From contig NZ_JAJCTH010000009.1 in NCBI RefSeq assembly GCF_020594515.1, positions 62,001 to 126,000 on the forward strand: a stretch of DNA of 64,000 bases, read 5' to 3'. The notes beneath the pieces are model-generated. The model saw only the letters and a list, made by a program, of their open reading frames with translations. It was not told where the DNA came from and made no database searches. Made by a program: the position numbers and the translations under genes. This DNA comes from Rhodoferax sp. U2-2l (GTDB lineage Bacteria > Pseudomonadota > Gammaproteobacteria > Burkholderiales > Burkholderiaceae_C). This document shows, in pieces, positions 1-64,000 of this stretch (position 1 is its first letter; each line of letters opens with the position of its first letter).

Positions 1-392
1 ATGTCTTCGGGTATGAAGCCGCTACCGATCACGGTGCGTGACACGCTGGCGGCATAGTTGCCGGCGATACCGCCAAACTGCAAGGTGGGGGTGGCTACGG
101 CGATCAGGTCTTTCAGAACCGCATCGTTCTTGATGTCAGCCAGGATTTTTGTGTAGTCATTGATGCCATAGGCCGTGGGGTTGCCGTTGCCATACAGGTA
201 AAAATCCTTGTGCTGTATTTGCAGATGGCCACCCCGCTGAACGTTGCGGGTGTGCATCTCCAGGTTGATGTTGCCGCTAAACCCACCAAACAGCAGGATC
301 GAGGTGGAGCCAATCGCCATGGCCAGCAGGGTGGCCAGGGAGCGGCGCCGGTTGCGCAGCAGGTTGCGCACCGCCAGAGACAAGGTCATCAT
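1..392 (-). CDS. MacB/FtsX-type ABC transporter permease, N-terminal part
   Basis: Reading frame open from its start at 392 to the window edge, so only about 130 N-terminal residues are present. It begins MMTLSLAVRNLLRNRRRS, the basic cytoplasmic leader and first membrane helix (ATLLAMAIGSTSILLFGG) typical of FtsX/MacB-family permeases, followed by the start of the large periplasmic MacB_PCD-like domain. The ATG overlaps the TGA of the ATP-binding gene by four bases (ATGA), so the two are translationally coupled and should form one exporter. Known family members move lipoproteins, peptides or macrolides outward; the substrate here cannot be told. Truncated by the window, not by mutation. Confidence 0.85.
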   Translation of the reverse strand, partial: MMTLSLAVRNLLRNRRRSLATLLAMAIGSTSILLFGGFSGNINLEMHTRNVQRGGHLQIQHKDFYLYGNGNPTAYGINDYTKILADIKNDAVLKDLIAVATPTLQFGGIAGNYAASVSRTVIGSGFIPED

Positions 393-1126
393 GCTGTGGC
401 CTCCACACCTTTGCGGCGTACACCGTGTACCAGGCCGTCTTTCAGGAAGATGGTGTCATCTGCTGCCTTGATGACCCCCGAGTCATGCGACGAGAAGATG
501 AACGAAATTTTGAACCGGTCCACCATGTGGCGCATCAGGCCCAGAATGGCGGCGCCGGTTTCGCTGTCGAGGTTGGCGGTGGGCTCGTCCGCAATCACCA
601 GTTTGGGTTTGCGCACCAGGGCGCGGGCAATGGCCACGCGCTGACGTTGCCCGCCTGACAGTTGCCCGGGCAGGTTGTGCGCCTTGTCGGCCAGGCCCAC
701 GGCTTCGAGCAGCTTGGGCACGCGGTCGGCGCGGGTTTTGGCGCTGGCGCCGGTCAGCAGCAGCGGGTATTCGATGTTCTCGTAGGCGCTCAGCACCGGC
801 AGCAGGTTGAAGTTCTGGAAGATGAAGCCGATGTTTTTGGCGCGAAAGTCTGACAAATCGTCGTCCGAGAGTTCGCCCACCTTGCAGCCCGCCACCATCA
901 CCTCGCCCGCGTCGGGTTTGTCGATGCAGCCAAACATGTTGAGCAGGGTGGTTTTGCCGCTGCCCGACGGCCCCAGCAGCACGGTAAAGCAGGCTGGGCG
1001 CACCAGGATGTCCACGCCCCTGATCACTGGCACGCTGACCGAGTCCATGTGGTACGTTTTTTCCACCCGCGTCAGCAGGGCGACCGGCCCCGCAGGCGCT
1101 GTGTGGTTGGGCTCGTTGTCGGTCAT
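389..1126 (-). CDS. ABC transporter ATP-binding protein (MacB/LolD class)
   Basis: Nucleotide-binding subunit of an FtsX-type exporter. Visible motifs: Walker A GPSGSGKTT near residue 52, Q-loop IGFIFQNFNLLP, ABC signature LSGGQRQRVAIARAL, Walker B LVIADEPTANLD, and a switch region SFIFSSHD. The QNFNLLP stretch after the Q-loop is characteristic of the LolD/MacB/FtsE class. I place the start at the ATG at 1126, which has AAGG eight bases upstream; an in-frame ATG at 1168 would add 14 residues but has no ribosome site. First gene of a two-gene operon with the permease. It diverges from the iron operon. Confidence 0.9.
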   Translation of the reverse strand: MTDNEPNHTAPAGPVALLTRVEKTYHMDSVSVPVIRGVDILVRPACFTVLLGPSGSGKTTLLNMFGCIDKPDAGEVMVAGCKVGELSDDDLSDFRAKNIGFIFQNFNLLPVLSAYENIEYPLLLTGASAKTRADRVPKLLEAVGLADKAHNLPGQLSGGQRQRVAIARALVRKPKLVIADEPTANLDSETGAAILGLMRHMVDRFKISFIFSSHDSGVIKAADDTIFLKDGLVHGVRRKGVEATA

Positions 1127-1241
1127 GTTTTGCCTTGCATCGTGTTGCTGCTGGAGCCAAGTGGCCATTTTTTAATTATGAACGCAACTGCCACGGCGGC
1201 AAAGCAAAGCCTGTGGTCGTCGTGGATAGATGTTCGTTAGT

Positions 1242-1260
1242 GAGAACGGTTATCATTTGT
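1242..1260 (+). promoter_or_regulatory. putative Fur box ahead of the iron-uptake operon
   Basis: GAGAACGGTTATCATTTGT matches 12 of 19 positions of the consensus Fur box GATAATGATAATCATTATC, including the central AT-rich inverted arms. It lies about 45 bases before the start of the iron-binding protein gene, in the intergenic region shared with the divergent exporter. Position and downstream function support it; the match alone would be weak. Confidence 0.5.
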
Positions 1261-1304
1261 GTGAAATAATCCCGCCTGTTTTCAACTCACTTCTTTGGTG
1301 CCCC

Positions 1305-2312
1305 ATGAAACTGACCCGCCTTCTCGCCACACTCGCCCTGACTGCCGCCGTTTTGCCTGCCCTGGCCGAAGAGGTGGTGGTGTATTCCGCCCGCAACGAG
1401 CAGCTGATCAAGCCGCTGTTTGACATTTACACCCGCGACACCGGTGTGCAGATCAAGTTCATCACCGGCGGCGAAGGCCCGTTGATGGAGCGCCTGAAGG
1501 CCGAGGGCAGCAACACCTCGGCCGATATGCTGCTGACGGTGGATGCCGGCAACCTGTGGCAGGCGTCCAACCTGGGTCTGCTGCGCCCGGTTCAGTCGAC
1601 CACGCTGCAAGCCAATGTGCCCGCGCACCTGCGCGACCCGGGCAACGAGTGGTTTGGCCTGTCGGTGCGGGCGCGCACGCTGGTCTACAACACCACCAAG
1701 GTCAAACCCGGTGAGCTATCCACTTATGAGGCGCTGGCCGACCCCGCCTGGAAGGGCCGCCTGTGCCTGCGCACCTCCAAAAAGGTCTACAACCAGAGTC
1801 TGGTGGCGATGATGATCACCGAACACGGCGAGCCGAAGACAGAGAGCATCGTCAAAGGCTGGGTGGACAACCTGGCTACGGCGCCCTTTGCCGACGACAC
1901 CAAGGCGATGGAAGCGGTGGCCAACCGCCAGTGCGACGTGACCGTGGTCAACACCTATTACTTCGCCCGCCTGATGGCCAAAAACCCGAAACTGCCGCTG
2001 GCCATCTTCTGGCCCAACCAGAATCTGAGCACCAAAGAAGCCGGTGTGCACGTGAACGTGTCGGGCGCCGGTGTCACGCGCCATGCCAAAAACCCGGCGG
2101 GTGCGCAAAAGCTGATCGAGTGGCTGTCGTCTGACAAGGCGCAAAACCTGTTTGCCGATAACAACCAGGAATACCCGGTCAACACAAAAGTGGCACCCTC
2201 TGCCGAGGTGGCGGCCTGGGGCACTTTCAAACCCAACCTGATCAACGTGAAAGAAGCCGGCAGCCTGCAGGCGCAAGCGGTGAAACTGATGGACCGCGCT
2301 GGGTATAAGTGA
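1305..2312 (+). CDS. fbpA: ferric iron ABC transporter periplasmic binding protein
   Basis: Periplasmic Fe(3+)-binding protein of the FbpA/FutA family, 335 residues. A signal peptide [21 protein letters not shown] is followed by [12 protein letters not shown], the usual mature start of the family. The paired tyrosines in NTYYFARL correspond to the iron-ligand tyrosines of FbpA/FutA. An in-frame start at 1230 exists, but it would place 25 extra residues before the signal peptide and would overlap the Fur box, so the ATG at 1305 is preferred. First gene of a three-gene set with permease and ATPase; expected to be repressed by Fur when iron is plentiful. Confidence 0.93.
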
Positions 2313-2352
2313 TTTATTTGGATCACAGTTGCGCCTGAGCATGAAAAATGGC

Positions 2353-2424
2353 TGTCATTGCGGGCTTGACCCGCAATCCATGCAGTCCGAAGTCATGGAT
2401 GCCGGGTCGTGGCCCTACATGACA
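2353..2424. repeat. intergenic inverted repeat between fbpA and fbpB
   Basis: A 72-base dyad. Inner arms GACCCGCAATCCATG (2368-2382) and CATGGATGCCGGGTC (2394-2408) pair with two mismatches, and outer TGTCAT / ATGACA arms also pair. A partial TGACA echo follows near 2447. The form (TGTCATTGCGGGCTTGACCC...) resembles short dispersed repeats found between genes in many proteobacteria. It sits inside the operon and could act as an RNA hairpin setting the ratio of binding protein to permease. Confidence 0.65.
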
Positions 2425-2503
2425 ATCCAGCAATGCCATCCCGACATGACAGTCCAAAACGACAGCATGACGCTTTCACCTTAACTTGGCGCGTTTTTGA
2501 GCT

Positions 2504-4177
2504 GTGTCAGACCAAGCCCTTGCCACTTTGAACTTGCCCCAGTTGCGCCAAGCCCGTCCGCCGCAAGGCTGGCGCGTGAACTACTGGGCGCTGTTTGCCT
2601 GGGCGATTGCCGCACTGGTGCTGGTGCCGGTGCTGGTCAGCTTCTCGTCGTTTGCCACGGCTCAGGGCGACATCCTGGGCCATCTGGCCGAGTTTGTGTT
2701 GCCGGAGCTGCTGGTCAACACCTTCTGGCTGATGGGTGGCGTGGCCATCGGGGTGACGCTGCTGGGCGTGTCGCTGGCCGCGCTCGTGTCCTTGTGCGAG
2801 TTTCCCGGGCGGCGGGTGTTTGACTGGGCGCTGATGTTGCCGCTGGCACTGCCCGCCTATGTGACAGCTTTTGTGGCGATTGACCTGCTGGACTACAGTG
2901 GCCCGCTGCAAAGCTGGCTGCGCGACGGCTGGGGCGTGACCGGTCTGCCCGAGATTCGGTCGCGTGCTGGGGTGATCGCGGTGATGTCACTGGCGCTGTA
3001 CCCCTATGTTTACCTGATTGCCAAAAATGCCTTTGCTACGCAAGGTGCGGTGGCGCTGGAGGCGGCGCAGTCGCTGGGCCTGTCGCGCCTGCAAGGTTTT
3101 TTCAAGGTGGCGTTGCCCATGGCCCGGCCTTGGATTGCCGCCGGGCTGCTGCTGGCGCTGATGGAAACCCTGGCCGACTTTGGCACCATGGCCATCTTCA
3201 ATTACGACACCTTCACCACCGCGATTTATAAGGCGTGGTACAGCCTGTTTTCGCTGCCCGCCGCGGCGCAGTTGGCATCCGTGCTGATTGTGTTTGTGCT
3301 GGTGATGGTGGTGCTGGAGCAACGTTCCCGTGCGCAGATGCGTTTCAACGCTGTGGGGCGCAGCGTGGTCTCCCGCCGCGCGCAGCTGTCACCCGGGCGC
3401 GCCTGGGCCGCATTTGCTTTTGCAGGCAGCGTGCTGCTGGTGGCTTTTGTGGTGCCGTTTGTCCAACTGGCGCTGTGGACCCGCGAGGTGATGGCGCAGG
3501 ATCTGGACGCGCGATATTGGGCCTTTGCCTGGCACTCGGTGTTGCTGGCGGGCCTGGGCGCACTGATGGTGGTGGTCGTGGCGCTGCTGCTGGCCTACGC
3601 CGGGCGGCGGCGACCAGGCCGCGTCATGACCTGGACGCAACGTGTGGCCACGCTGGGCTACGCTTTTCCAGGCGCTGTGCTGGCGGTGGGCCTGTTCATC
3701 CCGGTGGCGCTGCTGGACAACGGCTTGATTGCCCTGGGCCGCGCCTGGTTTGGGTTCGATGGCACGCAGGTGCTCAAGGGCACGCTGCTGGTGATGTTGC
3801 TGGCTTACCTGGTGCGTTTTCTGGCGGTGGGTTTCGGGCCGATTGACAGCGGCCTGCAGCGCATCAGCCGCCATGTCGACGAGGCGGCGCGCACCTTGGG
3901 CATGGGCACCCGCGCGATGCTGGCACGGGTGCATCTGCCGATGTTGCGCGCCAGCCTGCAAACGGCCGCCGCGCTGACTTTTGTGGACATAATGAAAGAG
4001 ATGCCCATCACCCTGATGACGCGCCCGTTTGGCTGGGACACGCTGGCGGTGCGGGTGTTTGAGATGACCTCTGAAGGAGAATGGGAGCGCGCCGCCTTGC
4101 CATCGCTGGCGATTGTGCTGGTGGGGTTGGCGCCCATCATTTTTCTGACCCGTCGAACAGGTGCCGCGCATGGCTGA
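2504..4177 (+). CDS. fbpB: ferric iron ABC transporter permease (fused double domain)
   Basis: 557-residue inner-membrane permease of the FbpB/AfuB type, with two binding-protein-dependent transport domains in one chain. About 12 hydrophobic helices are visible. EAA-loop motifs occur in both halves: EAAQSLGLSRLQGFFKVALPM around residue 190 and EAARTLGMGTRAMLARVHLPM around residue 460. The start is GTG (GTG TCA GAC CAA); no stronger alternative is seen. The gene follows fbpA after a 190-base gap holding an inverted repeat, and its end overlaps the ATPase gene. Length agrees with the fused iron permeases. Confidence 0.92.
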   Translation: MSDQALATLNLPQLRQARPPQGWRVNYWALFAWAIAALVLVPVLVSFSSFATAQGDILGHLAEFVLPELLVNTFWLMGGVAIGVTLLGVSLAALVSLCEFPGRRVFDWALMLPLALPAYVTAFVAIDLLDYSGPLQSWLRDGWGVTGLPEIRSRAGVIAVMSLALYPYVYLIAKNAFATQGAVALEAAQSLGLSRLQGFFKVALPMARPWIAAGLLLALMETLADFGTMAIFNYDTFTTAIYKAWYSLFSLPAAAQLASVLIVFVLVMVVLEQRSRAQMRFNAVGRSVVSRRAQLSPGRAWAAFAFAGSVLLVAFVVPFVQLALWTREVMAQDLDARYWAFAWHSVLLAGLGALMVVVVALLLAYAGRRRPGRVMTWTQRVATLGYAFPGAVLAVGLFIPVALLDNGLIALGRAWFGFDGTQVLKGTLLVMLLAYLVRFLAVGFGPIDSGLQRISRHVDEAARTLGMGTRAMLARVHLPMLRASLQTAAALTFVDIMKEMPITLMTRPFGWDTLAVRVFEMTSEGEWERAALPSLAIVLVGLAPIIFLTRRTGAAHG

Positions 4178-5249
4178 CATGGCTGAATTGGTATTGCAAG
4201 GGGTGTCGCAGTCTTACGGCCAACAGCCGGTGATCCGGGACTTGTCGTTCACGCTGCTCAAAGGCGAAATTGGCTGCCTGCTGGGCGCCTCCGGCTGCGG
4301 CAAAACCACCGCGCTGCGCTGTATTGCCGGGTTTGAGCCGGTGCAGACCGGCCAGATCCACATCGGCGGCGAGCTGGTCAGCCAGCCCGGCTGGGCGCTG
4401 GCCGCCGAAAAGCGCCGCATTGGCATGGTGTTTCAGGACTACGCGCTGTTCACGCATCTGACGGTGGCGCAAAACGTGGCTTTCGGCCTGCGTGATGCGC
4501 CCAAAGCGCAAGCGCAGGCCCGCGTGGCCGAACTGCTGGAACTGGTCGGCCTGGCTGAGCAGGCGCGCCAGTACCCGCACCAACTCTCCGGCGGGCAGCA
4601 GCAGCGGGTGGCGCTGGCTCGTGCCTTGGCCCCGCGGCCGCGGCTGATCCTGATGGACGAGCCGTTTTCCAACCTGGATGTGGAACTGCGCGAGCGCCTG
4701 TCGCTGGAGGTGCGCGACATCTTCAAGCGCGAAGCCACCACCGCGCTGATCGTCACCCACGACCAGCACGAGGCGTTTTCGCTGGCTGACTGGGTGGGGG
4801 TGATGCACCAGGGCGCCATCGCCCAGTGGGACACGCCCTACAACCTGTACCACCAGCCCAAAAGCCGTTTTGTGGCGGACTTTGTCGGCCAGGGCACGCT
4901 GCTGCCTGGTCACGTGCTCACCGGTTGCCAGATCAGCACCGAACTGGGTACGCTGGACGGCCTGCTGGCCAGCGGCCCGGGTGATGATGACAGCGGCCCG
5001 CACTGCGCCTTCAGCGGCGAGGTCGAGGTGCTGCTGCGCCCCGACGACGTGGTGCACGACGACGCCAGCCCGCTGCTGGCGGTGGTGGCCAACAAGGCGT
5101 TTCGCGGGGCCGAATTTCTTTACACCCTGAAGTTGCCCAGCGGCCAACTGGTGCTGGCGCTGGTGCCGTCACACCACAACCACGCCATCGGCGAGAAGAT
5201 CGGCATCCAACTTGCCGCTGAGCACGTGGTGGCGTTTCGGCGCGGGTAG
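4170..5249 (+). CDS. fbpC: ferric iron ABC transporter ATP-binding protein
   Basis: ATPase subunit energising Fe(3+) uptake. Motifs: Walker [11 protein letters not shown]-loop [15 protein letters not shown], signature [15 protein letters not shown], Walker [14 protein letters not shown]-loop [16 protein letters not shown]-terminal TOBE-like region of about 110 residues carries [15 protein letters not shown], as in FbpC/PotA-type ATPases. The chosen ATG at 4170 overlaps the permease gene by eight bases; a second ATG at 4179 would remove three residues and a GTG at 4161 would add three. It converges with mmsA after a 40-base gap. Confidence 0.92.
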
Positions 5250-5289
5250 CGCCGAAAGCCATCCAGGCGGATGACCCGCAAAGCTGCTT

Positions 5290-6789
5290 TTAGCGGCTGC
5301 TCGGAAAGCTGAACACCGCCCCCTCGCGCACACCAGCCGACGGCCAGCGCTGGGTAATCGTCTTGCGTTTGGTGTAGAAACGCACCGCATCCGGGCCGTA
5401 GGCGTGCAGGTCGCCAAACAGGCTGCGTTTCCAGCCGCCAAAGCTGTGGTAAGCCACCGGCACCGGCAGCGGCACGTTGATGCCGACCATGCCCACCTGG
5501 ATGTGGTCTGAGAAGTAACGCGCTGCCTCGCCGTCGCGAGTGAAGATGCAGGTGCCGTTGCCGTATTCGTGCGCGTCGATCAGGTCCATCGCTTCCTGCA
5601 GCGTTTTGACCCGCACCACGCCGAGCACCGGGCCGAAGATTTCTTCCTGGTAAATCACCATGCCGGGTTTGACGTGGTCGAACAGGCAGGCGCCCAGGTA
5701 ATACCCATCGGCGTGGCCGGGCACGCTGATGCCGCGGCCGTCCACCACCAGCGTCGCGCCCTCGGCCACGCCCTGATCGACGTAGCCTTTGACCTTCTCG
5801 AAATGCGCTTGGGTGACCAGCGGACCCATGTCGCAGCTGGCGTCGGTGCCGGGGCCGACTTTCATCTTGGCGATCTCGGCCTGCAGGCCCGCCACCACCG
5901 CATCAGCGGTCGCGTCACCCACCGCCACCACCAGCGGGATCGCCATGCAGCGCTCGCCACACGACCCGTAGGCGGCGCCCATCAGTGCGCTGACGGCGTT
6001 CGGAATGTCCGCGTCAGGCATGACCACGGCGTGGTTTTTGGCGCCGCCCAAGGCTTGCACACGTTTGCCGTGCGCGCAGCCGGTGGCGTAGATGGTTTCG
6101 GCAATCGGCGTCGAGCCGACAAAGCTGATGGCTTTGACGCGTGGGTCGGTCAGCAGGGTGTCGACCGCTTCCTTGTCGCCATGCACCACGTTGAGCACAC
6201 CCGGGGGCAGCCCGGCCTGCAGCGCCAGTTCGGCCACCAGCAGCGCGCTGGACGGGTCGCGCTCGGACGGTTTGAGCACAAAGGTGTTGCCGCAGGCCAC
6301 GGCCATCGGCCACATCCACAGCGGCACCATCACCGGAAAGTTGAACGGCGTGATGCCCGCGGTGACGCCCAGCGCCTGGAATTCGCTCCACGAGTCAATC
6401 GCCGGGCCAACGTTTTTGCTGTGTTCCCCTTTGAGCAACTCGGGCGCGTAAGACGCGTATTCGACGTTCTCGATGCCGCGCTGCAACTCGCCCAGCGAGT
6501 CGGCCAGCACCTTGCCGTGTTCGGCGGTGACCAGCGCACAGATGGCGTCGGCGTTTTGCTCCAGCAGCACCTTGAGGTTGCTCATGACGCGGGCGCGTTT
6601 GAGTGGCGGCGTGGCGCGCCAGGCCGGGTAGGCGGCTTGGGCGCTGGCGATGGCCTGCTCCACGGTGAGTTTGTCGGCCAGCAGCACCTGCGCCGAAATC
6701 TCGCCAGTGGCCGGGTTGTAAACGGGCGCCGTGCGGCTGCCGCCGGCTGCGGCTTGGCCGCCAATGAGGTGTTGAATGGTGGTGGTCAT
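5290..6789 (-). CDS. mmsA: CoA-acylating methylmalonate/malonate-semialdehyde dehydrogenase
   Basis: 499-residue aldehyde dehydrogenase of the MmsA type, which converts (methyl)malonate semialdehyde, CoA and NAD+ to propionyl- or acetyl-CoA, CO2 and NADH. Supporting segments: the NAD-binding FVGSTPIAETIY, ALGGAKNHAVVMPDAD, and the active-site region GSCGERCMAI containing the catalytic cysteine. SFGGWKRSLFGDLHAYG near the C-terminus is typical of the family. Last gene of a minus-strand operon with the aminotransferase and a PaiB-like gene. In that setting malonate semialdehyde formed from beta-alanine is a likely substrate, though valine or inositol routes are possible. Confidence 0.93.
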   Translation of the reverse strand: MTTTIQHLIGGQAAAGGSRTAPVYNPATGEISAQVLLADKLTVEQAIASAQAAYPAWRATPPLKRARVMSNLKVLLEQNADAICALVTAEHGKVLADSLGELQRGIENVEYASYAPELLKGEHSKNVGPAIDSWSEFQALGVTAGITPFNFPVMVPLWMWPMAVACGNTFVLKPSERDPSSALLVAELALQAGLPPGVLNVVHGDKEAVDTLLTDPRVKAISFVGSTPIAETIYATGCAHGKRVQALGGAKNHAVVMPDADIPNAVSALMGAAYGSCGERCMAIPLVVAVGDATADAVVAGLQAEIAKMKVGPGTDASCDMGPLVTQAHFEKVKGYVDQGVAEGATLVVDGRGISVPGHADGYYLGACLFDHVKPGMVIYQEEIFGPVLGVVRVKTLQEAMDLIDAHEYGNGTCIFTRDGEAARYFSDHIQVGMVGINVPLPVPVAYHSFGGWKRSLFGDLHAYGPDAVRFYTKRKTITQRWPSAGVREGAVFSFPSSR

Positions 6790-6840
6790 ATTAAAAAGTA
6801 TCGTAAGTAGCGCTTGTTTTATAAGGTCTGGAGGGCGAAA

Positions 6841-7482
6841 TCAGTCATAAGACTGGATCAGTTCGGCCATGGCTTCGTGCCCAGGGTGCGCACCTTGGTG
6901 ACGCAGCCCTTGGCAGACCCCGGCGCGGTTGGTCGCGGGTTGATTCTGGCTGACTTTCCATTTGCCCACCCATTGCCGAACTTCCACACGCAGGCCCACC
7001 ACCGCAGCCAGCATGCTGTCGATGTACTGCGGCGGTGCGTCGTTCATCGTCCAGGGGTGGGGCTGTGTGGCCTCGTGTTCTGTGGTGAGCTGGTGCAGCA
7101 AGTCGCGTAACTCGGGGCTGCCGGGTGGCAGCAGTGAGAGCCTGCCGCTGGCCTGCACCACGGTGTAGTTCCAGGTGGGCACGGCTTTGCCATGCTCGGC
7201 CTTGCTGGGGTACCAATTGGGCGAGATGTAAGCATCCGGCCCCTTGAAGACGATGCGCACCGGGCGCTCGTTCGGATGCTCTTGCCACACCGCGTTGGCG
7301 CGGGCCACATGCGCCAGCAGCAGCTCAGGCTCGCCGGGCGCGGCGACGCGCAGAAAAGGCACCTCGTTGGCCACCGGGTCGCCTTGTGCGTCCAGCGTGA
7401 TCAGGGTGCCCAGCGGATGCAGGCGCACCAAGTCGGTGATGGCTTGTGCGCTGGGAGCTTCAAAGTGGCGCGGCAGGTACAT
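6841..7482 (-). CDS. PaiB-like FMN-binding negative transcriptional regulator
   Basis: 213 residues, matching the PaiB family from its first residues: MYLPRHFEAPSAQAITDLV, then HPLGTLITL, KGPDAYISPNWYPSK and TWNYTVVQASGRL, which build the split-barrel flavin-binding fold. PaiB of Bacillus was described as a repressor of protease and sporulation genes; in proteobacteria its job is mostly unknown. It starts only four bases after the aminotransferase stop and ends 51 bases before mmsA, so it is part of the same transcript. Its place between two catabolic enzymes suggests a flavin-dependent accessory role in the pathway, which is inference. Confidence 0.88.
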   Translation of the reverse strand: MYLPRHFEAPSAQAITDLVRLHPLGTLITLDAQGDPVANEVPFLRVAAPGEPELLLAHVARANAVWQEHPNERPVRIVFKGPDAYISPNWYPSKAEHGKAVPTWNYTVVQASGRLSLLPPGSPELRDLLHQLTTEHEATQPHPWTMNDAPPQYIDSMLAAVVGLRVEVRQWVGKWKVSQNQPATNRAGVCQGLRHQGAHPGHEAMAELIQSYD

Positions 7483-7486
7483 CGGC

Positions 7487-8836
7487 TCACGCAGTAGCGT
7501 TCAGGCATTCACCCAGCGCGTTGACCAGGCTGTCGACCTGCGCCGGGGTGCTGATGAACGGCGGGGCGAGCTGGATGGTGTCGCCGCCGTAACGCACGTA
7601 AAAGCCCTTCTTGAGCATCGCCATGGCGACCTCATACGGGCGTTTGGCCGGTTCGCCAGGGAAGGCGTCAATGCTGAAACCAGCGGCCAGGCCCAGGTTG
7701 CGGATGTCGGTGACGTGTTTGCAGCCTTTGAGCGAATGCACGGCGTTCTCGAAATGCGGTGCCAGTGCCTTGACGCGGTCGATCATGTTCTCGCGCACCA
7801 GAATATCGAGCGTGGCCAAGCCCACCGCACAGGGCACGGGGTGGGCGGAATAGGTGTAGCCGTGGGCAAATTCGACCAGGTACTCGGGGCCGCCAGCGGC
7901 CATGAAGGCATCGTAAATTTCCTTTTTGGCCATCACCACGCCCAGCGGCTGCGCGCCGTTGGTGATCTGTTTGGCGGCGTTCAAAATGTCGGGCGTCACG
8001 CCAAAGTACTCGGCGCCGGTGTAGGCCCCCAGGCGGCCAAAGCCGGTGATCACTTCGTCAAAAATCAGCAGGATGTTGTGGGCCGTGCAGATGTCTCGCA
8101 GGCGCTGCAAATACCCCTTGGGCGGCACCACGACGCCGGCCGAGCCGGACATGGGCTCGACGATGACGGCGGCGATGTTGGACGCATCATGCAGGTTGAT
8201 CAGGCGCAGCAAGTCGTCCGCCAGTTCAGCGCCTTGGTCGGGGCAGCCGCGGAAAAACGACCCGGCAGGCGGCTGGGTGTGCGGCAGGTGGTCCGCCTGG
8301 ACGCCCTGGCCAAAGGTTTTGCGGTTGCCCACAATGCCACCGACCGAGATGCCGCCAAAGTTGACGCCGTGGTAACCTTTTTCGCGGCCAATCAGCAGCG
8401 TTTTGGTGCCTTGCCCCTTGGCGCGCCAGTAAGCGCGTGCCATTTTGAGTGAGGTGTCGGCGGATTCGGAGCCGGAACCGGTGAAGAAGGTGTAGTCCAG
8501 CCCCTCGGGGGTGAGCTCTTTCAGCTTGTTGGCCAGGGCAAAAGACAAGGGGTGGCCGAACTGGAAGGCGGGGGAATAGTCCAGCGTCGCCAGCTGGTGG
8601 CGCGCCGCCTCCACAATTTCGGCGCGACCATGGCCCAGGCCGCAGGTCCACAGGCCCGACAAGCCGTCAAAAATCTTGCGCCCGTCGCTGTCGGTGTAAT
8701 AACAACCGGAGGCAGCGGCCATCATGCGCGGCGCCGCCTTGAAGTTGCGGTTGCCCGAAAACGGCATCCAGTGCGGCTCCAGCCAGGCGGCATCCGTGCG
8801 GGGCTGGGTCAGTACTTTGCTATCGGTCAGGTTCAT
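7487..8836 (-). CDS. class III omega-amino acid:pyruvate aminotransferase
   Basis: 449-residue PLP-dependent aminotransferase of the omega-amino acid / beta-alanine:pyruvate type. Features: MPFSGNRNFKAAPRMM near the N-terminus, FFTGSGSESADTSLKMARAYW, GREKGYHGVNFGGISVGG, LLIFDEVITGFGRLG, and the PLP lysine in ILNAAKQITNGAQPLG. An upstream in-frame start at 8917 would add 27 unrelated residues; the ATG at 8836 follows GGAGGAC and is preferred. First gene of the aminotransferase-paiB-mmsA operon. It would yield malonate semialdehyde from beta-alanine for the MmsA step. A LysR gene is divergent and probably controls it. Confidence 0.92.
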   Translation of the reverse strand: MNLTDSKVLTQPRTDAAWLEPHWMPFSGNRNFKAAPRMMAAASGCYYTDSDGRKIFDGLSGLWTCGLGHGRAEIVEAARHQLATLDYSPAFQFGHPLSFALANKLKELTPEGLDYTFFTGSGSESADTSLKMARAYWRAKGQGTKTLLIGREKGYHGVNFGGISVGGIVGNRKTFGQGVQADHLPHTQPPAGSFFRGCPDQGAELADDLLRLINLHDASNIAAVIVEPMSGSAGVVVPPKGYLQRLRDICTAHNILLIFDEVITGFGRLGAYTGAEYFGVTPDILNAAKQITNGAQPLGVVMAKKEIYDAFMAAGGPEYLVEFAHGYTYSAHPVPCAVGLATLDILVRENMIDRVKALAPHFENAVHSLKGCKHVTDIRNLGLAAGFSIDAFPGEPAKRPYEVAMAMLKKGFYVRYGGDTIQLAPPFISTPAQVDSLVNALGECLNATA

Positions 8837-8960
8837 GGTGGGCGTCCTCCAAAAAAGGGTCAAAGCGGCTGTGCGGGTGTGGCGCAGCGGGCAAAGCGCG
8901 ATTGTGGAGGCCGTCATTACTCTTATGATTGTTTAACTATCACTGCTTGGTTGCTGATCT

Positions 8961-9905
8961 ATGCAAGTAAACACCCGCGCCGCCTTGGGCCAATTGAGCG
9001 ACATGGACATCCGCCTGCTGCGGGTGTTCAAGACCGTGGTGGATTGCGGTGGCATGGCCGCAGCCGAGCTGGAGCTCAACATCGGCACCAGCACGGTCAG
9101 CCGCCACATCAAGGACCTGGAAACCCGCCTGGGCCTGACCCTGTGCCGCCGGGGCCGCGCCGGTTTTGCGCTGACATCCGAGGGTGAACAGATTTATGCC
9201 GAAACCCTGCGCCTGCTGGCCGGGGTGGATGCGTTTCGCAGCCGTGTCGACGAAATCCACCAGCGCATGGGCGGTGAGTTGCACCTGGCAGTGTTCGACA
9301 AAACCGCCAGCAACCCACAGGCCCACATTGGCGAGGCCATTGCGCTGTTTCAGGCGCAGGCGCCCGACGTGAGCCTGCACCTGCATGTGGCGCCGCTGAA
9401 TGTGATTGAGCGCGGCGTGTTGGATGGCCAGTTTCAGGTCGGCATCGTGCCCGGGCATCGCGCTTCCAGTGCGTTGACCTATGACGAGTTGTTCAGCGAA
9501 ACCATGTACCTGTATTCCGGCCAAGCCCACCCGCTGTTTGGCGCCAGTGCCGCGCAGCAGCCCGCCGACTGGGCCGCCTTGCACACCTACGCCTTCGCCG
9601 GACTGGGCTACCACTCGCCCAACATGGAGTTGGCCCAACAAGTGCAACTCACGCGCCAAGCCACCGGCTACGACCAGGAGTCGATCGCCACTTTGATCCT
9701 CTCGGGTCGTTACCTGGGTTTTTTGCCTGACCACTACGCGGAGAGTTTTGTCCGCCAGGGCCGCTTGCGTGTGGTGCAGGCGCAGGTGTTCAGCTACCGC
9801 TGCAGCTTTTTTGGCATCGTGCGGGCCTCGCCCCAGGCGGCGCGGGTCACGCTGGCGTTTCAGGCCTGCCTGAGTGCGGTCCACCGCCCACCGTCATCGG
9901 TCTGA
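8961..9905 (+). CDS. LysR-family transcriptional regulator
   Basis: 314 residues. The winged helix-turn-helix covers about residues 17-75 (DIRLLRVFKTVVDCGGMAAAE, then STVSRHIKDLETRLGLTLCRR), followed by the two-lobed effector domain. The recognition helix reads TSTVSRHI rather than the more usual QSAVSRQI. Transcribed divergently from the aminotransferase operon with 124 bases between starts, the usual position for a LysR activator and its target. The effector is probably the amino acid or a semialdehyde intermediate; this is inference from position. Confidence 0.9.
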   Translation: MQVNTRAALGQLSDMDIRLLRVFKTVVDCGGMAAAELELNIGTSTVSRHIKDLETRLGLTLCRRGRAGFALTSEGEQIYAETLRLLAGVDAFRSRVDEIHQRMGGELHLAVFDKTASNPQAHIGEAIALFQAQAPDVSLHLHVAPLNVIERGVLDGQFQVGIVPGHRASSALTYDELFSETMYLYSGQAHPLFGASAAQQPADWAALHTYAFAGLGYHSPNMELAQQVQLTRQATGYDQESIATLILSGRYLGFLPDHYAESFVRQGRLRVVQAQVFSYRCSFFGIVRASPQAARVTLAFQACLSAVHRPPSSV

Positions 9906-10035
9906 TGGGTTTCTCAGCCTTTTATTCATTGAGTAGAGTGCTATATATTTGATTCATTTGTAGAGGCTCTGATGCGCGTCGTGCGTTCTAAATGGGCGTG
10001 ACATCACGCCAAGCTGCTGCGTACAATGGATGAAA

Positions 10036-10071
10036 CGCTTCCGTTGGAGACACCCGTTTGACCGGGAAGCG
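10036..10071 (+). other. leader hairpin before the first diguanylate cyclase
   Basis: Perfect seven-base arms CGCTTCC (10036-10042) and GGAAGCG (10065-10071) enclose 22 bases, ending 30 bases before the GTG start. It could be a 5' UTR structure. No conserved c-di-GMP riboswitch core was recognised. Weak support. Confidence 0.3.
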
Positions 10072-10101
10072 ATGACATAACCACAAACAGGAACTCGCAC
10101 C

Positions 10102-12603
10102 GTGCGAATGGCTGCGAACGAGCACTCGCTTCCACGCCTGCACCTGATCGGCACGCTGACCATCGTCATGATGCTCACCGTGGCCTTGGGCGGTTATTTC
10201 TCGTGGCGCAGTGCGCAAGAGCATCAGGCCTCGATCGAACGTGTGGCCCAGGTGCTGCGTGCCCAGCAGCAAGAGCGCCTGCAGCGCGAGCTGGATTCAG
10301 CCATCAGCTTTCTGGAGTTCACCCGCCAGCGCACCGACACGGTGTTGCGTGCCAGCCTGCGTGAGCAGGTGGATGTGGCCATGCAAATGGTGCAGGCCAT
10401 TCATGCCCGCGAGTCGCTGCGCCGTCCGCCTGAGGTGGTCAAACGGCTGATCATCGAGGCGCTGCGCCCGGTGCGCTTCTACCAGGGGCGTGGCTACTAT
10501 TTCATCGACGACATGCAGGGGCGCTTCATCCTGCTGCCGACCGCCCCGCAGCTCGAAGGCCGGCTTCTCCCCGACAACCAGGACGACCGCGGCCACCTGA
10601 TCATGCGCGGGTTGGTGGAGGCGGCCCGCCTGCCTGACGGCCAGGGCTTCTCAAGCTACCGCTGGTACCCGCCTGACAAGCCCAACGAGATGGCCGACAA
10701 GCTGGCTTACGTGCGCTACTTTGCACCGTTTGACTGGCTCATCGGCGCCGGCGACTACACCGCCCCGTGGGAGCAGCAGCAACAGCAGGCCGTGCTGGAG
10801 CGCCTGCGCGCTGTGCGTTTTGGCCAGAGCGGGGTCATCACCGTGGCCGACCATGATGGCCGTTTGCTGATGTCCAGCGGTCGCCCGGATCTGCAGGGCA
10901 TACCCATGCAGACCCTGCCAGCCCCTGAAGCGCAAGCACTGCAACAGTTGCTGAACAAGGCACGCGAGGGTGGTGGTTTTGTGCGATACCAGCGCACCGG
11001 AGACGATGGGCAGCCGCTGGCCAAGACGGCACTGGTGCGCCGGGTGGCGCCGTGGGGCTGGACCGTGATGGCTACCATTACCGACAACGAACTGGAGGAC
11101 ACCTTGCAGCGCGAGCTGGCGTTGCGTCAGCTGTCCGGCCGACTGCCGTGGTTGTCGGTGCTGGTGCCCCTGGCGTTGGCGTTGGCGCTGGGCTTGGTGG
11201 CCTCCTGGGCGTTTTCGCGCTGGTCGGGGCAACTGTTTGCCAGTTACCACCGCCGCCTGCGCAGCCAGACCGAGTTGCTCGCACAGCGTGAAGCGCTGTT
11301 TCGTGCTTTTTTTGACAACGCGGCCGTCGGCATGGCCCAGGTGGCGCCTGACGGGCGCTTTCTGCAAATCAACCAACGCTTTTGTGATCTGTTGGGCTAC
11401 GCGCGCGATGCCATCCTGCCCGGCCCCTTCACCTTTCAGCAAGTGACCCTGCCAGAAGATGCCAACGTGGACATGGCACAAATGCAGCGCCTGCTGCGTG
11501 GCGAGGCCACCAGTTACCAACTGGAAAAACGCTATCTGCGCCAAGACGGACACATCGTCTGGGTGGCGCTGGCGGTGACCCTGGTGCGCCAGCCGGATGG
11601 TTCCCCGGACTATTTTGTCTCGGCGGCCATCGACATCACCGAGCGCCGGGAAGCCCAGGCGCGGCTGCAACTGGCCGCCAACGTGTTTACCCATGCGCGC
11701 GAAGCGATCATGATCACCGAGCTGGATGGCCGCATCATCGATGTCAACGCCTCCTTTGAGCGCATCACGGGTTACACCCGGGCAGACGCGCTCGGACAAA
11801 ATCCGCGGCTGCTCAAATCCGGCCAGCAGTCAGACGTTTTTTATGCCGAGATGTGGCGCAGCATCGAGGAAAAAGACCACTGGGTCGGTGAAACCTGGGA
11901 CCGCCGGAAAAACGGCGAGGTCTATGCGGCGCTGCAAACCATCAGCCTGGTGCGCGACGCCGCCGGCCAGCCGCGCCACTATGTGTCGCTGTTTTCCGAC
12001 ATCACCGCCATCAAGGCGCATGAGCACGAACTGGAGCACATTGCTTATTTTGATGCCCTGACCGGTCTGCCCAACCGCGTGCTGCTGGCCGACCGGCTGG
12101 CGCAGGCGATGCTGCAGGCTCAACGCCGCGACCAGTTGCTGGCGCTGGTTTACCTGGACCTGGATGGCTTCAAATCCATCAACGACCAGTTTGGCCACGA
12201 AGCGGGTGACCGCGTGCTGATCTGGGTGGCCAGCCGCATGAAAGAAACCCTGCGTGAAGGCGACACGCTGGCCCGCCTGGGCGGCGATGAGTTTGTGGCG
12301 GTCCTGGTTGACCTGCCCGACACGGCCACCTGCCAACCGCTGCTGGCCCGCCTGCTGGCGGCTGCCGCCGAGCCGCTGGCGTTTGCCGGCCACAGTCTGC
12401 GCGTGTCGGCCAGCCTGGGCGTGACGTTTTTCCCGCAGGCCGAAGCCATCGATGCCGACCAACTGCAGCGCCAGGCCGACCAGGCCATGTACCAGGCCAA
12501 GCTGGCCGGCAAAAACCGTTTGCAAGCGTTTGACCCAGGCCCGGACCGCAGCGCAAGCGGTGATGTCAAGCGTCTGGCGCCGAGCCGCAGCCTGGCCGAC
12601 TGA
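10102..12603 (+). CDS. membrane diguanylate cyclase with Cache and PAS sensor domains
   Basis: 833-residue c-di-GMP synthase. Order: TM1 (about 14-34), a periplasmic double Cache region (about 40-340, with GYYFIDDMQGRFILLP and FDWLIGAGDY), TM2 (about 345-370), PAS1 (about 397-510), PAS2 (about 521-640) and a GGDEF domain (about 647-820). The active site GGDEF is intact at residues 727-731 and the inhibitory I-site RxxD is present as REGD just before it. No EAL domain. The GTG at 10102 lies nine bases after AGGA; an ATG at 10108 is the alternative. The Cache region suggests sensing of a small periplasmic ligand. Closely paralogous in its PAS2-GGDEF half to the gene at 16935. Confidence 0.92.
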   Translation: MRMAANEHSLPRLHLIGTLTIVMMLTVALGGYFSWRSAQEHQASIERVAQVLRAQQQERLQRELDSAISFLEFTRQRTDTVLRASLREQVDVAMQMVQAIHARESLRRPPEVVKRLIIEALRPVRFYQGRGYYFIDDMQGRFILLPTAPQLEGRLLPDNQDDRGHLIMRGLVEAARLPDGQGFSSYRWYPPDKPNEMADKLAYVRYFAPFDWLIGAGDYTAPWEQQQQQAVLERLRAVRFGQSGVITVADHDGRLLMSSGRPDLQGIPMQTLPAPEAQALQQLLNKAREGGGFVRYQRTGDDGQPLAKTALVRRVAPWGWTVMATITDNELEDTLQRELALRQLSGRLPWLSVLVPLALALALGLVASWAFSRWSGQLFASYHRRLRSQTELLAQREALFRAFFDNAAVGMAQVAPDGRFLQINQRFCDLLGYARDAILPGPFTFQQVTLPEDANVDMAQMQRLLRGEATSYQLEKRYLRQDGHIVWVALAVTLVRQPDGSPDYFVSAAIDITERREAQARLQLAANVFTHAREAIMITELDGRIIDVNASFERITGYTRADALGQNPRLLKSGQQSDVFYAEMWRSIEEKDHWVGETWDRRKNGEVYAALQTISLVRDAAGQPRHYVSLFSDITAIKAHEHELEHIAYFDALTGLPNRVLLADRLAQAMLQAQRRDQLLALVYLDLDGFKSINDQFGHEAGDRVLIWVASRMKETLREGDTLARLGGDEFVAVLVDLPDTATCQPLLARLLAAAAEPLAFAGHSLRVSASLGVTFFPQAEAIDADQLQRQADQAMYQAKLAGKNRLQAFDPGPDRSASGDVKRLAPSRSLAD

Positions 12604-12689
12604 GGTCGGCGTTTTGCCGCAGCTCGTGCTACGCTCTTGCCATGAAATTCAAGAAGATTAGTACCGCTGTCCCTGATGGCCAAACGACA

Positions 12690-12706
12690 GATAGCTATCA
12701 AATAAG
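12690..12706. repeat. partial copy of a dispersed GATAGCTATCAAA repeat
   Basis: GATAGCTATCAAATAAG matches the 3' tail of the hairpin repeats at 21221, 34052 and 38683 but lacks their AGCCCTT hairpin. The first ten bases are a perfect palindrome. It lies in the 130-base gap between the cyclase and the permease gene. Confidence 0.45.
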
Positions 12707-12733
12707 TATCAAGCTCAACACGGTTGCAGGCGC

Positions 12734-14044
12734 ATGAATCAGGTCTGGCAAGACATGGCTGGCCTGAATGGCGGTGTGCTGGTGATTTTTGTGCTGGTGT
12801 ATGCGGGCATGATCCTGGGCGGCTTGCCGCACGTCAAACTCAACCGCGCCGGTGTGGCCTTGCTGGGGGCGATTGGCGTCATCGGCATCGGCGCCATCAG
12901 CACCGACGACGCCGCGCGCAGCGTGGACTTGCCCACCATGCTGCTGCTGTTTTCGTTCATGGTGGTCTCGGCGCAGATGCGTCTGGGCGGTTTTTACACC
13001 GCGACCACGCGCGGGGTGGCCGCCTTGCCGCTGGGGCGCACCGGCCTGTTGGGTGCCCTGATTGCCGTGGCCGGTGGGCTGTCGGCCATCTTTTCCAATG
13101 ACATCATCTGCCTGGCCATGACCCCGGTGGTGGTGCAGCTGTGCCAACAACGCCGCTTTCACCCGGTGCCGTTTCTGGTCGGGCTGGCGTGTGCGGCCAA
13201 CATCGGCTCGGCCGCCACGCTGATCGGCAACCCGCAAAACATGTTGATCGGCTCGGTCATGCAGTTGCATTTTGGCGACTACCTGCGCCAGGCGGTGTTG
13301 CCAGTGGCCGTGAGTCTGGGGATGTTGTGGGGCTGGCTGGTGTGGGGGCCGCCAGCGCAACAGGCGACGATATCGCCCACCGGCGTCCCGGTCACCCCCG
13401 CCGTGGTGCCCTCGGGTGGTCAGCCCGGCGCGCAAGTTGGGCTTGATCCGGCCTTCGGGCGCCTGCAGGTGCCACCGTTTGATGCCTGGCAAACCGCCAA
13501 GGGTCTGGCGGTGGCCACCGCGCTGCTGCTGGCCTTCTTGTTCACCGACTGGCCGCGCGAGGTGGCGGCGCTGCTGGGCGCCGGGGTGCTGCTGCTGAGT
13601 CGGCGCTTCCATTCGTCACACGTCATGGGGTTTGTGGATTGGGAGCTGCTGGTGCTGTTTGCCGGGTTGTTTGTGGTCAACCACGCCTTTGCCAGCACCG
13701 GCCTGGCGGCCGACGCCGTGGCGCTGCTGGCCGCACAGGGGGTGTATCTGAATGAGCCCGGGCCGCTGTTCGTGGCCGGGGTGGCGCTGTCCAACCTGGT
13801 GTCCAACGTGCCGGCGGTGATGTTGCTGCTGCCGCATGTGCAAGGCCCGCAGGCCGGGCTGACGCTGGCGCTGGTCAGCACCTTTGCCGGCAACTTGCTG
13901 CTGGTGGGCTCGATTGCCAACCTGATCGTGGTGGACCTGGCCGAAAAAAGCGGCGTGCTGATCGACTGGCGCGACCATGCGCGCATTGGCGTGCCGGTGA
14001 CGCTGCTGTCTCTGGTGGTGGTCTGGCTGGCGTTGCGCTGGTAA
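12734..14044 (+). CDS. ArsB/NhaD-type (SLC13 / ion transporter superfamily) permease
   Basis: 436-residue inner-membrane transporter with about 11 hydrophobic helices. Two inverted family signatures are visible: [20 protein letters not shown] and [21 protein letters not shown] in the first half, and [16 protein letters not shown] and [11 protein letters not shown] in the second. This is the fold of ArsB, NhaD and SLC13 carriers. A basic/proline-rich loop divides the halves (about residues 210-245). No arsenic genes are near, so an arsenite role is not supported; an anion or a Na+/H+ exchange role is possible. It stands alone between a cyclase gene and a convergent small gene. Confidence 0.85.
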
Positions 14045-14102
14045 TCGCAAGCGCGCTGCTGTCCTGCCGGGTTTGACTTGGCAGGCAGGCGCTTGGGCGG
14101 TG

Positions 14103-14495
14103 TCAGTGGGTGATGTGGTGGCCGTGTGTTGCGCCCGCGCCCAAGCGTTTGCCGTGGGGCAGCTCGTGCAGGCGGCCGAACATGTCGCGGCAGTAGCCGT
14201 CAATCTTCAGACATTTGTTGATTTCGTCGACCGGCAGCGGGCCGGAGATCACCACGATGTCGTTGGCCTTGTCGAGCGCACCCGAGGCGCGCAGGCGCCT
14301 GCGGGTGTTGTTGGCCCAGCAGTGGATGCGGGTCGGGCTGCCGTGTTCGCGCAGGGCGCCGGTGCTGGCTTCAAACGCGATGGCCACGGTGTCTGATTTG
14401 AGCCTCAGGCGGTGTTCACCGGTGATCCGGCTGGCGGGCGTGCTCAGGTCATACAGGTGGTAATGGCCTTCTTTGAGTTGGTATTGCAGTGTCAT
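14103..14495 (-). CDS. hypothetical protein, 130 residues
   Basis: Not recognised. The ATG at 14495 follows GGAGACGAC, a good ribosome site; an in-frame start at 14516 would add seven residues. The protein begins MTLQYQLKEGHYHLYDLST and is soluble, basic in the middle (WANNTRRRLRAS) and ends in a His-rich tail (GATHGHHITH) that could bind a metal. It is convergent with the permease gene and divergent from the ArgP-like gene 170 bases away. The consistent start, ribosome site and codon use make it likely to be real. Confidence 0.6.
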   Translation of the reverse strand: MTLQYQLKEGHYHLYDLSTPASRITGEHRLRLKSDTVAIAFEASTGALREHGSPTRIHCWANNTRRRLRASGALDKANDIVVISGPLPVDEINKCLKIDGYCRDMFGRLHELPHGKRLGAGATHGHHITH

Positions 14496-14665
14496 GTCGT
14501 CTCCGGTCTGGCGCATGATTTTGCAGGACGGCCCCGCGCGCTAAAGGCCAAATAGGGGGTGAAAAACGACTTTTCTGAAGTCCGCGACACACGCCGTGGC
14601 TCGGTTGGCATCGTCTTGGTTCAACTTATGATGAAGTCATTAGCAACTCTTATGTAACCTGCCCG

Positions 14666-15616
14666 ATGAGTACGTTTGATCCGGCGGCGCTGGCCTGTCT
14701 GGCCGCCATTGTGGAAGAGGGGGGCTTTGAGCGCGCGGCGGTGCGCCTGTCCATCACCCAGTCGGCGGTGTCGCAGCGGCTGCGCTCGCTGGAGGTGCAG
14801 GTGGGCACGGTGCTGATTGTGCGCAGCCGCCCGCTCAAACCCACGCAAGCCGGGCGGCTGCTGCTCAAACACGCGCTGCAGATGCGCTTGCTGCGCGCCA
14901 ATCTGCAGCGCGATTTGCAAGATCTCTCTACCGGCGCAGCGGGTGCCGCCGGTGAGGACGAACGGATCTCGATGGCCATCAATGCCGACAGCATCGCCAC
15001 CTGGGCGCTGCCGGCCCTGAGCCCGCTGGCGCATCAGGGTCTGGGGCTGGAGATCATCACCGACGACCAGGATTTCACTTTTGAGTGGCTGCGCGAGGGC
15101 CGGGTGCTGGGTTGTATCACCACCTTGCGCGCGGCCTTGCGCAGCTGCAAGGTGGAGCCGCTGGGTGCCATGCGTTATGTGGCGGTGGCCGAGCCGGGGT
15201 TTGCCCAGGCGCGCTGCCCGCAGGGCCTGAGTCCGCACAATTTCAACACTCTGCCGTTCATTGCGTTCAACCGCAAGGATGATTTGCAGGCCGAGTTTGT
15301 TGCCAGTGCCTGCGGGCTCCCGCAGGTGGCGCTGCGCCAGATGTATGTGCCCAGTTCCGAAGGGCAATTGCACGCGGTGCTGGCGGGCTGGGGTGTCAGC
15401 GTGTTGCCCGAGCTCAAGGTGCGAGCCCACCTGAAGGCGGGCACGCTGGTGGACCTGCTGCCCGGGCATCACCTGCCGGTGGCGCTGTACTGGCATTGCT
15501 GGAACCTCCACTCCGCCGTGCTCGACGCCTTGACCCACGCACTCCAATCCGCTGCCGCAGTGACCCTGTCGCCACCTGGGGTGGCAACAAAACCCATCAG
15601 TAACAAAATAGTCTGA
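14666..15616 (+). CDS. argP: ArgP/IciA-type LysR transcriptional regulator
   Basis: 316 residues. The DNA-binding part FDPAALACLAAIVEEGGFERAA ... ITQSAVSQRLRSLE and the following RSRPLKPTQAGRLLLKHALQ are characteristic of ArgP (IciA), which senses lysine and arginine and usually activates the exporter genes lysE or argO. The effector part contains the family-typical ITDDQDFTFEWLREGRVLGCI. No lysE/argO gene is next to it here; the divergent neighbour is the hypothetical gene at 14103-14495, so the target is probably elsewhere or that gene. Confidence 0.87.
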   Translation: MSTFDPAALACLAAIVEEGGFERAAVRLSITQSAVSQRLRSLEVQVGTVLIVRSRPLKPTQAGRLLLKHALQMRLLRANLQRDLQDLSTGAAGAAGEDERISMAINADSIATWALPALSPLAHQGLGLEIITDDQDFTFEWLREGRVLGCITTLRAALRSCKVEPLGAMRYVAVAEPGFAQARCPQGLSPHNFNTLPFIAFNRKDDLQAEFVASACGLPQVALRQMYVPSSEGQLHAVLAGWGVSVLPELKVRAHLKAGTLVDLLPGHHLPVALYWHCWNLHSAVLDALTHALQSAAAVTLSPPGVATKPISNKIV

Positions 15617-15653
15617 CAGATCAGGCTGTGAATTACCCGGCTAAAATTTGGCC

Positions 15654-16271
15654 ATGAACGCCATCGACACCCCCAAATCCTCTTTCAAGCAGCGCATGCT
15701 GAAGGTGCGTGAAGACGCCATCGTGCACGCTGTGAACCGGCTGCTGGCCGAAAAAGGCTTTGACGCCATGACGGTGGACGAGGTGGCGGCGCAAGTGGGC
15801 ATTGCCAAAGCCAGTCTGTACAAACATTTCCCCAGCAAGGAAGACCTGGCCGCTGCCGCCATGGTGCGGGTGATGCGACGTGCGCAAGACTTCATCAGCA
15901 GCCTGCCCCCCGATGCTGCGCCGCTGGACAACCTGCGGGCCGTGGTGCGCTGGGTGCTGCAGGTCAAGCTGGCGGGCGACATGCCCACGCTGCCCAGCCA
16001 GAACTCCAGCCTGCGCGCCACCTTGATGGGCAACCGCGATTACATGGACGGCTTGATGGACATCAGCGACCAGCTTGGCGCGTGGATCGAGGCGGCGCAG
16101 GCCAGCGGCGCGCTGAGCCCCAAGCTGCCCGCCATCGCCATCCTCTACACCTTCTTTGCCCGCGCCTGTGACTCGGTGGTTGAGTTCCTGCAAATGGGCG
16201 GCCTGTTCACCGATGAGCAGATCACCGAACTGGTGCTGAGCACCTGTTTTGAAGGGCTCAATGCCCGTTAG
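15654..16271 (+). CDS. TetR-family transcriptional regulator
   Basis: 205 residues. The N-terminal helix-turn-helix spans about residues 20-65: DAIVHAVNRLLAEKGFDAMTV DEVAAQVGIAKASLYKHF in two pieces, a clear TetR_N signature. The C-terminal ligand domain is not specific. The ATG at 15654 is chosen over a TTG two codons earlier. It follows the ArgP-like gene by 37 bases on the same strand but is probably independent. No obvious target operon adjoins it; the next gene is convergent. Confidence 0.88.
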   Translation: MNAIDTPKSSFKQRMLKVREDAIVHAVNRLLAEKGFDAMTVDEVAAQVGIAKASLYKHFPSKEDLAAAAMVRVMRRAQDFISSLPPDAAPLDNLRAVVRWVLQVKLAGDMPTLPSQNSSLRATLMGNRDYMDGLMDISDQLGAWIEAAQASGALSPKLPAIAILYTFFARACDSVVEFLQMGGLFTDEQITELVLSTCFEGLNAR

Positions 16272-16294
16272 CTGTGACAGCGCACAGCGGATGG

Positions 16295-16714
16295 TCAGCG
16301 AACGATCAACACCGGCACCTTGCAACCGGCCAGCACCTCGGTCGCCACCGAGCCCATCACCAGGTTCAGAAACGCACCATGGCCGTGTGAGCCCATCACC
16401 ACCAGATCGAACTTGCCTTCGGTGGCGGTTTTGGAGATCAGCTCGCCGGGTTTGGCCGTTTTCCAGAGGCATTGGGCGGTGATGTGATGTCGCAACAGGT
16501 ATTTGGTGACCGGTGCCATGACCCGCAAGGCCTCGTCTTCGTAATACTTTTGCACCAATGCCTTGCCCAGCGCGGCACGCGCCTGCGACGGCAGGGCCGC
16601 TAGGGCGGTGACGGCGGTGTAGGCGTTGGCCGGTGAAAACAGCTCATGCGCGGCCAGGTAGGCCAGCATCTTTTTGGTGTACGAGCTGCCGTCAACGGCG
16701 AGGAGAATCTTCAT
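16295..16714 (-). CDS. universal stress protein, UspA family
   Basis: 139 residues: MKILLAVDGSSYTKKMLAYL at the start and the ATP-binding signature VVMGSHGHGAFLNLVMGSVA near the C-terminus (G-2x-G-9x-G-S type) mark a nucleotide-binding UspA protein. Such proteins act in the cytoplasm in stress and stationary-phase survival. Convergent with the TetR gene (23-base gap) and divergent from the PAS-GAF cyclase. Confidence 0.9.
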   Translation of the reverse strand: MKILLAVDGSSYTKKMLAYLAAHELFSPANAYTAVTALAALPSQARAALGKALVQKYYEDEALRVMAPVTKYLLRHHITAQCLWKTAKPGELISKTATEGKFDLVVMGSHGHGAFLNLVMGSVATEVLAGCKVPVLIVR

Positions 16715-16934
16715 CAGTCAACTCCATGAAAAGGGGCGACCAGTTTAACCAACCGCCCATCCGCACCCAAGCTGCCGTATCCCCCATTTGGGGGATAGTC
16801 AAAACGTCGGATACAGCGTAGATTGCGCCCACCCTTCACCACGTCATCACACACACAGTGTCTCCATTGTTGCTGCTGACATATTGCGTCTTCCCCACGT
16901 GTCAAATGCCTGCTCCCGCGTCTGCGCGACCGCT

Positions 16935-19196
16935 ATGGCAGGTGGCGAGGTGCGTGTGTTGATCGATCTGTTCACCCAGTTGCTGGCGCAGCTGGGCAGC
17001 GACGCGCGCGCGTTGACGGGCAACACGCACGCCCTGCTGCAGTCCCGTCAGAAATTCCAGAGCCTGTTCCAGAGCGTGACGCAGATGGTCTGGCTCAAGG
17101 ACACGCAGAGCCGGTATCTGGCGTGCAACCCGCGTTTTGAGGCCTTCATGGGGCAGCCCGAGTCGTCTTTGCTCGGCAAGACGGACCACGACCTGTACCC
17201 GCCAAACCACGCGCAGCGCTACCTGGCGTTGGACCAGGCCTGCCAGCGCGCGACCCAGCCGCTGGTGAGCGAGGTGTGGGCCAGCGCCGCGGGTGGTGGC
17301 GGGCGTGCCCGGCTGGAAATCACCAAAGTCGCCCTGCGCAGCGCTGGTGGCCACGTCGATGGCGTGCTGGGCATCGCCAGGGACGTCACCGCAGTTTGGT
17401 ATGCGTCGCAGTTTGAGCAACTGCGCAGCCGCATCCTGGAGTTGCTGGCGCAAGGCGCCGAGGTGGCGCACCTGCTGCAGATGTTGGTGGACGGCTTGCG
17501 GTTGTTGCAGCCGGATCAGGCGTGTCTGGTCACGCTGTTGGCGACACGCGCCGACCAGCGCCCCATCCTGCGGGTGGCGGCCTCGGCCGGATTGGGCGCC
17601 GACATCATCCAGGCCATCGATGGCCAAGCGGTGGACGCCGCGTTGTGCCCCTGTGCCCGTGCCGCCCTCACCGGCAAACCTGTGGTGGTGACCCATCTGG
17701 GCGCATTTCGACCTGGTCTGTATCCACCGGCCGCGCCGCTCAGCCAGGGTGCTTGCTGGGCGCAACCCTTTTTTGATGCTGCGGGCAAGACCCTGGGTGT
17801 GCTGTCGGTGTACACCGCAACGCCAACCGCTCCCAGCGCGGCCGAGCTAGATTTGCTGGCGCAGCTGGCGCGCCTGGCCGGGCTGGCGGTCGAGCGGCAT
17901 CAGGTGGCGCAGCAGCTACGGGCTAACGAAGCCGCTTTCAGAGCACTGGCCGAGCACACGCCCGAGGCGGTGCTGGTCCACCGCGCTGGCACCATCCTGT
18001 ATGTGAATCCGGCCGCGCTACGCCTGTTTGGCGCCTCATCCACCAGCCAGCTGCTGGGCACCGCCACCCGCGACCGCATTGCACCGGCCTATTTGCCACA
18101 GCAACTGGCCCGGATGCAGGCCATCACCAGCGGCATCCCCATCGAGCCGCTGGTGGAGTCGCGGTTTGTTCGGCTGGATGGCAGCGAGTTTGACGTGGAG
18201 GTGCAGGGCACAGCCCTGCAGTACGGCGGTGCGCCCGCCATCCATGTGTCGATTCGCGATATTTCCGAGCGCAAACACGCGCAGGAACAGCTGCGCGTGG
18301 CCGCCAGCGTGTTCAGCCACGCGCTGGAAGGCATCATGATCACCGCGCCGGATGGCCGCATCATGGATGTCAATGCCGCGTTCACCCGCATCACCGGTTA
18401 CAGCCGTGACGAAGTGCTCGGCCACAAACCCAGCATGCTCAATTCGGGACGCAACACGCCGCTGTTTTACCAGCAGCTGTGGCAGAGCCTGGTGCAGCAT
18501 GGCGGCTGGTCGGGCGAGCTGTGGAACCGCCGCAAGGATGGCGAGGTTTATGCGCAGATGTTGCATATCAGCGCCGTGCACGACCCGCACGGCGCCGTGA
18601 TGCAGTACGTGGCGCTGTTCTCGGACATCACCGAGCGCAAGGCCCATGAAAAGCGGCTGGACCAGCTGGCCCACTTTGATGCCCTGACCGGCCTGCCCAA
18701 CCGGGCCTTGCATGCCGACCGGCTGCAGCACGCCATGGCCCAGGCGCTACGGCGCCGGCAAAAGCTGGGCGTGGCCTTTGTGGACCTGGATGGTTTCAAG
18801 GCGATCAACGACACCCACGGCCATGAGGCGGGTGACCATTTGCTGATCACGCTGGCGCGGCGCATGCGCCTGGCATTGCGCGAGGCAGACACCTTGTCGC
18901 GCCTGGGCGGTGACGAATTTGCCGCTGTGATCGTTGACCTGGCGCAGGAGAGCGACTGCGACCCGCTGCTGCAGCGCCTGCTGAGCGCGGCCAGCCAGCC
19001 GGTGCTGTTTGGCAGCGCTGTCCTGCAGGTGTCGGCCAGTGTGGGCGTGGCCTTTTTCCCGCAGGCGCAAGACCTGACCCCCGACCAGCTGCTGCGCCAG
19101 GCCGACAACGCCATGTACCGCGCCAAACAGGCTGGCAAAAACCGGTTTCAGTTGTCGGGGTTTGCCGATTGGGTGCTTGAACCCGCCCCTGAATGA
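16935..19196 (+). CDS. cytosolic PAS-GAF-PAS-PAS-GGDEF diguanylate cyclase
   Basis: About 753 residues. Order: PAS (38-155, VTQMVWLKDTQSRYLACNP), GAF (160-320), PAS (330-450), PAS (453-570) and GGDEF (575-745). The active site is intact at about residue 658 and the I-site RxxD is present as READ. No transmembrane helix is visible, so it should sense a cytoplasmic cue. The start is uncertain: the frame is open back to a TTG at 16788, a GTG at 16899 is possible, and ATG 16935 is a conservative choice; none has a strong ribosome site. The last PAS-GGDEF module closely resembles that of the cyclase at 10102. Confidence 0.88.
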   Translation: MAGGEVRVLIDLFTQLLAQLGSDARALTGNTHALLQSRQKFQSLFQSVTQMVWLKDTQSRYLACNPRFEAFMGQPESSLLGKTDHDLYPPNHAQRYLALDQACQRATQPLVSEVWASAAGGGGRARLEITKVALRSAGGHVDGVLGIARDVTAVWYASQFEQLRSRILELLAQGAEVAHLLQMLVDGLRLLQPDQACLVTLLATRADQRPILRVAASAGLGADIIQAIDGQAVDAALCPCARAALTGKPVVVTHLGAFRPGLYPPAAPLSQGACWAQPFFDAAGKTLGVLSVYTATPTAPSAAELDLLAQLARLAGLAVERHQVAQQLRANEAAFRALAEHTPEAVLVHRAGTILYVNPAALRLFGASSTSQLLGTATRDRIAPAYLPQQLARMQAITSGIPIEPLVESRFVRLDGSEFDVEVQGTALQYGGAPAIHVSIRDISERKHAQEQLRVAASVFSHALEGIMITAPDGRIMDVNAAFTRITGYSRDEVLGHKPSMLNSGRNTPLFYQQLWQSLVQHGGWSGELWNRRKDGEVYAQMLHISAVHDPHGAVMQYVALFSDITERKAHEKRLDQLAHFDALTGLPNRALHADRLQHAMAQALRRRQKLGVAFVDLDGFKAINDTHGHEAGDHLLITLARRMRLALREADTLSRLGGDEFAAVIVDLAQESDCDPLLQRLLSAASQPVLFGSAVLQVSASVGVAFFPQAQDLTPDQLLRQADNAMYRAKQAGKNRFQLSGFADWVLEPAPE

Positions 19197-19205
19197 CGGC
19201 AACGC

Positions 19206-20072
19206 TTACCGGGCGCGCGTTCCCAGCCAGGCGGCTGCCACGATCATGGCCGCCGCGACCCCCACGTTCCAGGTCAGCGGCTTCTGGCTGACCAGCGTCA
19301 GTACCCCGGTGGACAGCAGCGGTGTGAGGTAGCTCAGGATGCCGATGTGGCGCGCATCACCCAGCTTGAGCGCCTTGTCCCACAGAAAAAACGCCGCACC
19401 CATCGGGCCCAGGCCGATCACGCCAATCAGCAACCAGTCGGGCAGGCTCAAAGGGGTGGCAGGCTCCAGCAGCGCGTGGCATAACAGCGACAACATCCCC
19501 GACACCAGGGCAAAACTGCCAATGGCTGCCGTCGGAAAGGCAGCCACGCGTTTGGTCAGCAGCGAATAACTTGCCCAGATGAAGGCCGAGCCCAGCGCCG
19601 GCACGTAGCCCCAAGCCCACAGGCCAGTCGTGCCATCGGCTGCACCCGATGTGCCCGTGCTGCCCAGGATGACCACCGCGGCTCCGGCAAAACCCAGTAA
19701 CGCGGCAAAAATGTGCATCGGTCGCAGTGTCATGCCGGGCAGCAGCACCGGTGCCAACACCACGATCAACAACGGCCACAAATAGTTCACCAGGTTGGCC
19801 TGCACCGGCGGTGCGTGGCGCAGCGCCAGAAACAGCAGAAAGTGAAAGCCAAACAGCCCGTAAACGCCCAGCGCCAAGGTCGAGGGGGGTACTTTCCAGC
19901 GCGCCAGCTTGAAACCCGACAGTGGCAGCGCCACCAGACTCCCAATCAGCAAGGAGAGGCCGGTCAACAAAAACGGCGGCACATGGCCCAGCGCCACACC
20001 CAGTGTGGCCAGACTGCTCCACAGGCCAATGGCGCCAAGCGCCAGCAGGCTGGCACGGGTGGTTGAAGGCAT
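19206..20072 (-). CDS. EamA-family (DMT) transporter
   Basis: 288 residues with ten predicted hydrophobic helices arranged as two EamA repeats, e.g. LLALGAIGLWSSLATLGVAL at the start and LLIGVIGLGPMGAAFFLWDKALKLGDA in the second half. Drug/metabolite transporters of this type usually export amino acids or metabolites. Its stop is nine bases from the stop of the cyclase on the other strand. Substrate unknown. Confidence 0.87.
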   Translation of the reverse strand: MPSTTRASLLALGAIGLWSSLATLGVALGHVPPFLLTGLSLLIGSLVALPLSGFKLARWKVPPSTLALGVYGLFGFHFLLFLALRHAPPVQANLVNYLWPLLIVVLAPVLLPGMTLRPMHIFAALLGFAGAAVVILGSTGTSGAADGTTGLWAWGYVPALGSAFIWASYSLLTKRVAAFPTAAIGSFALVSGMLSLLCHALLEPATPLSLPDWLLIGVIGLGPMGAAFFLWDKALKLGDARHIGILSYLTPLLSTGVLTLVSQKPLTWNVGVAAAMIVAAAWLGTRAR

Positions 20073-20160
20073 GGCGTGACGGGTGCGTGCGTGTGACAGT
20101 GTGCGGCTGCCGCCTGGCGGCAGTCAGGTTGGGGCTGGCGGGCTGTGATCCGAGACGTGG

Positions 20161-21195
20161 TTAACTGGCCGAGGAGCGTTGCCACAGGTTGATGCCACCA
20201 TCCACCGCCTGCTGGTCAATCTGCGCCAGTTCTTCGGGTGAGAACGCGGTGTTTTTCAGCGCACCGATCAGGTCCAGAATCTGCGCGGGCCGGCTGGCAC
20301 CGATCAGTGCCGAGGTCACGCGGGCATCCCGCAGCACCCAGGCCGTGGCCATTTGCGCCAGACTCTGGCCGCGCGCCTGCGCCATCTCGTTGAGGGCGCG
20401 CACGTGTTGGAGGTTTTGCTCGCTCAGAAAATCCGGCTTGAACGAGCCACCGCCGGGCCGGTTGATGCGCGCATCGGTGGGCACACCGCCCAAGTATTTG
20501 TCGGTCAGCAAGCCCTGCGCCAGCGCGCTGAAGGCGATGCAGCCCATGCCCAGTTCTCCCAGCGTGTCGAGCAAGTCTTCTTCAATCCAGCGGTTGAGCA
20601 GGCTGTAGGACGGCTGGTGAATGAGGGCGCGCACGCCCATGCTTTTCAGAATGGCGTGGGCTTCACGGGTTTTGGCGGCCGAGTAACTGCTGACGCCCAC
20701 ATACAGCGCCTTGCCCTGCTGCACCGCCGTGGCTAGGGCGCCCATCGTCTCTTCCAGCGGGGTGTGGGGGTCAAAGCGGTGGCTGTAAAAAATATCGACA
20801 TAGTCCAGCCCCATGCGTTTCAAGCTCTGGTCCAGGCTGGCCAACACGTATTTGCGCGAGCCGCCGCCCTGGCCATACGGGCCGGGCCACATGTCGTAAC
20901 CGGCCTTGCTGGAGATGAGCAACTCGTCGCGGTAGGGTTTGAAGTCGCGGCGCAGGTGTTCACCAAAGTTGGTTTCTGCGCTGCCGTAGGGCGGGCCGTA
21001 GTTGTTGGCCAGGTCGAAATGGGTGATGCCCGCATCAAACGCGGTGCGCAGCATGTCGCGCTGGGTCTGGAAGGGCGTGGCATCGCCAAAGTTGTGCCAC
21101 AGCCCCAGGGTGATGGCGGGCAGCTTCAGGCCACTGGCGCCGCAGCTGCGGTAGGCCATGCTGTCGTAACGATCCGGTGCAGCCAGGTAGGTCAT
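20161..21195 (-). CDS. yghZ: aldo/keto reductase, YghZ (L-glyceraldehyde 3-phosphate reductase) type
   Basis: 344-residue NADPH-dependent (beta/alpha)8 reductase. It carries the catalytic tetrad region DLANNYGPPYGSAET (Asp, Tyr), LLISSKAGYDMWPGPYG (Lys) and FYSHRFDP (His). The WPGPYG and GGSRKYVLASLDQSLKRM segments are typical of the YghZ/GPR subgroup, which reduces glyceraldehyde 3-phosphate and methylglyoxal. The C-terminus SALIGASRPAQI holds cofactor-phosphate contacts. Probably its own transcript; 88 bases upstream of the EamA gene on the same strand. Confidence 0.9.
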   Translation of the reverse strand: MTYLAAPDRYDSMAYRSCGASGLKLPAITLGLWHNFGDATPFQTQRDMLRTAFDAGITHFDLANNYGPPYGSAETNFGEHLRRDFKPYRDELLISSKAGYDMWPGPYGQGGGSRKYVLASLDQSLKRMGLDYVDIFYSHRFDPHTPLEETMGALATAVQQGKALYVGVSSYSAAKTREAHAILKSMGVRALIHQPSYSLLNRWIEEDLLDTLGELGMGCIAFSALAQGLLTDKYLGGVPTDARINRPGGGSFKPDFLSEQNLQHVRALNEMAQARGQSLAQMATAWVLRDARVTSALIGASRPAQILDLIGALKNTAFSPEELAQIDQQAVDGGINLWQRSSAS

Positions 21196-21220
21196 GGTGT
21201 CTGTCTCATGTTGATGTATA

Positions 21221-21275
21221 AAAAACCATTCTAGCCCTTGTTCAATAAGGGCTGATAGCTACATAAAACAGAGTA
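21221..21275. repeat. dispersed hairpin repeat, copy A
   Basis: AGCCCTTGTTCAATAAGGGCT forms a hairpin with AGCCCTT / AAGGGCT arms, preceded by an A/T-rich AAAAACCATTCT and followed by GATAGCTACATAAAACAGAG. Related copies lie at 34052 and 38683, with fragments at 12690. All are intergenic. It lies just upstream of the aldo/keto reductase start. Confidence 0.65.
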
Positions 21276-21382
21276 TTGAAGTCAAGCCGGACTGCGGTCT
21301 GGCTGGGTGCCATGCTGCTGTGACGTGAGTGCAGCGCTGCACGGGCAGATGGGCGGGCGCGGTTGGCCTGCCCGTGAGGGGC

Positions 21383-21616
21383 TTAGTTCAGCAGGTAATC
21401 ATCCTGTGCGTCGAGCTCTTGGGCGTCGATCATCGCGTCATAGGCGGCACGGCTGGCCAGCGCGGCTGAGGTGTAGGGAATCAGCGGTTTGTCCAGCGGG
21501 CGCAGTTTGTGGCGACGCAAGGACCGCAACTGTGTCGACTGCGTCATGGTCTGTAGCACGCGTTCGGGTTCCATCATCAGGCTGAACGGGTTCAGTGCGT
21601 CGGTGGTGGTGATCAT
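21383..21616 (-). CDS. small hypothetical protein, 77 residues
   Basis: Not recognised. The ATG at 21616 follows AGGAGCACCCC, a strong ribosome site. The protein MITTTDALNPFSLMMEPERVL... is soluble, with a basic centre (LRSLRRHKLRPLDKP) and an acidic C-terminus (DAQELDAQDDYLLN). It has no cysteine pair or membrane helix. It stands alone between the reductase and the FapA-like gene, with about 180 bases free on each side. The ribosome site and amphoteric composition make it a plausible real gene. Confidence 0.6.
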   Translation of the reverse strand: MITTTDALNPFSLMMEPERVLQTMTQSTQLRSLRRHKLRPLDKPLIPYTSAALASRAAYDAMIDAQELDAQDDYLLN

Positions 21617-21795
21617 GGGGTGCTCCTGCTTGGGTCAATCACATTTTGCGAGATGCAATCTGCTGAATTGAACTGTATCTCTGCCGCATCAAAACCTAAA
21701 GTCGGGGGTTTCCCCGATCATGTGTCAGAAGTTGCCTGACACGGTGTCAGGCATTGGCGGGCAGGTCACCCCCAGACAGCGGCCAGCAGACGCGC

Positions 21796-23382
21796 TTAGG
21801 CAGCAGCATCCAGCGCGGCGAAGGCAAGCTTGCCATCAGCACTCAGGGTAAAGCAACCCGCATCGTATTCGCGGTTCAGGTGCGTCATGGTGTGGCCAAA
21901 TTGAAGGTCAACCGCACCTTGCACGCCTTGGGTCACCGTCACTTTGGCGGCCAGGCCCCGTGCTATTTCATCTTCGAGCGCGCGCTTTTCGGCCAAGTCC
22001 TGGCCCCAGACCTGCACCGCATGTTGGCGAGAGGCTTTGACCCGATCCAGCAGGTGCTTGGGGTCGCCCGTGGCTTTGAGCTGTTTCATCAGCTTGTCCA
22101 GGTTCGCTTCGTTGGCCTTGTCTTCCTCAATGCGCTGGAGCAGTGCGGCATATTTGGCCTCAAGCTCGGGGTTGGCGCCAACCACCACCTTGGTGACGGC
22201 GGCTTTGCTGGACCCCAGCAAGGGCATTTGCAGCAGCATGGCGGCGGTGCAACAGCCACCCACCAGGCGACCGCGTTGCGGCGCGTTGGCACCAACGATG
22301 ACTTGGTTGCGCGAGTGCAGCTGGCAGTCCAGCACCATGTCACCGATGGCGATCAGCGTGCCCGCATAGATCGTGGCGCCTTCGGCAAAACGTGCGGTGA
22401 CCGACCCCGCGGCATGCAACTGGGCGTGCGCGATCACGCCGCCAGCCACCTGGATGTTGCCGCCAGCGTCGAGCTGACCCCCATCCACCATGCCATCAAC
22501 CACGATGTCGCCGCTGGCCCGTACTTTCATGTTCTGCACCACATCGCCGGCGATGTGCACGGTGCCGTCAAAGTGCACGTTGCCCGTGGCCATGTTGACT
22601 TCCTTGAGGCGCAGCAGTGGCTCGACCATCACGCCCGCACTGACCAGCACCGGCTGGCCACTGACCGAAGCGACCAGCAGGTTCGGGTCGTCAGGTGACA
22701 CCTGTGCGCCGTCGAGCTGGGCAGCAAAATCCAGGTGACGGCCGGGGACGGCGGCCAGGATGCGACCTTTGACCGTTTGCCCTGGCGTGCCTGGTGTTGC
22801 CGGCAGGCGCCGCATCAACTCGGCACCTGCCTGCACCACCGGAATCTCGCCGCGCTCGCGGTAATCAATCAGGCCTTGGTCATTGAGTTTGGGTGCGCGG
22901 TCGATCGTCTCGGGAATCAGTGCCTCAAACGTCGCATCGCGCCCGTCTTCGGCGAGCTGACCACGTGCCACCACGTGCTGGGTACAGGCACCTTGTGCGC
23001 AGGCACGCGTCAAGGCCTGTTCATCGATGCCAAACACCACGCCGGCATGGATCAGCACGCCCAGCGCATCGGAGACGCTGGCTGGCTTGCCACCGCGGGG
23101 CGCCACGATGTCCAGCGTTGCGCACATGTCGTCCAGCGCAACCTGCACCGTGATGTGCGCGTCCAGCCGTTGTGCTACTTCCAGCCCGAAGGGGGTCTTC
23201 TGGACATTGCACAAGTTGGCCGCGCTGGCAATGGCCGCTTCGTCCAGCAGGCAGGTTCCAAAACCGGCTTCTTCCAACAGGCCATGCACGATGGCACTGG
23301 TGATCTCAACGCGCTCAGCGGGTTGGCAGACCAGCAGGACCTTGCCGTCCGCCTCGTTGAAGGAAATGCCGGGGATGTTCAT
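21796..23382 (-). CDS. FapA-like DUF342 domain protein
   Basis: 528 residues. The middle region (about 170-360) is a row of short beta repeats typical of the DUF342/FapA family: GQTVKGRILAAVPGRH, VNMATGNVHFDGTVHIAGDV, ASGDIVVDGMVDGG and IYAGTLIAIGDMV. The C-terminus has a coiled coil (EAKYAALLQRIEEDKANEAN). FapA in Vibrio is involved in glucose-dependent polar localisation of EIIA-Glc; many others are polymer-forming. The start is the ATG at 23382; a longer frame to 23535 lies inside dbpA and is not family-like. It follows dbpA by 37 bases and may be co-transcribed. Confidence 0.85.
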   Translation of the reverse strand: MNIPGISFNEADGKVLLVCQPAERVEITSAIVHGLLEEAGFGTCLLDEAAIASAANLCNVQKTPFGLEVAQRLDAHITVQVALDDMCATLDIVAPRGGKPASVSDALGVLIHAGVVFGIDEQALTRACAQGACTQHVVARGQLAEDGRDATFEALIPETIDRAPKLNDQGLIDYRERGEIPVVQAGAELMRRLPATPGTPGQTVKGRILAAVPGRHLDFAAQLDGAQVSPDDPNLLVASVSGQPVLVSAGVMVEPLLRLKEVNMATGNVHFDGTVHIAGDVVQNMKVRASGDIVVDGMVDGGQLDAGGNIQVAGGVIAHAQLHAAGSVTARFAEGATIYAGTLIAIGDMVLDCQLHSRNQVIVGANAPQRGRLVGGCCTAAMLLQMPLLGSSKAAVTKVVVGANPELEAKYAALLQRIEEDKANEANLDKLMKQLKATGDPKHLLDRVKASRQHAVQVWGQDLAEKRALEDEIARGLAAKVTVTQGVQGAVDLQFGHTMTHLNREYDAGCFTLSADGKLAFAALDAAA

Positions 23383-23419
23383 GGGATGGATGGGTGACGT
23401 CGAGCCGGTCGCGGGCGTA

Positions 23420-24811
23420 TTAAAGCACCCGCACCCGCACACTTTTGCCCTTGACCTTGCCCGCATTGAGCTTCTGCATGGCTTCAAGCGCGATGTTGCG
23501 CTGCACCGCCACAAAGGTGGTGAACTCGGTGACAACGATCTTGCCGATCTGCTCGCGGCCGTAACCGGCGTCGGCGGTCAGCGCGCCCAGCACGTCGCCG
23601 GGGCGGATTTTTTCCTTGCGGCCACCCAAAATTTGCAGCGTGACCATGGGCGCCAGCAACGGGCCTTGGCCGGTGGGCGTGAGTTCGTCGAGCTTGTGCC
23701 AGACGGACGGCTGGTTCTGGTACTGCTCGATCTTGCCCACCGCGCCCATCTCGTACATGGCGGCCAGGCTCAGTGCCAGCCCGGTTTCACCCGCGCGGCC
23801 GGTGCGGCCGATGCGGTGCACATGCACCTCGGGGTCGGGCGTGATGTCGACGTTGATCACCGCCTCCAACTCCTTGATGTCGATGCCGCGTGAGGCCACG
23901 TCGGTGGCCACCAGCACCGAGATGCTGCGGTTGGCAAACTGGGCCAGCACCTGGTCGCGCTCGCGCTGCTCCAGGTCGCCGTGCAAGGCCAACGCGCTGA
24001 AACCCTGCTGCTGCAAAAACACCACCAGGTCATTGCACTGCTGCTTGGTGTTGCAAAACGCCAGCGTGCTGACCGGGCGGAAATGGTTCAGCAGCTTGGC
24101 CACCACCTCAAAACGCGTCGGGCGGGTCACTTCATAAAAACGCTGCTCGATCAGGCTCTCTGAAGTCGTTGGCGGCGCCACGGTGATGCGCTCCGGCGTG
24201 CGCATGAACTGCTTGGCCAGCTTGTCGATGCCTTCGGGGTAGGTGGCGGAAAACAGCAGGGTCTGGCGATCCGGCGGGCACTGTTGGGTGACGGTGGCGA
24301 TGTCCTCGAAAAAGCCCATGTCGAGCATGCGGTCGGCCTCATCGAGCACCAGGGTGTTGAGCGCTTCCAGGCTCAGGTAACCGCGTGCCAGGTGGTCCAT
24401 CACGCGTCCCGGTGTGCCGACGATGATGTGGGCGCCGTTTTCAAGAGAAGCGCGCTGGCCGCGCAGGGCCACACCACCACACAGCGTCACCACCTTGATG
24501 TTGTCCATGGCGCGCGCCAGGCGGCGGATTTCGACCGTCACCTGATCGGCCAGTTCCCGCGTCGGGCACAACACCAGGGATTGCACGGCAAATCGGCGCG
24601 GGTTCAGCCGCTCCAGCAGGGCCAGGCCAAAAGCGGCGGTTTTGCCGCTGCCGGTTTGCGCCTGGGCAATCAGGTCCTTGCCCGCCAGGGCGGCGGGCAG
24701 GCTGGCGGCCTGGATCGGGGTCATGCTCAGGTAACCCAGCTGCGCCAGGTTGTCTAGGGTGGCCGGGTTCAGGGGCAGGGTGTTGAACAGGTTCGTGTCA
24801 GTGTGGGTCAT
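23420..24811 (-). CDS. dbpA: ATP-dependent RNA helicase DbpA
   Basis: 463 residues, close to the E. coli DbpA length. DEAD-box motifs in order: Q motif FNTLPLNPATLDNLAQLGYLS region, motif I AQTGSGKTAAF, Ia PTRELADQ, Ib TPGRVMDH, II VLDEADRMLD, III SATYPEG, IV-VI including ATDVASRGIDI and HRIGRTGRAGETG. The C-terminal ~75 residues form the RNA-binding domain that targets hairpin 92 of 23S rRNA (QILGGRKEKIRPGDVLGALT). Acts in assembly of the large ribosomal subunit. Confidence 0.95.
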   Translation of the reverse strand: MTHTDTNLFNTLPLNPATLDNLAQLGYLSMTPIQAASLPAALAGKDLIAQAQTGSGKTAAFGLALLERLNPRRFAVQSLVLCPTRELADQVTVEIRRLARAMDNIKVVTLCGGVALRGQRASLENGAHIIVGTPGRVMDHLARGYLSLEALNTLVLDEADRMLDMGFFEDIATVTQQCPPDRQTLLFSATYPEGIDKLAKQFMRTPERITVAPPTTSESLIEQRFYEVTRPTRFEVVAKLLNHFRPVSTLAFCNTKQQCNDLVVFLQQQGFSALALHGDLEQRERDQVLAQFANRSISVLVATDVASRGIDIKELEAVINVDITPDPEVHVHRIGRTGRAGETGLALSLAAMYEMGAVGKIEQYQNQPSVWHKLDELTPTGQGPLLAPMVTLQILGGRKEKIRPGDVLGALTADAGYGREQIGKIVVTEFTTFVAVQRNIALEAMQKLNAGKVKGKSVRVRVL

Positions 24812-24909
24812 GGGGGGATTATCGGTAACCGGCTCCGGGCAAGTTCTTGCGACGACATCCCGCCAGAGGCTAAGATCAAAGTTCGTGCCATTTTCAAGCG
24901 AGTCACACC

Positions 24910-25158
24910 ATGCAAATCATTGTTGACGTGCCCAACGGCTACCTGGATGCCTTGCATCGTTCTCCTGGCGACTTTGCACAAGAGGCCAAATTGGCCATGG
25001 CTGCCAAGTTGTTTGAGATGAAGCGGCTTTCATCGGGCATGGCGGCTCGCCTGATCGGTATGGAGCGCGTGGCTTTTCTGGCTGAACTTCAACGCCAGGG
25101 TGTGCCGCTGATGCATTTGGATGCCGATGACCTCGCCCAGGACGTGGCCAATGCGTGA
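24910..25158 (+). CDS. UPF0175-family antitoxin
   Basis: 82 residues, MQIIVDVPNGYLDAL ... EAKLAMAAKLFEMKRLSSGMAARLIGM, the UPF0175 pattern: a short beta strand followed by a ribbon/helix-turn-helix-like DNA-binding part. Such proteins are paired with DUF3368 PIN-domain proteins as antitoxins. Its stop overlaps the next start by four bases (GTGA), the normal arrangement. Length and motifs look complete, so it may outlive its damaged toxin. Confidence 0.82.
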   Translation: MQIIVDVPNGYLDALHRSPGDFAQEAKLAMAAKLFEMKRLSSGMAARLIGMERVAFLAELQRQGVPLMHLDADDLAQDVANA

Positions 25159-25547
25159 TCGTGCCATGCGAGGTGGAGGCAGAAGTCCGGGCAGGTGGGC
25201 AGGCGGCCTTTGGCGTGGATGTTTTTCTGGATGCGCATTGGCTGGATATCCAACCAGCGGATGTCAACCTGCAGCCTTTTTTGCACAATTCCCTGGATTG
25301 GGGCGAGGCTTCTGTGATTCAGACGGCGATGAATCTTGATGTTCCGCTGGTGTGCATTGACGAGGTGGTCGGGCGGCGTGTGGCACGGCTGTCCGGTTTG
25401 AAGGTGACCGGAACAGTTGGTGTGCTGCTCAAGGCGCAGCAACTCGGTTTTGCGGTGTCGATCCCTGACGCCTTGCGCCGCATGCGTGAGCACGGCATCT
25501 GGTTGAGTGATAAGGTGGTTCAATTCGCCTTGGCCCAAGGCCAATAG
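25155..25547 (+). pseudogene. DUF3368 PIN-like toxin with N-terminal active-site deletion
   Basis: 130 residues that match the DUF3368 family only from its second strand onward (VPCEVEAEVRAGGQ, then DWGEASVIQTAMNLDVPLVCIDE, VTGTVGVLLKAQQLG). Normal members are about 155-165 residues and open with a strand and DTSPL-type motif holding the first catalytic aspartate. Here M-I-V is followed at once by P-C-E-V, so roughly 27 codons appear to have been lost in frame. The later acidic residues (E in GEASVI, D in CIDE) remain. The product is probably inactive as a nuclease. It overlaps the intact antitoxin gene by four bases. Confidence 0.68.
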
Positions 25548-25610
25548 CCCCGGCTAGCGCACCTCGCTGCGCCTGGGCATGTCCGATCGATTTTCTGAAT
25601 GAGGTTCCCC

Positions 25611-27095
25611 ATGCGCATCAAACTGCTCCCCCTGATGCTGACCGTCGCCCTGATCACCGGCTGCGGCAGTGCCGTGCTCAACCCGGTCACCGGCCAGACC
25701 GAGCGCTCGGTGATGAGTGAGCAAGACGAAGTGGCCGAGGGCGCCAAAGCCCACCAGCAGGTGCTGCAGGAATACGGCGTGGTGAAAGACGCCAAGGTGC
25801 AGGCCTATGTCAACAACCTCGGCCAACGCCTTGCCAAACTGTCACACCGCGACCATCTGCAATGGCACTTCACCGTGCTCGACAGCCCCGAGATCAACGC
25901 CTTTGCCCTGCCTGGCGGCTATGTTTACGTGACCCGCGGCATCATGGCTTATTTGCAGACCGAGGCCGAGCTGGCCGGGGTGATCGGCCATGAGATTGGC
26001 CACGTCACCGCCCGCCACGGTGCCCAGCGCGCCACCCGCGCGCAGGATGCAGGCATGGGTGTGCTGGCCGCCACGGTATTGGGTGCCGTGCTGGAAAGCC
26101 AGGGCATGAGCGGCGCCGGGCAGCTGGCCAGCCAGGTGTCGCAAACCGCGGCAGCGGGCTACATTGCGTCCTACGGGCGGGAGCAAGAGTTGCAGGCCGA
26201 CGGCCTGGGCGCCGAATACCTGGCGCGCAACGCCTACAACCCGCGCAACATGGTCCGGGTGATTGGCGCGTTAAAAGACCAGGAGCGTTTTGCTGCCGAC
26301 CAGGCCCGTGCCGCAGGCAAACCCGCCCCAGCGGGCAGCAGCTGGCTGGCCTCGCACCCCAGCAACGACGAGCGCCTGAATCAGATCACCCAGCTGGCCA
26401 CCCAATACCAGGGCAACTACGCCGACGAAGGCCGCGAGCGCTACCAGCAGGTGCTGCGTGGTTTGACCTTTGGCGACAGTGCCGAGCAAGGGTTGGTGCG
26501 TGGGCAAAACTTTTACCACCCCGTGCTGGACATGGCGCTGACCGCCCCGCCAGGCTGGCGAATCCAGAACGAGGCCGACCAGCTGGCGCTGGTGAGCCCG
26601 GCGGGGGATGCCGCGCTGCTGGTGCAGGTGGCCCCGCCCAAGGCGGGCAGAACCCATGACGAGGTGATCCGCAACCTGCTCCAACCCAGCCAGGGCAACG
26701 CCCAGCGGCTCACGCTCAATGGCCTGCAGGCCACGCGCTTTGTCGGCAGCCGCACCAACGCGCAGGGTCAGGCGCAGCCGCTGGAGGTCACGCTGGTCAG
26801 CGGTCCCCAAAACAAGCTGTATGTGCTCAGACCGGTGGCCAAAAGTGCGGCGGTGTTGCGCTCTGCCGGTGCCGCGCTCGCGCAGGCGCAAAACAGTTTT
26901 CGGCCCTTGAGCGCGACCGAGCGCGCCGCCGCCCAGCCGTGGACGATCCGAACCACCGCCTACCCGCGCGGTGGTTTTGCTGAACTGGCGCGCCAGTCGC
27001 CGCTGCCCAGCGCCGACCAGCAACTGCGCCTGATCAATGGCTTTTACAGCGGCGGCGAGCCCCGGGTGGGGCAAGGGGTGAAGGTGGTGGAGTGA
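25611..27095 (+). CDS. M48-family metallopeptidase lipoprotein (BepA/LoiP-like)
   Basis: 494 residues. Signal peptide with lipobox ALITGC (Cys about residue 18), zinc motif HEIGH at 127-131 and the third ligand in GREQELQADGLGAEYLAR. The C-terminal 200 residues form a separate domain. Peptidases of this type act in outer-membrane protein quality control in the periplasm. The ATG at 25611 follows GAGGTT; an ATG four codons earlier (25599) lacks a site. It follows the toxin-antitoxin remnant by 63 bases and is probably independent. Confidence 0.9.
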   Translation: MRIKLLPLMLTVALITGCGSAVLNPVTGQTERSVMSEQDEVAEGAKAHQQVLQEYGVVKDAKVQAYVNNLGQRLAKLSHRDHLQWHFTVLDSPEINAFALPGGYVYVTRGIMAYLQTEAELAGVIGHEIGHVTARHGAQRATRAQDAGMGVLAATVLGAVLESQGMSGAGQLASQVSQTAAAGYIASYGREQELQADGLGAEYLARNAYNPRNMVRVIGALKDQERFAADQARAAGKPAPAGSSWLASHPSNDERLNQITQLATQYQGNYADEGRERYQQVLRGLTFGDSAEQGLVRGQNFYHPVLDMALTAPPGWRIQNEADQLALVSPAGDAALLVQVAPPKAGRTHDEVIRNLLQPSQGNAQRLTLNGLQATRFVGSRTNAQGQAQPLEVTLVSGPQNKLYVLRPVAKSAAVLRSAGAALAQAQNSFRPLSATERAAAQPWTIRTTAYPRGGFAELARQSPLPSADQQLRLINGFYSGGEPRVGQGVKVVE

Positions 27096-27137
27096 GTGGC
27101 GGGCGGCTCCTAGAATCAGCCGATTTCAAGGCCCACC

Positions 27138-28292
27138 ATGAACCCCATCCACATCTCCAGCCGCTTTGACGCGGGCGCCATCGAGGTGCTCAGCCTGGCT
27201 GACCCGCAAGACATCCAGCTCCACATCCGCCGCGACAACGCCAGCGACTTTGCGCAATGGTTTTACTTCTGCCTGCACGGCGCAGCGGGCACGCCGGTGC
27301 GGCTGAACTTTCTGAACGCCGGGCAATGCGCCTACCCCAAGGGCTGGGAGGGTTACCGCGTGGTGTGCAGTTACGACCACCAGAACTGGTTTCGCCTGGA
27401 CAGCGACTTTGACGGCCAGGTGTTGCGCACCGCCTTCACCCCGGCGGGCAACAGTGTCTACCTGGCTTACTTTGAGCCGTATTCCCACGAGCGGCATCTG
27501 GACCTGATCGGCTCGGCCGCCGCTTCCGAGCATGTCACGCTCGAGCGCTTGGGCAGCACGCTGGACGGGCGTGACATGACCCTGCTGCAGATCACCAGCG
27601 CCCACAGCGCTTTGCCGCTGGGGCAGAAAAAGAAGGTCTGGCTGATCGCCCGTCAGCACCCAGGCGAAACCATGGCCGAGTGGTTTGTGGAAGGTTTTCT
27701 GGAGCGCCTGCTCGACGAGGCTGACCCGACCGCCCGGGTGCTGCTGGACCAGTGTGTGTTTTACGTGGTGCCCAACATGAACCCGGACGGTGCGGTGCGC
27801 GGCAACCTGCGTACCAACGCCGTCGGCGCCAACCTGAACCGTGAGTGGGCCGAACCCAGCCTGGAGCGCTCGCCCGAGGTCTATTGGGTGCGCCAAAAGA
27901 TGCTGGAAGTGGGTGTCGACCTGAGCCTGGACGCCCACGGTGACGAAGGCCTGCCGTACAACTTTGTGGTCGGCACCGAGGGCATCCCCGGCTGGGGTGC
28001 GGACATCGAGGCGCTGGAAGAGGCCTTCAAGGCCGCCTGGAAAGCCGCCAGCCCGGACTTCCAGACCGCCAGGGGTTACGACCGTGGTGGCCGTGAAGAG
28101 GCCAACATGACCCTGGCTACCAACTGGATCGGCCACCAGTTTGGCTGCCCGGCCTTCACCATCGAGATGCCGTTCAAGGACAACGCCGACCTGCCCGACC
28201 CGCAGGTCGGCTGGAACGGCGAACGCTCCAAACGCCTGGGTGCCAGTGTGCTGCAGCCGGTGCTGGCGCTGGTGGGCAAGCTGCGCGCCTGA
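27138..28292 (+). CDS. M14-family zinc carboxypeptidase, cytosolic CCP-like
   Basis: 384 residues, no signal peptide. An N-terminal beta-sandwich domain (about 1-125, DFAQWFYFCLHGAAGTPVRL) is typical of the cytosolic-carboxypeptidase-like subfamily. The catalytic domain has the zinc motif in RQHPGETMAEWF (HxxE), PNMNPDGAVRGN, NLNREW, DAHGDEGLPYN with the third-ligand histidine, and the general-base glutamate in FTIEMPFKD. Substrate unknown; eukaryotic relatives remove C-terminal glutamates. 43 bases after the M48 gene and possibly in the same transcript. Confidence 0.9.
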   Translation: MNPIHISSRFDAGAIEVLSLADPQDIQLHIRRDNASDFAQWFYFCLHGAAGTPVRLNFLNAGQCAYPKGWEGYRVVCSYDHQNWFRLDSDFDGQVLRTAFTPAGNSVYLAYFEPYSHERHLDLIGSAAASEHVTLERLGSTLDGRDMTLLQITSAHSALPLGQKKKVWLIARQHPGETMAEWFVEGFLERLLDEADPTARVLLDQCVFYVVPNMNPDGAVRGNLRTNAVGANLNREWAEPSLERSPEVYWVRQKMLEVGVDLSLDAHGDEGLPYNFVVGTEGIPGWGADIEALEEAFKAAWKAASPDFQTARGYDRGGREEANMTLATNWIGHQFGCPAFTIEMPFKDNADLPDPQVGWNGERSKRLGASVLQPVLALVGKLRA

Positions 28293-28298
28293 GAAAAG

Positions 28299-28341
28299 AG
28301 GCGGTCCGCCTGGCGGCTCTCGGCCTTTGCCCCTATGGGGC
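28299..28341. terminator. possible bidirectional terminator between convergent genes
   Basis: AGGCGGTCCGCCT (28299-28311) is a perfect inverted repeat, and GCCCCTATGGGGC (28329-28341) forms a tight hairpin followed by AGAGGAACTTTTA. It lies in the 60-base gap between the convergent M14 peptidase and oppF genes. There is no long T-run, so the call is tentative. Confidence 0.35.
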
Positions 28342-28352
28342 CAGAGGAACTT

Positions 28353-29343
28353 TTACCCGGTCACATTCAGAATACAGGCGACCTGGGAGCCACTGGCCGA
28401 CGGGTGCAAGGCCGGCACGCTGGCGGCACACCGGTCCACAGCCTTCGGGCAGCGCGTGCGAAACACACAGCCCGAGGGCGGGTTCATCGGTGAGGGTAAA
28501 TCACCTTGCAACAGCTGAATCACCTTGCCGCGCTCGAGCTCCGGGTCGGGGATCGGGATGGCTGAGAGCAGCGCTTGCGTGTAGGGGTGGCGCGGGTCGT
28601 TGTAGAGCGCGTTTTTCTCGGCCAACTCCATGGCACGGCCCAGGTACATCACCATGATGCGGTGGCTGATGTGGCGCACCACCGCCAAATCGTGCGCGAT
28701 GAAGATCAGCGCCAGGCCCAGCTCTTGTTGCAATTCCTTGAGCAGGTTGATGATCTGCGCCTGGATCGACACGTCCAGCGCCGACACCGGCTCGTCACAG
28801 ACGATCAGCTTGGGCGACAAAATCAGCGCGCGGGCAATGCCGATGCGCTGGCACTGGCCACCCGAGAACTCGTGCGGGTAACGGTTGATCTGCTGGGCGG
28901 TGAGCCCGACGCGGCCCATCATGGTCCGCACTTTGGCCATTACCTCGTCATGGCTCATCTGCGGGTAATGGGTGCGCAGCGGCTCGGCAATGGTCTGCGC
29001 CACCGTCATGCGCGGGTCCAGGCTGGCCAGCGGGTCCTGGAAGATCATCTGGATGTCTTTGCGCACCGCCATCCAGTCGCCGGGCGACGCACCTTGCATC
29101 TCCTGGTCCATCCAGCGGATGCTGCCCGAGTTGGCGGGGTTGAGGTTCAGCAGGGCCCGCGCCAGTGTGGACTTGCCACAGCCGGATTCCCCCACCACGC
29201 CCAGCGTTTCGCCAGCGTGCAAGTCAAACGAGATGCCGTTGACGGCTTTCAGGCTGCGCGCAGGGGACCACGGCCAGCCTTTGCTGTCTTTGATCTGAAA
29301 CTCGACCTTGACGTCGCGCACCGACAGGATCGGGGTCTGTTGC

Positions 29344-29351
<8 letters not shown>
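28353..29351 (-). CDS. oppF: oligopeptide ABC transporter ATP-binding protein OppF
   Basis: 332 residues. Motifs: Walker A GESGCGKSTLAR, Q-loop QMIFQDPLASLDPRMTV, signature FSGGQCQRIGIARALIL, Walker B LIVCDEPVSALDVS, H-loop FIAHDLAVVRHIS. The C-terminal oligopeptide/dipeptide domain carries the cysteine cluster CVFRTRCPKAVDRC that binds an iron-sulfur cluster in relatives. The ATG at 29351 overlaps the oppD stop by eight bases. Last gene of the opp operon. Confidence 0.94.
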
Positions 29352-30336
<985 letters not shown>

Positions 30337-30347
30337 GCAGTGGCCTC

Positions 30348-31262
30348 TTATCGGTCTTTGGGGTCGAGTGCGTCACGCAGGCCGTCCCCGATGTAGTTGA
30401 AACAGTACAGCGCGGCCGACAACATCAGCGACGGGAAAATCAGAATCCAGGGCGAGATTTCCATGACCTGGGTGCCGTCGTGGATCAGCACACCCCAGCT
30501 GGTCATCGGCTCCTGGATACCCAGGCCCAGGAACGACAACACCGACTCGGTCAGGATCACGCCCGGCACAGTGACGGTGGTGTAGATCACCACAATGCCG
30601 AGCAGATTGGGCACGATGTGCTGGAAGATGATGCGCCGTGTGGGCACACCAATGGCGCGTGCCGCTTCAACAAACTCCTTCGAACGCAAGGAAAGTGTCT
30701 GGCCGCGCACCACCCGCGCCATGTCCATCCAGGAAAACACGGTGATGGTGATCACCACCAGGTAGAAGGCGCGCCCGAGCAGGGTCACCATCAGGATGGC
30801 GATCAGCAGGTAAGGCACGGCGTACATCATGTCGACGATGCGCATCATCACCGCATCGACCTTGCCACCCAGAAAGCCCGCGGTGGCGCCCCAGGCAATG
30901 CCCAGGCTGACCGAGGTCAGTGTCGCCATCAGCCCGACCATCAGCGAGATGCGCCCACCCACCAGGCAGCGCACCAGCAGGTCACGGCCCGATTCGTCGG
31001 TGCCAAACCAGTGCATGTTCTTGAGCGTGGGGCCCTGGCTCATGGCATCCCAATCGGTGGAATCGAACGCATTGGGCAGCAACATCGGGCCAAAGATGCA
31101 GGCCAGCGTGATCAGGCTCAGCAGCACCAGGCTGAAGACCGCCGCGCGGTTGCGCATGAAGCGCACCCGGGCCGCGGACCAAAGGCTGTGGCCGGGGATG
31201 TCGGCTTCCAGCGCCTGACTCAGCGTCGCCACCAGGGCGTCGTTTTTGTTTTTGAAGATCAT
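30348..31262 (-). CDS. oppC: oligopeptide ABC transporter permease OppC
   Basis: 304 residues with an N-terminal OppC leader (SLWSAARVRFMRNRAAVFSL), six hydrophobic helices and the EAA loop EAARAIGVPTRRIIFQHIVPN. The FGTDESGRDLLVRCLVGGRISL segment is diagnostic for OppC/DppC. The ATG at 31262 has GGGAA upstream and is preferred over a TTG four codons earlier. Sixty bases downstream of oppB on the same strand. Confidence 0.94.
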   Translation of the reverse strand: MIFKNKNDALVATLSQALEADIPGHSLWSAARVRFMRNRAAVFSLVLLSLITLACIFGPMLLPNAFDSTDWDAMSQGPTLKNMHWFGTDESGRDLLVRCLVGGRISLMVGLMATLTSVSLGIAWGATAGFLGGKVDAVMMRIVDMMYAVPYLLIAILMVTLLGRAFYLVVITITVFSWMDMARVVRGQTLSLRSKEFVEAARAIGVPTRRIIFQHIVPNLLGIVVIYTTVTVPGVILTESVLSFLGLGIQEPMTSWGVLIHDGTQVMEISPWILIFPSLMLSAALYCFNYIGDGLRDALDPKDR

Positions 31263-31322
31263 GGTGTTTCCCAAACGGTTGAGGACAGGGCTCGGCCGCG
31301 CCGAGGTCTGTCCCGCAAAGTC

Positions 31323-32243
31323 TCAATAGCGAATCTTGGGGTCCAGCAGCGCGTAGGCCAAGTCCACCAGCAGGTTGAACACCACGGTGACCACCGTCAC
31401 CAGCACCACCAGCCCCAGCACCAGCGTGTAGTCGCGGTTGCTGGCGCCGTTGACAATGAGTTTGCCCAAACCGGGCAGCGAAAACACCGACTCGGTCACC
31501 ACCGCCGAGGTGATGCTGGAGATCGCCAGCGGCCCGATCAGCGAGACCACCGGCAGCAGCGCCGGTTTCATGGCGTGGCGCAGCACCAGCGTACGCATCG
31601 GCAGGCCTTTGGCGCGGGCGGTGCGGATGAAGTTGCTGCTGAGCACCTCGATCATGCTGCCGCGCATCACCCGGGCGATGGTGGCCACGTTGATGAACAC
31701 CAGCAGCGCCATCGGCAAGACCATGTAACGTGGTGCAAAGGCATCCCAGCCACCCGAGGGGGCGAGCTTGAGCCAGATCGCAAACACCAGGATCAGCATC
31801 GGCCCGATGACAAAGGACGGGAACACACTGCCAATGCTGCTGAGCAGCATGGTGAAGTAGTCCCACACGCTGTTTTGCTTCAAAGCGGCCAGGGTGCCCA
31901 GCGCCACGCCCACCACCAAGGCGATCAGCAAGGAGCCGCCGCCAATGGCCGCCGAGATCGGCAGGGCCTTGGCCACCAGGTCGTTGACGCTCCAGTCTTC
32001 ATAACGAAACGAGGCGCCCAGGTCGCCGTGCAACAGGCTGTTGAGGTAGAGCAGGTACTGCTTCCACAAGGGTTCGTTCAGATGGTATTTGGCCTGCAAA
32101 TTGGCCAACACCGCCTCGGACAACTTGCGCTCCGAGTCAAACGGCCCGCCCGGGGTCAGGTGCAGCAGCAGGTAACAGACGGTAATGACCGCGAGCAAGG
32201 TCGGAATCGCCGCGAGCAGGCGCCGCAGGGCATAAGTCCACAT
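31323..32243 (-). CDS. oppB: oligopeptide ABC transporter permease OppB
   Basis: 306 residues starting MWTYALRRLLAAIPTLLAVI, the usual OppB opening, followed by LLLHLTPGGPFDSERKL, six membrane helices and the EAA-like loop IRTARAKGLPMRTLVLRHAMKPA. An upstream in-frame start at 32288 would add 15 polar residues and is unlikely. Forms the membrane channel with OppC. The gap to oppA is 113 bases. Confidence 0.94.
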   Translation of the reverse strand: MWTYALRRLLAAIPTLLAVITVCYLLLHLTPGGPFDSERKLSEAVLANLQAKYHLNEPLWKQYLLYLNSLLHGDLGASFRYEDWSVNDLVAKALPISAAIGGGSLLIALVVGVALGTLAALKQNSVWDYFTMLLSSIGSVFPSFVIGPMLILVFAIWLKLAPSGGWDAFAPRYMVLPMALLVFINVATIARVMRGSMIEVLSSNFIRTARAKGLPMRTLVLRHAMKPALLPVVSLIGPLAISSITSAVVTESVFSLPGLGKLIVNGASNRDYTLVLGLVVLVTVVTVVFNLLVDLAYALLDPKIRY

Positions 32244-32356
32244 CAGACAATCTCCAGAATCAGAGGGCCGGTCTTGTGCTTGTGACACAGACCGGTCAGA
32301 AAACTGCCGCCAGTTGGGGTGTCAAGCTGGCGGCAGGCGGTGGGGCGACGTTAATT

Positions 32357-33967
32357 TCAGTGTTTGATGATGTAGAAGTCTTTGGCGCGGTAGCGGTCCA
32401 AGCTGTTGGTGGCGGTGTAGCCACCCACATACGACTTGACCAAGCGCGGCACCGTGTACTGCAGCAGCGGCAGCATCGGGTAGTCGTCCATGATCAATTT
32501 GGCGGCCTCGGTCAGCAGGGCCTTGCGTTTGGCCGGGTCGGCGCTCTGGTTGCCTTGCTCGATCAGGGTTTCGGCCTTGCGGTTGCAGTTCTTCTGGGCG
32601 TTCTGGTCCGAGTCACATTGCACCAGCGTCAGGAAGGTGGTGGCGTCGTTGTAGTCGGCGATCCAGCCGTTGCGGGCGATCTGGTACTCACCGTCGTTGC
32701 GCTTCTTGATCAGCACCTTGAACTCCATGGCTTCGAGTTCCACATCCAGCCCGAGCTTGGATTTCCACTCCGAGGCGGCAAAAATGGCCATCTTCTTGTG
32801 GTAATCGCTGGTGTTGTAGGAGAACTTGAGCTTGGTACCGGGTGCCACACCGGCGTCAGCCAGCAGCTTCTTGGCTTCTGCCACCCGTTTGTCTGCGGGC
32901 CAGGTGGCCCAGTCGTAGCTGGTGACATCGGCACCGTTGATGCCTTTGACCATCACGCCGTAGGACGGAACCTGGCCGTCAGCAGTCACACGCTGGGCCA
33001 GGATGTTGCGGTCAAGTGCCATCGAGAGAGCCTTGCGCACACGGATGTCTTTCAGCAGCGGGTCGGTGTTGAGGAAGGAGTAATAACGCAGCCCCAGCAT
33101 CGGTGAATTGCGGATCTCGTTGGGGAACTGGGCCTTGTACTTCTCGTAGGTGCCAGGCGGCAGCTGGTAGACCATGTCGTTTTCGCCGGACTCAAACAGC
33201 TTGACGTCGGCGTTGCCATCTTCCACCGACAGATAGGTGAATTTGGTCAGCTGCACGTTTTTGGCGTCCCAGTAGCTGGGGCTCTTGGTCAGCACGATCT
33301 TGCTGTTGACGTCCCAGCTGGCCAGGGTGTAGGCGCCGTTGCCGACGATGTTGCCCGGTTTGGTCCAGTCCTTGCCAAACTTTTCAACCGTGGCTTTGTG
33401 CACCGGGCCGAGCTGGGTGTTGGTCAGCAGGTCGGGCATAAAAGCCACCGGGTACGGGGTCTTGATTTCCAGCGTGTATTTGTCCAGCGCCTTCACACCC
33501 AGCTCGCTGGGGGGCAATTTGCCTGCCACGATGTCCTTGCCGTTCAGCATGAAAATGCCAAACGAGGAGGCGTATTCCGAGGCGGTCTTGGGGTCGACAA
33601 AACGGCGCAGGGCATAAACGAAGTCGTCGCTGGTGACGGGGTCGCCGTTGGACCATTTGGCGTTCTGGCGCAGCTTGAAGACCCAGGTGGTGGGCTCGGT
33701 CTGTTTCCAGCTCTCAGCCACGCCCGGCACAATTTTTCCCGCGCCATCGGCGGCGGTCAGGCCTTCGAACAGTTCACGGATCACGTTGTTGGCCGGCACA
33801 CCTTCGGCGCGTGCCGGGTCCAGGGTGTCGGGCTCGGAACCGTTGTTGCGCACCATTTCCTGCTTGGCATGTAACTGCACACCGGGCGGAACGGTGGCGG
33901 CCAGGGCCAGGTTGGCACAGGCCAGCAGCATGGCAGCGGCCAGACTGCTTCGGGCAAAGTTCATCAT
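32357..33967 (-). CDS. oppA: oligopeptide ABC transporter periplasmic binding protein OppA
   Basis: 536-residue peptide-binding protein. A signal peptide MMNFARSSLAAAMLLACANLALA is followed by ATVPPGVQLHAKQEMVRNNGSEPDTLDPA, the family's mature start. WVFKLRQNAKWSNGDPVTSDDFVYALRR is the SBP_bac_5 signature. First gene of oppABCDF; the binding protein is separated from the membrane genes by a short gap as is common. Peptides bring amino-acid nitrogen and carbon into the cell. Confidence 0.95.
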   Translation of the reverse strand: MMNFARSSLAAAMLLACANLALAATVPPGVQLHAKQEMVRNNGSEPDTLDPARAEGVPANNVIRELFEGLTAADGAGKIVPGVAESWKQTEPTTWVFKLRQNAKWSNGDPVTSDDFVYALRRFVDPKTASEYASSFGIFMLNGKDIVAGKLPPSELGVKALDKYTLEIKTPYPVAFMPDLLTNTQLGPVHKATVEKFGKDWTKPGNIVGNGAYTLASWDVNSKIVLTKSPSYWDAKNVQLTKFTYLSVEDGNADVKLFESGENDMVYQLPPGTYEKYKAQFPNEIRNSPMLGLRYYSFLNTDPLLKDIRVRKALSMALDRNILAQRVTADGQVPSYGVMVKGINGADVTSYDWATWPADKRVAEAKKLLADAGVAPGTKLKFSYNTSDYHKKMAIFAASEWKSKLGLDVELEAMEFKVLIKKRNDGEYQIARNGWIADYNDATTFLTLVQCDSDQNAQKNCNRKAETLIEQGNQSADPAKRKALLTEAAKLIMDDYPMLPLLQYTVPRLVKSYVGGYTATNSLDRYRAKDFYIIKH

Positions 33968-34051
33968 GGATCAGCTCTCCGAGTAAGAAAAAAGTCAGAT
34001 TTTAAGCCTGCAGCGTGGCGCAGCAGCGCAAAGTGTGGCGCCGATTTGCTA

Positions 34052-34098
34052 GAGTAAAAGGAGCTTTTAGCCCTTATCCACACAGGGCTGGTGGCCGT
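34052..34098. repeat. dispersed hairpin repeat, copy B
   Basis: GAGCTTTTAGCCCTTATCCACACAGGGCTGG-type sequence in two parts: arms AGCCCTT and (C)AGGGCT around a nine-base loop, preceded by AGAGTAAAAGGAGCTTTT. Same family as copies at 21221 and 38683. It lies between the end of gshA and the start of oppA on the minus strand, where it could end the gshA transcript. Confidence 0.55.
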
Positions 34099-34122
34099 TT
34101 TTTGGCACTTTGACGAATCGTC

Positions 34123-35685
34123 TCAGGCGAAATACGCCGCCGCATAGTCCTCAAACGGTGACTGCGGCTCGGCATCCAGTTGCGCCTGGGTGGTCAGTGA
34201 CGTTTCTGCCACGTCCCGGAAACGGGCGGTGAGCTCGGGCGACAAGGCCGCTGCCTGAAGGCTTTGGGTGTGGGTCTTGGACATCTCGAAGGCAAAGTTG
34301 AAATACCCGCCGTGCTGGCGCGCGGCCGCCACCACCTGGGCTGAGGGGGTCAGTTCGGGCTGGTCAATGCGCTGGCGCAGCGCTTGTAGCGTGGCGTGGT
34401 AGTGCTGGCCGCCGTACGCGGCGTCCAGCATGGCGGCAAACGGGGCCATGTCGTCAAACAGCTCGTGCGCCAGCGCGCGCAGCGGCTGCTCGCGGTTGTG
34501 CACCAGCAGTTGCAGGCCGGGTTGGCGCCCGCGGGTGACGACGCGGTGTTTGTTCTCGTCGTTTTCGCCCTGCTCGCGGCTGGTGATGGGCGGGCTGTCG
34601 CGAAACAGGCACATCAGCAGCAGCGCGTCGGCAAACAGGCTTTGCTCGGGGGCGATGCCGATGTCGATGAAGGGGTTCAGGTCAAACAGCCGCATCTCGA
34701 CATATTGCACGCCATAGGTGGCCAGCGCCAGCGCCGGGCGCTCGCCGTGCAAGCCCACCCGTTTGGGGCGCATCGGGGCGTAAAACTCGGCTTCAAGTTG
34801 CAGCAGGCTGTCGCTGAGCTGTTTCCAGGTGTCGCCATCACGCACACCCATCTGGGCGTAATAGGGGTCGTGGGTGCGGATGGCCGCTTCCAGCGCCTGG
34901 GTGTATTCGGCCAGGGAGTTGAAACTGATGGCGAGTTTGTCTTGCGCGTGGTTCTGGTAGCCCAGGTCGCTCATGCGCAGGCTGGTGGCATAGGCCCCGT
35001 GTAGTGTGCCGGGGGCCAGTTCGGTCAGGTCGCTCGGGTGGCCCTGCAGGAACGACTGGCACACCGCGGGTGAGGCGCCAAACAGGTAGGGCACCAGCCA
35101 GCCGTAGCGTAAAAAGTTGCGGATCAGGCCGAAATAACGCCGGTTGATGAAGTCCTGCAAGGGCTCGTCGGCGTTGCAGCAGTCGCGCAGCAGTGGCCAG
35201 AAGGCGTCCGGCAGCGACCAGTTGTAGTGCGCGCCCGCAATGGTTTGCATGGCGCGGCCATAGCGCAGGCCCAGTCCCTGGCGGTAGACCTCTTTGAAGC
35301 GTGCCGCGTTGGAGCTGCCGTAGTTGGCGATGGCAATGTCGGCGTCTTCCCCAATCTTGCAGGGCATGGAACCCGCCCACAAAAACTCGCCACCGAGCTG
35401 CTGCGCCGAAAAGCGGTGGATGTCGGTCAAAAAGGCCAGCGGGTAAGCCGGGTCGGTGGAGGGGGGCGTGATGAATTCGAGCAGCGCCTCGGCGTAATCG
35501 GTGGTGATCCAGGGGTGGGTGAGCTTGGCGCCCAGCGCCTGCGGGTGCGGCGTGTGGGCGAGTTGGCCGGTGCGGTCCACCCGCAGGCATTCGCGCTCAA
35601 ACCCTCGCTGGATGCCGCGCAGCACCTGCGCTTGTGCGGGTTCCAAAAACTGGCGGACTTGGTTGCAGCAGGTAAATTTCAGCAT
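34123..35685 (-). CDS. gshA: glutamate-cysteine ligase
   Basis: 520 residues, same size as the gammaproteobacterial type-1 enzyme (E. coli 518). It catalyses the ATP-dependent joining of glutamate and cysteine, the first step of glutathione synthesis. Segments typical of this class: GIQRGFERECLRVDRTGQLA, THPWITTDYAEALLEFITPP, LWAGSMPCKIGEDADIAIA, YVEMRLFDLNPFIDIGI and MSKTHTQSLQAAAL. It stands as a single gene; no gshB adjoins. Confidence 0.94.
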   Translation of the reverse strand: MLKFTCCNQVRQFLEPAQAQVLRGIQRGFERECLRVDRTGQLAHTPHPQALGAKLTHPWITTDYAEALLEFITPPSTDPAYPLAFLTDIHRFSAQQLGGEFLWAGSMPCKIGEDADIAIANYGSSNAARFKEVYRQGLGLRYGRAMQTIAGAHYNWSLPDAFWPLLRDCCNADEPLQDFINRRYFGLIRNFLRYGWLVPYLFGASPAVCQSFLQGHPSDLTELAPGTLHGAYATSLRMSDLGYQNHAQDKLAISFNSLAEYTQALEAAIRTHDPYYAQMGVRDGDTWKQLSDSLLQLEAEFYAPMRPKRVGLHGERPALALATYGVQYVEMRLFDLNPFIDIGIAPEQSLFADALLLMCLFRDSPPITSREQGENDENKHRVVTRGRQPGLQLLVHNREQPLRALAHELFDDMAPFAAMLDAAYGGQHYHATLQALRQRIDQPELTPSAQVVAAARQHGGYFNFAFEMSKTHTQSLQAAALSPELTARFRDVAETSLTTQAQLDAEPQSPFEDYAAAYFA

Positions 35686-35798
35686 GTGGGCTCTTGGGTC
35701 TTCAGCAAAACGGCCCGCAGTATGGCAGTTTTTGCACCGCGTCGGTGCCAGCGCCCAGCGGCCCGTGCGCCGCCGGGGCGCCCGCGCCGCGACGTGGT

Positions 35799-36350
35799 TC
35801 AGTGCGACGGGTATTTGGCCGGGTCGGCCAGCTGCTCGGTCAGTTTGACCAGCTCGGGCAGTGCCAGCTTGTCGTCATACACCCCTGCCGCGATGTGGAT
35901 GCCGGTTGAAAACGCCATGTCGGCGGTGACCGCGTAGCTGAGCTTGCGCGAGGCCTTGCCGTCACCCGGCTTGGTCCAGACGTAATCCACCCAGCCACCG
36001 CCGCTCTGGCTGCCGGCCTTGCACAGCTCTTTGAAGATGAATTTGCCGTTGTTGTCGGTGATCTGCAGGATGGCGCGGCCCACCAGGTCCGGGCGCATCG
36101 GGTGCGCCACCATCTTGTCTTTGCGGCAGTCAAAGGCGAACACATAACTGTCTTTCCAGACCCACAGGCCGTCCTTGCTGTTGAGCGCGGCAAAGCCGGA
36201 CACCCCTTTGTCCTGCAGGAACTTGGTGGCGGACTAGACCTTGGTCACCACCTCTTGCGGCGTGGCAGCCTCGTCGGTAGCGCTGGCCACGCCAGCAGCC
36301 AGGGACACCAGCAGCGCCAGCGCGCAACGTTGAAATGATGGCATGTTCAT
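35799..36350 (-). pseudogene. periplasmic single-Cache (sCache) protein interrupted by in-frame TAG
   Basis: The start at 36350 gives a signal peptide (MNMPSFQRCALALLVSLAAG, cut after ASA) and the family opening TPQEVVTKV, then a TAG at 36234-36236, then SATKFLQDKGVSGFAALNSK in the same frame and an intact sCache_2 domain to PAKYPSH. The domain contains WVWKDSYVFAFDC, MVAHPMRPDLVGR and GGGWVDYVWTKPGD. Without the stop it would be a normal ~183-residue secreted ligand-binding protein. One base change explains the break. An internal GTG (36203) could only give a product without signal peptide. It lies 35 bases after satP. Confidence 0.75.
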
Positions 36351-36385
36351 GTCTCCCCCTTTTTGAAAAAAGTGTTCGCGCAGGC

Positions 36386-36946
36386 TCAAAACCAGGGCTT
36401 GCCCACCGGCAGCACGTCGCGGCCAAACACATCGGCAAACACGATGTGCGCCATGATGTACCAGGCGCAAAGCGCGGTCAGCATCAGCTCGTAACCCGCC
36501 ACCACGGTCAGGCCGGGGTAGCCAAAGTGCGCCAGGTCCAGCAAGATGAAGCCGATCAGCAGCAGCGTGAAGGTGATGGCCAGCGCGTTGCTGATGCGCA
36601 TGGCGCCCACCCACAGGATGGCGGTGAACAGCGTCCAGCCCACCAAAAACCAGCCCACATCGGTGGTGCTGGCGGGGTAAATGTTGAAGTGATTGCCCAG
36701 CAGCATCAGCACCAGCGAGATCCAGAAAGCGCCATAACCGGTGAACGCGCAGTAACCAAAGTTGTTGCCGCTCTTCATTTCCTGCAGCCCGGCCATCATC
36801 TGCGCCAAGCCACCAAAGATCAGCCCGATCCAGATCACCGGCCCCAGGCCCATCCAGCCCACATTGTGAAACTGCAAGACCATGGTGGCCAAGCCAAAGC
36901 CGCCCAGACCGACCACCGCCGGGTTGCCCAATTTTTGTTCCGCCAT
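36386..36946 (-). CDS. satP: acetate/succinate permease of the SatP (GPR1/FUN34/YaaH) family
   Basis: 186 residues with six helices. The family signature NPA-x-x-GLxGF is present as NPAVVGLGGFGLATMVLQ, and FGGLAQMMAGLQEMKSGNNFG and YGAFWISLVLML also match. Takes up acetate with protons. The ATG at 36946 is chosen; 28 extra upstream residues (to 37030) are not family-like. Probably co-transcribed with the broken sCache gene, whose intact form may have sensed or bound the substrate. Divergent from amn. Confidence 0.92.
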   Translation of the reverse strand: MAEQKLGNPAVVGLGGFGLATMVLQFHNVGWMGLGPVIWIGLIFGGLAQMMAGLQEMKSGNNFGYCAFTGYGAFWISLVLMLLGNHFNIYPASTTDVGWFLVGWTLFTAILWVGAMRISNALAITFTLLLIGFILLDLAHFGYPGLTVVAGYELMLTALCAWYIMAHIVFADVFGRDVLPVGKPWF

Positions 36947-37047
36947 GTTGTTGACCCTGTTGATTGATAAGATGGTTTGCCGACCTGTAGCGCCCTGCGC
37001 CGTTGCATCACGACGGTGCATGCTAGCCATCTAGCGCGACACTAGGC

Positions 37048-37079
37048 TTACAAATGACAAATTGGTTTAACGTTTGTAA
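37048..37079. promoter_or_regulatory. dyad TTACAAA...TTTGTAA between satP and amn
   Basis: Perfect seven-base arms TTACAAA (37048-37054) and TTTGTAA (37073-37079) with an A/T-rich centre containing ACAAATTGG. It is the only A/T-rich stretch in the 162-base divergent spacer and ends 29 bases before amn, so it is placed for an operator or promoter. No regulator is identified. Confidence 0.35.
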
Positions 37080-37108
37080 AAACTGAAGCGCCCTGGATCC
37101 TTTGCCTT

Positions 37109-38683
37109 ATGCCCTACCTGCCAGAATTTATTGCCCCTCTGCGTTTCACTGACCCGGCCGCCGCGCTGGCCCAGGCGCAGCTGATTTACGACAACAGCAT
37201 CGCGCATTTGCGCCAGGCCATGCAGCGTTACGTGGCGGGTGAGGAGCTACCCGGCCATGTGCGTGCCTGTTACCCCTTTGTGCGGGTGCAGACCGAGACC
37301 ATGGCGCGCCAGGGCTCCGGTGCGGCCAAGCGGCTGAGCTACGGTTTTGTGGCCGGTGCCGGTCGTTTTGAGACCACCCTGAGCCGCCCCGATCTGTATG
37401 CCAAGTACTACCTGGAACAGTTCAGCCTGTTGCTCGACAACCACCAGGTGGCGCTTGAAGTGGGCACCAGCACCCAGCCGATTCCGGTGCACTTCTCGTT
37501 TGCCGAGAACGAACATGTGGAGGGCACCCTGAGTGCCGAGCGCCGCGCCCGCATGCGTGACGTGTTTGACCTGCCCGATCTGGCCGCCATGGACGACGGC
37601 ATTGCCAACGGCACCTTTGAACCACACCGTGGCGAGGCACAACCGCTGAGTCTTTTCACCGCGCCGCGGGTGGACTACTCGCTGCAGCGCCTGCGCCACT
37701 ACACCGGCACCGCGCCCGAGCATTTCCAGAACTTTGTGTTGTTCACCAATTACCAGTTCTACATTGATGAATTCATTGCCCTGGGCCACGCCGCCATGGA
37801 GGATGCGGCCAGCGAATATGTCGCATTTGTGGAGCCGGGCAATGTGGTGACGCGCAGGGCTGACCCCAATTTCCCCCGCAGAACCGGCGAAGTTCCTCCG
37901 CCGGGCCGCCCCAAGGAGGAACGCGGCCCCCTTGGGGGGCAGGGAACACACGAAGTGAGTGACCGTGGGGGCTTGAAGCCACCGCCAAGGTTGCCCCAAA
38001 TGCCTGCCTACCACCTCAAGCGCCCCGACGGCAGCGGCATCACCATGGTCAACATCGGGGTTGGCCCGGCCAACGCCAAAACCATCACCGACCACATTGC
38101 CGTGCTGCGCCCGCACGCCTGGATCATGCTCGGCCACTGCGCCGGGTTGCGCACCACCCAGCAGCTGGGTGACTACGTGCTGGCGCACGGCTATGTGCGC
38201 GAGGACCATGTGCTGGACGAAGAGCTGCCGCTGTGGGTGCCGATCCCCGCGCTGGCCGAAATCCAGGTGGCGCTCGAATCTGCCGTGTCCGATGTCACCC
38301 GGCTCAAAGGCGCCGACCTCAAAAGCATCATGCGCACCGGCACCGTGGCCAGCACGGACAACCGCAACTGGGAACTGCTGCCCGACAACGGCCCGCAGCG
38401 CCGCTTCAGCCAGAGCCGCGCGATTGCCCTGGACATGGAAAGCGCCACCATCGCGGCCAACGGTTTTCGCTTTCGGGTGCCCTATGGCACGCTCTTGTGT
38501 GTCAGTGACAAGCCGCTACACGGCGAGATCAAGTTGCCCGGCATGGCCAACCACTTTTACCGTGAGCGGGTGGACCAGCATCTGCGCATCGGCATGCGTG
38601 CGCTGGAATTGCTGCGTGAACAGGGTGTGGACCAGCTCCACAGCCGCAAGCTGCGCAGCTTTGCCGAGGTGGCGTTTCAGTAG
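37109..38683 (+). CDS. amn: AMP nucleosidase with an in-frame repeat insertion
   Basis: 524 residues; hydrolyses AMP to adenine and ribose 5-phosphate, adjusting the AMP pool. The N-terminal Amn domain (about 1-245) has PFVRVQTETMARQGSGAAKRLSYG in part, and the C-terminal phosphorylase-like domain has MVNIGVGPANAKTITDHIAV, MLGHCAGLR and ALDMESATIAANGFRF. E. coli Amn is about 40 residues shorter. The excess falls at residues ~250-294, a Pro/Gly/Arg-rich stretch encoded by a repeat (see 37858-37990). The reading frame is kept, and all catalytic segments are present, so the enzyme is probably active. Confidence 0.93.
   Translation: MPYLPEFIAPLRFTDPAAALAQAQLIYDNSIAHLRQAMQRYVAGEELPGHVRACYPFVRVQTETMARQGSGAAKRLSYGFVAGAGRFETTLSRPDLYAKYYLEQFSLLLDNHQVALEVGTSTQPIPVHFSFAENEHVEGTLSAERRARMRDVFDLPDLAAMDDGIANGTFEPHRGEAQPLSLFTAPRVDYSLQRLRHYTGTAPEHFQNFVLFTNYQFYIDEFIALGHAAMEDAASEYVAFVEPGNVVTRRADPNFPRRTGEVPPPGRPKEERGPLGGQGTHEVSDRGGLKPPPRLPQMPAYHLKRPDGSGITMVNIGVGPANAKTITDHIAVLRPHAWIMLGHCAGLRTTQQLGDYVLAHGYVREDHVLDEELPLWVPIPALAEIQVALESAVSDVTRLKGADLKSIMRTGTVASTDNRNWELLPDNGPQRRFSQSRAIALDMESATIAANGFRFRVPYGTLLCVSDKPLHGEIKLPGMANHFYRERVDQHLRIGMRALELLREQGVDQLHSRKLRSFAEVAFQ
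37858..37990 (+). repeat. palindromic repeat element inside the amn coding sequence
   Basis: About 130 bases with the perfect inverted arms CCCCAAGG (37909-37916) and CCTTGGGG (37930-37937), a second CCGCCGGGCC region, and the string GAACACACGAAGTGAGTGA. I recall CCTTGGGGGGCAG...CACGAAGTGAGTGA...GTGGGGGCT as an intergenic repeat in Comamonadaceae, but this rests on memory. Here it is translated in frame (RRTGEVPPPGRPKEERGPLG and onward) between the two domains of AMP nucleosidase. Boundaries are estimated from where the protein resumes family-like sequence (LPQMPAYHL, residue 295). Confidence 0.65.
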
Positions 38684-38736
38684 AAAGTGTTTCCAGCCCT
38701 TGTTGCAAAAGGGCTGGTTGTTATCAAAAAGAGAGT
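38683..38736. repeat. dispersed hairpin repeat, copy C
   Basis: AGTGTTTCC, then CAGCCCTTGTTGCAAAAGGGCTG, a hairpin with eight-base CAGCCCTT / AAGGGCTG arms, then GTTATCAAAAAGAGAG. It fills the 60-base gap between the convergent amn and purT genes and may act as a terminator for either. Same family as 21221 and 34052. Confidence 0.65.
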
Positions 38737-38743
38737 TCGGCGT

Positions 38744-39985
38744 TCAGGCCACCCGCGGCTTGACCTTGGACGCCGCCAGCTTGGCGTTGGTACGCGCCAC
38801 GTCCACATCCGCATCAAAAGCCAGCGCCACCCCCATGCGGCGTTTGACAAAGCTCTCTGGTTTGCCAAAAAGGCGAATATCCGAGTTGGGCACACGCAGC
38901 GCCTCGTCCACGCCGTCAAACACGATGCCTTTGGCGTCCACGCCGCCGTAAATCACCGCGCTGGCGCCGGGGCAACGCAGGGTGGCGTTCACCGGCAGGC
39001 CCAGGATGGCGCGGGCGTGCAGCTCGAATTCGCTCTGGTGCTGGGTGGTGAGTGTGACCAAGCCGGTGTCGTGCGGGCGCGGGCTCACCTCGCTGAACCA
39101 GACTTGATCACCCTTCACAAACAGCTCCACACCAAACAGCCCCAGACCAGATGATTGGCCGTCTACCCCAATGCCCAGATCGTCGGTGACGGTTTTGGCG
39201 ATATGGCGGGCTTTGTCCAGCGCAGCCGGGCTCATCGGGTGCGGCTGCCAGCTTTCCACATAGTCGCCGTTGACCTGGATGTGGCCGATCGGCTCACAAA
39301 AATGGGTGTCGATGCCGCCCTGGGCGTTTTTGGCACGCACCGTCAGCAAGGTGATTTCGTAGTCAAAGTCAATGAAGCCTTCCACGATGACGCGGCCATG
39401 GCTGACGCGTCCACCCGCCATCGCATGGTCCCAGGCGGCTTGCACATCGGCCGGGCCGCTGATCTTGCTTTGGCCCTTGCCGGAGCTGCTCATCACCGGT
39501 TTGACGATGCAGGGATAACCGATGCCCGGCTGAGCCTCCACGCCGTCAATGGCGACTTGTAATTCGGCCAGCGAGTCACAGAATTGGTAGGGGCTGGTCG
39601 GCAGGCCCAGCGTTTCGGCGGCCAGACGGCGGATGCCTTCGCGGTCCATGGTCAGGCGCGCCGCGCGTGCGGTGGGGATGACGCGCACCACGCCGGTGGC
39701 TTCCAGCACTTCAAGCATCGGGGTGGCAATGGCTTCAATCTCGGGCACCACCAGATCGGGCTTGTCGTGTTCGATGAGTTCGCGCAGCATGGCCGGGTCG
39801 CTCATGGTGATGGTGCGGCTGTGGTGCGCCACCTGCTGCCCCGGCGCGTGGTTGTAGCGGTCCACGGCGGTGGTTTCCACACCCAGGCGTTGCAGGGCGA
39901 TCAAGACCTCTTTGCCCAGTTCGCCACTGCCGAGCAGCATGACTTTGGTGGCGTGACGGGTGAGTGGGGTACCGAGTGTGGTCAT
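38744..39985 (-). CDS. purT: formate-dependent phosphoribosylglycinamide formyltransferase
   Basis: 413-residue ATP-grasp enzyme that makes formyl-GAR from GAR, formate and ATP in purine synthesis. Motifs: N-terminal [27 protein letters not shown], the ATP-grasp core [35 protein letters not shown] and [14 protein letters not shown]. Its use implies a formate supply, consistent with anaerobic metabolism. Convergent with amn; both genes act on purine nucleotides, though on opposite strands. Confidence 0.95.
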
Positions 39986-40211
39986 GGTGCTGGGTGTAGG
40001 GTTGTGTGGACGGATGCGACCTGATTTTAGGAGCCGACTGCGCCATGTCCGGCTGCTTTTTGGCGTCGTGTTGACCAGGGGTCACCGGGTGTCAGCGGCC
40101 ATTCCCGTCATTTGAAAAACACGCAGGCAAATGGCCGGAAAAAGCGTTGCCAGCAGCCCGTCAAAGAGCCAGGCCATGCCAGTCGCCCTGATCCCGGTCA
40201 CAATTTACCCC

Positions 40212-41135
40212 ATGAGTGAACCTATTTTTTCAGTGCACGGTCTGGTCAAACGTTACGGCGAGGCCACCGTGGTCAATGACATGTCTTTTGACATTGCGCC
40301 GGGTGAATGCCTGGGCGTGATCGGCCCCAACGGTGCCGGCAAAACCACCACCATCCGCATGTGCCTGGGCCTGACCGTGCCCGACGCGGGCAGCGTCACC
40401 GCGTTTGGGCAGCAGATGCCGCGCGATGCGCTGGCCATCAAGGCGCAGTTGGGTGTGGTCAGCCAGATGGACACACTCGACCCGGACTTCAGCTGTGCCG
40501 AGAACCTGCTGGTCTATGGCCGCTACTTTGGCCTGAAAGACGCGCAGATCCGCGAACGCATCCCCAACCTGCTCGACTTTGCCAGCCTGACGGCCAAGGC
40601 CAACGCCAAACCCGGCGAGCTGTCAGGCGGCATGAAGCGCCGCCTGAGTCTGGCGCGCGCGCTGGTCAACAACCCGCGCCTGCTGCTGCTGGACGAACCC
40701 ACCACCGGGCTGGACCCGCAGGCGCGCCACCTGATGTGGGAGCGCCTGCAACTGCTGTTGCAGCAGGGCAAATCCATCTTGCTGACCACCCATTTCATGG
40801 ACGAGGCCGAGCGCCTGTGCAACCGCCTGCTGGTGGTGGACCACGGCAAAAAAATTGCAGAAGGCACGCCGCGTGACCTGATCCGCCAGCATCTGGAACC
40901 CGATGTGGTCGAGGTCTATGGCAACGGCGCGCTGGCGCTGGTGGATGCCCCCCTGAAAGCGCTGGCCGCCCGGGTGGAGGTGAGTGGTGAGACGGTGTTT
41001 TTCTACACCGAACAGGCCAAGCCGCTGCTGGCTGCGCTGGAGGCGCACCCGCAGTTGCGCACCCTGCACCGTCCGGCCAATCTGGAGGATTTGTTCCTCA
41101 AACTCACTGGCCGACAAATTCGGGAAGATGCATGA
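40212..41135 (+). CDS. NodI-like ABC exporter ATP-binding protein
   Basis: 307 residues. Walker A GPNGAGKTTTIRM, Q-loop VVSQMDTLDPDFSCAENL (a NodI-type form), signature LSGGMKRRLSLARALV, Walker B LLLLDEPTTGLD, H-loop LLTTHFMDEAERLC. NodI-type C-terminal part follows. The ATG at 40212 is chosen; 27 upstream residues are not family-like. Overlaps the permease gene by four bases (ATGA). No nodulation genes are present; in free-living Burkholderiales such pairs are common exporters of unknown substrate. Confidence 0.9.
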   Translation: MSEPIFSVHGLVKRYGEATVVNDMSFDIAPGECLGVIGPNGAGKTTTIRMCLGLTVPDAGSVTAFGQQMPRDALAIKAQLGVVSQMDTLDPDFSCAENLLVYGRYFGLKDAQIRERIPNLLDFASLTAKANAKPGELSGGMKRRLSLARALVNNPRLLLLDEPTTGLDPQARHLMWERLQLLLQQGKSILLTTHFMDEAERLCNRLLVVDHGKKIAEGTPRDLIRQHLEPDVVEVYGNGALALVDAPLKALAARVEVSGETVFFYTEQAKPLLAALEAHPQLRTLHRPANLEDLFLKLTGRQIREDA

Positions 41136-41986
41136 ACACGATGAATACACGAGCTGTTGACCCCATGAATACCAGGTTTGAAAGTCAAAAAAACCCGTCC
41201 ATCTGGCGCGCGCCCGAGTTGTCCATGCGCTGGTGGCCGGTGTTCTTGCGCAACTTGCTGGTGTGGCGCAAGCTGGCCATTCCCAGCCTGGTGGGCAACA
41301 TTGCCGAGCCGTTGATGTGGCTGGTGGCCTTTGGTTACGGCATGGGCGCGCTGGTGGGCCAGGTGACGGTGGACGGGGTGGAGGTGCCCTACATCCTGTT
41401 TCTGGCCAGCGGCAGCATCTGCATGAGCGCCATGAACGCGGCCAGTTTCGAGGCGCTGTATTCGGCCTTCAGCCGCATGCATGTGCAGAAAACCTGGGAC
41501 GGCATCATGAACGCGCCGGTGAATCTGGACAACATCGTGCTGGCCGAGATGCTCTGGGCCGCGTTCAAATCGCTCTTCACCGTGACCGCGATTCTGGGGG
41601 TGATGCTGGCTTTGGGCATCAGCTATTCACCCAAGCTGCTGATCGCCTGGCCGGTGCTGCTGGGGGTGGGCATCACCTTCAGCTGCGTGGCGCTGATCTT
41701 CAATGCGCTGGCCAAGGGGTATGACTTTTTCACCTATTACTTCACGCTGTTTCTGACGCCGATGATGTTTTTGAGCGGCATCTTCTTCCCGCTGGAACAA
41801 CTGCCGCCCGTGGTCCGCGCCATCTCGCAGTGGTTGCCGCTGACCAACGCGGTGGACTTGGTGCGTCCGCTGTTCATGGACCAGTGGCCCAGCAACTGGC
41901 TGCGCCCAGTGGCGGTGCTGACCGTGTTTGCTGTGGGGGGCTTCTGGATCGCGCTGGCCCTCACGCGCAAGCGGTTCCGGGGTTAA
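41132..41986 (+). CDS. NodJ-like ABC-2 type permease
   Basis: 284 residues with six membrane helices of the ABC-2 type: AEPLMWLVAFGYGMGALVGQV, LFLASGSICMSAMNAASFEALY, FMSGIFFPLEQLPP-type segment (LSGIFFPLEQLPPVVRAISQ) and WLPLTNAVDLVRPLF. These are typical of NodJ. The ATG at 41132 overlaps the ATPase stop; a second ATG at 41165 could also serve. It forms the membrane part of the exporter. Convergent with the dipeptidase gene 18 bases on. Confidence 0.9.
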   Translation: MNTMNTRAVDPMNTRFESQKNPSIWRAPELSMRWWPVFLRNLLVWRKLAIPSLVGNIAEPLMWLVAFGYGMGALVGQVTVDGVEVPYILFLASGSICMSAMNAASFEALYSAFSRMHVQKTWDGIMNAPVNLDNIVLAEMLWAAFKSLFTVTAILGVMLALGISYSPKLLIAWPVLLGVGITFSCVALIFNALAKGYDFFTYYFTLFLTPMMFLSGIFFPLEQLPPVVRAISQWLPLTNAVDLVRPLFMDQWPSNWLRPVAVLTVFAVGGFWIALALTRKRFRG

Positions 41987-42004
41987 CGTGACAGAGCGGT
42001 TGGC

Positions 42005-42988
42005 TTAGGCTGCATGGCGGGTCGTGGGCCACACCTGGGAGGCGACACGCAACATGTTGCCGCCCATCACCTGATCGGCTTCAGCGGTGCTCATCCCCAC
42101 CACTTGTAACGCTTGCGGGAGCTGTTGCCACGTGTCGATGGGCGTGTAGCGGATGTCGCCAATGCCGCCGCCGTAACCCGCGCTGCGCGGCCACCAGTAG
42201 CTGGGGTCGAAGTCGCCGGGTGGTGTGTCGTCCAGCCCGGGTTGCGAAAACCCGTTGTCCAGCCCGATACCAACGTGTGCCACACCGACCAGGTTGGCCA
42301 CATAAGCCACATGCCGCGCCACGTCGGCCACGGTGGGCTCGGCCACCCCCAGAAATTTGGACACCCCTGAGATGCACACCACCCCGCCGGTGGCGGCGCA
42401 GGCGCGAATCTGCTCATCGGTGATGTTGCGGCCGTGCTCGGCCAGGGCCAGCGGGTTGGCGTGGCTGAAGACCACCGGCTGGCTGGATGCCGCCATGATC
42501 TCCAGGCTGCATTGCCGCCCGGTATGCGAGCAGTCCATCAACATGCCCGCCGCATTCACCGCCACCACCATGCGTTGGCCCAAGGGGGGCAGGCCGCGCA
42601 CCTCGTCATGGCAGCCATCGGCGACCGCGTTGTTGCGGTTGTAGGCAAAGTGGATTTGCCGCACGCCCAGCCGCGCGTACAACGCCACCATCTCGGGCTG
42701 CGCCAGCAGCGGCATCGCACCTTCCAGGTCGAAACCGATGCCAATCTGGCCTCCGGCCCGGGCGCGTTCGATGTCGGCCACGCTGTTGACTTGCACATAT
42801 TTGTCCGGGTGCGCGGCGATGTTGGCGCGGTAACCGGCGATCACCTGCAGAATCTGCGACACCGGGTTCATGTCCATGCCGACGTTGATCGACACGTAGC
42901 TGAGCCCGCCAGTGCGCAGCTGGTCAATCGGCTCGAAACTGGCCTGCGGGTGGAGCGGCAGGCACATGTGGGCGTCCCAACGAATCAT
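42005..42988 (-). CDS. M19-family membrane dipeptidase
   Basis: 327 residues starting MIRWDAHMCLPLHPQASFEP. Family segments: DAHMCLPL (the usual DxHxD is altered to DAHMC here), IGFDLEGAMPLL, IHFAYNRNNAVADGCHD, MDCSHTGRQCSLEIM, VFSHANPLAL and VGIGLDNGF. The zinc-dependent enzymes hydrolyse dipeptides. The first zinc motif HxD appears as HMC, which may change metal binding. Frame extends to 43054 but the ATG at 42988 fits the family start. Divergent from the PNPOx gene. Confidence 0.85.
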   Translation of the reverse strand: MIRWDAHMCLPLHPQASFEPIDQLRTGGLSYVSINVGMDMNPVSQILQVIAGYRANIAAHPDKYVQVNSVADIERARAGGQIGIGFDLEGAMPLLAQPEMVALYARLGVRQIHFAYNRNNAVADGCHDEVRGLPPLGQRMVVAVNAAGMLMDCSHTGRQCSLEIMAASSQPVVFSHANPLALAEHGRNITDEQIRACAATGGVVCISGVSKFLGVAEPTVADVARHVAYVANLVGVAHVGIGLDNGFSQPGLDDTPPGDFDPSYWWPRSAGYGGGIGDIRYTPIDTWQQLPQALQVVGMSTAEADQVMGGNMLRVASQVWPTTRHAA

Positions 42989-43083
42989 GGTTGTATCCGG
43001 CAAAGTGTGGCGGTGCGGTGATGTTAGCGACAGACCGCGCCAGCTGTTTCGCAAAAGGGGCTTCCTTTCTATACTTCTGCGTC

Positions 43084-43599
43084 ATGCAAGCGCCGTCTAT
43101 GCCTTTGCTGCTTTCGCCGGACCACGTCGCGATGGTGGAGAGCGGGGTGTCGACCATTGTCAGCTCTTGCGACGTCAACCGGCGACCCAGCATCATGCGC
43201 GCGCTGGCCAGCGGTATTGCACCCGGCGGTGAACTGATCACGGTGTACCTGTCACGCCGACAGTCGCGCCAGTTGCTGCTGGATGTGACGGCCACCGGGC
43301 GGATTGCTGTGGTGTTCAGCGAGCCGTTCAGCCACCGAACCTTGCAGGTCAAGGCGTCAAACGCCCAGATCCGGGCGGCGCAGGCCGCCGATGAGCCGCT
43401 GCTGCAGCGTTACCTGGTGGCCATGGAGCAGGAGGTGGCCCGGGTTGGCTTCGAGGCCCGGTTTACCCGTGCCATGCTGGCCTTGGATCTGGACGACGTG
43501 GTGGCGATCAGTCTGACACCGGAGGCGGCGTTTGACCAGACGCCGGGGCCCAAGGCAGGAACGGCCTTGACGGCGGCAGCCACGGAGCCGCTGCCATGA
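43084..43599 (+). CDS. small PNPOx-like flavin-binding protein
   Basis: 171 residues with a split-barrel of the pyridoxamine-phosphate-oxidase-like type: VAMVESGVSTIVSSCDVNRRPSI (strands 1-2), ITVYLSRRQSRQLLLDVTATGRIAVVF and TLQVKASNAQI. It is short and soluble with no obvious catalytic residue. The ATG at 43084 is preferred over frame-open upstream positions to 42991. Its end overlaps the next gene by four bases (ATGA), so the two are translated together and likely interact. Probable FMN or heme binder; function not known. Confidence 0.72.
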   Translation: MQAPSMPLLLSPDHVAMVESGVSTIVSSCDVNRRPSIMRALASGIAPGGELITVYLSRRQSRQLLLDVTATGRIAVVFSEPFSHRTLQVKASNAQIRAAQAADEPLLQRYLVAMEQEVARVGFEARFTRAMLALDLDDVVAISLTPEAAFDQTPGPKAGTALTAAATEPLP

Positions 43600-44945
43600 G
43601 CGCGTTGACGCTGGGCAGCATCCGGCCGTGTCTGGAAGGCGCCATTCCGGCGGTCATGGCCACCTGCGCTGAGGATGGCACTCCCAATGTGGCCTATATC
43701 TCGCAGGTGTATTACGTCGACGAGTCGCATGTGGCCCTGTCGTTCCAGTTTTTTAACAAGACCCGCAAAAACATCCTGAGCAACCCCTACGCGGCTGTGC
43801 TGGTGTTGCACCCGGTGACGGCAGAGTTCTTCCGCTTGCACCTTAAATATTTGCGCACAGAGACACACGGTGCGTTGTTTGAAGGCATGAAGGCCCAGTT
43901 GGCCGGGATCGCGTCGCATACCGGCATGGCCAACGTGTTCCGGCTGTTGGGGTCGGATGTGTACGAGGTGCAGCTGATCGAAGCGGTCGAGGGGATGCCC
44001 TTGCCGCAGCCGCCCAACCGCTGTGGCTTGTTGGGCGCCCTGCGGCGCTGCAGCGAGCGGCTGTCAGGCTGCAAGGCGCTGGATGAACTGATCAATGCCA
44101 CGCTGGCTTCGCTGACAGACTTCATGGACATCCGTCATGCCATGATCCTGATGCTGGACCCGGTGACCCAGCGACTGTATACGGTGGGCAGCGCGGGTTA
44201 CGCGACCTCCGGCATAGGCTCGGAAATCGACATGGGGGATGGCGTGATCGGTGTTGCAGCGCGGGAGCAAACGCCGGTGCGCATCGGGCACATGACCAGC
44301 GCGTATCTCTACAGCCGCGCCATCCGCAGCAGCCTCTGCGCCAATGCGCCCGGCCTGACGCTCGATGCAGAGATTCCCTATCCCGGCCTGCGTGAGCCGC
44401 ACAGCCAGCTGGCGGTGCCGGTGCTGTCGGCTGGGCGGTTGCTGGGGGTGTTATTTGTTGAAAGTCCGCTCGATCTGAGGTTCAGTTTTGAAGACGAAGA
44501 CGTGTTGGTGGCAGTGGCCGGCCATCTGGGCGCCGCCATCGAACGGATGCAGGACACCCCCGATCACGCCGACAGCGACGATGACGACGCCCCCACATCA
44601 GCCACGGCGGCGGTGACCGGTGCCGTTTTGCAGGTACGTCATTTCCACGCCAATGGCAGCATCTTTCTGAATGACGTTTACCTCATCAAGGGTGTGGCCG
44701 GGGCGATTTTCTGGAAGCTGGTGTGTGACCATGCACGACAAGGCCGCACCGAGTTCTCGAACCGGGAACTCCGGCTGGATGCCACCCTGGGCTTGCCTGA
44801 TGTGACCGACAACCTGGACGCCCGCCTGTTGTTGTTGCAACGCCGCCTTGCCGAACACTGCCCCCAGATCCAGATGGAAAAAACGGGCCGGGGCCGCTTC
44901 AGGCTGAACGTCGACTGCCCGCTGGAGCTGGTGGACGTCGCCTGA
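43596..44945 (+). CDS. PNPOx-GAF-winged-helix sensor/regulator
   Basis: 449 residues. N-terminal split-barrel (about 1-130: GAIPAVMATCAEDGTPNVAY, VALSFQFFNKTRKNILSNP), GAF domain (about 155-317: FMDIRHAMILMLD, LAVPVLSAGRLLGVLFVESP), an acidic linker (DSDDDDAPTS) and a C-terminal ~100-residue region FLNDVYLIKGVAGAIFWKLV ... TEFSNRELRLDATLGLPDV ... RLLLLQRRLAEHCPQIQMEK. The last part has the helix order of an OmpR-like winged helix. This suggests a one-component sensor in which flavin/heme and GAF domains control DNA binding. Coupled to the small PNPOx gene upstream and convergent with a hemerythrin gene. Domain naming is by eye. Confidence 0.72.
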   Translation: MSALTLGSIRPCLEGAIPAVMATCAEDGTPNVAYISQVYYVDESHVALSFQFFNKTRKNILSNPYAAVLVLHPVTAEFFRLHLKYLRTETHGALFEGMKAQLAGIASHTGMANVFRLLGSDVYEVQLIEAVEGMPLPQPPNRCGLLGALRRCSERLSGCKALDELINATLASLTDFMDIRHAMILMLDPVTQRLYTVGSAGYATSGIGSEIDMGDGVIGVAAREQTPVRIGHMTSAYLYSRAIRSSLCANAPGLTLDAEIPYPGLREPHSQLAVPVLSAGRLLGVLFVESPLDLRFSFEDEDVLVAVAGHLGAAIERMQDTPDHADSDDDDAPTSATAAVTGAVLQVRHFHANGSIFLNDVYLIKGVAGAIFWKLVCDHARQGRTEFSNRELRLDATLGLPDVTDNLDARLLLLQRRLAEHCPQIQMEKTGRGRFRLNVDCPLELVDVA

Positions 44946-44959
44946 CAACCCAGCCGATG

Positions 44960-45697
44960 TCAAACCGCGACCGGATCAGGCACGGACGTCAGACCCAGGC
45001 TGTGTGTGAGTTTGGCCCATGCGCGGGTCGTGAGGTGGGCTTTCACCATGGCCAGGGTGGCCTCAAAGACCGGGGCGGGTGCGTGCGTCTGCATGTCCTT
45101 GAACAGCGCGGTGCGCTCAGCCGGGTTCATGGAAGGCACCAACCAGCGCAGCACCAACATCATCTCGTCGGGCGGGATCGACGCCAGCAGCCGGTCATGT
45201 AAGGCCAGCAGTTCGGCGTCGGTATACCGTGCCCACAACACGGCGTTGTGCGCTGTTTCTTCCACCTGCATATGCTGGAAGTTGTCGGCGACAAACAGCG
45301 CCAGGTCGCGGTACAGGTTCAACGCGGCCGCCGCAGCCTCCTGGCCCGCAGCAGTTTGGGTCAACCCTGCCAGCTTGACTTTGAGCTGGGCGATGCGGGC
45401 CATGTGTTCCTCATGGTCATGGGTGATGGCGGCACTGGCACCTGCCGCCCGCGCTTCGATGGCCACATGCACAAAGTCGTTTTCGTGCTGCACATGGCTG
45501 GCGCAGAAGTCCAGCATGGTGTCGATGCGGGCGCTGACGGCGCTGATCTCGTCGGGGTCGTCCATGTCCAGCCGACCCAGCGCCAGCAGGGTCTCGGTCA
45601 GCATGGCGCGCAGGGCCTTGTGGATGCCGGCATACAGATCAACGCGTGCGGGTTCGGCAGCGGCGACGGCTTGCAGTTCACGGGAATCAAATTTCAT
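44960..45697 (-). CDS. hemerythrin HHE-domain protein
   Basis: 245 residues, all-alpha. The expected di-iron ligands appear in order: GIHKALRAML, HVQHENDFVH, HDHEEHMARI and QHMQVEETAHN, as in HHE cation-binding proteins that bind O2 or NO or store iron. The C-terminal ~80 residues (LLASIPPDEMMLVLRWLVPS) form an additional helical part. The ATG at 45697 is chosen over 45760. Convergent with the PNPOx-GAF gene (14-base gap), which makes a shared oxygen/redox theme likely. Confidence 0.85.
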   Translation of the reverse strand: MKFDSRELQAVAAAEPARVDLYAGIHKALRAMLTETLLALGRLDMDDPDEISAVSARIDTMLDFCASHVQHENDFVHVAIEARAAGASAAITHDHEEHMARIAQLKVKLAGLTQTAAGQEAAAAALNLYRDLALFVADNFQHMQVEETAHNAVLWARYTDAELLALHDRLLASIPPDEMMLVLRWLVPSMNPAERTALFKDMQTHAPAPVFEATLAMVKAHLTTRAWAKLTHSLGLTSVPDPVAV

Positions 45698-45882
45698 GGT
45701 GCTTCTTTCTGGGCAACAAGGCCCGGTAGGGTCAATGGTCAAAGATGCCCCATGCATCAACGACCATGAAAAGAAGTCTAAAAATCCGTTCCGTCACGCG
45801 CTGCTAAATATTGCTTACGGCGGTGCTAAGCAAGTCCTAGAAAAATGCTAAAAATTTCCTAAACCTCCGTTGTGCGTCGGAT

Positions 45883-47484
45883 TCAGGGCGGCTGGTGTTG
45901 CGACGCCTTGATCATGTCAGCCGCTTTCTCGGCAATCATCATCACCGGCGCGTTGGTGTTGCCGCTGACGATGCACGGCATGATGGACGCGTCCACCACG
46001 CGCAGGCCCTGGATGCCGCGCACGCGCAATTGCGCGTCCACCACGTCTTGATCGGTGTTGCCCATGCGGCAGGTGCCCACCGGGTGGTAGATGGAGTCGG
46101 CGTGGTCGCGGATCACCTGCTCGATCTGCTCATCGGTCTGCGCAATCGCCGTGGTGGCCAGTTCGCGCCCGCCAAACTTGGCCAGGGCGGGTTGTTTCAG
46201 GATGCCGCGCATCAGTTTGAAGCCGCGAATCAGGCGGTCCATGTCGTCGCGGTGGCTCAAGAAGTCGGGGTCGATCAACGGCAGCGCCATCGGGTCCTTG
46301 CTGGCCAGTTGCAGGCTGCCTTGACTCTTGGGGCGCAGCAGGCACACGTGGCATGACAGGCCATGCCCCCAAGTGAGCGTGCGGCCATGGTTGATGAGCT
46401 TGCCAATGACAAAGTGCAGTTGCAGGTCGGGCGTGGCCTCACCGGGCTGGCTCTTGATGAAGCCGCCAGCCTCGGCAAAGTTGGTGGTGAGTTTGCCGGT
46501 GCGGTGCTGGCGCCACTGCATCACACCCTTCAGGGTATCGATGCCACCCGCCACCGACAGGCCAAACAGCTCGGTGTTGTTAGGTACATGCACCACTTGC
46601 ACCACATCAGGGTGGTCATGCAGATGCTGGCCGACGCCGGGCAGATCGTGCTGGGTGGCGATGCCTTTGTCCACCAGATGGGCATGCGGACCAATACCCG
46701 AGAGCATCAGGATTTGCGGCGACTGGATGGCCCCGGCGCAGAGCAGCACTTCGCGCTGGCAGTTGAGCTGTTTGAGCTGCCCGTCCTGCACAAACTCCAC
46801 CCCCACGGCGCGTTTTTTTTCCAGCAGGATGCGCGTGACCTGGGCGCCGGTGAACACCTGCAGGTTCGGGCGCTTCAACGCTGGCGTCAGGTAAGCCTTG
46901 GCGGCGCTGCAGCGCTCGCCTTTCTTGTGGGTCACCTGGTACTGGCCCACACCTTCCTGGCTGGCGCCGTTGAAGTCCGGGTTGATCTTGAAGCCAGCTT
47001 GCGCGCCCGCCTGCACAAACCGCAGGCCAAACGGGTTGGGGCTGTGCAAATCCATCACATTGAGCGGGCCGCCCGTGCCGTGAAAGGCGTCGGCACCGCG
47101 CTCGTTGTGTTCGGATTTCTTGAAGTAGGGCAACACATCGGCCCAGCCCCAGCCCGGGTTGCCCAGCGCGGCCCAATGGTCGTAGTCCTGCCGCTGGCCG
47201 CGGATGTAACACATGGCATTGATCGAACTGGAGCCGCCCAGCACCTTGCCACGCGGCTGGTAGCCGCGGCGCCCGTTCAGGCCGGGTTGCGGCACCGTGT
47301 TCATGCCCCAGCCCGCCAGACTGAACTTGGCCATCACCGCCAGCCCGGCCGGGCAGTGGATCAGCACGCTGCGGTCGGGCGGCCCGGCTTCCAGCAGCGC
47401 CACGGTGATGTCGGGGTTTTCTGACAGGCGCGCGGCCAGCACGCAGCCCGCCGAGCCGCCGCCGATGATGAGGTAGTCAAACAT
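45883..47484 (-). CDS. GMC-family oxidoreductase (choline/alcohol dehydrogenase type)
   Basis: 533-residue FAD enzyme. N-terminal FAD motif [23 protein letters not shown] signature 1 [20 protein letters not shown], signature 2 [16 protein letters not shown], and the C-terminal catalytic region [13 protein letters not shown] with the active-site histidine, then [18 protein letters not shown]. Oxidises an alcohol; close to BetA in form but the substrate is not determined, and no betaine genes adjoin. The ATG at 47484 follows GGAGAG. Divergent from srkA. Confidence 0.92.
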
Positions 47485-47627
47485 GAAGTTCTCTCCGGGC
47501 ACGGCCTGGCGCCAGGTCTGGAGCCGGGTCGAGGTGCCTGACAGGCAGGTTAGCGCAAATCTCCCAGGGCTTTTAGAGGCTGCCCCCAAGCGCCAGGGGC
47601 GCGCGCGCTTTCGGGCATGATGGCGGG

Positions 47628-48737
47628 GTGAATACCTCCTCTACATCTCCTTTTTTGACGGCCAGCGCGACCGCGGGCCACCCCTACCAGGCGCTGACCC
47701 CCGACGTGGTGCAGGACGCGCTGGCCAGCATCGGCCTGTATGGCGATGGTCGCCAGATGGCGCTCAACTCCTATGAAAACCGCGTCTATCAGCTGCACCT
47801 GGAAGATGGCCGGCTGGTGGTGGCCAAGTTTTACCGCCCCGAGCGCTGGAGCGAGGCGCAGATTCTGGAAGAACACGCCTTTTCAGCCGAACTGATGGCC
47901 GCTGAGATCCCGGTGATCGGGCCGATGGTGGTGCAGGGCCAGACCTTGCACCACTTTGGCGGCTTTGCGTTCAGCGTCAGCCCCAGCCGGGGTGGCCGGG
48001 GGCCCGAGCTGGACGACCCGGATGTGCTGGAATGGATCGGCCGGTTTCTGGCGCGCATCCATACCGTGGGGGAAGCCAAGCCGTTTGCCGTGCGCCCTGC
48101 GCTGGATGTGCACACCTTTGGCATCGAGCCGCGCGAGTGGCTGCTGGCCCACGATAAGGTGCCGCTGGATGTGTTGTCCACCTGGGAAAAGGCCTCGGCC
48201 CGCGCACTGGCGTTGATGGCATCCAGCCCCTTGGGGGTTAACGCCGGTGGTCAAACAGGCCTGAAAGCCCTGGCCCGCGATGACGAAAGCGACGACGAGC
48301 CCGACAGTGCGCTACGCTGCCTGCGCCTGCACGGCGACTGCCACCCGGGCAACATCTTGTGGACGCCGCTGGACGCGCCAGCCAGCAGCTTGCCCGGCCC
48401 GCATTTTGTCGATCTGGACGACGCGCGCATGGGCCCGGCGGTGCAAGACCTGTGGATGCTGCTCAGCGGGGACCGCGCCCAGCGCACCCGGCAACTGGGC
48501 GCGCTGGTGGATGGTTATGAGCAGTTCCGCCCGTTTGACCGGCGCGAGTTGGCGCTGATCGAGCCGCTACGCACGCTGCGCCTGATCCACTACAGCGCCT
48601 GGCTGGCGCGGCGCTGGGATGACCCGATCTTTGCCATCAACTTCCCGTGGTTCGGCTCCAGCGACTACTGGCAAGGCCAGGTGCAGATGCTGCAAGAACA
48701 GATCGAAGCCCTACAGGAAGAGCCGCTGGTGGTGTAA
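47628..48737 (+). CDS. srkA: SrkA/RdoA-type stress response kinase
   Basis: 369 residues. An aminoglycoside-phosphotransferase fold with NSYENRVYQLHLEDGRLVVAKFYRPERWS (nucleotide-binding strands), the catalytic loop LRLHGDCHPGNILW and the metal-binding FVDLDDARMGPAVQD. E. coli SrkA (328 residues) is a Ser/Thr kinase protecting against envelope stress and oxidative death. Residues ~197-231 (ASSPLGVNAGG..., DDESDDEPDS) form an acidic insert that accounts for the extra length. The start is a GTG at 47628 matching the family beginning. Confidence 0.9.
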   Translation: MNTSSTSPFLTASATAGHPYQALTPDVVQDALASIGLYGDGRQMALNSYENRVYQLHLEDGRLVVAKFYRPERWSEAQILEEHAFSAELMAAEIPVIGPMVVQGQTLHHFGGFAFSVSPSRGGRGPELDDPDVLEWIGRFLARIHTVGEAKPFAVRPALDVHTFGIEPREWLLAHDKVPLDVLSTWEKASARALALMASSPLGVNAGGQTGLKALARDDESDDEPDSALRCLRLHGDCHPGNILWTPLDAPASSLPGPHFVDLDDARMGPAVQDLWMLLSGDRAQRTRQLGALVDGYEQFRPFDRRELALIEPLRTLRLIHYSAWLARRWDDPIFAINFPWFGSSDYWQGQVQMLQEQIEALQEEPLVV

Positions 48738-48760
48738 CACCGTGCCAGCGGGCGCTGCGT

Positions 48761-49192
48761 TCACTCGATGGTGAGTTTTTGCGCCAGATTGGCGGCCAGC
48801 TTCTTGGGCAGCGTCAGGGTCAGCACACCGTTCTCGAACTTGGCTTTGGCCTGTGCCTGTTCAATGTCCATCGGCAACTGGAAGCTGCGTGACACCTCGC
48901 CAAAATAGCGCTCGCTGCGCAGCACGGTGTCGTTGTCGCCGGTGCTGTCTTGCTGTTTCACCTCGGCCTGCAGGGTGACCAAGTTGCCATCGACCGACAC
49001 GTGAATGTCCTCTTTGGGCACGCCCGGAATTTCAGCGTGGACGGTGTACGCGTCTTTGGATTCCTTGACATCCACCTTGATCTGCGCGGGCGTGGGCAGC
49101 GGGTCGCCGTGCAGGGGCCGGACATAAAAGGCAGGCGCAATGTCGCGGAAAAAATCGTTCAAAAGATAGCTGCGGTTGGCTAAAGCGCTCAT
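48761..49192 (-). CDS. Hsp20/alpha-crystallin small heat-shock protein
   Basis: 143 residues. The alpha-crystallin domain (about 40-135) has IKVDVKESKDAYTVHAEIPG, VPKEDIHVSVDGNLVTLQAE, RSERYFGEVSRSFQLP and the C-terminal FENGVLTLTLPKK. An ATP-independent holdase that keeps unfolding proteins soluble. The ATG at 49192 follows AGGAGAATCCAA, and a sigma-32 promoter-like sequence lies about 70 bases upstream. Upstream frame (to 49384) crosses the promoter and is not coding. Confidence 0.95.
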   Translation of the reverse strand: MSALANRSYLLNDFFRDIAPAFYVRPLHGDPLPTPAQIKVDVKESKDAYTVHAEIPGVPKEDIHVSVDGNLVTLQAEVKQQDSTGDNDTVLRSERYFGEVSRSFQLPMDIEQAQAKAKFENGVLTLTLPKKLAANLAQKLTIE

Positions 49193-49263
49193 TTGGATTC
49201 TCCTGGAAGGTTGGCAACATTCTGAAAACCCGCCGCGAAAGCGCCACGGGCTTCCACTGCTGC

Positions 49264-49292
49264 AAATGAGGTGAATCCGCCTGTTTTTCAAG
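49264..49292 (-). promoter_or_regulatory. sigma-32-type heat-shock promoter of hsp20
   Basis: On the minus strand CTTGAAA, 14 bases, then CCTCATTT. This matches the RpoH consensus CTTGAAA-N(11-16)-CCCCATNT at nearly every position with normal spacing, about 72 bases before the hsp20 start codon. Confidence 0.75.
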
Positions 49293-49301
49293 ACCTTGCA
49301 G

Positions 49302-49319
49302 CAAGCACGTACGTGCTTG
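49302..49319. promoter_or_regulatory. 18-base perfect palindrome upstream of hsp20
   Basis: CAAGCACGTACGTGCTTG is self-complementary over its full length, and lies ten bases upstream of the -35 of the heat-shock promoter and 30 bases beyond the end of the FKBP gene. No T-run follows it on the minus strand, so an operator is as likely as a terminator stem. Confidence 0.5.
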
Positions 49320-49349
49320 TACGCAGGGCCTGTGCGCAGCCGCAGCGGT

Positions 49350-49793
49350 TTATTGGCCGTTGATGCCCAGCAGCTCCACCTCAAACAGCAGCGTGGCGTT
49401 GGGCGGGATCACGCCACCGGCGCCCCGGGCACCGTAGGCGATGGCTGCCGGGCAGGTGAGCTTGGCTTGGCCGCCCACCTTCATGCGCTGCACCCCTTCG
49501 GTCCAGCATTTGATGACGTTGCCCAGCGGGAATTCAATGGCCTGGTTGCGTTTGTAGGAGCTGTCAAATTCGCGCCCGTCCGGGAAGGTGCCGCGGTAGT
49601 TGACCTTGACCACATCGCTGGCCTTGGGGTTGGCGCCGGTGCCGTCTTTGAGCGAGCGGTACACCAGCCCGCTGGGGGTGACCACGGCACCCGCCTCTTT
49701 GGCGGCCGCATCCAGCACCGCATCCGCGGCCCAGGCGGTGGACAAGGTGCTCAAAACCGTGGCGAGGAGGGTGGTGCGGAAAACTGTGTTCAT
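49350..49793 (-). CDS. secreted FKBP-type peptidyl-prolyl cis-trans isomerase
   Basis: 147 residues. A signal peptide MNTVFRTTLLATVLSTLSTAWA is followed by a short linker and an FKBP domain: VVKVNYRGTFPDGREFDSSY, FPLGNVIKCWTEGVQRMKVG, AYGARGAGGVIPPNATLLFE. Helps folding of periplasmic proteins. The ATG at 49793 is chosen; the frame is open to 49895 but the signal peptide sets the start. Precedes hsp20 on the same strand; diverges from the APH/P-loop gene. Confidence 0.93.
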   Translation of the reverse strand: MNTVFRTTLLATVLSTLSTAWAADAVLDAAAKEAGAVVTPSGLVYRSLKDGTGANPKASDVVKVNYRGTFPDGREFDSSYKRNQAIEFPLGNVIKCWTEGVQRMKVGGQAKLTCPAAIAYGARGAGGVIPPNATLLFEVELLGINGQ

Positions 49794-49857
49794 GGGTTGG
49801 ATGAGGTGGGTGGTGACTAGGCGGCCATTGTCGCCGCCGGGCGCTGGCTCTGGCATC

Positions 49858-51381
49858 ATGTCTGGCATGAAGCCCACCCAGCCGCCCATGATCACCGCCC
49901 TGCTGGCGCCGCAGCGCTACCCGGGCGAGGTGGCGCGGGTCGAGCTGGTCGAGACCCACATCTCCTGGGTGTTGCTGGCCGGGGACTTTGCCTACAAGCT
50001 TAAAAAGCCGGTCAAGCTGCCTTTTCTGGACTTCAGCACGCTTGCCCTGCGGCATCAGGCTTGTCTGGATGAGTTGCGGCTGAACCGCCGCCTGGCGCCT
50101 GAGATTTATCTGGACGTGTTGCCGCTGCTTGGCACGCCGCAGGGTCCGCAATGGGCGACGGCGGGTGCGGCAGGCGAGGTGATCGACTACGCGGTGCGCA
50201 TGCGCCGCTTTGATGAGGCCGGGCGGCTGGACCGCGTCTGCCAGCGCGGCGAGCTGCGCCCGGCGCATCTGTCCGATCTGGCCGCCACGCTGGCCGCTTT
50301 CCACGCCGCAGCCGCCAGTGCGCCGCCCGATTCACGTTTTGGCGAACCCGCGCAGGTGCTCGCGCCCATGCTGGACAACGTCACCGACCTGCAACGCATG
50401 CTGCACCCCAACGCGGGTGACGAGGTGGCGCTGCGACTGGCCCGGCTGGAAGCCTGGACCCAATCGCAATTCACCCAGCTGGCGCCCCTGTTGCGCACGC
50501 GCAAGCGTGATGGCCGGGTGCGCGAATGCCACGGTGACCTGCACCTGGCCAACCTGGTGCTGATCCATGGCCGGGTGCGCCTGTTTGACTGCCTCGAATT
50601 CAACGAAGACCTGCGTTGGATCGACGTGACCAGCGACATCGCCTTCACCTACATCGACCTGCTGGAGCACGCCCAGCCGGGGCTGGCCAACTGGTTCGCC
50701 GACCAAGTGATCAGCCACAGCGGCGACGATCAGGCCGCGCTGCTGCTGCGTTTTTACGCGGTGTACCGCTGCCTGGTGCGCGCCAAGGTGGCGGCCATCC
50801 GCGCCAACCAGAGACACACCGACACGGCCGAGGTGCTGGCCGACATCGCGCTGGCCGAGCGCCTGGTCGCGCCCCAGCCGCTGCAACTCACCCTCACCCA
50901 CGGGCTGGCGGGCTGCGGCAAAACCTGGCTCACCGACCGCTGGCTGCAAAGCGATACCCAGCCGCCCACGCTGCGCCTGCGTGCTGACGTGCAGCGCAAG
51001 CGCCTGTTCGGCCTAGCCCCCAACGCGCGCACCGGCGCGGGCGTGAATGCGGGCATCTACACCCCCGAGGCGCACGCACTCACCTACGCCCACCTGCGCG
51101 AGGTGGCGGCCAGCTGGCTGCGTGCGGGCTGGTCGGTGATCGTGGACGCCACCTTTCTGCGGCGCACCGACCGCGATGCGTTTCATGCGCTGGCGCAGGA
51201 CGTTGGCGCTGGCTTTGCCATCCTGGCGCCGCAGGCCACCCCGGAGCAGCTGCGCCAACGCATCAGCAGCCGCCAAACACAAGGTCAGGACGCCTCTGAG
51301 GCCACGCTGGCGGTGCTGGCGCAACAGCAGCGCGAGTTGGAGCCGCTGGGGGTGGATGAGCTGTTGTGGGTCAGGCGTTGA
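49858..51381 (+). CDS. aminoglycoside-phosphotransferase-like / P-loop kinase fusion protein
   Basis: About 507 residues in two parts. Residues ~1-330 form an APH-like kinase with THISWVLLAGDFAYKLKKPV (nucleotide strand), RECHGDLHLANLVLIHGRV (catalytic loop) and LFDCLEFNEDLRWIDV (metal motif). Residues ~335-507 form a P-loop domain with HGLAGCGKTWLTDRWL and a Zeta/gluconate-kinase-like order (RLRADVQRKRLFGL, VIVDATFLRRTDRDAF). Such fusions are common in proteobacteria; their substrate is not established. The start could be ATG 49858 or 49867; neither has a clear ribosome site. Confidence 0.83.
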   Translation: MSGMKPTQPPMITALLAPQRYPGEVARVELVETHISWVLLAGDFAYKLKKPVKLPFLDFSTLALRHQACLDELRLNRRLAPEIYLDVLPLLGTPQGPQWATAGAAGEVIDYAVRMRRFDEAGRLDRVCQRGELRPAHLSDLAATLAAFHAAAASAPPDSRFGEPAQVLAPMLDNVTDLQRMLHPNAGDEVALRLARLEAWTQSQFTQLAPLLRTRKRDGRVRECHGDLHLANLVLIHGRVRLFDCLEFNEDLRWIDVTSDIAFTYIDLLEHAQPGLANWFADQVISHSGDDQAALLLRFYAVYRCLVRAKVAAIRANQRHTDTAEVLADIALAERLVAPQPLQLTLTHGLAGCGKTWLTDRWLQSDTQPPTLRLRADVQRKRLFGLAPNARTGAGVNAGIYTPEAHALTYAHLREVAASWLRAGWSVIVDATFLRRTDRDAFHALAQDVGAGFAILAPQATPEQLRQRISSRQTQGQDASEATLAVLAQQQRELEPLGVDELLWVRR

Positions 51382-51403
51382 CCCCGTCGTCGTGAGGCAC
51401 GGC

Positions 51404-51439
51404 AAAAAAAAGCCCCGCCAGTCAGTGACCGGCGGGGCT
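51404..51439 (-). terminator. rho-independent terminator of htpG
   Basis: On the minus strand AGCCCCGCC, an 11-base loop with its own GTCA/TGAC pairing, GGCGGGGCT, then eight Ts. The nine-base perfect G/C stem with a T-run lies about 70 bases after the htpG stop. It has no T-run on the plus strand, so it serves htpG rather than the convergent kinase gene. Confidence 0.85.
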
Positions 51440-51509
51440 GGGCTGATGGAAGAGCGAACTCTTCAATCGCTATCAGCCACCTCGCTGAGAGGCTGATGTC
51501 TCTCGTCAA

Positions 51510-53510
51510 TCACGCCAGCAGCGCATTCACCCGCTTCACATATGCCGCCGGGTCTTCCGGCAGGCCGCCTTCGGCCAGCAGCGCCTGGTCGAACAGGATG
51601 TGGGCCAGATCGTTGAAGTGCACCGAGCCCTCGAGCTTTTTCACCAGCGCGTGTTCGGCATTGACTTCCAGTACTGGCTTGGTTTCCGGTGCGGTCTGGC
51701 CAGCTTGCTTCAACATGCGGGCCAGCTGGGTGCTCATGCCGTGCTCTTGCACCACCAGGCAAGCGGGCGAATCGACCAGACGGGTGGTCACGCGCACGTC
51801 TTCGGCCTTGTCTTTCAGGGCTTCCTTGAGCTTGGCCAGCAGCGGTTTGAAGGCTTCAGCGGCTTCTTCGGCGGCTTTTTTCTCGGTTTCGTCTTGCAGT
51901 TTGCCCAGGTCCACCGCGCCCTTGGCCACGCTTTGCAGCGGCGTGCCGTCAAACTCGTACAGGTAGTTCAGCGCCCACTCGTCCACGCGGTCGGTCATCA
52001 GCAGCACTTCAATGCCCTTCTTCTTGAACACTTCCAGTTGCGGGCTGTTCTTGGCGGCGGCCAGGGTGTCGGCGGTGATGTAGTAAATGGCCTCCTGGCC
52101 CTCTTTCATGCGCGCCTTGTAGTCGGCAAAACTCACCGACACGGTGTCGGTGGTGCTGCTGGCAAAACGCAGCAGCTTGGCAATGCGCTCCTTGTTGCCA
52201 AAGTCTTCGCCCAGGCCTTCTTTGAGCACGGCGCCAAATTCCTTGTAGAACTTGGTGTACTTGCCCGCGTTGGCTTCAGCCTCGGCTTTTTCTTCGGCAG
52301 TTTGCACATCGGTCACGCCATCGGCAGACGCAGCAGCTTCGGGCAGCTTGTCGTGTTTGGCCAGGTCTTCCAGCATGCCCAGCACACGTTTGGTGCAGCC
52401 TTCGCGGATGGCTTTCACGTCGCGGCTTTCCTGAAGCAACTCGCGGCTCACGTTCAGCGGCAGGTCGGATGAATCGACCACGCCTTTGACGAAGCGCAGG
52501 TAGGTCGGCATCAGGTTGTCGGCGTCGTCCATGATGAAAACGCGCTTGACGTAGAGCTTGACGCCCGCCGATTTTTCGCGGTTGTACAGGTCAAACGGCG
52601 CTTTGCCGGGGATGTACAGCAGCTGGGTGTACTCGGTGCTGCCTTCCACGCGGTTGTGGGTGTAGGCCAGCGGCGCCTCGGCGTCGTGGCTGATCTGTTT
52701 GTAAAACTCGTTGTACTCGTCGGACGTGATGTCTTTTTTGGCGCGCGACCAGATGGCGTTGGCCTTGTTGACGGTTTCCCACTCGCCGGTCTTGACCATG
52801 CCACCGGGTTGGCGGCCACCGTTTTCGTCCGATGGGTTGATCAGCTCGCCGTCTTTCCACTCTTCCTTTTCCATCAAGATGGGCAGGCTGATGTGGTCGG
52901 AGTACTTGTTGATGATGCTCTTGATCTTCCAGGCGCTGGCGTATTCCAATGCGTCGTCACGCAGGTGCAGGATCACGCTGGTGCCACGCTCGGCGCGCTC
53001 CATCGGCTCCACCTCGAAGTTGCCAGCGCCACCGCTGACCCAGCGCACACCTTCGGCAGCGGGCAGCCCGGCGCGGCGTGATTCCACCGTGATCTTGTCC
53101 GCCACGATGAAGCCCGAGTAAAAGCCCACGCCAAACTGGCCGATCAGCTGGCCTTGCTGGGAAGCATTGGCCTTCTGATCACCGGTGAGCTTGCTCATGA
53201 AGTCTTTGGTGCCGCTCTTGGCGATGGTGCCCAGATGCTCCACCGCTTCGATCTCGCTCATGCCGATGCCGTTGTCGGTGATGGTCAGCGTTTTGGCGTC
53301 CTTGTCAAAGGTGACCTTGACCTTGAGTTCGGAATCGGACTCGTACAACGCGGTGTTGTTGATGGCTTCAAAACGCAGCTTGTCGCAGGCGTCGGACGCG
53401 TTGGAGACCAGCTCGCGCAGGAAAATTTCCTTGTTGGAGTACAGCGAGTGGGTGACCAGGTGCAGCAGTTGCGCCACTTCGGCCTGGAAGGAAAGGGTTT
53501 GTTTGCTCAT
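51510..53510 (-). CDS. htpG: chaperone HtpG (bacterial Hsp90)
   Basis: 666 residues. The GHKL ATPase domain has [42 protein letters not shown] and [17 protein letters not shown]; the middle domain has [39 protein letters not shown]; a C-terminal dimerisation part follows. Somewhat longer than E. coli HtpG (624) because of insertions near residues 390-415 and 560-585. A cytoplasmic stress chaperone with a sigma-32-like promoter upstream and a strong terminator downstream, so it is a single-gene unit. Confidence 0.97.
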
Positions 53511-53581
53511 GGGGTTAGCGGTGTTCTCAAAGCATTAAAAAAACCAGCACGCCGGGCGGCTGGCACGCAAGCGGGGTAGCA

Positions 53582-53608
53582 GTTGTGGGCGATCCCGGCA
53601 AATTCAAG
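53582..53608 (-). promoter_or_regulatory. sigma-32-like promoter of htpG
   Basis: On the minus strand CTTGAA, 13 bases, then CCCACAAC. The -35 and spacing equal those of known RpoH promoters; the -10 (consensus CCCCATNT) is a partial match. It lies about 75 bases before the start codon. Confidence 0.5.
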
Positions 53609-53703
53609 GGCCTCGCCGGGTTTTCTCTGGCCGTGGCCTGGCCTATGACGCTACCGGGCGCAGGCTGGGTACCAACGTGCGTGCCCAGTCTGGGCGAGTT
53701 GAC

Positions 53704-53743
53704 TCAAAAAATAGCGGGCAGCCCTTTGTGCCAAAGGGCTGCC
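53704..53743 (-). terminator. rho-independent terminator of the TRAP transporter gene
   Basis: Perfect 12-base stem GGCAGCCCTTTG / CAAAGGGCTGCC around a three-base loop, followed on the minus strand by CGCTATTTTTTGAG. It lies ten bases beyond the TRAP permease stop. The core AGCCCTTT/AAAGGGCT resembles the dispersed hairpin repeats elsewhere in the window. Confidence 0.85.
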
Positions 53744-53752
53744 GCCTGATTT

Positions 53753-55948
53753 TTATGTGCCACTGGCCAAGGGCGACTCGCGCCAACTCTTGAGCTGGCG
53801 CAACACCACTGGCACCACCATCGCCACGCCGATCAAGGTCGCGGTCAGGCTGGGTGCCACCATCAGCAGCGCGGCGGCAATACACAGCGCCTGCTCCCAG
53901 CGTTTCATCTCGACCAGGAAGAACTTGGAGAACGCCATGGCCAGGAAGGTGATGCCCAGCACACAGCCGATAAAGGTCACGCTGAAGTCATACCAGGTGA
54001 AGCCTTTGGCCACCAGGATCAGTGACGGCGAGAACACAAACACAAATGGCACCAGCGCCTTGGCAATGCCCAGTCGGAACGCGGTGTTGCCGGTCTTGAA
54101 CGGGTCGCTGCCCGCCATACCCGCCGCCGCATAAGCCGCCAGCGCCACCGGCGGCGTGATGTCGGCCAGCACACCGTAATAAAACACAAAGAAGTGCGCC
54201 ACCAGCGGCTCCACGCCCAGCTGCACCAGCGTGGGCGCGGCCACCGTCACCATGATGATGTAGTTGGCGGTGGTGGGAATCCCGGCGCCCATCAAAATAC
54301 AGACACCCGCCGTCATCACCAGCGCGGCCAGCAGGGTGAGTGACTGGAAGGCGACCAGGTAGCTGGGGATGATGGTGGCCAAGCCTCCGGCAATGGCCTG
54401 CGCCGCGCCGGTGATGATGAAGCTGATCTTGAAGCCCACGCCAGTCAGCGTGACGACACCGATCACGATGCCCACCGTGGCTGCTGCCGCACCCACGGCC
54501 AGCGCGTATTTGGCACCGGTCTCAAAGGCTTCCACCAGCACGGACGGTTCAATCCGGCCGCGGATTTTGAGCACGCGCATCATCACCCACGTCACCAACA
54601 CGCTGCCTGCAAAGATGCTCAGCTTGACCATCTCGTCCAGGTTGGTGAAGGCAATGCCCATCAGCGCCAGGTGCAATACCACCATCAGGCCCCAGTTTTT
54701 GGGTGTGTTGCCGCGCACCGAGGTGGTCAGGCCGACGATGGCACACGAGGTGATGCCAACAAACGCCGCCAGATACGGCGTGCGCCCGCTGACCAGGATG
54801 CTGATCAGCAAAAACAGCGGGATCAGGGTGGGCCAGCGCATCTTCAGGCTCTGGCGCAGCTTGGGCATTTCTTCCTCGGTCAGCCCGCGCAGGCCGTAGC
54901 GTTTGGCCTCAAAGTGCACCTGCATGAACACGCCAAAGAAGTGCATGAAGGCCGGCACGATGGCGGCGGTGATGATGGTCTGGTAAGGCAGGCCCAGGAA
55001 TTCGATCATCAAAAACGCCGCGGCACCCAGCACCGGCGGCGTGATCTGACCGCCGGTGGAGGCGGCCGCTTCCACGGCCCCGGCAAATTCGCGCTTGTAA
55101 CCGACGCGGATCATCGCCGGAATGGTGAGCGACCCGACCGTGACCGCATTGGCCACGGAGGAACCTGACAACATGCCAAACATGGCCGAGCCAAACACAC
55201 TCACCTTGGCCGGGCCACCGGCGTAACGCCCGGCGACGCTCGACGCAATGTCCAGAAACAGTTGCCCCAGCCCGATGCGGGTGGCCATCACGCCAAACAG
55301 CACAAAGTGAAACACGTAGGTGGCCACCACCCCGACCGCCACGCCGTAGATGCCCTGGCTGGTGAGGTACTGGTGGTTGATGAACTGGCTCCAGCTGGCC
55401 CCGGCGTGCTGCAACAGCCCTGGAAAATGCTGACCAAACAGCGAATAAGCGGTGAAACTCAGCGCAATCACCGGCAGCGGCCAGCCCATGCTGCGCCGCG
55501 TGGCCTCCAGCAGCGCCACAAATAACATGCTGCCAAACAGCACGTCATAGGTGTCCGGGTTGCCGATCCGAAACGCCAGGTCGTCAAAGGTGTAGGGGAT
55601 GTACAGCACCGCAGCGGCCACGCATATGCCTAGCACCCAGTCGTACAGCGGAATGCCGCCCGGCGTGGCCAGGCGGTTATGCACCTGACGGTGTTCAGTG
55701 GCCTTGCTGGCGGAAAACACCAAAAAGATCAGCCCCAGCACAAACGCCAGGTGCACGCCGCGGTGCGTGGTTTCGCGCAGCAGGCCAAACCCGGCGGTGT
55801 AGTAGTGAAAACAGCTGAGCAGAATCAGCAGCCACTTGATCAACACCGTGGCGGGCGGCACCGAGGGGCGAAACCGCATCTCGGGATCGAATTTTTCCTC
55901 CATGGCCAGGAGTTGCTTGTCATCGGGCAGGGTGGTGGCTTGGCTCAT
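53753..55948 (-). CDS. TRAP transporter permease, fused 4TM/12TM subunits
   Basis: 731 residues, strongly hydrophobic. The N-terminal ~200 residues hold the small-subunit (DctQ-like) helices and the rest the large DctM-like part, with ASTGGQITPPVLGAAAFLMIEFLG, GSAMFGMLSGSSVANAVTVGSLTIP and GAGIPTTANYIIMVTVAAPTL, which are signatures of the TAXI-associated fused permeases. Uses an ion gradient, not ATP. The ATG at 55948 (MSQATTLPDD) is chosen. It follows the TAXI binding-protein gene by 84 bases. Confidence 0.93.
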   Translation of the reverse strand: MSQATTLPDDKQLLAMEEKFDPEMRFRPSVPPATVLIKWLLILLSCFHYYTAGFGLLRETTHRGVHLAFVLGLIFLVFSASKATEHRQVHNRLATPGGIPLYDWVLGICVAAAVLYIPYTFDDLAFRIGNPDTYDVLFGSMLFVALLEATRRSMGWPLPVIALSFTAYSLFGQHFPGLLQHAGASWSQFINHQYLTSQGIYGVAVGVVATYVFHFVLFGVMATRIGLGQLFLDIASSVAGRYAGGPAKVSVFGSAMFGMLSGSSVANAVTVGSLTIPAMIRVGYKREFAGAVEAAASTGGQITPPVLGAAAFLMIEFLGLPYQTIITAAIVPAFMHFFGVFMQVHFEAKRYGLRGLTEEEMPKLRQSLKMRWPTLIPLFLLISILVSGRTPYLAAFVGITSCAIVGLTTSVRGNTPKNWGLMVVLHLALMGIAFTNLDEMVKLSIFAGSVLVTWVMMRVLKIRGRIEPSVLVEAFETGAKYALAVGAAAATVGIVIGVVTLTGVGFKISFIITGAAQAIAGGLATIIPSYLVAFQSLTLLAALVMTAGVCILMGAGIPTTANYIIMVTVAAPTLVQLGVEPLVAHFFVFYYGVLADITPPVALAAYAAAGMAGSDPFKTGNTAFRLGIAKALVPFVFVFSPSLILVAKGFTWYDFSVTFIGCVLGITFLAMAFSKFFLVEMKRWEQALCIAAALLMVAPSLTATLIGVAMVVPVVLRQLKSWRESPLASGT

Positions 55949-56032
55949 GCTTGTTTTTCTGGTGGCTTCCAAAACGACAACGGGCGGAAAACCTGTTCCG
56001 CCCGCCCTGGTTCAATCCGTGTTGGCTGAAAA

Positions 56033-56986
56033 TTATTTCAGCACACCGGCTTCTTTGTAGAACTTCTCGGCACCCGGGTGGTACGGAATGCCCACGCCTT
56101 GCACAGCGTTTTGCAGCGTGATGTATTTGCCCTTGGCATGGCCAGCGGCCAGGGTTTTCTGGGCAGCCTCAGAGTACAGCGCCTTGGTGATCTGGTACAC
56201 GGTTTCGGTGTCCACCTTGTCGCTGGTCACCAGTTGGGCACCCAGCGCCAGGGTTTTCACGGCGGGCACACCCTTGTAGGTGTCGGCCGGGATCGAATCC
56301 ACCGCAAAGAAGCTGCTAGATTTGCGCAGGCTCTCCGCTTGTGGGCCGTCAATCGGCAGCAACTCGATACCGCCACCGGCGGTGGCCAACTCGGCAATCG
56401 CGCCGGCCGGGGCGCCACCGGTGAAGAAGAAGGCGTCGAGCGCGCCGTCTTTCATCTTGTCGCCAGCCTGATTGGGCTTGATGTACTCGGGCTTGATATC
56501 AGACTCTTTGATGCCGTAGGCCGCCAGCACCAGGCGGGCGTTGATCAGCGTGCCGGAGCCGGGTTCGTCCAGCGCCACACGTTTGCCTTTCAGGTCGGCA
56601 ATGCTCTTGAGGCCGGCGCCTTTTTTCACCACCACGTGGATGCTCTCGGGGTACAGGTTGGCAATCATGCGCAGACCGGTGATCTTGGGCTTGCCTTCAA
56701 AAATGCCGGTGCCGGTTTGCGCCCAGGTGGCCACGTCCGACTGGCTGAAACCTGCTTCCATGGCGCCACCGGCCACACCCGTCACATTCGCCAGCGAGCC
56801 GTTGCTGGCTTGCGCGGTGGCGATGATCTTGCCGGGCTGCGACACCGCGTTGGCGATCATGCCGCCCACGGGGTAATAGGTGCCAGCGGTGCCGCCAGTG
56901 CCGATGCGGAAAAACTGTTGCGCGCTGGCGGTGCCAACGAGCGCGGCAGAGGCCACAACGGCGGCTGCAAGGAATTTCAGTTTCAT
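56033..56986 (-). CDS. TAXI-family TRAP solute-binding protein
   Basis: 317 residues. A signal peptide MKLKFLAAAVVASAALVGTASA precedes QQFFRIGTGGTAGTYYPVGGMIAN, the TAXI-family signature. Later segments GSLANVTGVAGGAMEAGFSQSDVA and LKGKRVALDEPGSGTLINAR also match. Substrates of TAXI systems are mostly unknown, with glutamate and other carboxylates reported for some. Paired with the fused TRAP permease. Confidence 0.93.
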   Translation of the reverse strand: MKLKFLAAAVVASAALVGTASAQQFFRIGTGGTAGTYYPVGGMIANAVSQPGKIIATAQASNGSLANVTGVAGGAMEAGFSQSDVATWAQTGTGIFEGKPKITGLRMIANLYPESIHVVVKKGAGLKSIADLKGKRVALDEPGSGTLINARLVLAAYGIKESDIKPEYIKPNQAGDKMKDGALDAFFFTGGAPAGAIAELATAGGGIELLPIDGPQAESLRKSSSFFAVDSIPADTYKGVPAVKTLALGAQLVTSDKVDTETVYQITKALYSEAAQKTLAAGHAKGKYITLQNAVQGVGIPYHPGAEKFYKEAGVLK

Positions 56987-57113
56987 GGGTCGCTCCAGAG
57001 GATTGAAAAAAGTGACAGGAAAGGGCTGTCGGGACGAAAGTGGCAGTTTACCCTTGCGCGGGGGGCTCTTTGATTGCGGAAAACACGGGTGGTGGCGTGT
57101 TTTTTTTCAGCGC

Positions 57114-58013
57114 TCAGGTGGGCGCAACCGCCTGTGCCAGCGCCTTGGCCTGCTGGTAACCTGCGTAGAGCTTGGCATACACCGGACCGGGCAGGCCATT
57201 GCCCACGGGCTGACCGTCCAGCAAGGTCACGGGCAGCACCTCCTTGGTGGCCGACGACAACAGCAATTCATCTGCGGCCAGCACCTCGGCGCGGCTGATG
57301 CGCCGCAGCTCAAACGGAATGCCTTGGGCCTGGCAGATGTCTTCGATCAGGCCATAACGGATGCCTTCGAGCACCAGGTTGTCCTTGGGCGTGCCCAGAA
57401 CCCGGCCGTTTTTCACCACCCAGACATTGCAGGCGGCGGCTTCGCTCAAAAAACCGTCGCGGAACATGATGGTTTCGATGGCGCCCACGTCAAAGCTGAT
57501 CTGGCGCGCAAACACCGCACCCAGCAGGCTGGTGGCCTTGATGTGCGCCTTTTCCCAGCGGAAGTCGTCGGCGGTGACACAGGCCACGCCTTGGTCGCGT
57601 TGCGCTGCGCTGGGCGGCTTCATGCCGTTGGTCAACACAAACACGGTAGGGGTGAGGCCCTCGGGCATCACATGGTCGCGCATGGCCACGCCACGGCTGA
57701 TCTGGATGTAGATCAGTTGATCGCCACTGGGCTCGCCAGATCCTGCGTAAGCGTCGTAGTCAGTGATCAATCTGGCGGCTATGTCAGCCCATTGGGCGCG
57801 TGTGAAGGGGTTGTGGATGCGCAGCTCTTTCAGGCTGCGCTCCAGCCGGGCCATGTGCTGCTCAAAGCGGAACAACTTCCCGGCGTACACCGGCACCACC
57901 TCGTACACGCCGTCGCCAAAGATGAAGCCGCGGTCCATCACGCTGATCTTGGCGTTGGGCAGGGTGGTGAATTCACCGTTGAGGTAACAGGGCAAGGCAG
58001 GTAGGGTGTTCAT
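57114..58013 (-). CDS. class IV PLP aminotransferase, D-amino acid transaminase type
   Basis: 299 residues of the fold-type IV group. Key parts: MDRGFIFGDGVYEVVPVYAGKL in two pieces (substrate side), LIYIQISRGVAMRDHVMPEG, the PLP lysine in DDFRWEKAHIKATSLLGAV, and SEAAACNVWVVKNG. The DxRWxxxxIKxxxLLGAV pattern is that of D-alanine transaminases (Dat) rather than IlvE. Could supply D-glutamate or degrade D-amino acids. It stands between the TAXI operon and an EamA transporter on the same strand. Confidence 0.87.
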   Translation of the reverse strand: MNTLPALPCYLNGEFTTLPNAKISVMDRGFIFGDGVYEVVPVYAGKLFRFEQHMARLERSLKELRIHNPFTRAQWADIAARLITDYDAYAGSGEPSGDQLIYIQISRGVAMRDHVMPEGLTPTVFVLTNGMKPPSAAQRDQGVACVTADDFRWEKAHIKATSLLGAVFARQISFDVGAIETIMFRDGFLSEAAACNVWVVKNGRVLGTPKDNLVLEGIRYGLIEDICQAQGIPFELRRISRAEVLAADELLLSSATKEVLPVTLLDGQPVGNGLPGPVYAKLYAGYQQAKALAQAVAPT

Positions 58014-58048
58014 AAGCAGGTCGGGTCAGGTTGCAATGGGCTGGCAGT

Positions 58049-58984
58049 TTACGCCCCGGCACGTGCTTGATCGGGCCGCCGTGGTCCACCGCGCAAACTC
58101 ACCAGCATCACACCTGCCAGCACCAACAGCGCGCCCATCACAAAACTGGGCTCCAGCGGCTCACCCAGCAGCCACACACCAAACCCCATGCCAAACAGCG
58201 GTGTCAAAAAGGAAAACACCCCCAGCCGTGAAGCCAGGTAATGCCGCAGCAACCAGAACCAGGCCAAAAAGCTGGCAAACGACACGATCACCGACTGAAA
58301 CACCAGGCTGGCCCAGACCATGGGTGTGAAGTGGATACCGGTTTGCCCCAAAGCCAGCGCGGCCAGCATCAGCAGCACAAACGCGCCAACCAGTTGGTAG
58401 AGCAAGGTTTGTGAAGCCGACGCGCTGGCCAGGCGCGAGCAGCGCACGACCACCGTGGTGGCGGCCCATGCCATGCCTGCCAGCAACGCCAGCGCGTCGC
58501 CCCACAGCGCATCCGTTGTCGGTCCGGTCCCGCTGGCGGCTTGCTGGCGGCCAAAAAAGGTCAGCACGATGCCCGCAAAAGCCAGGCCAATACCCAGCCA
58601 CTGCACCCCGTTGAGCCGCTCGGCGGGCAGTTTTACGTGCAGGCCCAACGCCGCAAAAATGGGTGCGGTGTACAAAAACACCACCGCATGCGACGCTGAG
58701 GTGTGGCGCAGCCCTTCACCCACCAGCAAAAATTCCAGCGCAAACAAACCACCCACCCACAGGCCCGCGGGCAAGGTGCCGTCGGTGATGGACATGCGTT
58801 CCTTGCGCCACCCCATGAACAGCCCCACCAGCAGCGCCGCCACCCCGGAGCGCAGACCAATCTGCATGATGGGCGCAATGTTGTGGGCGGTGGCTTTCAG
58901 CACCACTTGCTGCACGCCCCACAGCAGGCACAACAGCAGCATCAGGGAAGAGGCGCGCGCATCCAGCGCTTGGCGGGTGGTCAT
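58049..58984 (-). CDS. EamA-family (DMT) transporter
   Basis: 311 residues with two EamA repeats and ten helices: LMLLLCLLWGVQQVVLKATA, VVFLYTAPIFAALGLHVKLPAERLNGVQWLG in parts, and FLTPLFGMGFGVWLLGEPLEPSFVMGALLV at the end. Probable metabolite exporter. The ATG at 58984 is chosen over an open frame to 59098. It ends 35 bases before the aminotransferase start and may share its transcript, hinting at amino acid export. Confidence 0.88.
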   Translation of the reverse strand: MTTRQALDARASSLMLLLCLLWGVQQVVLKATAHNIAPIMQIGLRSGVAALLVGLFMGWRKERMSITDGTLPAGLWVGGLFALEFLLVGEGLRHTSASHAVVFLYTAPIFAALGLHVKLPAERLNGVQWLGIGLAFAGIVLTFFGRQQAASGTGPTTDALWGDALALLAGMAWAATTVVVRCSRLASASASQTLLYQLVGAFVLLMLAALALGQTGIHFTPMVWASLVFQSVIVSFASFLAWFWLLRHYLASRLGVFSFLTPLFGMGFGVWLLGEPLEPSFVMGALLVLAGVMLVSLRGGPRRPDQARAGA

Positions 58985-59167
58985 CGGGCAGGTCCGGGTT
59001 GCAGGGTCAAGGGGGTCGATGATAGGGACAGGTCGGCGTGGCTTGCTCAATTGTTGGAATGTGTTTTTAAACCCTGGTGGCGAAACATCTGGAAACACCC
59101 GGACATCAAACCACCAAACGGCTCTGGGATGATGACCACCTTCACAACACTAAAAAGAGGTCTCAGC

Positions 59168-59386
59168 ATGAAAGCTTCCGTCAAATCCGTGACAAGCGTC
59201 GTTGGCTTGTCGGTTTTACTCGCGCTGGGTGGCTGTGCCAACCTGTCGCACCGTGACCGCAACGTGATTTCTGGCGCAGGCATTGGCGCTGTGGCGGGTG
59301 CGGTGCTCACCGGTGGCAGTTCTGTTGGCACGGTGGGTGGTGCCGCAGTGGGTGGTGTGATTGGCAACCAGATCGGTCGCCGGTAA
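59168..59386 (+). CDS. small glycine-zipper lipoprotein (OsmB-like)
   Basis: 72 residues. Signal peptide with lipobox ALGGC (Cys 23), then NLSHRDRNVISGAGIGAVAG and GTVGGAAVGGVIGNQIGRR, a Gly-zipper 2TM motif as in OsmB/SlyB-type outer-membrane lipoproteins. AGAGG precedes the ATG at the right distance. Likely an envelope-stress or osmotic-stress protein. It is divergent from the EamA gene. Confidence 0.88.
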   Translation: MKASVKSVTSVVGLSVLLALGGCANLSHRDRNVISGAGIGAVAGAVLTGGSSVGTVGGAAVGGVIGNQIGRR

Positions 59387-59511
59387 GCCCATCGTCGCGC
59401 TCCGGGGCATGGTGGCCGCACGGGCCACTGCCGCTGGCAGCCCACTTCGGGGTTAGTATGCGGCGTCCAAATGCCCGGCTCCCGGGTGTTGCCACCCCTT
59501 GATCGCCACCC

Positions 59512-59985
59512 GTGACTGACTTACCCGACAAAATCCAAGAACCCCGCCTGTGGCGCCACGACGGCTGGACCGCTCAGGTCATCAAGAATGAAGATGACGA
59601 CGGCTGGGCCGTGGCCATGACGCCCGACGGCGCGGCCGAGCCCGCGTTGATCGGCCCGTGGACCATGGGCCGCGACAAAAAGAACCCGAAGCCGCTGGAC
59701 GGCAACGCCTTCAGCACCCTGCTCAAAACCGCCCGTGAATTTGTGCGTCGCAGCGAGCAGCAGTTGCACGCCACGCTGCACCAAAGCATCACGGTGACGC
59801 ACGGCGTCGAACGTGTCACCGTGCGCCTGGACATCACGCCCGATGACGACCACCCCTGGGCTGTGTTGAGCGCCACGGACGACGGTGACGAACTGCTGGC
59901 GCAAGTGCGCGTAGCACCCGCTTTCAAGCTCAACCGAGCCAGCGCGCTGAGGTGGGTGGAAGCTGGGTTTGCCAGACCAGCGTAG
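59512..59985 (+). CDS. hypothetical protein, 157 residues
   Basis: Not assigned to a known function. Soluble and acidic: MTDLPDKIQEPRLWRHDGWTA ... DDDGWAVAMTPDG, GPWTMGRDKKNPKPLDGNAFSTLL, a central helix TAREFVRRSEQQLHATLH and ITPDDDHPWAVLSATDDGDE. The start is GTG. The sequence has the look of a conserved cytosolic protein of Comamonadaceae (from memory). No partner is evident; 125 bases after the lipoprotein gene. Confidence 0.65.
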   Translation: MTDLPDKIQEPRLWRHDGWTAQVIKNEDDDGWAVAMTPDGAAEPALIGPWTMGRDKKNPKPLDGNAFSTLLKTAREFVRRSEQQLHATLHQSITVTHGVERVTVRLDITPDDDHPWAVLSATDDGDELLAQVRVAPAFKLNRASALRWVEAGFARPA

Positions 59986-60044
59986 TGGCGCGGCGTGCGC
60001 TGCGCTCGCCATCCCCGCCATGACCGCTGGGCATGCCCCAGCCG

Positions 60045-60173
60045 CGCATCAAACTTCTTCTTGACCACGTCCACCGCGGTAGCCACCGCGCTGCCCGCAT
60101 CGGCCGCGTGCAGCGCATCGTTGATGCCGTCACCCATGCAGCCCACCACGTGGCTGGTTGTCTGCAGCGCCAA
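60045..60173 (-). pseudogene. remnant of a P-type cation ATPase hinge region
   Basis: The minus strand encodes HVVGCMGDGINDALHAADAG followed by SAVATAVDVVKK. This is the GDGxNDAPALxxADVGI hinge motif and following helix of MgtA-like P-type ATPases, with two codons (PA) missing. Upstream and downstream bases do not continue the protein, and no other ATPase motif (DKTGT, TGE) is present. It is a decayed fragment of about 130 bases, not a working gene. It occupies part of the 500-base gap before pckG. Confidence 0.65.
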
Positions 60174-60347
60174 TGTGGTGGTTTTTGGGCGGGCATCAAG
60201 GGCATGGCACCGCCCTGCTGTCTGTCGTTCAGCAGGGCCGTTGTTGTGTCAGGCCGGGCGCTATTTCCTGACATGAAAAAGTGCTAGCTTTGGCGGGCTT
60301 GATTGCCATCCTTTTGATTCAGCGCAAATCCGTACAGTACCAAGTGG

Positions 60348-60361
60348 TTGACTTGTATCAA
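60348..60361 (+). promoter_or_regulatory. FNR-like binding site upstream of pckG
   Basis: TTGACTTGTATCAA matches the FNR/Anr consensus TTGAT-N4-ATCAA at nine of ten defined positions. It is followed by an A/T-rich stretch with GATAATGTTATC and GATAAT that can hold a -10 element, about 125 bases before the start codon. Position fits activation under low oxygen. Confidence 0.55.
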
Positions 60362-60486
60362 GATAATGTTATCGGGATAATAGTTAATTATTCATTACCG
60401 TCATCAATCGTCCGTGACCTGAAGCCGAACCAGGGTTTGTGCGCCAGGACCACCGTCAAAGTTTTTTAACTGCAAGGAGTCGTTCA

Positions 60487-62334
60487 ATGAGTGGCAAGCC
60501 CGTCGGTTACCCGGCAAATGTGAGCAACGAGAAACTTCTGACTTGGGTCAGTGAGATGGCCGAACTGTGCAAACCTGACCGCGTGGTGTGGTGTGATGGT
60601 TCGCAAGAGGAGTACGACCGTTTGTGTGAGGAGATGGTGGCCGCAGGCACCTTCATCCGTCTCAATCCCGACAAACGCCCCAACAGCTTCCTCGCCCGCA
60701 CCCATCCCTCGGATGTGGCCCGTGTCGAAGAGCGCACCTTCATCTGCTCCGCCACCAAAGACGAAGCTGGCCCCACCAACAACTGGGCTGACCCGGCTGA
60801 GATGCGTGCGACGCTGAAGAATGTCTTCACCAACTGCATGACCGGGCGCACCATGTATGTGATCCCGTTCAGCATGGGGCCGCTGGGCTCGCCGATTGCC
60901 AAGATTGGCGTGCAAATCAGCGACAGCGCCTATGTGGTGGCCAATATGCGCATCATGACGCGTATGGGCGCCCAGGTGTTGGACGTGCTGGGCAACGGCG
61001 CCTTCATCCCGTGTATGCACTCGGTCGGCGCACCGCTGGCTCCGGGTCAAAAAGACTCGACCTGGCCGTGTGAGCCCGATATCGCCAAAAAGTACATTGC
61101 CCATTTCCCCGACACCACCGAGATCTGGTCGTATGGCTCGGGTTACGGTGGCAACGCGCTGCTGGGCAAAAAATGCCTGGCCCTGCGTATTGCCTCGGCC
61201 ATCGCCCGCAAGGAAGGCTGGCTGGCCGAGCACATGCTGATCTCAGGCCTGGAGTCCCCTGAAGGCAAAAAAACCTATATCGCCGCGGCGTTCCCCAGCG
61301 CGTGTGGCAAGACCAACCTGGCCATGCTGCGCCCACCCAAGGGCATGGAAGGATGGAAGGTCACCACCGTGGGTGACGACATCGCCTGGATCAAAAAAGG
61401 CCCTGACGGCACCCTGCGCGCCATCAACCCTGAGGCCGGTTTCTTTGGCGTGGCCCCGGGCACCAACTACTCGTCCAACGCCAACGCCATGTTGACCATG
61501 ACGAAGAACTCGATCTTCTCCAACGTGGCACTGACCGACGACGGTGATGTGTGGTGGGAAGGCATGGACGGCGAGCCACCGACCCATTGCATCGACTGGC
61601 AAGGCAAAGACTGGACCCCTGGCTGTGGCCGCCCGGCGGCGCATGCCAACTCACGCTTCACCGCGCCTGCCAGCCAATGCCCCTCGATTGACCCCGACTG
61701 GGAAAACCCCGCCGGGGTGCCCGTGGCCGCCTTCATCTTTGGTGGCCGTGCCAGCAAGGAAATGCCGCTGGTGTTCCAGTCCTTCAACTGGGCGCACGGC
61801 GTTTACCTGGCCGCCACCATGGGCTCGGAAGCCACGGCGGCCGCCATTGGTGTGGTGGCCACGCGGCGTGACCCGATGGCCATGCTGCCGTTCTGTGGCT
61901 ACAACATGGCCGACTACTTCACCCATTGGCTCAATGTGGGGCGCAACGTCAGCAACCCACCACGCATCTTCCGAGTCAACTGGTTCCGCAAGGATGATGC
62001 CGGCAAGTTCATCTGGCCTGGTTTTGGTGACAACCTGCGGGTGCTGAAGTGGATTGCCGGGCGCGTGCATGGTCAAGGCAGTGCCGTGGAAAGCCCGATT
62101 GGCTGGATGCCGCGCTTTGAAGACATCGACTGGACCGGCCTGGACTTCCCCCAGGACAAGTTCTACGACCTGATGGCTGTGGGCCGCGAAGCTGGTACTG
62201 CCGAAGCGCACGCCCACGAGGAACTGTTCGACCGCTTCCGCGACCGTCTGCCCAAAGAGTTCACTTTTGAGCGCGAGTTGCTGCGCTCGCGTTTGTGGCG
62301 CTCGCCCGACCGTTGGGAACTGGCGCACGAGTAA
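60487..62334 (+). CDS. pckG: phosphoenolpyruvate carboxykinase (GTP)
   Basis: 615 residues; converts oxaloacetate and GTP to PEP, CO2 and GDP, the entry step of gluconeogenesis. GTP-type signatures: [21 protein letters not shown] region ([11 protein letters not shown]), [15 protein letters not shown] (the P-loop with the reactive cysteine), [14 protein letters not shown], and [14 protein letters not shown]. The ATG at 60487 follows AAGGAG; upstream frame to 60439 is not family-like. Single-gene unit with an FNR-like site before and a terminator after it. Fits growth on acetate or organic acids together with satP. Confidence 0.97.
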
Positions 62335-62382
62335 GTGTTGATTGACCCCCGGGCGTACTGCGGGGGGTGCATTTGAAGAATC

Positions 62383-62411
62383 CGGCGAGTTTTTGACTCG
62401 CCGTTTTTTTT
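62383..62411 (+). terminator. rho-independent terminator of pckG
   Basis: Stem CGGCGAGT / ACTCGCCG around TTTTG, then eight Ts (62404-62411), 48 bases after the pckG stop. Confidence 0.9.
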
Positions 62412-62497
62412 GGGCTGACATGTCAGGCAGGGATGCAGACGGTCAAACGCATGCCTTTGCTCGGTCAGGTGGCGTTGTGGGGATCTGGGTACGCCAG

Positions 62498-62595
62498 GAC
62501 TCAGGACGACGCGGCACTCAGCTCCGCGGCTGTCCCCCGGCCCTGCGGGCCTCCTCCTTGATGCCGCTACGCTGAATGCCACGCCGTCCTGAGTC
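62498..62595 (-). ncRNA. structured hairpin element 1 (minus orientation)
   Basis: Read on the minus strand: a 25-base arm (62595-62571), GT, the core AGCGGCATCAAGGAGGAG (62568-62551), a small hairpin GCCCGCAGGGC, the core CGGGGGACAGCCGCGG (62539-62524), then a second 25-base arm (62522-62498) complementary to the first. The three imperfect positions become G:U wobbles on the minus strand but would be A:C mismatches on the plus strand. GCGGC and GCCGC of the cores also pair. Class unknown; it could be RNA or folded single-stranded DNA. Confidence 0.6.
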
Positions 62596-62651
62596 AGCCA
62601 ACATGGTGCGACGATTGAGGAATTCATACCGGGCCCGCCCACACCGCTGGC

Positions 62652-62752
62652 GACCGATGAGAGTGGGGTGAATGGTGCAGCGGCATCAAGGAGGAGCCCA
62701 CGCCAGTGGGCGGGGGACAGCCGCGGAAGCATTCGCCCCGCTTTCATCGGTC
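62652..62752 (+). ncRNA. structured hairpin element 2 (plus orientation)
   Basis: Same plan as element 1 on the other strand: a 23-base arm (62652-62674), GTGC, AGCGGCATCAAGGAGGAG (62679-62696), hairpin CCCACGCCAGTGGG (62697-62710), CGGGGGACAGCCGCGG (62711-62726), AAG, and the complementary arm (62730-62752). Both cores are identical to element 1, while the outer arms and apical hairpin have a different sequence but the same pairing. The three irregular pairs are G:U on the plus strand. The 5' ends of the two elements face each other 56 bases apart. The rest of the 62412-62859 gap shows nothing recognisable. Confidence 0.6.
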
Positions 62753-62859
62753 ATCACCCAGAGAGGTAGACGACGTCCAGGCAACAGCGCCTCGGTGACA
62801 CGTCGAATTGCCGCGGCTTTTATCTGGAAGTCTGTCAGCGGCCAACTGAAATTGCGTCT

Positions 62860-64000
62860 TCAGCCCGACAGCGGCTTAAGCAACTCCGCCAAATCACTCT
62901 CGCTAAACAGCGGCTGTTTGCGCCCCACCGAGCCGCTGTACATGCTGTCGGCCAGTGAGGCTTTGCGCTCTTGCAGCGCCAGGATGCGTTCCTCGATGGT
63001 GCCTTGGGCCACCAGTTTGACAACCCACACACTTTGCGTCTGGCCGATGCGGTGGGCGCGGTCGGTGGCCTGGGCTTCCACCGCCGGGTTCCACCAGGGA
63101 TCAAAATGGATCACGGTGTCGGCCTGGGGCAGGTTCAGGCCGGTGCCACCGGCTTTCAAGCTGATTAAAAACAGCGGCACCGCGCCGTTGGTGAACTGGC
63201 TGATGATCTCGTCGCGCTTCTGGCTCTGGCCGGTGAGTTTGACCCACTTCAGATCCCGCTTTTTGAGTTCCGCTTCGATCAGGGTCAGCATGCTGGTGAA
63301 CTGCGAGAACAGCAAAATGCGCCGCCCCTCGGCCAGCATCTCGGGCAGCAACTCCATCAGCTGCTCAAGTTTGGCTGAGGTTTTGACTTTTTTGGCGGCG
63401 TCGAGCTTGAGCAAGTGCGGGTCGCAGCAGACCTGACGTAATTTCAGCAGCGCGTCCAGGATGGTGATTTGTGACTTGGCCAAACCCTTGGTACTCAGCG
63501 CCTCGCGCACGGTTTTCTCCATGCCGAGGCGGATGGTTTCGTACAGGTCGGCCTGTTTTCCAGCCAGCTCCACGCGCATCACGGTCTCGACCTTGGGCGG
63601 CAACTCATGTGCCACCAGCGCCTTGGTGCGGCGCAGCATGAACGGGGTGACGCGCGCGCGTAATTGCTGCAGTGCCTCGGGGTCACCCTGTTTTTCGATC
63701 GGGTGGCGAAACAGCTCGGTAAAACGTTTCTGGCTGCCCAGAGACCCCGGCATCAAGAAGTGGAACAGGCTCCATAACTCACCCAGGTTGTTTTCCATCG
63801 GTGTGCCTGAGAGGCACAGCCGGTGCCGGGTGCTCAGTTCGGCCACCACCTGGGCGGCCTGGGTGGCGGCGTTTTTGATGTTCTGCGCCTCGTCCAGCAC
63901 CACCAGGTGCCATTGGCCTTGTAACCAGCCTTCGCGGTCACGCGGCAGCAGCGAATACGGGGCGATAACGATGTCGTGCTCATGGGTGCTGCCACTGACC
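62860..64000 (-). CDS. SNF2-family DEAD/DEAH helicase, C-terminal part
   Basis: The frame is open to the window edge at 64000, so the N-terminus is missing; 379 residues remain. Visible SNF2 motifs: EHDIVIAPYSLLPRDREGW, motif II VLDEAQNIKN, motif III LCLSGTPMENNLGELWSLF, then the second RecA lobe with LLFSQFTSMLTLIEAEL, FLISLKAGGTGLNLPQADTV and motif VI QATDRAHRIGQTQSVWV. The C-terminus GSVGRKQPLFSESDLAELLKPL is typical of bacterial SNF2 proteins. An ATP-driven DNA translocase; its exact role is not known. The upstream end lies outside the window. Confidence 0.93.
   Translation of the reverse strand, partial: VSGSTHEHDIVIAPYSLLPRDREGWLQGQWHLVVLDEAQNIKNAATQAAQVVAELSTRHRLCLSGTPMENNLGELWSLFHFLMPGSLGSQKRFTELFRHPIEKQGDPEALQQLRARVTPFMLRRTKALVAHELPPKVETVMRVELAGKQADLYETIRLGMEKTVREALSTKGLAKSQITILDALLKLRQVCCDPHLLKLDAAKKVKTSAKLEQLMELLPEMLAEGRRILLFSQFTSMLTLIEAELKKRDLKWVKLTGQSQKRDEIISQFTNGAVPLFLISLKAGGTGLNLPQADTVIHFDPWWNPAVEAQATDRAHRIGQTQSVWVVKLVAQGTIEERILALQERKASLADSMYSGSVGRKQPLFSESDLAELLKPLSG

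Follow-up and report, generated by a model that had tools for sequence, protein, structure and literature searches.

Inverted pairs of hairpins with conserved shape and free stem sequence: an apparently undescribed family of dispersed elements in Rhodoferax and its relatives

The window, i.e. the whole 64,000-nt stretch of Rhodoferax sp. U2-2l DNA analysed here, carries near its right-hand end two hairpin elements, A and B, which lie on opposite strands in the gap between two convergent genes. From their sequences, we take these genes to code for a phosphoenolpyruvate carboxykinase-like protein and an SNF2-like helicase, respectively. By eye, an inverted repeat followed by T's can be seen at about 62380-62411, between the PEP carboxykinase-like gene and the pair, and it looks like the terminator of that gene. 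The components of the locus are listed below; for A and B and their parts, the strand is that which carries the conserved core.

60439..62334, + strand: left neighbour gene of the pair, phosphoenolpyruvate carboxykinase-like
62498..62595, - strand: element A, 98-nt three-tier hairpin, covariance-model match G000:C9:124499-124594:-
62498..62522, - strand: A outer stem, 3′ arm, 25 nt (predicted fold)
62531..62538, - strand: A conserved loop, 3′ side, GGGGGACA (exact core match)
62539..62551, - strand: A apical hairpin with C(GCA)G triloop (predicted fold)
62552..62562, - strand: A conserved loop, 5′ side, ATCAAGGAGGA (exact core match)
62563..62567, - strand: A inner stem, 5′ side, GCGGC, pairing with 62526-62530 (fold; covariation in alignment)
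62568..62570, - strand: A 3x3 loop, 5′ side, GTA, opposite GGA at 62523-62525 (predicted fold)
62571..62595, - strand: A outer stem, 5′ arm, 25 nt (predicted fold)
62596..62651, no strand: spacer between the facing 5′ ends of A and B, 56 nt
62652..62752, + strand: element B, 101-nt three-tier hairpin, covariance-model match G000:C9:124653-124751:+
62652..62676, + strand: B outer stem, 5′ arm, with one G.G mismatch inside (predicted fold)
62677..62679, + strand: B 3x3 loop, 5′ side, GCA, opposite GGA at 62725-62727 (predicted fold)
62680..62684, + strand: B inner stem, 5′ side, GCGGC, pairing with 62720-62724 (fold; covariation in alignment)
62685..62695, + strand: B conserved loop, 5′ side, ATCAAGGAGGA (exact core match)
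62696..62711, + strand: B apical hairpin, sequence unlike that of A (predicted fold)
62712..62719, + strand: B conserved loop, 3′ side, GGGGGACA (exact core match)
62728..62752, + strand: B outer stem, 3′ arm (predicted fold)
62860..63999, - strand: right neighbour gene of the pair, convergent, SNF2-like helicase

Two oppositely oriented elements with shared cores had been described here in the initial annotation, in agreement with both the plain-DNA inverted repeats of A and B (33-nt arms, 82% complementary) and the exact matches of either core, which in the 64-kb window fall in A and B only. The outer stems, given earlier as 25 and 23 bp, are recovered in the fold of the core strand as 25 bp in A and as 23 bp in B, plus one G.G mismatch and one further pair. 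They were said to be unrelated to each other, and indeed the outer 5′ arms of A and B have an in-register identity of 0.42 (locus L019), while the sequences of the apical hairpins differ as well. RNA folding yields z-scores of -10.1 (A) and -9.6 (B) for the core strand and of -6.8 and -6.7 for the opposite strand, with none of 200 shuffles folding as well as A or B on either strand. With DNA parameters, the core and opposite strands fold at -36.0 versus -29.7 kcal/mol for A and at -37.0 versus -25.1 kcal/mol for B, the interior of B folding slightly differently than with RNA energies. The opposite strand has six unpaired places in the outer stems, three per element, and all of them are G:U pairs on the core strand, exactly as claimed.

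The pair is far from alone: where the initial annotation had seen only two copies, the host genome contains 13 exact copies of the core (none for the reversed control), and a covariance model built from these 13, R1, returns 46 matches with E<=0.1, the E value being below 3e-9 for 41. Among 60 genus genomes, 51 contain R1 matches, and the number per genome ranges from 0 to at least 52. A second covariance model, R2, built from 76 matches, detects elements in 114 of the 250 family genomes surveyed, belonging to 68 of 126 genera, and in 9 of 200 order genomes, four of them of its own family and five of two other families; in surveys of more than 40 genomes, element numbers are lower bounds. A scan of named genomes gave at least 115 stretches, 80 of which were used for most counts and the other 35 for the RAYT HMM search and a later pair and wobble set only. 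Among the matches listed, its hosts include Rhodoferax, Variovorax, Polaromonas, Ramlibacter, Hydrogenophaga, Pseudorhodoferax and Aquabacterium, as well as Luteimonas, Thermomonas, Stenotrophomonas, Lysobacter and a Xanthomonas MAG, a range that we take to span beta- and gammaproteobacteria. The Streptomyces match of the same scan (L256) appears to be a chance hit within coding DNA. The window pair had no match in plasmid and phage sequences; for one Variovorax element, matches were found on three replicons of that genus (1.2-1.3 Mb), none of them overlying a listed feature. Viral contigs yielded one match, a single element in IMG/VR IMGVR_UViG_3300036715_002841 (L300).

Comparison with Rfam, which the initial annotation had proposed as a check, gave no match at the gathering threshold either in the window or in four loci from other genera, and two matches at E<=1 among six loci, both far below gathering. 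No description of this core was found among the retrieved titles and abstract starts of the open PMC literature, and a text search for the core strings gave three papers, seemingly unrelated by title. Thus, the hairpins apparently constitute a large, undescribed family of DNA elements of about 100 bases that fold, with the published repeat BRE having been compared by its description and the Burkholderiales-1 motif by name alone. Several variants were seen along the way. Elements with an extra GGACTTGGGGTTTTGCCA-like stretch on the 5′ side of the inner stem (L062, L070, L207, L228, L236, L250, L264) occur across several genomes and stem classes. A third stem class in the host genome (AGCAGCGTGCGTTGGGT...; L031, L032, L037-L040, L042, L043 and others) consists mostly of lone elements with a similar outer stem, a very variable apical hairpin and, usually, a GGTTAAA-like 3′ flank.

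The folded structure is maintained on one strand. In the 76-sequence alignment, which was fitted to the covariance model and therefore leans towards structure, two-sided changes are found at 32 of 33 pairs and 96.9% of cells are paired, a value reached by none of 500 shuffles, with slid controls at 33-42%; further copies with compensatory changes, whose absence the initial annotation would have taken as a refutation, are thus present. An examination of one element per taxon, chosen by core alone, succeeded in 19 of 20 taxa, the single failure being a Lysobacter element at the end of its fetched stretch. Here, 87% of positions pair between an element's own arms (lowest 0.79), as against 54% (highest 0.82) when the arms are swapped between the 19 taxa. 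In the same set, pairing is 0.89 at position 32 and then falls to 0.47 and 0.37, i.e. the arms end at about 32 positions, and an arm end at 31-36 positions is seen in 167 of 207 elements. What is conserved is the shape and the length of the stem; at most stem positions the sequence varies freely.

Irregular pairs give the strand. G:U exceeds A:C by 74:1 in the host genome and by 157:7 in the loci from genus and family; the ratio is 189:9 for the 80 listed named-scan stretches and 102:7 for the 35 further named-scan loci, in sets that accepted elements by the pairing of either strand (26/27, 70/75 and 97/108 kept, and 46/52 in the later set). Since both kinds of pair arise by single transitions and G:U is far commoner, it is the fold of the core strand that is being maintained. 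Taken together, the covariation, the G:U bias and the pairing of elements with their own arms lend strong support to the earlier proposal that selection acts on the folded single strand. It should be kept in mind that copies within one genome are related rather than independent, and that core expressions were used to locate the elements for the wobble, triloop, wider-locus gene-context, arm-end, loop, stem-identity, 8-kb strand-bias, tag and neighbour counts; all of these sets except that for triloops also required a stem, and stem pairing in them is therefore in part a consequence of how the elements were selected.

The 3x3 loop is GNA/GNA in 172 of 207 elements. In the conserved loop, the motif AAGGAGG had been noted as a match to the anti-Shine-Dalgarno of 16S rRNA, a reading not borne out by how its bases vary. 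Over 160 elements, the first position pair is A.G in 149, G.A in 5, C-G in 5 and G.G in one, and the next is G.G in 154, A-T in 5 and A.G in one; among the 17 variant cells at these two positions, ten are changed on both sides, five place a C opposite G and two are exceptions, although such variants are few and may share ancestry. Because this “internal loop” covaries, AAGGAGG looks structural, unlike a copy of a Shine-Dalgarno sequence, and a Shine-Dalgarno role was rejected in view of the ten two-sided variants together with the five that bring C opposite G. The data instead point to a non-canonical helix formed by the purine loop ATCAAGGAGGA / GGGGGACA. At the tip, C(GNA)G makes up 18 of 20, 50 of 64 and 45 of 61 apical triloops in three sets of elements. 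The 17 tetraloops include two GNRA and no UUCG, and apical loops of five or more bases were scored in 3/27, 8/75 and 40/111 elements, the loop finder perhaps having halted at a mismatch.

Elements follow a pairing rule. With the outer end set at 32 positions outside the core and repeats merged, 87 of the 92 neighbours less than 400 nt apart are inverted with their 5′ ends facing, the five rule-breaking cases being two ++, two +- and one --. The spacers of the 87 facing pairs have a median of 49 nt, with 46 at 40-49 nt, 25 at 52-69, eight at 74-107, seven at 138-155 and one at 245. In the host genome, all 11 pairs among R1 matches are inverted with facing 5′ ends (a stricter expression finds eight), and by eye the spacer between A and B is similar to those in the other A/B pairs of this genome. 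The unlikeness of partner stems is general: in 37 facing pairs their identity never exceeds 0.54 and averages 0.42, compared with 0.48 for two random arms, while the best relative of each stem in another pair has a median identity of 0.875. Because such close stem relatives occur in other pairs, re-creation of the structure, one half of the earlier suggestion that the elements are “mobile or re-created” and not simply duplicated, is unnecessary; the other half, mobility, fits the dispersal and the presence/absence pattern, movement itself being deduced from these. Di Nocera et al. discuss unlike stems as a means by which REP dimers escape enzymes that remove large hairpins (PMC3733652), and, by analogy, protection from such enzymes would fit the unlike partner stems here too.

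In the host genome, 36 of 37 placed elements are intergenic, ten of them between convergent genes, 25 between tandem genes and one between divergent genes; these counts cover 37 of the 45 listed elements, eight being without fetched context and the weakest of the 46 matches being unlisted. Wider loci yielded 186 elements: 43 lie between convergent genes, 65 between tandem genes, 15 between divergent genes and 15 inside predicted genes, the remaining 48 being unassigned (27 edge and 21 far cases). Genes were predicted by a simple scoring of codon usage, for which the window served as training sequence. A replication-strand bias was examined as well. Of 13 lone host elements, 12 had the core on the C-rich strand, as did 18 of 29 lone elements of 8-kb loci (8 of 9 where skew was strong), but the bias was not reproduced in two complete genomes (11/19 and 11/22) and was rejected.

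To follow presence and absence, pair sites were compared with those of relatives. At C7:24417 in the host, the genes flanking the pair are the same in three relatives, with no element there. Nine stretches from G002, G004 and G005, picked to cover three pair sites, contain no element, gene order or spacing being different at two of the sites. For the window site, the neighbour genes of the best-matching relative lie on separate contigs, with no element beside either. No movement event or target duplication was seen, and the intergenic flanks of the relatives are too diverged for the ends of an exact empty site to be placed. Conversely, an orthologous pair lies at the same site, between genes that are presumably htpX-like and LysE/RhtB-like, in four genus genomes and one named MAG, from which it follows that residence can be long; this persistent pair could have a local function. 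From dispersal together with presence/absence, we infer that the family is mobile. The relatives also share a separate dispersed repeat, about 95 nt long and rich in hairpins (CACTTCGTGTGGCCGC ... CCCCCTTGCAGGGGG ... GCGGCCCGGC), seen at L123:3285-3384 (G000:C7:26285-26384), in many places in G004 and in some in G002 and G005; it is absent from the R1 matches.

Does the conserved strand act as RNA or as single-stranded DNA? The elements might be structured RNAs, namely small RNAs or parts of 3′ UTRs, the loop of which would be bound by a GGA binder of the CsrA/RsmA type or cut by RNase III, with dispersal as a side effect. CsrA binds GGA motifs, and such motifs lie inside the nearly invariant loop; RNA folding z-scores near -10, the strict tolerance for G:U, the fixed stem length and the scarcity of elements between divergent genes (1/37 in the host, 15/123 in wider loci with both neighbours assigned) would all suit an RNA. 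The G:U share of stem pairs, 10-14%, is normal for RNA. An RNA of this kind is nevertheless rather unlikely in our judgement, as the 76 listed flanks show, by eye, no conserved promoter-like sequence; TTTT just after the stem is absent in 229 of 232 elements, the T-run of an intrinsic terminator being present there in 3/232; and lone elements between tandem genes are sense in 14 cases and antisense in 11 in wider loci, and sense in four and antisense in seven in the host genome (hand count). The near absence of GNRA and UUCG loops, and a copy number ranging from 0 to at least 52 within a single genus, argue in the same direction.

In DNA, loops of the C(GNA)G type have unusual stability, although GNA triloops are also found in RNA. 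The prevalence of C(GNA)G triloops, the mixed orientation relative to genes and the lack of a T-run lead us to favour, with moderate confidence, single-stranded DNA over RNA as the acting form. Extraordinarily stable mini-hairpins occur in DNA or RNA (PMC10527192), and UUCG loops were conversely taken as a sign of RNA for the STAXI motif (PMC2864571).

Several known systems invite comparison. Integron attC sites are hairpins of conserved structure and largely free sequence which are active as one folded strand, and the present elements are likewise conserved in shape, largely free in stem sequence and selected as one folded strand; they differ in that their conserved part is internal rather than terminal and in forming inverted pairs. 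The attC core site GTTRRRY is missing from 62490-62760 and is found somewhere in the arms or flanks of 18 of 232 elements. MITEs such as NEMIS/Correia are non-autonomous units of 70-300 bp near genes with one terminal inverted repeat of 15-30 bp (PMC3733652); our elements resemble them in being small, presumably non-autonomous and close to genes, whereas the unit here consists of two unlike hairpins.

The nearest published repeat in size, GC content, Comamonadaceae hosts and intergenic scatter is BRE (Hot et al. 2011). As described, it is about 90 bp long with an average of 69% GC in Bordetella, scattered and mostly intergenic, with 29 copies in Polaromonas JS666 and four in Rhodoferax ferrireducens; it forms tandem arrays with few or no bases between copies and can be aligned across the class (PMC3110155). 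Although the length, GC, scatter, intergenic sites and the Polaromonas and Rhodoferax hosts agree, the outer stems of our elements differ between genera, which is at odds with alignability across the class and sets BRE apart, at least by that description. In addition, just 3 of 92 close neighbours here have the same orientation (two ++, one --), a weak argument, since tandem arrays are present at some BRE loci only. The other published candidate, Burkholderiales-1 (Weinberg et al. 2010), is a weak structured-RNA candidate from the same bacterial order, tabulated with the mark “?” and no Rfam number (PMC2864571), so that the negative Rfam result says nothing about it. Overall, identity or kinship of the elements with BRE or Burkholderiales-1 appears improbable.

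In behaviour, the elements resemble the REP/REPIN/BIME sequences mobilised by RAYT (TnpA_REP), which are also palindromic, intergenic and multicopy, form inverted dimers and have one active folded strand. Inverted dimers of the REPIN type with 20-100 bp spacers are found here, as 77 of the 87 facing-pair spacers measure 40-96 nt. REPs are 20-50 nt long and most often preceded by GTAG (PMC8266576), whereas the present elements are about 100 nt long, with three tiers, a conserved inner loop and fixed-length stems of free sequence, and have neither a GTAG tag nor a Y1 gene found nearby. GTAG lies beside the element in 6 of 232 cases on the 5′ side and in 8 of 232 on the 3′ side (either strand), with chance at about 4% per 4-mer. 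On the 5′ side, 20 of 232 elements have CGTC, roughly double the 4.3% estimated for uniform bases, in DNA that is GC-rich, and on the 3′ side 17 of 232 have it on either strand; it is not a family-wide feature.

Could the elements simply be REP- or TIR-type repeats moved in trans by the Y1 (RAYT/TIRYT) transposases that most of these genomes possess, a Y1_Tnp match being present in 53 of 60 genus genomes? The repeats flanking TIRYT genes are reported to have GGGGWSAS in common, some TIRs being self-complementary and dimeric, and inverted dimers to be usual among REPs (PMC3733652). Our inverted pairs conform to this usual REP arrangement, and GGGGACAG in the A/B core fits GGGGWSAS, a likeness to the TIRs of TIRYT genes (Di Nocera 2013). 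However, the sole Y1 match of the host genome has its own AATTGGGGTCAGATTCCAATT repeat, most of the 34 listed TIRYT-like loci carry GGGGTCAG-type repeats, and no element was found at any of the 50 distinct Y1 loci examined (31 + 20, one in common; best matches only, about 1.5 kb on each side). Moreover, an HMM made from 15 motif-picked RAYT-type proteins detected no RAYT-type gene in 263 fetched loci, a result that concerns RAYT-type genes only, because the HMM missed both IS200-type control loci. G077, G264 and G476 have no Y1 match, yet contain at least 17 to at least 21 element matches each, while G014, G038, G046 and G006, with four to eight Y1 matches (some of them fragments), have no element. 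With GTAG near the outer end no commoner than chance, mobilisation by these Y1 enzymes is, in our view, highly improbable. For the record, L073:1434-2151 is a Y1 (TIRYT-like) gene of about 240 aa, with similar matches in most genus genomes, and many TIRYT-like genus loci are flanked by AATTGGGGTCAGATTCCAATTA-like repeats.

We also looked for a linked gene by all-against-all BLAST of neighbour ORFs, initially from 88 listed loci (two longer than 7 kb were skipped), and then from those loci together with the 80 listed named-scan loci, taking ORFs within 1.5 kb; no gene was recognised as recurring beside the elements. The searches returned orthologous loci and clusters of up to ten loci, which, judged from their sequences, probably represent common families or antisense frames. 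In three of ten multi-element stretches (L093-L095), ORFs between the elements look like ordinary genes by eye.

The reading that we prefer, and to which we would assign about an even chance of being correct, is that the pair is one copy of a non-autonomous, REPIN-like mobile family which acts as a folded single strand and is moved by an enzyme supplied in trans. Each half is a hairpin, putatively recognised by its shape on one strand, built of an outer stem with a set length but a freely varying sequence, the GNA/GNA loop, a short inner stem, the purine loop with its putative non-canonical pairs and the apical hairpin. The two halves lie on opposite strands with their 5′ ends facing, and by having unlike stems they avoid forming a giant perfect palindrome. 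A structure-reading enzyme, whose gene presumably lies elsewhere, would recognise this single strand in its folded form, more probably as DNA that becomes accessible during replication, repair or transfer than as RNA, and would move or copy the unit into intergenic sites.

More speculatively, and with less confidence than we place in the REPIN-like reading, the pairs may represent a new type of mobile or recombination element that is read by its structure and is common to beta- and gammaproteobacteria. In such a type, two hairpins on opposite strands, with free-sequence stems of about 24 bp serving as rulers and nearly invariant G.G/A.G loops, would be joined, perhaps through their G-rich loops, by an enzyme with no kinship to the RAYTs. 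Elements conserved in shape but not in sequence are hard to find by ordinary repeat and similarity searches, and a family present in 114 of 250 family genomes may therefore have stayed unannotated. The pairing rule, with its mostly inverted and facing arrangement, unlike stems and narrow span of spacings, and the fixed stem length provide clues to an enzyme that would read the shape of a single strand, and the elements themselves supply a defined substrate with which such an enzyme may be found.
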